From assembly GCA_002780065.1 (NCBI GenBank), contig PEWQ01000138.1:1-10003 (forward strand): a stretch of DNA of 10,003 nt, in the 5' to 3' direction. The stretch comes from Candidatus Hydrogenedentes bacterium CG07_land_8_20_14_0_80_42_17. Its GTDB lineage: Bacteria > UBA8481. The notes beneath the pieces were generated by a model. The model had not been told where the DNA came from. It saw only the letters and a program-made list of their open reading frames with translations, and ran no database searches. The first letter of the stretch is position 1, and every line of letters starts with the position of its first letter. Below are positions 1-10,003 of this stretch, one piece after another. The position numbers were made by a program, and so were the translations under genes.

Positions 1-969
1 CGGCATTACATCAACTCCGCGCACCTGAGTTTTAATGAATCTGCCCTCGGCAATCTCTTTCGGAAAATAAATTAGAAACGGGACATTTACAATTTCGTCG
101 TAAAGAGTTCCGTTCCTGCTGGTAGACGCATGTCCGACAAATCCATGTTCCATCAACTCCTCGCCGTGATCCGCTCCAATAATAATTATTGTATTCTCGA
201 AGAGTCCGAGTTCTTTCAAGGTCTTGATCGTGCGCTCGATCTCGCGGTCTAAAAGTAAAAGTTCTCCGTCATACAAAGCATGAATCGCGGGAATATCAGT
301 TGTTTCAAATTTAATGGAACCGTCGCGGGGAATTAGATATGTCGTATAAACGGTATTGTATATTCGTTGACGCGAGGCATTATCAGAATAAAGAGTATCC
401 GAATAAAATCTGAAGAAAATTTCCGAATCCTGATTATATCCGTTGTAAGGCAGATGGGGCTGTAGAAATTGATGAAAAAGAAAGAACGGTCCTTCTTTGC
501 CGTGTCGAGTGAGCCACTCGGCAGGATGCATTATCTCGACCGTATCGAATCCGAGCTTTTCATGGTTCTGGTCGCCCTGCCAGCCTTCTAGTCTTGGAAT
601 TCGATATCCGTAACCTTTTAAAATTTCGATTGGAGTCGTCCAGTTCGGATCGATATTTCTTCCTCGAGTCTCGACCTTATGCACTGCACTATAAAGTCCT
701 GAAAAGAGCGAAATTAAATTTTCATTAGTCCAACCCGAAGGATTTATCATTCGGTCAAAGACCGCGGCGTGAGGCGCCAGTGTTGATAGAAACGGCATCG
801 TGTTGCGATTATATCCATAAAAAGGAATGTGTTTTTTGTTAAAACTGTCGGAAGTCAAATAGAGAATATTATATGATTTTATTTTAGGCCGAGGCTGTGG
901 AGAAAAGAACCAAATCGCCAAGAGTATCAATATCGCTAATGCAAGAAAAATTTTTAAAACTTTTTTCAT
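1..969 (-). CDS. Membrane-anchored sulfatase/phosphotransferase-fold enzyme (alkaline phosphatase superfamily), C-terminus cut by window edge
   Basis: An open frame runs from ATG at 969 to the left edge (323 codons, no stop), so the C-terminus lies outside the window. Residues ~4-22 form one hydrophobic helix after MKK, suggesting an inner-membrane anchor with the catalytic domain in the periplasm. The rest follows the sulfatase family (Pfam PF00884): metal-site Asp41 (LTSDS), FYGYNRNTMPFL at 50-61, QPHLPY at 170-175, YDGEL at 233-237, and GADHGEE...EHG..GH at 265-280 followed by NVPFLIYFP. The segment aligning with the catalytic C/S-x-P-S-R signature reads WTNENLIS (80-87), with Thr81 where the nucleophile should be, as in LtaS/EptA-type phosphotransferases. 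Sulfatase, phosphoglycerol transferase or phosphoesterase are all possible; the substrate is unknown. It is 70 bases downstream of the methyltransferase gene with no clear Shine-Dalgarno, so it may end that operon or have its own promoter. The family call is firm; the reaction is not. Confidence 0.85.
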   Translation of the reverse strand, partial: MKKVLKIFLALAILILLAIWFFSPQPRPKIKSYNILYLTSDSFNKKHIPFYGYNRNTMPFLSTLAPHAAVFDRMINPSGWTNENLISLFSGLYSAVHKVETRGRNIDPNWTTPIEILKGYGYRIPRLEGWQGDQNHEKLGFDTVEIMHPAEWLTRHGKEGPFFLFHQFLQPHLPYNGYNQDSEIFFRFYSDTLYSDNASRQRIYNTVYTTYLIPRDGSIKFETTDIPAIHALYDGELLLLDREIERTIKTLKELGLFENTIIIIGADHGEELMEHGFVGHASTSRNGTLYDEIVNVPFLIYFPKEIAEGRFIKTQVRGVDVMP

Positions 970-1015
970 AGAAATAAGTTTATCTTTTTTATCAGCAGAA
1001 ATAAATTTATTCTTC
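970..1015. repeat. AT-rich imperfect direct repeat upstream of the sulfatase-like gene
   Basis: The spacer between the methyltransferase stop and the sulfatase-like start holds two near-copies of AGAAATAAGTTTATC, at 970-984 and 997-1012 (the second has A for G and one extra T). The second contains the 12-base palindrome AATAAATTTATT (1000-1011). It could be an operator or promoter element, or merely AT-rich spacer; no function can be assigned. Confidence 0.35.
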
Positions 1016-1039
1016 GGTTCCTGTCACGTGCGTGGGCGT

Positions 1040-1681
1040 CTATTCTATTCTCAGCGTGTGGACCCATGCAGGCGGAATATTCAAAGCTACGGTTTCACGA
1101 CTGATCTTCCTAGTCTTCATGTAACTCTGTATTTGAGATTCTATACGCCGTAATCTCATACAATCTTTATTGATTCGTAAATTTATTTTAGCTCTTCTGA
1201 TATAACAATACTCGAAGAATGTTAAATATCCTCCGTCTCTCAATACGTCTTCAAAGGCTTCTAAACACTCTTTGACAATATTATACGGAAAATTGTTAAA
1301 AGGCAGACTGCATACGGCAAAATCAAATTTTTTTTCTTTATTTAATCCTTTGGGAAAAGGCTGAACACGCAATTCAATGTTCCGATCGCTCCATTCATTT
1401 TCAATTCTGTCTCTCAGTAAATTAGCAAAAGAGTCGCTTAATTCGTACAGCACAATAGTATCATTTTTGTCGGTATGCTTTACGATCTCTTCCGTCATAA
1501 CACCTGTTCCTGCCCCGACTTCAAGAATTCTTTTCGGCTTGCGGTCGGAAAGAAATTCAGTGAGAGGCTTTGCCATTTTTTTAGCTAATCTTGAAGACGA
1601 AGGAAATATGGCGCCGGTTGTCTTCCAATTCAATTGAACTTCACGTAAAAACGACGAGACTCTTAATAAACGTTTTTTCAT
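1040..1681 (-). CDS. Class I SAM-dependent methyltransferase, phospholipid N-methyltransferase (PmtA)-like
   Basis: This 213-residue soluble protein has a SAM-binding motif I, ILEVGAGTGVMTEEI, at ~52-66, and the acidic ribose-binding position at Glu80 (VLYELSDSF). The N-terminal stretch WKTTGAIFPSSSRLAKKM (19-36) and the post-IV motif FAVCSLPFNNFP (~121-132) are typical of bacterial PmtA/COG3963 proteins, which methylate phosphatidylethanolamine. The closely related KsgA/Erm rRNA dimethylases would show N-L-P-Y here, so a lipid substrate is preferred but not proven. The ATG shares ATGA (1678-1681) with the ribD stop, so translation is probably coupled; the stop is TAG. It looks AT-richer than ftsY upstream. 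The C-terminal third is rich in Arg/Lys, fitting peripheral membrane binding. Fold is certain, substrate inferred. Confidence 0.75.
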   Translation of the reverse strand: MKKRLLRVSSFLREVQLNWKTTGAIFPSSSRLAKKMAKPLTEFLSDRKPKRILEVGAGTGVMTEEIVKHTDKNDTIVLYELSDSFANLLRDRIENEWSDRNIELRVQPFPKGLNKEKKFDFAVCSLPFNNFPYNIVKECLEAFEDVLRDGGYLTFFEYCYIRRAKINLRINKDCMRLRRIESQIQSYMKTRKISRETVALNIPPAWVHTLRIE

Positions 1682-2730
1682 TTCAGTTTTATTCTCATGA
1701 GATGATCTTCACCGATTTTTTTACAGAAAGCAATTTTTCCATTAAATTTTTCAGCCTCTGAATTTAAAAATATCGGAGCATGAAACACTAAAATCTCAGA
1801 GATGAAATTTGAAGACAGCATGACTTTACCGAGTGTTCCTCCAGATTCCAGCAATATCTCTATTATTCCTTTTTCAGCCATCATGCGCATAGCCTCGTTC
1901 AAGTCAAGATGTTCTCCTCTGTCAGAGACAACAATGACTTCAACCTTCTTCCTGTATTCTTCGAGCCGCAAGCTGTCGATATTCTTTGACGTAATAATGA
2001 TTGTATTCTGCCCGCTGTTTTCAGCTATCAGCCGCGAATCTAACGGGGTGCGCAGTTGCGAGTCGATTACAATGCGCTTCGGATCTCGACCTCTTTTATT
2101 TCTGACTCGTAAGCCGGGATTATCTATGACGGCAGTTTCTGCTCCGATCATTACCGCATCATATTTTGCCCTCAAGCGGTCGGTAAAATCTCTCGACTCC
2201 GAACCGGTAATCTCAGACCTTTTTCCTTTTTCAAAAGTTGCGGAGCCATCAATAGTCATCGCAATCTTCCATGTGATATACGGCAATCCAGTCTCTATAA
2301 AATGCAGGTAGGACTTATTCAGTTCAATTGCTTCATCTCTGCAAATACCGGTGACAACTTCTATGCCTGCCTCTTCGAGTATTTTTTTTCCTTTGCCTGC
2401 TACGAGCGGATTAGGGTCATCGATAGCGTAAATCACTTTCGGTATTTTTTCCGCAATGATGGCTGACGTGCACGGCGGAGTCTTTCCGAAGTGAGAGCAA
2501 GGTTCGAGAGTGACATACAATTCGGCGTTTTTTAAATTATCGTAGCCATTTTTCTTTGCATCTCTGATAGCTTCTATTTCTGCGTGAGCTCCGCCGAATT
2601 TTTTATGCCAGCCTCTTCCGACAATATCTTCATTAATTACAATAACAGCGCCTACGAGCGGATTTGGATGGGCATAACCTTGTCCGCGCCTTGCAAGCTC
2701 AAGCGCTCTTTTAATCATGAAATTCATCAT
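1678..2730 (-). CDS. ribD: Bifunctional riboflavin biosynthesis protein RibD (deaminase/reductase)
   Basis: RibD carries out two consecutive steps of riboflavin synthesis in the cytoplasm: deamination of diaminohydroxyphosphoribosylaminopyrimidine and NADPH-dependent reduction of the ribosyl chain. Both domains are complete in 350 residues, a usual length. The deaminase half has HPNPLVGAV (21-29), the zinc ligand and catalytic Glu in HAE (49-51), and PCSHFGKTPPC (77-87) with the two zinc cysteines. The reductase half (from ~152) shows TWKIAMTIDG, LRAKYDAVMIGAETAVIDNPGLRVR (~186-210) and ESGG (295-298). The start is ATG at 2730, overlapping the ftsY stop by ATGA; a second ATG follows directly and a third at codon 5, so the exact N-terminus is uncertain by a few residues. 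No other rib gene is visible, so it is split from the pathway's other genes. No FMN riboswitch is seen upstream, as expected inside an operon. Confidence 0.96.
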   Translation of the reverse strand: MMNFMIKRALELARRGQGYAHPNPLVGAVIVINEDIVGRGWHKKFGGAHAEIEAIRDAKKNGYDNLKNAELYVTLEPCSHFGKTPPCTSAIIAEKIPKVIYAIDDPNPLVAGKGKKILEEAGIEVVTGICRDEAIELNKSYLHFIETGLPYITWKIAMTIDGSATFEKGKRSEITGSESRDFTDRLRAKYDAVMIGAETAVIDNPGLRVRNKRGRDPKRIVIDSQLRTPLDSRLIAENSGQNTIIITSKNIDSLRLEEYRKKVEVIVVSDRGEHLDLNEAMRMMAEKGIIEILLESGGTLGKVMLSSNFISEILVFHAPIFLNSEAEKFNGKIAFCKKIGEDHLMRIKLK

Positions 2731-3632
2731 GAGATCAGATTCTTCGCAAATGCTTCGGCGTCGAATGGAATCAGATCGTCGATCCCTTCTCCGACTCCGA
2801 CATAGAGAACAGGTTTTTTCAGTTCAGCGACTGCTCGCACAATAATGCCGGCTTTTGCCGTTCCATCCAGTTTTGTCACAACTAGTCCTGAAAGCGGTAG
2901 AGACTCGGCAAAGCATTTAACTTGAACAAGGCCATTTTGGCCGACTGCAGCATCCAGCACTAATAATATTTCAACCTCCTCACGCAGTTTTTTTATTACG
3001 CGGACAACTTTTTCGAGCTCCGCCATCAGATTGGTTTTATTGTGCAGTCTTCCGGCAGTGTCGATAATTGCTCGGTCGCAATCCCGATTTATTGCGGCTT
3101 GGACCGTATCAAATGCAACTGCGGCAGGATCTGCGCCTTCTGCTTGAGCTATAACCGGAATATTTAAACGCTCTCCCCAGATTTTTAACTGTTCGACTGC
3201 CGCGGCTCTGAAAGTGTCGGCCGCTCCCAAAATTATTTTTTCTCCGTCAGCTGAAAAGCGCGCCGCAAGTTTGGCGGCAGTTGTTGTTTTGCCTGTTCCA
3301 TTTACTCCGACAATAAGCGTAATTTTTGGAATTTGATTGCTATTTGCAGGAACCTCGGCTGACCGCAAAATCCTCGATATTCGCAATCCGAGCGCTTCGC
3401 GCAGTGTTTCTGCAATCACACCGCCGCCGGCATTTTTCATCCAGACTCGCATATCTTCGACAAGCTCTTCCGCAGTTTGGGGCCCTGTATCCGCCTGAAT
3501 GAGGGCTTCTTCTAATTCTGTCGCCGCGTTTTCATCGAGTATTCCTCTGCCAAGCGCGGCATCGAAGAACTCTCCCAATTCTCTTCGCGAACGCTCAAGT
3601 CCTTTTTTAAGTTTGTCGACTATTCGTATCAT
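2727..3632 (-). CDS. ftsY: Signal recognition particle receptor GTPase FtsY
   Basis: FtsY is the bacterial SRP receptor; with Ffh it delivers ribosomes translating membrane proteins to the SecYEG translocon. This 301-residue protein has the helical N domain (~1-95) and the complete G domain: P-loop GVNGTGKTT (109-117), insertion-box motif DTFRAAAVEQL (139-149), DTAGR (191-195) and TKLDGTAKAG (253-262). The C-terminal GVGEGIDDLIPFD (279-291) is typical of FtsY and differs from Ffh, which would also carry a methionine-rich M domain. The long acidic A domain of E. coli FtsY is missing; short forms beginning near a membrane-binding amphipathic helix are common. The ATG at 3632 overlaps the preceding stop by ATGA. 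Its place between a polyprenyl-phosphate transferase and ribD is unusual. Confidence 0.96.
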   Translation of the reverse strand: MIRIVDKLKKGLERSRRELGEFFDAALGRGILDENAATELEEALIQADTGPQTAEELVEDMRVWMKNAGGGVIAETLREALGLRISRILRSAEVPANSNQIPKITLIVGVNGTGKTTTAAKLAARFSADGEKIILGAADTFRAAAVEQLKIWGERLNIPVIAQAEGADPAAVAFDTVQAAINRDCDRAIIDTAGRLHNKTNLMAELEKVVRVIKKLREEVEILLVLDAAVGQNGLVQVKCFAESLPLSGLVVTKLDGTAKAGIIVRAVAELKKPVLYVGVGEGIDDLIPFDAEAFAKNLIS

Positions 3633-4693
3633 TTATCGATCTCTTTTATTTTTTGAATTTCTATCATTCGCAACACAACCATGATGAGAATTATTGATCC
3701 GATAAGTGTTGCTAAAATCAAAATCGATGTACCTGTATCGGACAGCACCATGGACAATCCAAGAACTGATGCATAAGCGGTTATGACATACAGAAAAAAA
3801 ACTGCAGTGCGGTATGGCATCAATTTTATCAGACGATGGTGAATATGCCCACGGTCAGCCTGAAAGAGATGTTTCTTCAAACGGCTTCTTCTTAGAATCG
3901 CCATCAGAGTATCTGCAACAGGAAGCGCAAGCGCTGTAACGGCGACCAATAGGCTTATCATCGCAGAGGCTTTGGTATAAGAAAAGAGCGACATTGCGGC
4001 GATAAGAAAACCGATCATCAAACTTCCGGTATCTCCAAGAAAAATTTTAGCAGGATGAAAATTGTGAGGAAGAAAGCCGAGCAGAGATCCGCACAACGCA
4101 ACGGCAAGAAACGGCAAAACGTTTTCCCCGCGCCAGATTCCGGCAATAAAGAGCGTAGTTGCCGCAATGGCGCCAATGCCTGAGCAGAGGCCGTCTAAGC
4201 CGTCTATGAGATTCATTGCATTTGTTATCGAGCAGAACCAGAAGATAGTGATAAACCATCCTAAAATCGGACCGAGTTCGATTATGCCTCCGATCGGAGA
4301 CGAAATTGTTTCTATTCTGAATCCGTAGCCCCATAGCACTGTGGCGGCTATTGCCTGAAAAGAAAGTTTGATTCCTGCCGATGAGCCGCCCAGATCGTCG
4401 AAGATTCCAAGAAGTAGAATGATCGAAGAGCCGACAAACAATCCGATGAATTCCTGCAAAAATTCGAATCTGAATCCTTTGTCAAGATGCAATGCCACTC
4501 CGATCGCCATCATGAAACCGAAAAAGACCGAGACGCCGCCGAGATAAGGAACGGCATAAGTGTGAATTTTTCTTTCATCTGGAATATCGAGCAGTTTAAG
4601 TTTTACTGAGACGCGTCTTATAACATGAGTCAAGAGGAACGAAATAGTTGCGGCAATGAGAAAGACGAGAAGATACGGTCGTTTATCCATCAC
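3629..4693 (-). CDS. WecA/TagO-type polyprenyl-phosphate GlcNAc-1-phosphate transferase
   Basis: This integral membrane enzyme (354 residues, about ten or eleven hydrophobic segments) belongs to the MraY/WecA glycosyltransferase family 4. It moves a sugar-1-phosphate from a UDP-sugar to undecaprenyl phosphate at the cytoplasmic face, the first step of O-antigen, enterobacterial common antigen or teichoic acid-like glycans. Seen in order: DIPDERKIHTYAVPYLGG (36-53), the Asp pair FDD (98-100), NAMNLIDGLDGL (158-169), the magnesium-site FLGDTGS (218-224) and DRGHIHHRL (270-278). The HIHH motif favours the WecA/TagO/WbpL branch over MraY; the sugar (GlcNAc or other) cannot be told. The start is GTG at 4693, sharing GTGA with the upstream stop; an ATG one codon later (TGATG overlap) is equally possible. 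It probably works with envelope glycan genes elsewhere. Confidence 0.9.
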   Translation of the reverse strand: MMDKRPYLLVFLIAATISFLLTHVIRRVSVKLKLLDIPDERKIHTYAVPYLGGVSVFFGFMMAIGVALHLDKGFRFEFLQEFIGLFVGSSIILLLGIFDDLGGSSAGIKLSFQAIAATVLWGYGFRIETISSPIGGIIELGPILGWFITIFWFCSITNAMNLIDGLDGLCSGIGAIAATTLFIAGIWRGENVLPFLAVALCGSLLGFLPHNFHPAKIFLGDTGSLMIGFLIAAMSLFSYTKASAMISLLVAVTALALPVADTLMAILRRSRLKKHLFQADRGHIHHRLIKLMPYRTAVFFLYVITAYASVLGLSMVLSDTGTSILILATLIGSIILIMVVLRMIEIQKIKEIDK

Positions 4694-6378
4694 AATTCCG
4701 AAAGAATTTTTTTCGGCTTATAAAGTTTATTTTCGATTATTAGGAGATCGACTGCGCCTGATTCGAACGAACGAATTGCATCTTCCGCAGTTCTTACAAT
4801 CGGCTCTTCATGCATGTTGAAAGATGTATTGATGAGTATCTCCTTTCCTGTGATTCGGCCGTATTCTACAAGCAATTCTTTCAAAAAACCAGAATCGTCT
4901 CTAACAACCTGAGGTCTTGCCGTACCGTCGACGTGAACTATTGCCGGTGCGTCTTCTCTGCATGAATCTGTGACATCATAAGTTATTGTCATGAATCTCG
5001 ACGGCTCATCGCTGCTGCTCCATCCCTTAAGATATTTTTTTGCGGCGGATTCAGTCATAATCGGAGCGAACGGCATAAATTCCGTTCGCTTCAGCCGTTT
5101 ATTCAAAGTGTCGTTTATCGAAGCGTCATCTGCTTCTGCGAAGATAGTTCTATTTCCAAGTGCGCGCGGACCGTATTCCATTCGTTCTGCGGCGCGCCCG
5201 ACAATAAATCCTTTCGAGAGCGCCTGTGCGGCCGCTGCCGCGACAGACTTATCTTTTATTTCGATGAGTCCTGCTCTTTCTAAACTGGAGACTGAAGCTT
5301 CACCTGCTGTTTCACCGAGATAAACATCTTTGAGTTCGATCTGTTTTTTCGCAATATGAAGCGCGGCTCCGACGCATAATCCGCCGTCACCCATATTCGG
5401 ATGAATCCAAAGTTTACCCGGAACAATCTCGAGTATTTTTTGATTGACTCTAACATTGGCAAAAACTCCGCCTGCTAATGCTGCGTTCTTTTCGCCTGTA
5501 TCTTCGAGCGCATCTCTGACTATGGCGGAGGCAATCTCTTCAGTGTGGCGCTGTAATGCCGCGGCAATGTCTTCTCGTGAATGAGTATCCATCATTTCGT
5601 CGATCCATTCGGTCTTCCACTCTGCATCGACTCTCTGCATGAAGAGCCGCGGAATGACTTCGGAAACAAGCCTGCGATTTTCATATCTCAGCAAGTCCCT
5701 GAATTTGTTGATTAGAATATTCGAATCGCCCATTGCAGCAAGCCCGGTTATCTTGCCTTCGTGCCGAGCCGGTCTGAATCCGAACGCCTTTGTCACACTG
5801 GAATACAAAAGTCCGAGTGACGCGTATCCGTTAAAACTTCGTATGCATTTTAATGAATTGCCTTTTCCAATGTATACTCCGCCGCAGATAGCGGAATCCC
5901 CGATGCCATCGAGTGTGACTACGCAGGCAGAAGGAAATTGAGAGGTGAAGAATGCCGAAGCGGCATGAGCATCATGGTGGCCCACAAAAGAGATTGGAGC
6001 GGAAATATCGAGAGGACCGAAACGCCGAATTTTTTTTGCTGTAAGCAAAGAGTATAACCAGCGGTTGGGAAGAACGATTCCTGTTTGACGAAACAGAGTC
6101 ACCAATTCACGTATCATTAGTGCTGAGCGCGATAGAGGTGAAAGACCCGCCATTGCTATTCTGCGAATATCGAGCGGCGTAATTCCAGAGGCGGAGATGA
6201 CGTAACGAATCGATTCAGCGGGCCAACATCCTTCATTTTTTTTTCGGGTGATTCGCTCCTCGTTGACTGCCGCAGTTATTTTTCCGCCTATTATAATTGC
6301 GGCTCCGGAATCGTGATGCATCACTTGAGGACTATCCGAAGAGTAACCCCATATTCCTAATATTAGTTCGTCATTCAT
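4690..6378 (-). CDS. NodU/CmcH/TobZ-family carbamoyltransferase
   Basis: Members transfer a carbamoyl group from carbamoyl phosphate, via carbamoyl-AMP, to a hydroxyl of a sugar, Nod factor or antibiotic. The 562 residues match the usual length and two-domain build. The N-terminal Kae1-like domain shows HHDSGAAI (21-28), the metal-site HHDAHAASAFF (134-144), TLDGIGD (155-161), GGVFANVRVNQ (303-313) and HPNMGDGGLCVGAA (326-339). The C-terminal domain shows GPRALGNR (403-410), FMPFAP (434-439) and NTSFNMHEEPIV (517-528). The ATG at 6378 is fixed by an in-frame TAA four codons upstream (6388-6390); no Shine-Dalgarno is visible, and a repeat begins 16 bases before the start. It is the first gene of the leftward operon. 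Pairing with a WecA-type transferase suggests an envelope sugar as acceptor, but a small-molecule product cannot be excluded. Confidence 0.92.
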   Translation of the reverse strand: MNDELILGIWGYSSDSPQVMHHDSGAAIIIGGKITAAVNEERITRKKNEGCWPAESIRYVISASGITPLDIRRIAMAGLSPLSRSALMIRELVTLFRQTGIVLPNRWLYSLLTAKKIRRFGPLDISAPISFVGHHDAHAASAFFTSQFPSACVVTLDGIGDSAICGGVYIGKGNSLKCIRSFNGYASLGLLYSSVTKAFGFRPARHEGKITGLAAMGDSNILINKFRDLLRYENRRLVSEVIPRLFMQRVDAEWKTEWIDEMMDTHSREDIAAALQRHTEEIASAIVRDALEDTGEKNAALAGGVFANVRVNQKILEIVPGKLWIHPNMGDGGLCVGAALHIAKKQIELKDVYLGETAGEASVSSLERAGLIEIKDKSVAAAAAQALSKGFIVGRAAERMEYGPRALGNRTIFAEADDASINDTLNKRLKRTEFMPFAPIMTESAAKKYLKGWSSSDEPSRFMTITYDVTDSCREDAPAIVHVDGTARPQVVRDDSGFLKELLVEYGRITGKEILINTSFNMHEEPIVRTAEDAIRSFESGAVDLLIIENKLYKPKKILSEL

Positions 6379-6394
6379 AATTTGATTTTACATT

Positions 6395-6429
6395 ATTTTT
6401 TGGGGTCAGGCTTGAACTTTTTTACTTTT
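6395..6429 (+). repeat. Interspersed repeat, full copy A (core GGGGTCAGGCTTGAAC)
   Basis: This 35-base unit consists of A-T6, the 16-base core GGGGTCAGGCTTGAAC, then T6-AC-TTTT. The same 35 bases recur at 6447-6481, and the core recurs inverted at 6575-6590. It begins only 16 bases upstream of the carbamoyltransferase ATG, so it lies within that gene's expected promoter/leader. It resembles dispersed REP-like repeats of uncultivated bacteria as I recall them; this is not checked by search. Confidence 0.9.
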
Positions 6430-6445
6430 CATTTTTTGGGGTCAT
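6430..6445 (+). repeat. Truncated repeat copy B
   Basis: The 16 bases CATTTTTTGGGGTCAT repeat the left end of the element and break off inside the core after GGGGTCA. The next 16 bases (6446-6461) are the same except for the last base, so copies B and C form a short head-to-tail tandem. Strand slippage or aborted insertion would explain this. Confidence 0.8.
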
Positions 6446-6446
6446 C

Positions 6447-6482
6447 ATTTTTTGGGGTCAGGCTTGAACTTTTTTACTTTTT
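6447..6482 (+). repeat. Interspersed repeat, full copy C
   Basis: Identical to copy A over 35 bases with one further T, in the same orientation, 52 bases away start to start. Together with the inverted copy at 6560-6590 it can form a long stem (about 30 pairs, one mismatch) closed by a ~78-base loop, the layout called a REPIN when made by REP sequences. Its TTGAAC resembles a -35 hexamer, but a -10 at proper spacing is lacking. Confidence 0.9.
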
Positions 6483-6526
6483 AAATTTTTCGTCTAATTA
6501 TGATGCAGTTAATGGTAATGTAGCTT

Positions 6527-7966
6527 ATGTGTTTTTCTAAATTTATTTTTAATTGCTATAAAAAAGTAAATAAGTTCAAGCCTGACCCCATTCTGGTCAT
6601 TCTGGCCATTCTGGCAGGAATAATTACTGCTCTGGCATTTCCTCCATATAATTTTATTCCAGGAGTTTTTATCGGACCATTAATTTTTTATGTAATGAAT
6701 CGAAAAAAGCTGTCGTTCTATTCAGGTTTCTTGTTTGGAATAGGATTTCTTGCTCCGATAGAAAATTGGCTTTTTGAGTTCAACTTCTTTGCACCTTTCG
6801 CAGTTATTTTTATATTTGCGATTCCTTACGGCGTTGCGGCTCGATTCTCGCGTACTCCCGTTCTTTTTGCTTCAGCGATGACTGCGGCTGAATTCTTCAG
6901 ATGCATTGGCAGTTTTGCGTTTCCATGGGGGCAGTTAGGATCAGTACTTGCTTTTAAATCGTTTGCAAATCTCTTTTATCTTTTCGGTGTTTTTGGAGTT
7001 ACATTTATAGTTTTGCTGACAGCTTCGCTTTCTGTAGAAAAATTTCGATTAGCTTTAATTTTTGCCGGAACAGTTTTTTTGATAATACTTTATCCGCAAT
7101 CTGAATTACATGGGCAGAAGATAAAAGTAGCTGTTGTCCAAGGAAATTTTGCGCCTGAATCCGATTACGAGTTTGAACCTCAAAAGGTTTTGTCGAGGCT
7201 TTTTTTGGGAACTCGTGAAGCCGCACAAAAGGGCGCAAAGCTTGTTGTATGGACAGAAACAGTTATTCTTGAATACTTGAATCTTCCTTCGAGTGTCAGA
7301 AGATCAATTGAAAGATTGGCAATTGAAAATAATATTACGATAATTACAGGAGCTCCCTCATTAATTGAAGGAGACAAACGCAATTCTATTTATGTTTTTT
7401 TTCCGGATTCAAATGCTATTAAAATTTTTAGATATGATAAGGTTCATCTCGTTCCTTTTGGCGAATACATTCCTGGTTTTGGTCCGGATAAAAATCATCT
7501 TCTTCTGTCTGAAGGAGTCGGCGATTTTACACCTGCAATTCTATCTCTGCCGAAATTATCTATGGCATTTATGATCTGTTTCGAGGGAGCATTTTCTGAG
7601 GTTGCAAGCGTTCAAGTAAATAACAGAGCGAAATTACTCGTAAATCTTTCGAACGATGCTTGGTCAAAAAGTTCTTCAGAAGCAGTTCAGCATGCGGCTT
7701 TGACAGGAGTAAGAGCTTTTGAATTTCGAAGTGCTTTGATTCGTGCGGGGAATACAGGACCAAGTTTTATTTTAGATGCTGACGGAACCGAAAAAGCGCG
7801 GCTAGATCTTTGCAGAGAAGGAGTAATTACAGGCGAAGTCACTTTATCCGAAAAATCCTCCCGCTTTGTTTCTGTTAATTTTTTCGGATGGCTTAATTTT
7901 TTAGGATTGCCATTTTTCTTGACAGCAAGCTCACTTCTTGGTGAACTAAAGGAAAGAAATGAGTAG
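6527..7966 (+). CDS. lnt: Apolipoprotein N-acyltransferase Lnt, with repeat-derived N-terminus
   Basis: Lnt adds the third acyl chain to the N-terminal cysteine of lipoproteins in the inner membrane. The 479 residues comprise a hydrophobic N-terminal half (segments from ~22, ILVILAILAGIITALAFPP), a periplasmic nitrilase-like domain (~198-440) and a final membrane helix (~448-470). The catalytic triad is present: Glu244 in VVWTE, Lys305 in YDKVHLVPFGEYIP and Cys351 in MICFE; NLSNDAW (373-379) is also typical. The only possible start is ATG 6527, because an in-frame TAG lies two codons upstream (6521-6523) and no ATG/GTG/TTG occurs between codon 1 and TM1. Codons ~12-21 are inverted repeat copy D, and all of codons 1-21 lie between repeat copies, so the N-terminus looks acquired or rebuilt. 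No clear Shine-Dalgarno is seen. The gene is visibly AT-richer than the leftward operon and overlaps the next gene by 8 bases. Confidence 0.94.
   Translation: MCFSKFIFNCYKKVNKFKPDPILVILAILAGIITALAFPPYNFIPGVFIGPLIFYVMNRKKLSFYSGFLFGIGFLAPIENWLFEFNFFAPFAVIFIFAIPYGVAARFSRTPVLFASAMTAAEFFRCIGSFAFPWGQLGSVLAFKSFANLFYLFGVFGVTFIVLLTASLSVEKFRLALIFAGTVFLIILYPQSELHGQKIKVAVVQGNFAPESDYEFEPQKVLSRLFLGTREAAQKGAKLVVWTETVILEYLNLPSSVRRSIERLAIENNITIITGAPSLIEGDKRNSIYVFFPDSNAIKIFRYDKVHLVPFGEYIPGFGPDKNHLLLSEGVGDFTPAILSLPKLSMAFMICFEGAFSEVASVQVNNRAKLLVNLSNDAWSKSSSEAVQHAALTGVRAFEFRSALIRAGNTGPSFILDADGTEKARLDLCREGVITGEVTLSEKSSRFVSVNFFGWLNFLGLPFFLTASSLLGELKERNE
6560..6590 (-). repeat. Inverted repeat copy D inside the lnt coding sequence
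   Basis: Read on the minus strand this is TGGGGTCAGGCTTGAAC followed by TT-A-TTTACTTTTTT, matching copies A and C except for one base (T instead of A at plus position 6571) and loss of the T6 tract at its left end. On the plus strand it lies in frame with lnt and encodes KKVNKFKPDP. The single difference changes what would be a Lys codon to Asn (AAA to AAT). Confidence 0.9.
6590..6616 (+). repeat. Three tandem 9-base units at the repeat/lnt junction
   Basis: ATTCTGGTC, ATTCTGGCC and ATTCTGGCA follow one another directly after copy D, in frame, encoding ILV-ILA-ILA at residues 22-30. They make up the start of the first membrane helix of Lnt. Units differ only in their last two bases. This could be duplication at the repeat boundary or simple low-complexity hydrophobic coding. 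Confidence 0.75.
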
Positions 7967-9119
7967 AGTAATAACATTCAGCACTAATATTAGTGCGGGG
8001 CATAGAAGAGCGGCGGAGGCTGTTGCGCGGGCAATTAAGGATTTTATTCCCGGCGCAGTGATAGCCGAACGCGACGCCATGAAACTGCTGGGCAACACTC
8101 GTCGCAATCTGTTGACTAGAGCATATCTAGGCATAATTGAGAGATATCCATCTTTATGGAATTACCTTTACCATTCTAAAAAGATGATGCCGTTCATAAC
8201 CGGCTTAGGTCGAAATTTTATTTTGAAAAGCGTAAATAAATTTGAGGATGAGTTAGATACATTTCAGCCGGATGTGATCATTTGCACTCAGGCTATTCCC
8301 GCCAGAATAATTGCGGATATTCGCAGGCGCGGAAGGTGCGGAAGGTGTAGAGCTCCTTTGCTTGCGGTTGCGACGGATTACGGAATTCATCCTTACTGGA
8401 TAGATCCGCATATCGATGCGTATGCCGTGCCGTGCGAACCTGCTGCTATAGAACTGAAACAGGAAGGTGTTCCTGAAGAGAAGATATTTGTGACCGGCAT
8501 TCCTGTCGATAAAGTTTTTGAAAATCCTCCGCTGAAAGAAATTGCTCGAAAACGTCTGGGGATTTTATCCGATCGCGGTGTCGTTCTTGTTATGGGTGGA
8601 GGAAATGGATTGGGTCTGAAAATTTCAGATATCGAATCGATCGAATCTGCGCAAGGAGTGAGCGAGGTAATAGTCATCACAGGGAGTAACGATCAGTTAG
8701 CTATGGAACTTCGAGCTCTTCCTCTTCACAAAAAAATTATTCGCAGAATATTTCCAATAGTGGAACGAATTGAAGATTATTATGCCGCCGCAGATATTCT
8801 AGTTTCGAAACCTGGCGGACTTACAATGGCTGAAGCTACAACTATGGGAATTCCTATTGTTATGATCTCTCCGCTTCCAGGACAAGAAGTTAGAAATGCG
8901 GATTTTCTTGAGCGTTGCGGAGCCGCTGTAATGGCAGGTACAAGTGAAGAATTGCGTTCGACGATTGCAAACATTCTGAGAGATTCTATTAAACGGCAGA
9001 ATCTTGTAGATGCCGCCAAAGCTGTCGGCAGGCCCTCTGCCGCTATGCAGATTGCAAGAATTGCAATGTCGCTTTCTAAATACGGAAGACTGGATTCGAC
9101 CCGCGCCGTAAACGATTGA
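7959..9119 (+). CDS. Family 28 glycosyltransferase, MGDG synthase/UgtP-like
   Basis: The 386-residue protein has the two-Rossmann-domain (GT-B) build of MGDG synthases and processive diacylglycerol glucosyltransferases, which move a sugar from a UDP-sugar to a membrane lipid; MurG is a more distant relative. N-terminal domain: SAGHRRAAEAV (12-22), matching the MGDG_synth (PF06925) GH-x-x-A-A signature, QPDVIICTQAIPA (103-115) and ATDYGIHPYW (138-147). C-terminal domain: GIPVD (180-184), MGGGNGLG (212-219), and the nucleotide-sugar site SKPGGLTMAEA (283-293) with PLPGQEVRNADFL (305-317). The start ATG 7959 overlaps lnt by 8 bases and has AAGGAA (7949-7954) as a good Shine-Dalgarno. An in-frame 9-base duplication gives RGRCGRC at 124-130. 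Lipid glycosylation is inferred from family and from neighbours lnt and the acyltransferase; sugar and acceptor are unknown. Confidence 0.85.
   Translation: MSRVITFSTNISAGHRRAAEAVARAIKDFIPGAVIAERDAMKLLGNTRRNLLTRAYLGIIERYPSLWNYLYHSKKMMPFITGLGRNFILKSVNKFEDELDTFQPDVIICTQAIPARIIADIRRRGRCGRCRAPLLAVATDYGIHPYWIDPHIDAYAVPCEPAAIELKQEGVPEEKIFVTGIPVDKVFENPPLKEIARKRLGILSDRGVVLVMGGGNGLGLKISDIESIESAQGVSEVIVITGSNDQLAMELRALPLHKKIIRRIFPIVERIEDYYAAADILVSKPGGLTMAEATTMGIPIVMISPLPGQEVRNADFLERCGAAVMAGTSEELRSTIANILRDSIKRQNLVDAAKAVGRPSAAMQIARIAMSLSKYGRLDSTRAVND
8329..8346 (+). repeat. In-frame 9-base tandem duplication in the glycosyltransferase gene
   Basis: GCGGAAGGT occurs twice in direct succession (8329-8337, 8338-8346). 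It produces RGRCGRC in a basic loop just before the strand leading to ATDYG. The reading frame is kept, so it is a loop insertion rather than damage. Confidence 0.8.
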
Positions 9120-9895
9120 GAAGAATCCTTCGTCTCGCGGCACTGCTTGCTCCTCTTTTAGGAGTAAAGATCACACCGAAACTGTATGGAGCTTTAGCAA
9201 AACTTTTTTGGTTTTATGCTCCGGCAAAAAATATTTTGAAAGCGAATTTTAAACGAGCCGGAATATCTGCTTCTCCTGAATTGATTTCAGAGACCGTTCG
9301 AAATTTTGGCAGATATCTCAGTGAATTTTTTTCTGTTTTAGGAAAATCTGAAAGCCTTTCATTTTTGAGAGGTGAAGTTGACATTGACTCGCTGAAGAAA
9401 ACCCATGAATCAGGTAGAGGAGCTTTTGCGCTCTCTCCTCATTTTGGCAACTGGGAAGTTGGTGCATTGATATTAGGCGAAGAGTTCGGTGGGATTTCCG
9501 TAATAATCAGAACGACCGGAGATAAATGGCTGGACGAACGAATAAAGATTTGCCGAGGTAGAAACCGTTTATTCGACGTTTCAAAGGGAGTGAGACCTAT
9601 TTTGCGCGCACTTGAAGAAAAGGCGATTGTGGCCGCCGCAGTTGATGAACCGCGCAGTAAAGGTGTCGAAGTTAAATTTATGGGCGCTAATATTTTTTTC
9701 CCTTCTGCAATCTTTAGAATGGCTGAGGAAACAGATTCGGCATTAATACCTGTAAGATGCAAAAGAAGTCATGAAGGAAAGATAACAGTAAAATCTTATG
9801 AGGAAGTGAGAACGCCTCAGGAGCTGGCGGATATTTTTGAAGAATGGATTAGAGAAGAGCCTACTCAATGGATGCTGATGGAGCGTTTAGAATGA
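9116..9895 (+). CDS. Lipid A biosynthesis lauroyl/myristoyl acyltransferase-like protein (LpxL/HtrB family)
   Basis: LpxL/HtrB enzymes add secondary acyl chains to Kdo2-lipid IVA at the inner membrane; relatives acylate other glycolipids. The catalytic HX4E motif is HFGNWE (109-114), inside ALSPHFGNWEVGALIL. Further family marks are VDEPRSKGVEVKFMG (176-190), FFPSAIFRMAEETDSALIPV (194-213) and the C-terminal EEWIREEPTQWML (242-254). At 259 residues it is shorter than E. coli LpxL (~306), mainly at the N-terminus, where only a short hydrophobic stretch (4-16) and YGALAKLFWFYAP are left before the N-x-K-R-A-like segment. The start is a TTG at 9116 that shares TTGA with the preceding stop; no other plausible start precedes the conserved region, and no strong Shine-Dalgarno is seen, so coupling is likely. 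Family is sure; the acceptor (lipid A or the neighbouring enzyme's glycolipid) is open. Confidence 0.88.
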   Translation: MRRILRLAALLAPLLGVKITPKLYGALAKLFWFYAPAKNILKANFKRAGISASPELISETVRNFGRYLSEFFSVLGKSESLSFLRGEVDIDSLKKTHESGRGAFALSPHFGNWEVGALILGEEFGGISVIIRTTGDKWLDERIKICRGRNRLFDVSKGVRPILRALEEKAIVAAAVDEPRSKGVEVKFMGANIFFPSAIFRMAEETDSALIPVRCKRSHEGKITVKSYEEVRTPQELADIFEEWIREEPTQWMLMERLE

Positions 9896-9900
9896 TAAAT

Positions 9901-10002
9901 TTATTTTATGCAGGTTGATTTTAAAGTTCTAATCGCATTTGAAAGAGATTCTTGTTTGAATAAATAACTTCCGGCAACAAGTATGTCTGCTCCAGAGCTA
10001 AA
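9901..10002 (-). CDS. rpe: Ribulose-phosphate 3-epimerase, C-terminal 33 residues (cut by window edge)
   Basis: On the minus strand a frame entering from the right edge reads FSSGADILVAGSYLFKQ, then ESLSNAIRTLKST, ending in TAA at 9903-9901. GADILVAGS-x-x-F plus a closing A-I-x-x-L helix is the hallmark end of ribulose-phosphate 3-epimerase, the pentose phosphate/Calvin enzyme that interconverts ribulose 5-phosphate and xylulose 5-phosphate; the GADxxVAGS loop binds the substrate phosphate. Only this tail is inside the window. The gene converges on the acyltransferase with five bases between stops and no hairpin terminator visible between them. The call rests on one short motif, but a distinctive one. 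Confidence 0.82.
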   Translation of the reverse strand, partial: FSSGADILVAGSYLFKQESLSNAIRTLKSTCIK

Positions 10003-10003
10003 A

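Follow-up and report, generated by a model that had tools for sequence, protein, structure and literature searches.

A TIRtron-like repeat family at the 5' end of lnt in a Candidatus Hydrogenedentes genome and its candidate in-frame insertion into the coding region

The window analysed here is a stretch of 10,003 nt that constitutes a complete contig (C134) of the genome of Candidatus Hydrogenedentes bacterium CG07_land_8_20_14_0_80_42_17, which comprises 2.39 Mb in 207 contigs. It contains lnt, whose predicted product scored 216.8 bits against the family model TIGR00546 (cut-off 132.9), has the LNT_N and CN_hydrolase domains and, when aligned with E. coli Lnt, retains the catalytic Glu-Lys-Cys motifs (WTET, YDKVHLVPFGEY and ICFE). 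No second lnt was found in the genome. A scan of the frame agreed with a previous reading of this DNA from its sequence only (the sequence-only reading) that ATG 6527 is the sole usable start: it is the only in-frame ATG, GTG or TTG before position 6695, and an in-frame TAG at 6521-6523 blocks any longer form. The start of the divergent carbamoyltransferase-like gene lies 23 nt from the nearest copy of a short repeat (copy A), so that the repeats occupy most of the intergenic region shared by the two genes.

The 16-nt core of this repeat, GGGGTCAGGCTTGAAC, is present in the window at 6402(+), 6454(+) and 6574(-), in the units called copies A, C and D (Table 1). As had been claimed, A and C lie upstream of lnt and D lies inverted and in frame within it, where it is read as KKVNKFKPDP; the inverted arms of C and D extend over 30 nt and are 97% complementary. 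The accompanying claim that about the first 21 codons lie inside the repeat has to be narrowed. Codons 1-11 do lie between two copies, but only codons 12-21 are repeat (copy D). The 78-nt stretch with ATG 6527 occurs once in the genome; ATG 6527 and codons 1-11 are therefore not made of repeat. The sub-variant base of D, T19->A, is shared with C196 and with one copy on C19 and is absent from A and C; D and C are thus not necessarily partners. In its orientation, D occupies the only one of the three frames that is open. Reading an intrinsic terminator here was rejected, as none was found in the scan.

Table 1. Features at the lnt locus and at three genes elsewhere in the genome that are joined in frame to related elements
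Feature	Location	Strand	Basis or remark
Divergent carbamoyltransferase-like gene	4690..6378	-	Named from sequence, no family search
TIR copy A, 28/29 unit bases	6402..6430	+	Copy alignment
Tandem duplication, TCATTTTTTGGGGTCA x2	6429..6460	+	Includes partial repeat B (GGGGTCA, 6438-6444); runs into copy C
TIR copy C, 29/29 unit bases	6454..6482	+	Copy alignment
Single-copy stretch between C and D, 78 nt	6483..6560	+	Contains TAG 6521-6523, ATG 6527 and codons 2-11
lnt, apolipoprotein N-acyltransferase, 479 aa	6527..7966	+	Family models; catalytic E/K/C motifs
TIR copy D, T19->A sub-variant	6561..6589	-	lnt residues 12-21, (K)KVNKFKPDP
9-nt tandem repeat, ATTCTGGTC/ATTCTGGCC/ATTCTGGCA, adjoining D	6590..6616	+	Encodes ILV-ILA-ILA, start of first membrane helix
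B12-binding radical SAM gene	L080 (C138) 4834-6401	+	MFTKKEKSSSLTP, 13 residues including the start, element-encoded
Agmatinase-like gene	L075 (C87) 2885-3996	-	Same MFTKKEKSSSLTP start, likewise element-encoded
Nitrilase-like gene, named from sequence	L080 (C138) 9237-9525	+	In-frame upstream extension MFTKKEKSSSLTPNTKYKY; same element subfamily

Alignment of all copies showed that the repeat unit is exactly 29 nt long (GGGGTCAGGCTTGAACTTTTTTACTTTTT), with few variable positions and with conservation ending beyond it. A search of the 2.39-Mb source genome gave 29 copies of the core, 26 exact and three with one mismatch, versus a single match for the reversed control pattern, which rules out a chance inverted repeat. 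The core was not found in 60 other genomes, which were those of relatives. The contig collection yielded 89 single matches, where about 120 are expected by chance according to our own calculation (a 16-mer, 257 Gb, two strands), and no relatives of the Y1 transposase described below were found near these 89 matches. There is no sign of the repeat family outside the source genome.

The family had been called REPIN-like, a label that does not hold in the strict sense. The unit is not palindromic, it begins with GGGG (AGGG in three copies) and not with a GTAG-type tetranucleotide, and alone one of its strands forms just a 3-bp stem (-1.2 kcal/mol) and the other no structure; a unit that does not fold by itself falls outside the strict definition of a REP. 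The regular spacing of REPINs is present: eight inverted pairs occur in the genome, with lengths of 95-136 bp, and five fall at 126-128 bp. The unit suits a TIR/TIRYT family. The unit starts with GGGGTCAG in 26 of the 29 copies and with AGGGTCAG in the other three, and GGGGTCAG agrees with GGGGWSAS, the TIR consensus of TIRYT (TIR-associated tyrosine transposase) (PMC3733652). On contig C131, as in a TIRtron, a Y1 HUH transposase (L079, 4524-5360(-)) is flanked by inverted units of the dispersed family, at 4504(+) and 5403-5418(-), and its stop codon falls inside one repeat copy. This protein matched PF01797 with 55.5 bits, and its best NCBIfam match was the REP-associated tyrosine transposase model (REP_Tyr_transpos, 68.6 bits, below the cut-off of 80). 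We read the family as a TIRtron together with MITE derivatives and single TIRs, putatively mobilised by the transposase. Three further Y1 transposase matches were obtained at L040 (C2), L041 (C12) and L042 (C205), contigs on which no copy of the repeat was found. At two other genes, an EtfA-like gene (L072, 5021-6061(-)) and a HEAT-repeat protein gene (L079, 3657-4517(+)), a single repeat unit gives the stop codon and a C-terminal GQA.

By our reading of the loci, all eight inverted pairs lie inside a gene start or within about 45 nt of one. The elements are typically 119-128 bp long, and the C-D pair at lnt measures 136 bp. Six of the pairs have homologous interiors (z 7-25 among themselves), while the pair on C196 is short and its interior is weakly similar at most. 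The interior of the C-D pair is unrelated to those of the other pairs (z -0.2 to -1.2). Whole-length matches of 72% between the lnt stretch and two other elements were discarded, since they are due to the end repeats and the interior is without homology.

Nine of the 29 units are adjoined at their outer end by a tandem duplication of 7-16 nt that consists of flank and first unit bases, compared with 0.75-1.1% of random positions in the same loci (binomial P ~1.5e-11, a value computed over copies some of which are not independent). The duplications are located in the window, at 6429-6460 and 6590-6616, and at L072, L073, L075, L079 and L080. Several of the duplicated segments hold repeat-derived bases (GGGGTCA), and those duplications thus post-date insertion. 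They may have arisen through replication slippage at the edge of the repeat.

The proposal that a repeat provides a gene with its start fits two other genes better than lnt. In the radical SAM and agmatinase-like genes, MFTKKEKSSSLTP is read from an ATG in the element interior and on through the end repeat, in which, owing to the change A23->C, this frame has GAA in place of TAA. A conserved motif follows directly after MFTKKEKSSSLTP in both: KILLINPPY in the radical SAM protein, where Met adjoins the motif in several homologs, and NTHFDPDAP in the agmatinase-like protein, of which one homolog has MATHFDP. When the flanks were rejoined, with boundaries free to shift by one base, the radical SAM site gave TTTATG|AAAATACTATT, that is M-KILLINPP, and the agmatinase-like site gave ATA at the corresponding position. 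It appears from these sequences that elements landed on the start codons of the two genes and supplied replacements. In the nitrilase-like gene, whose contig ends inside the gene, an element of the same subfamily extends the frame upstream and the gene retains its own ATG; in all, each of the three copies of this subfamily shares the reading frame of the gene that follows it (3/3). The three elements of this subfamily (one at L075 and two at L080) all have TTTAT on their left and an AAATAC-like sequence on their right, which may reflect a target preference of the transposase. A tentative generalisation, less likely than not, would make one MITE subfamily a mobile start-codon cassette, which would land at or next to starts and replace the native start by its own ATG and MFTKKEKSSSLTP codons, opened by the TAA->GAA change in its end repeat. 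Under this view lnt might belong with these genes, and tandem duplications formed at repeat ends after insertion would alter the junctions.

The sole other genome within the same order and class (G001) belongs to another family, and its Lnt is 41% identical to that of the window. G001 has no copy of the core. Comparison of the two genes showed that the DNA upstream of the G001 lnt is unlike that of the window, and that the nearest plausible start of the G001 Lnt aligns inside the positions equivalent to D. At this identity, and with different upstream DNA, the relative is too distant to settle between insertion and the supply of a start. A search for close Lnt relatives in the wider contig collection gave none.

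For lnt itself we favour, with moderate confidence, the view that D is a 29-nt TIR inserted in frame, as about 30 nt, into an existing N-terminus, downstream of a start that was already there. If 30 nt of D are deleted, the frame is preserved and the product begins MCFSKFIFNCY(I)LVILAILAGIITALAFPP, with 26 residues before the AFPP motif and not the 36 found with D. E. coli Lnt has 26 residues before AFPP, counted from its known sequence; in the homologs, the nearest plausible start to AFPP is mostly 12-28 residues away and in one it is 34-38. The rule used for the end of D (the unit plus one A) also yields an ATG when applied to the radical SAM site, to which it was chosen to fit, and the length of the insertion is uncertain by about one base. 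It is the single-copy loop, the frame-neutral removal of D and its sub-variant difference that make us prefer insertion over the supply of a start. The 29-nt TIR would have entered between the first membrane helix and a start region then consisting of ATG 6527 and about 11 codons, and would have lengthened the cytoplasmic tail by the lysine-rich ten residues KKVNKFKPDP. Later, a duplication of the slippage type beside D probably multiplied the 9-nt units that code for the start of the helix, and two more copies, A and C, would have entered the divergent promoter region. The predicted Lnt is probably still active, since additional positive charges would be tolerated in its tail. The order of these insertions, the greater age of ATG 6527 relative to D and the start of translation at 6527 are what we infer from the present arrangement. 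A mobile repeat at the N-terminus of Lnt, as the sequence-only reading proposed, is thus retained as an in-frame insertion that lengthens the cytoplasmic tail, but only about ten of the 21 codons are repeat. Its domestication as the N-terminus of the enzyme is not borne out, the copies being near-identical and hence young.

The original proposal for lnt, put in its full form, is that C, the loop and D are one mobile element that destroyed the native start and supplied a new ATG together with all 21 N-terminal codons. We consider this rather unlikely. In its favour, C and D are inverted relative to each other, and their pair, which at 136 bp approaches the typical elements and is about the size of a REPIN, could be a single atypical element; start replacement seems to have occurred at the two other genes of this genome, and the nearest plausible G001 start aligns inside D. 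Yet the C-D interior is single-copy and unrelated to the usual element interior, the two ends are different sub-variants, removal of A..D restores no start codon beside the helix in the lnt frame, and removal of C..D leaves nothing but TTG codons, which lie within the repeats or adjoin them. The claim that the repeat supplied the start of lnt was therefore not upheld: the ATG lies in single-copy DNA unlike element interiors, and an N-terminus of normal length is left when the 30 nt of D are taken out.

Another reading, improbable in our judgement, is that the insertions damaged lnt, so that little or no translation begins at 6527 and lnt either became a pseudogene very recently or relies on a non-standard start (ATT or CTG) directly after D. 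It would agree with the lack of a Shine-Dalgarno motif before ATG 6527 (in the sampled loci a Shine-Dalgarno 4-mer precedes 38% of first-ATG starts versus 15% of internal ATGs), with the finding of no sigma-70-like promoter in a scan of 6280-6700, and with the C:D stem, which in any transcript begun upstream of C would enclose the start (computed -59.4 kcal/mol, z -7.9). Since the repeats are young, decay might not yet be visible. Against damage stand 479 codons with no stop, the preserved catalytic motifs in the only lnt found in the genome, and the position of D in the one open frame. That short repeats caused a mis-join in a fragmented assembly is very improbable: some of the 207 contigs do end at or near repeat copies, e.g. 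C36 and C130, but the copies here do not exceed 29 nt, less than the length of a usual read, and their flanks are unique, the frame is preserved across D, and the other copies are regular in architecture.

In-frame decoration of proteins by repeats, N-termini included, is already known, and lnt is a further case. What the present genome adds is a TIR/TIRYT family from a poorly sampled lineage, with lnt decorated and two more genes whose native starts were seemingly overwritten and replaced. Should expression data confirm them, these cases would allow one to test cleanly in what way the landing of a mobile element on a start codon can be survived. The tandem duplications, for their part, suggest that repeat ends provoke replication slippage. 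Among known systems, Rickettsia palindromic elements are selfish repeats found in frame within conserved genes (reviewed in PMC10969869 and PMC2229807), with N-terminal cases expressed in vivo according to work cited in PMC3733652; they differ in sequence, are larger (~150 bp), and the reviews describe no link to a Y1 transposase. MITEAba12 of Acinetobacter is reported to be capable of providing neighbouring genes with a start and their first residues, MQQS (PMC6382973), but it derives from ISAba12, contributes four residues versus 13 here, and is not about lnt. REPIN/RAYT doublets resemble the present pairs in being short inverted doublets about 110 bp apart, accompanied by singlets and linked to a Y1 transposase (PMC3116915), whereas the unit here is not a palindrome and its copy number is low. 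REPs are reported to lie mostly downstream of coding regions, and the N-terminal protein decoration described for them concerns GTAG and CGTC REPs (PMC3733652); in contrast, all eight inverted pairs found here are at or inside gene 5' ends. The closest likeness in architecture is to TIRtrons/TIRYT, in which a Y1 HUH transposase lies between inverted repeats starting with GGGGWSAS, further repeats are scattered singly, as dimers or in groups, and the TIR may overlap the 3' end of the transposase gene (PMC3733652). The present family differs from them in that its unit reads into host proteins and its inverted pairs lie at gene 5' ends.
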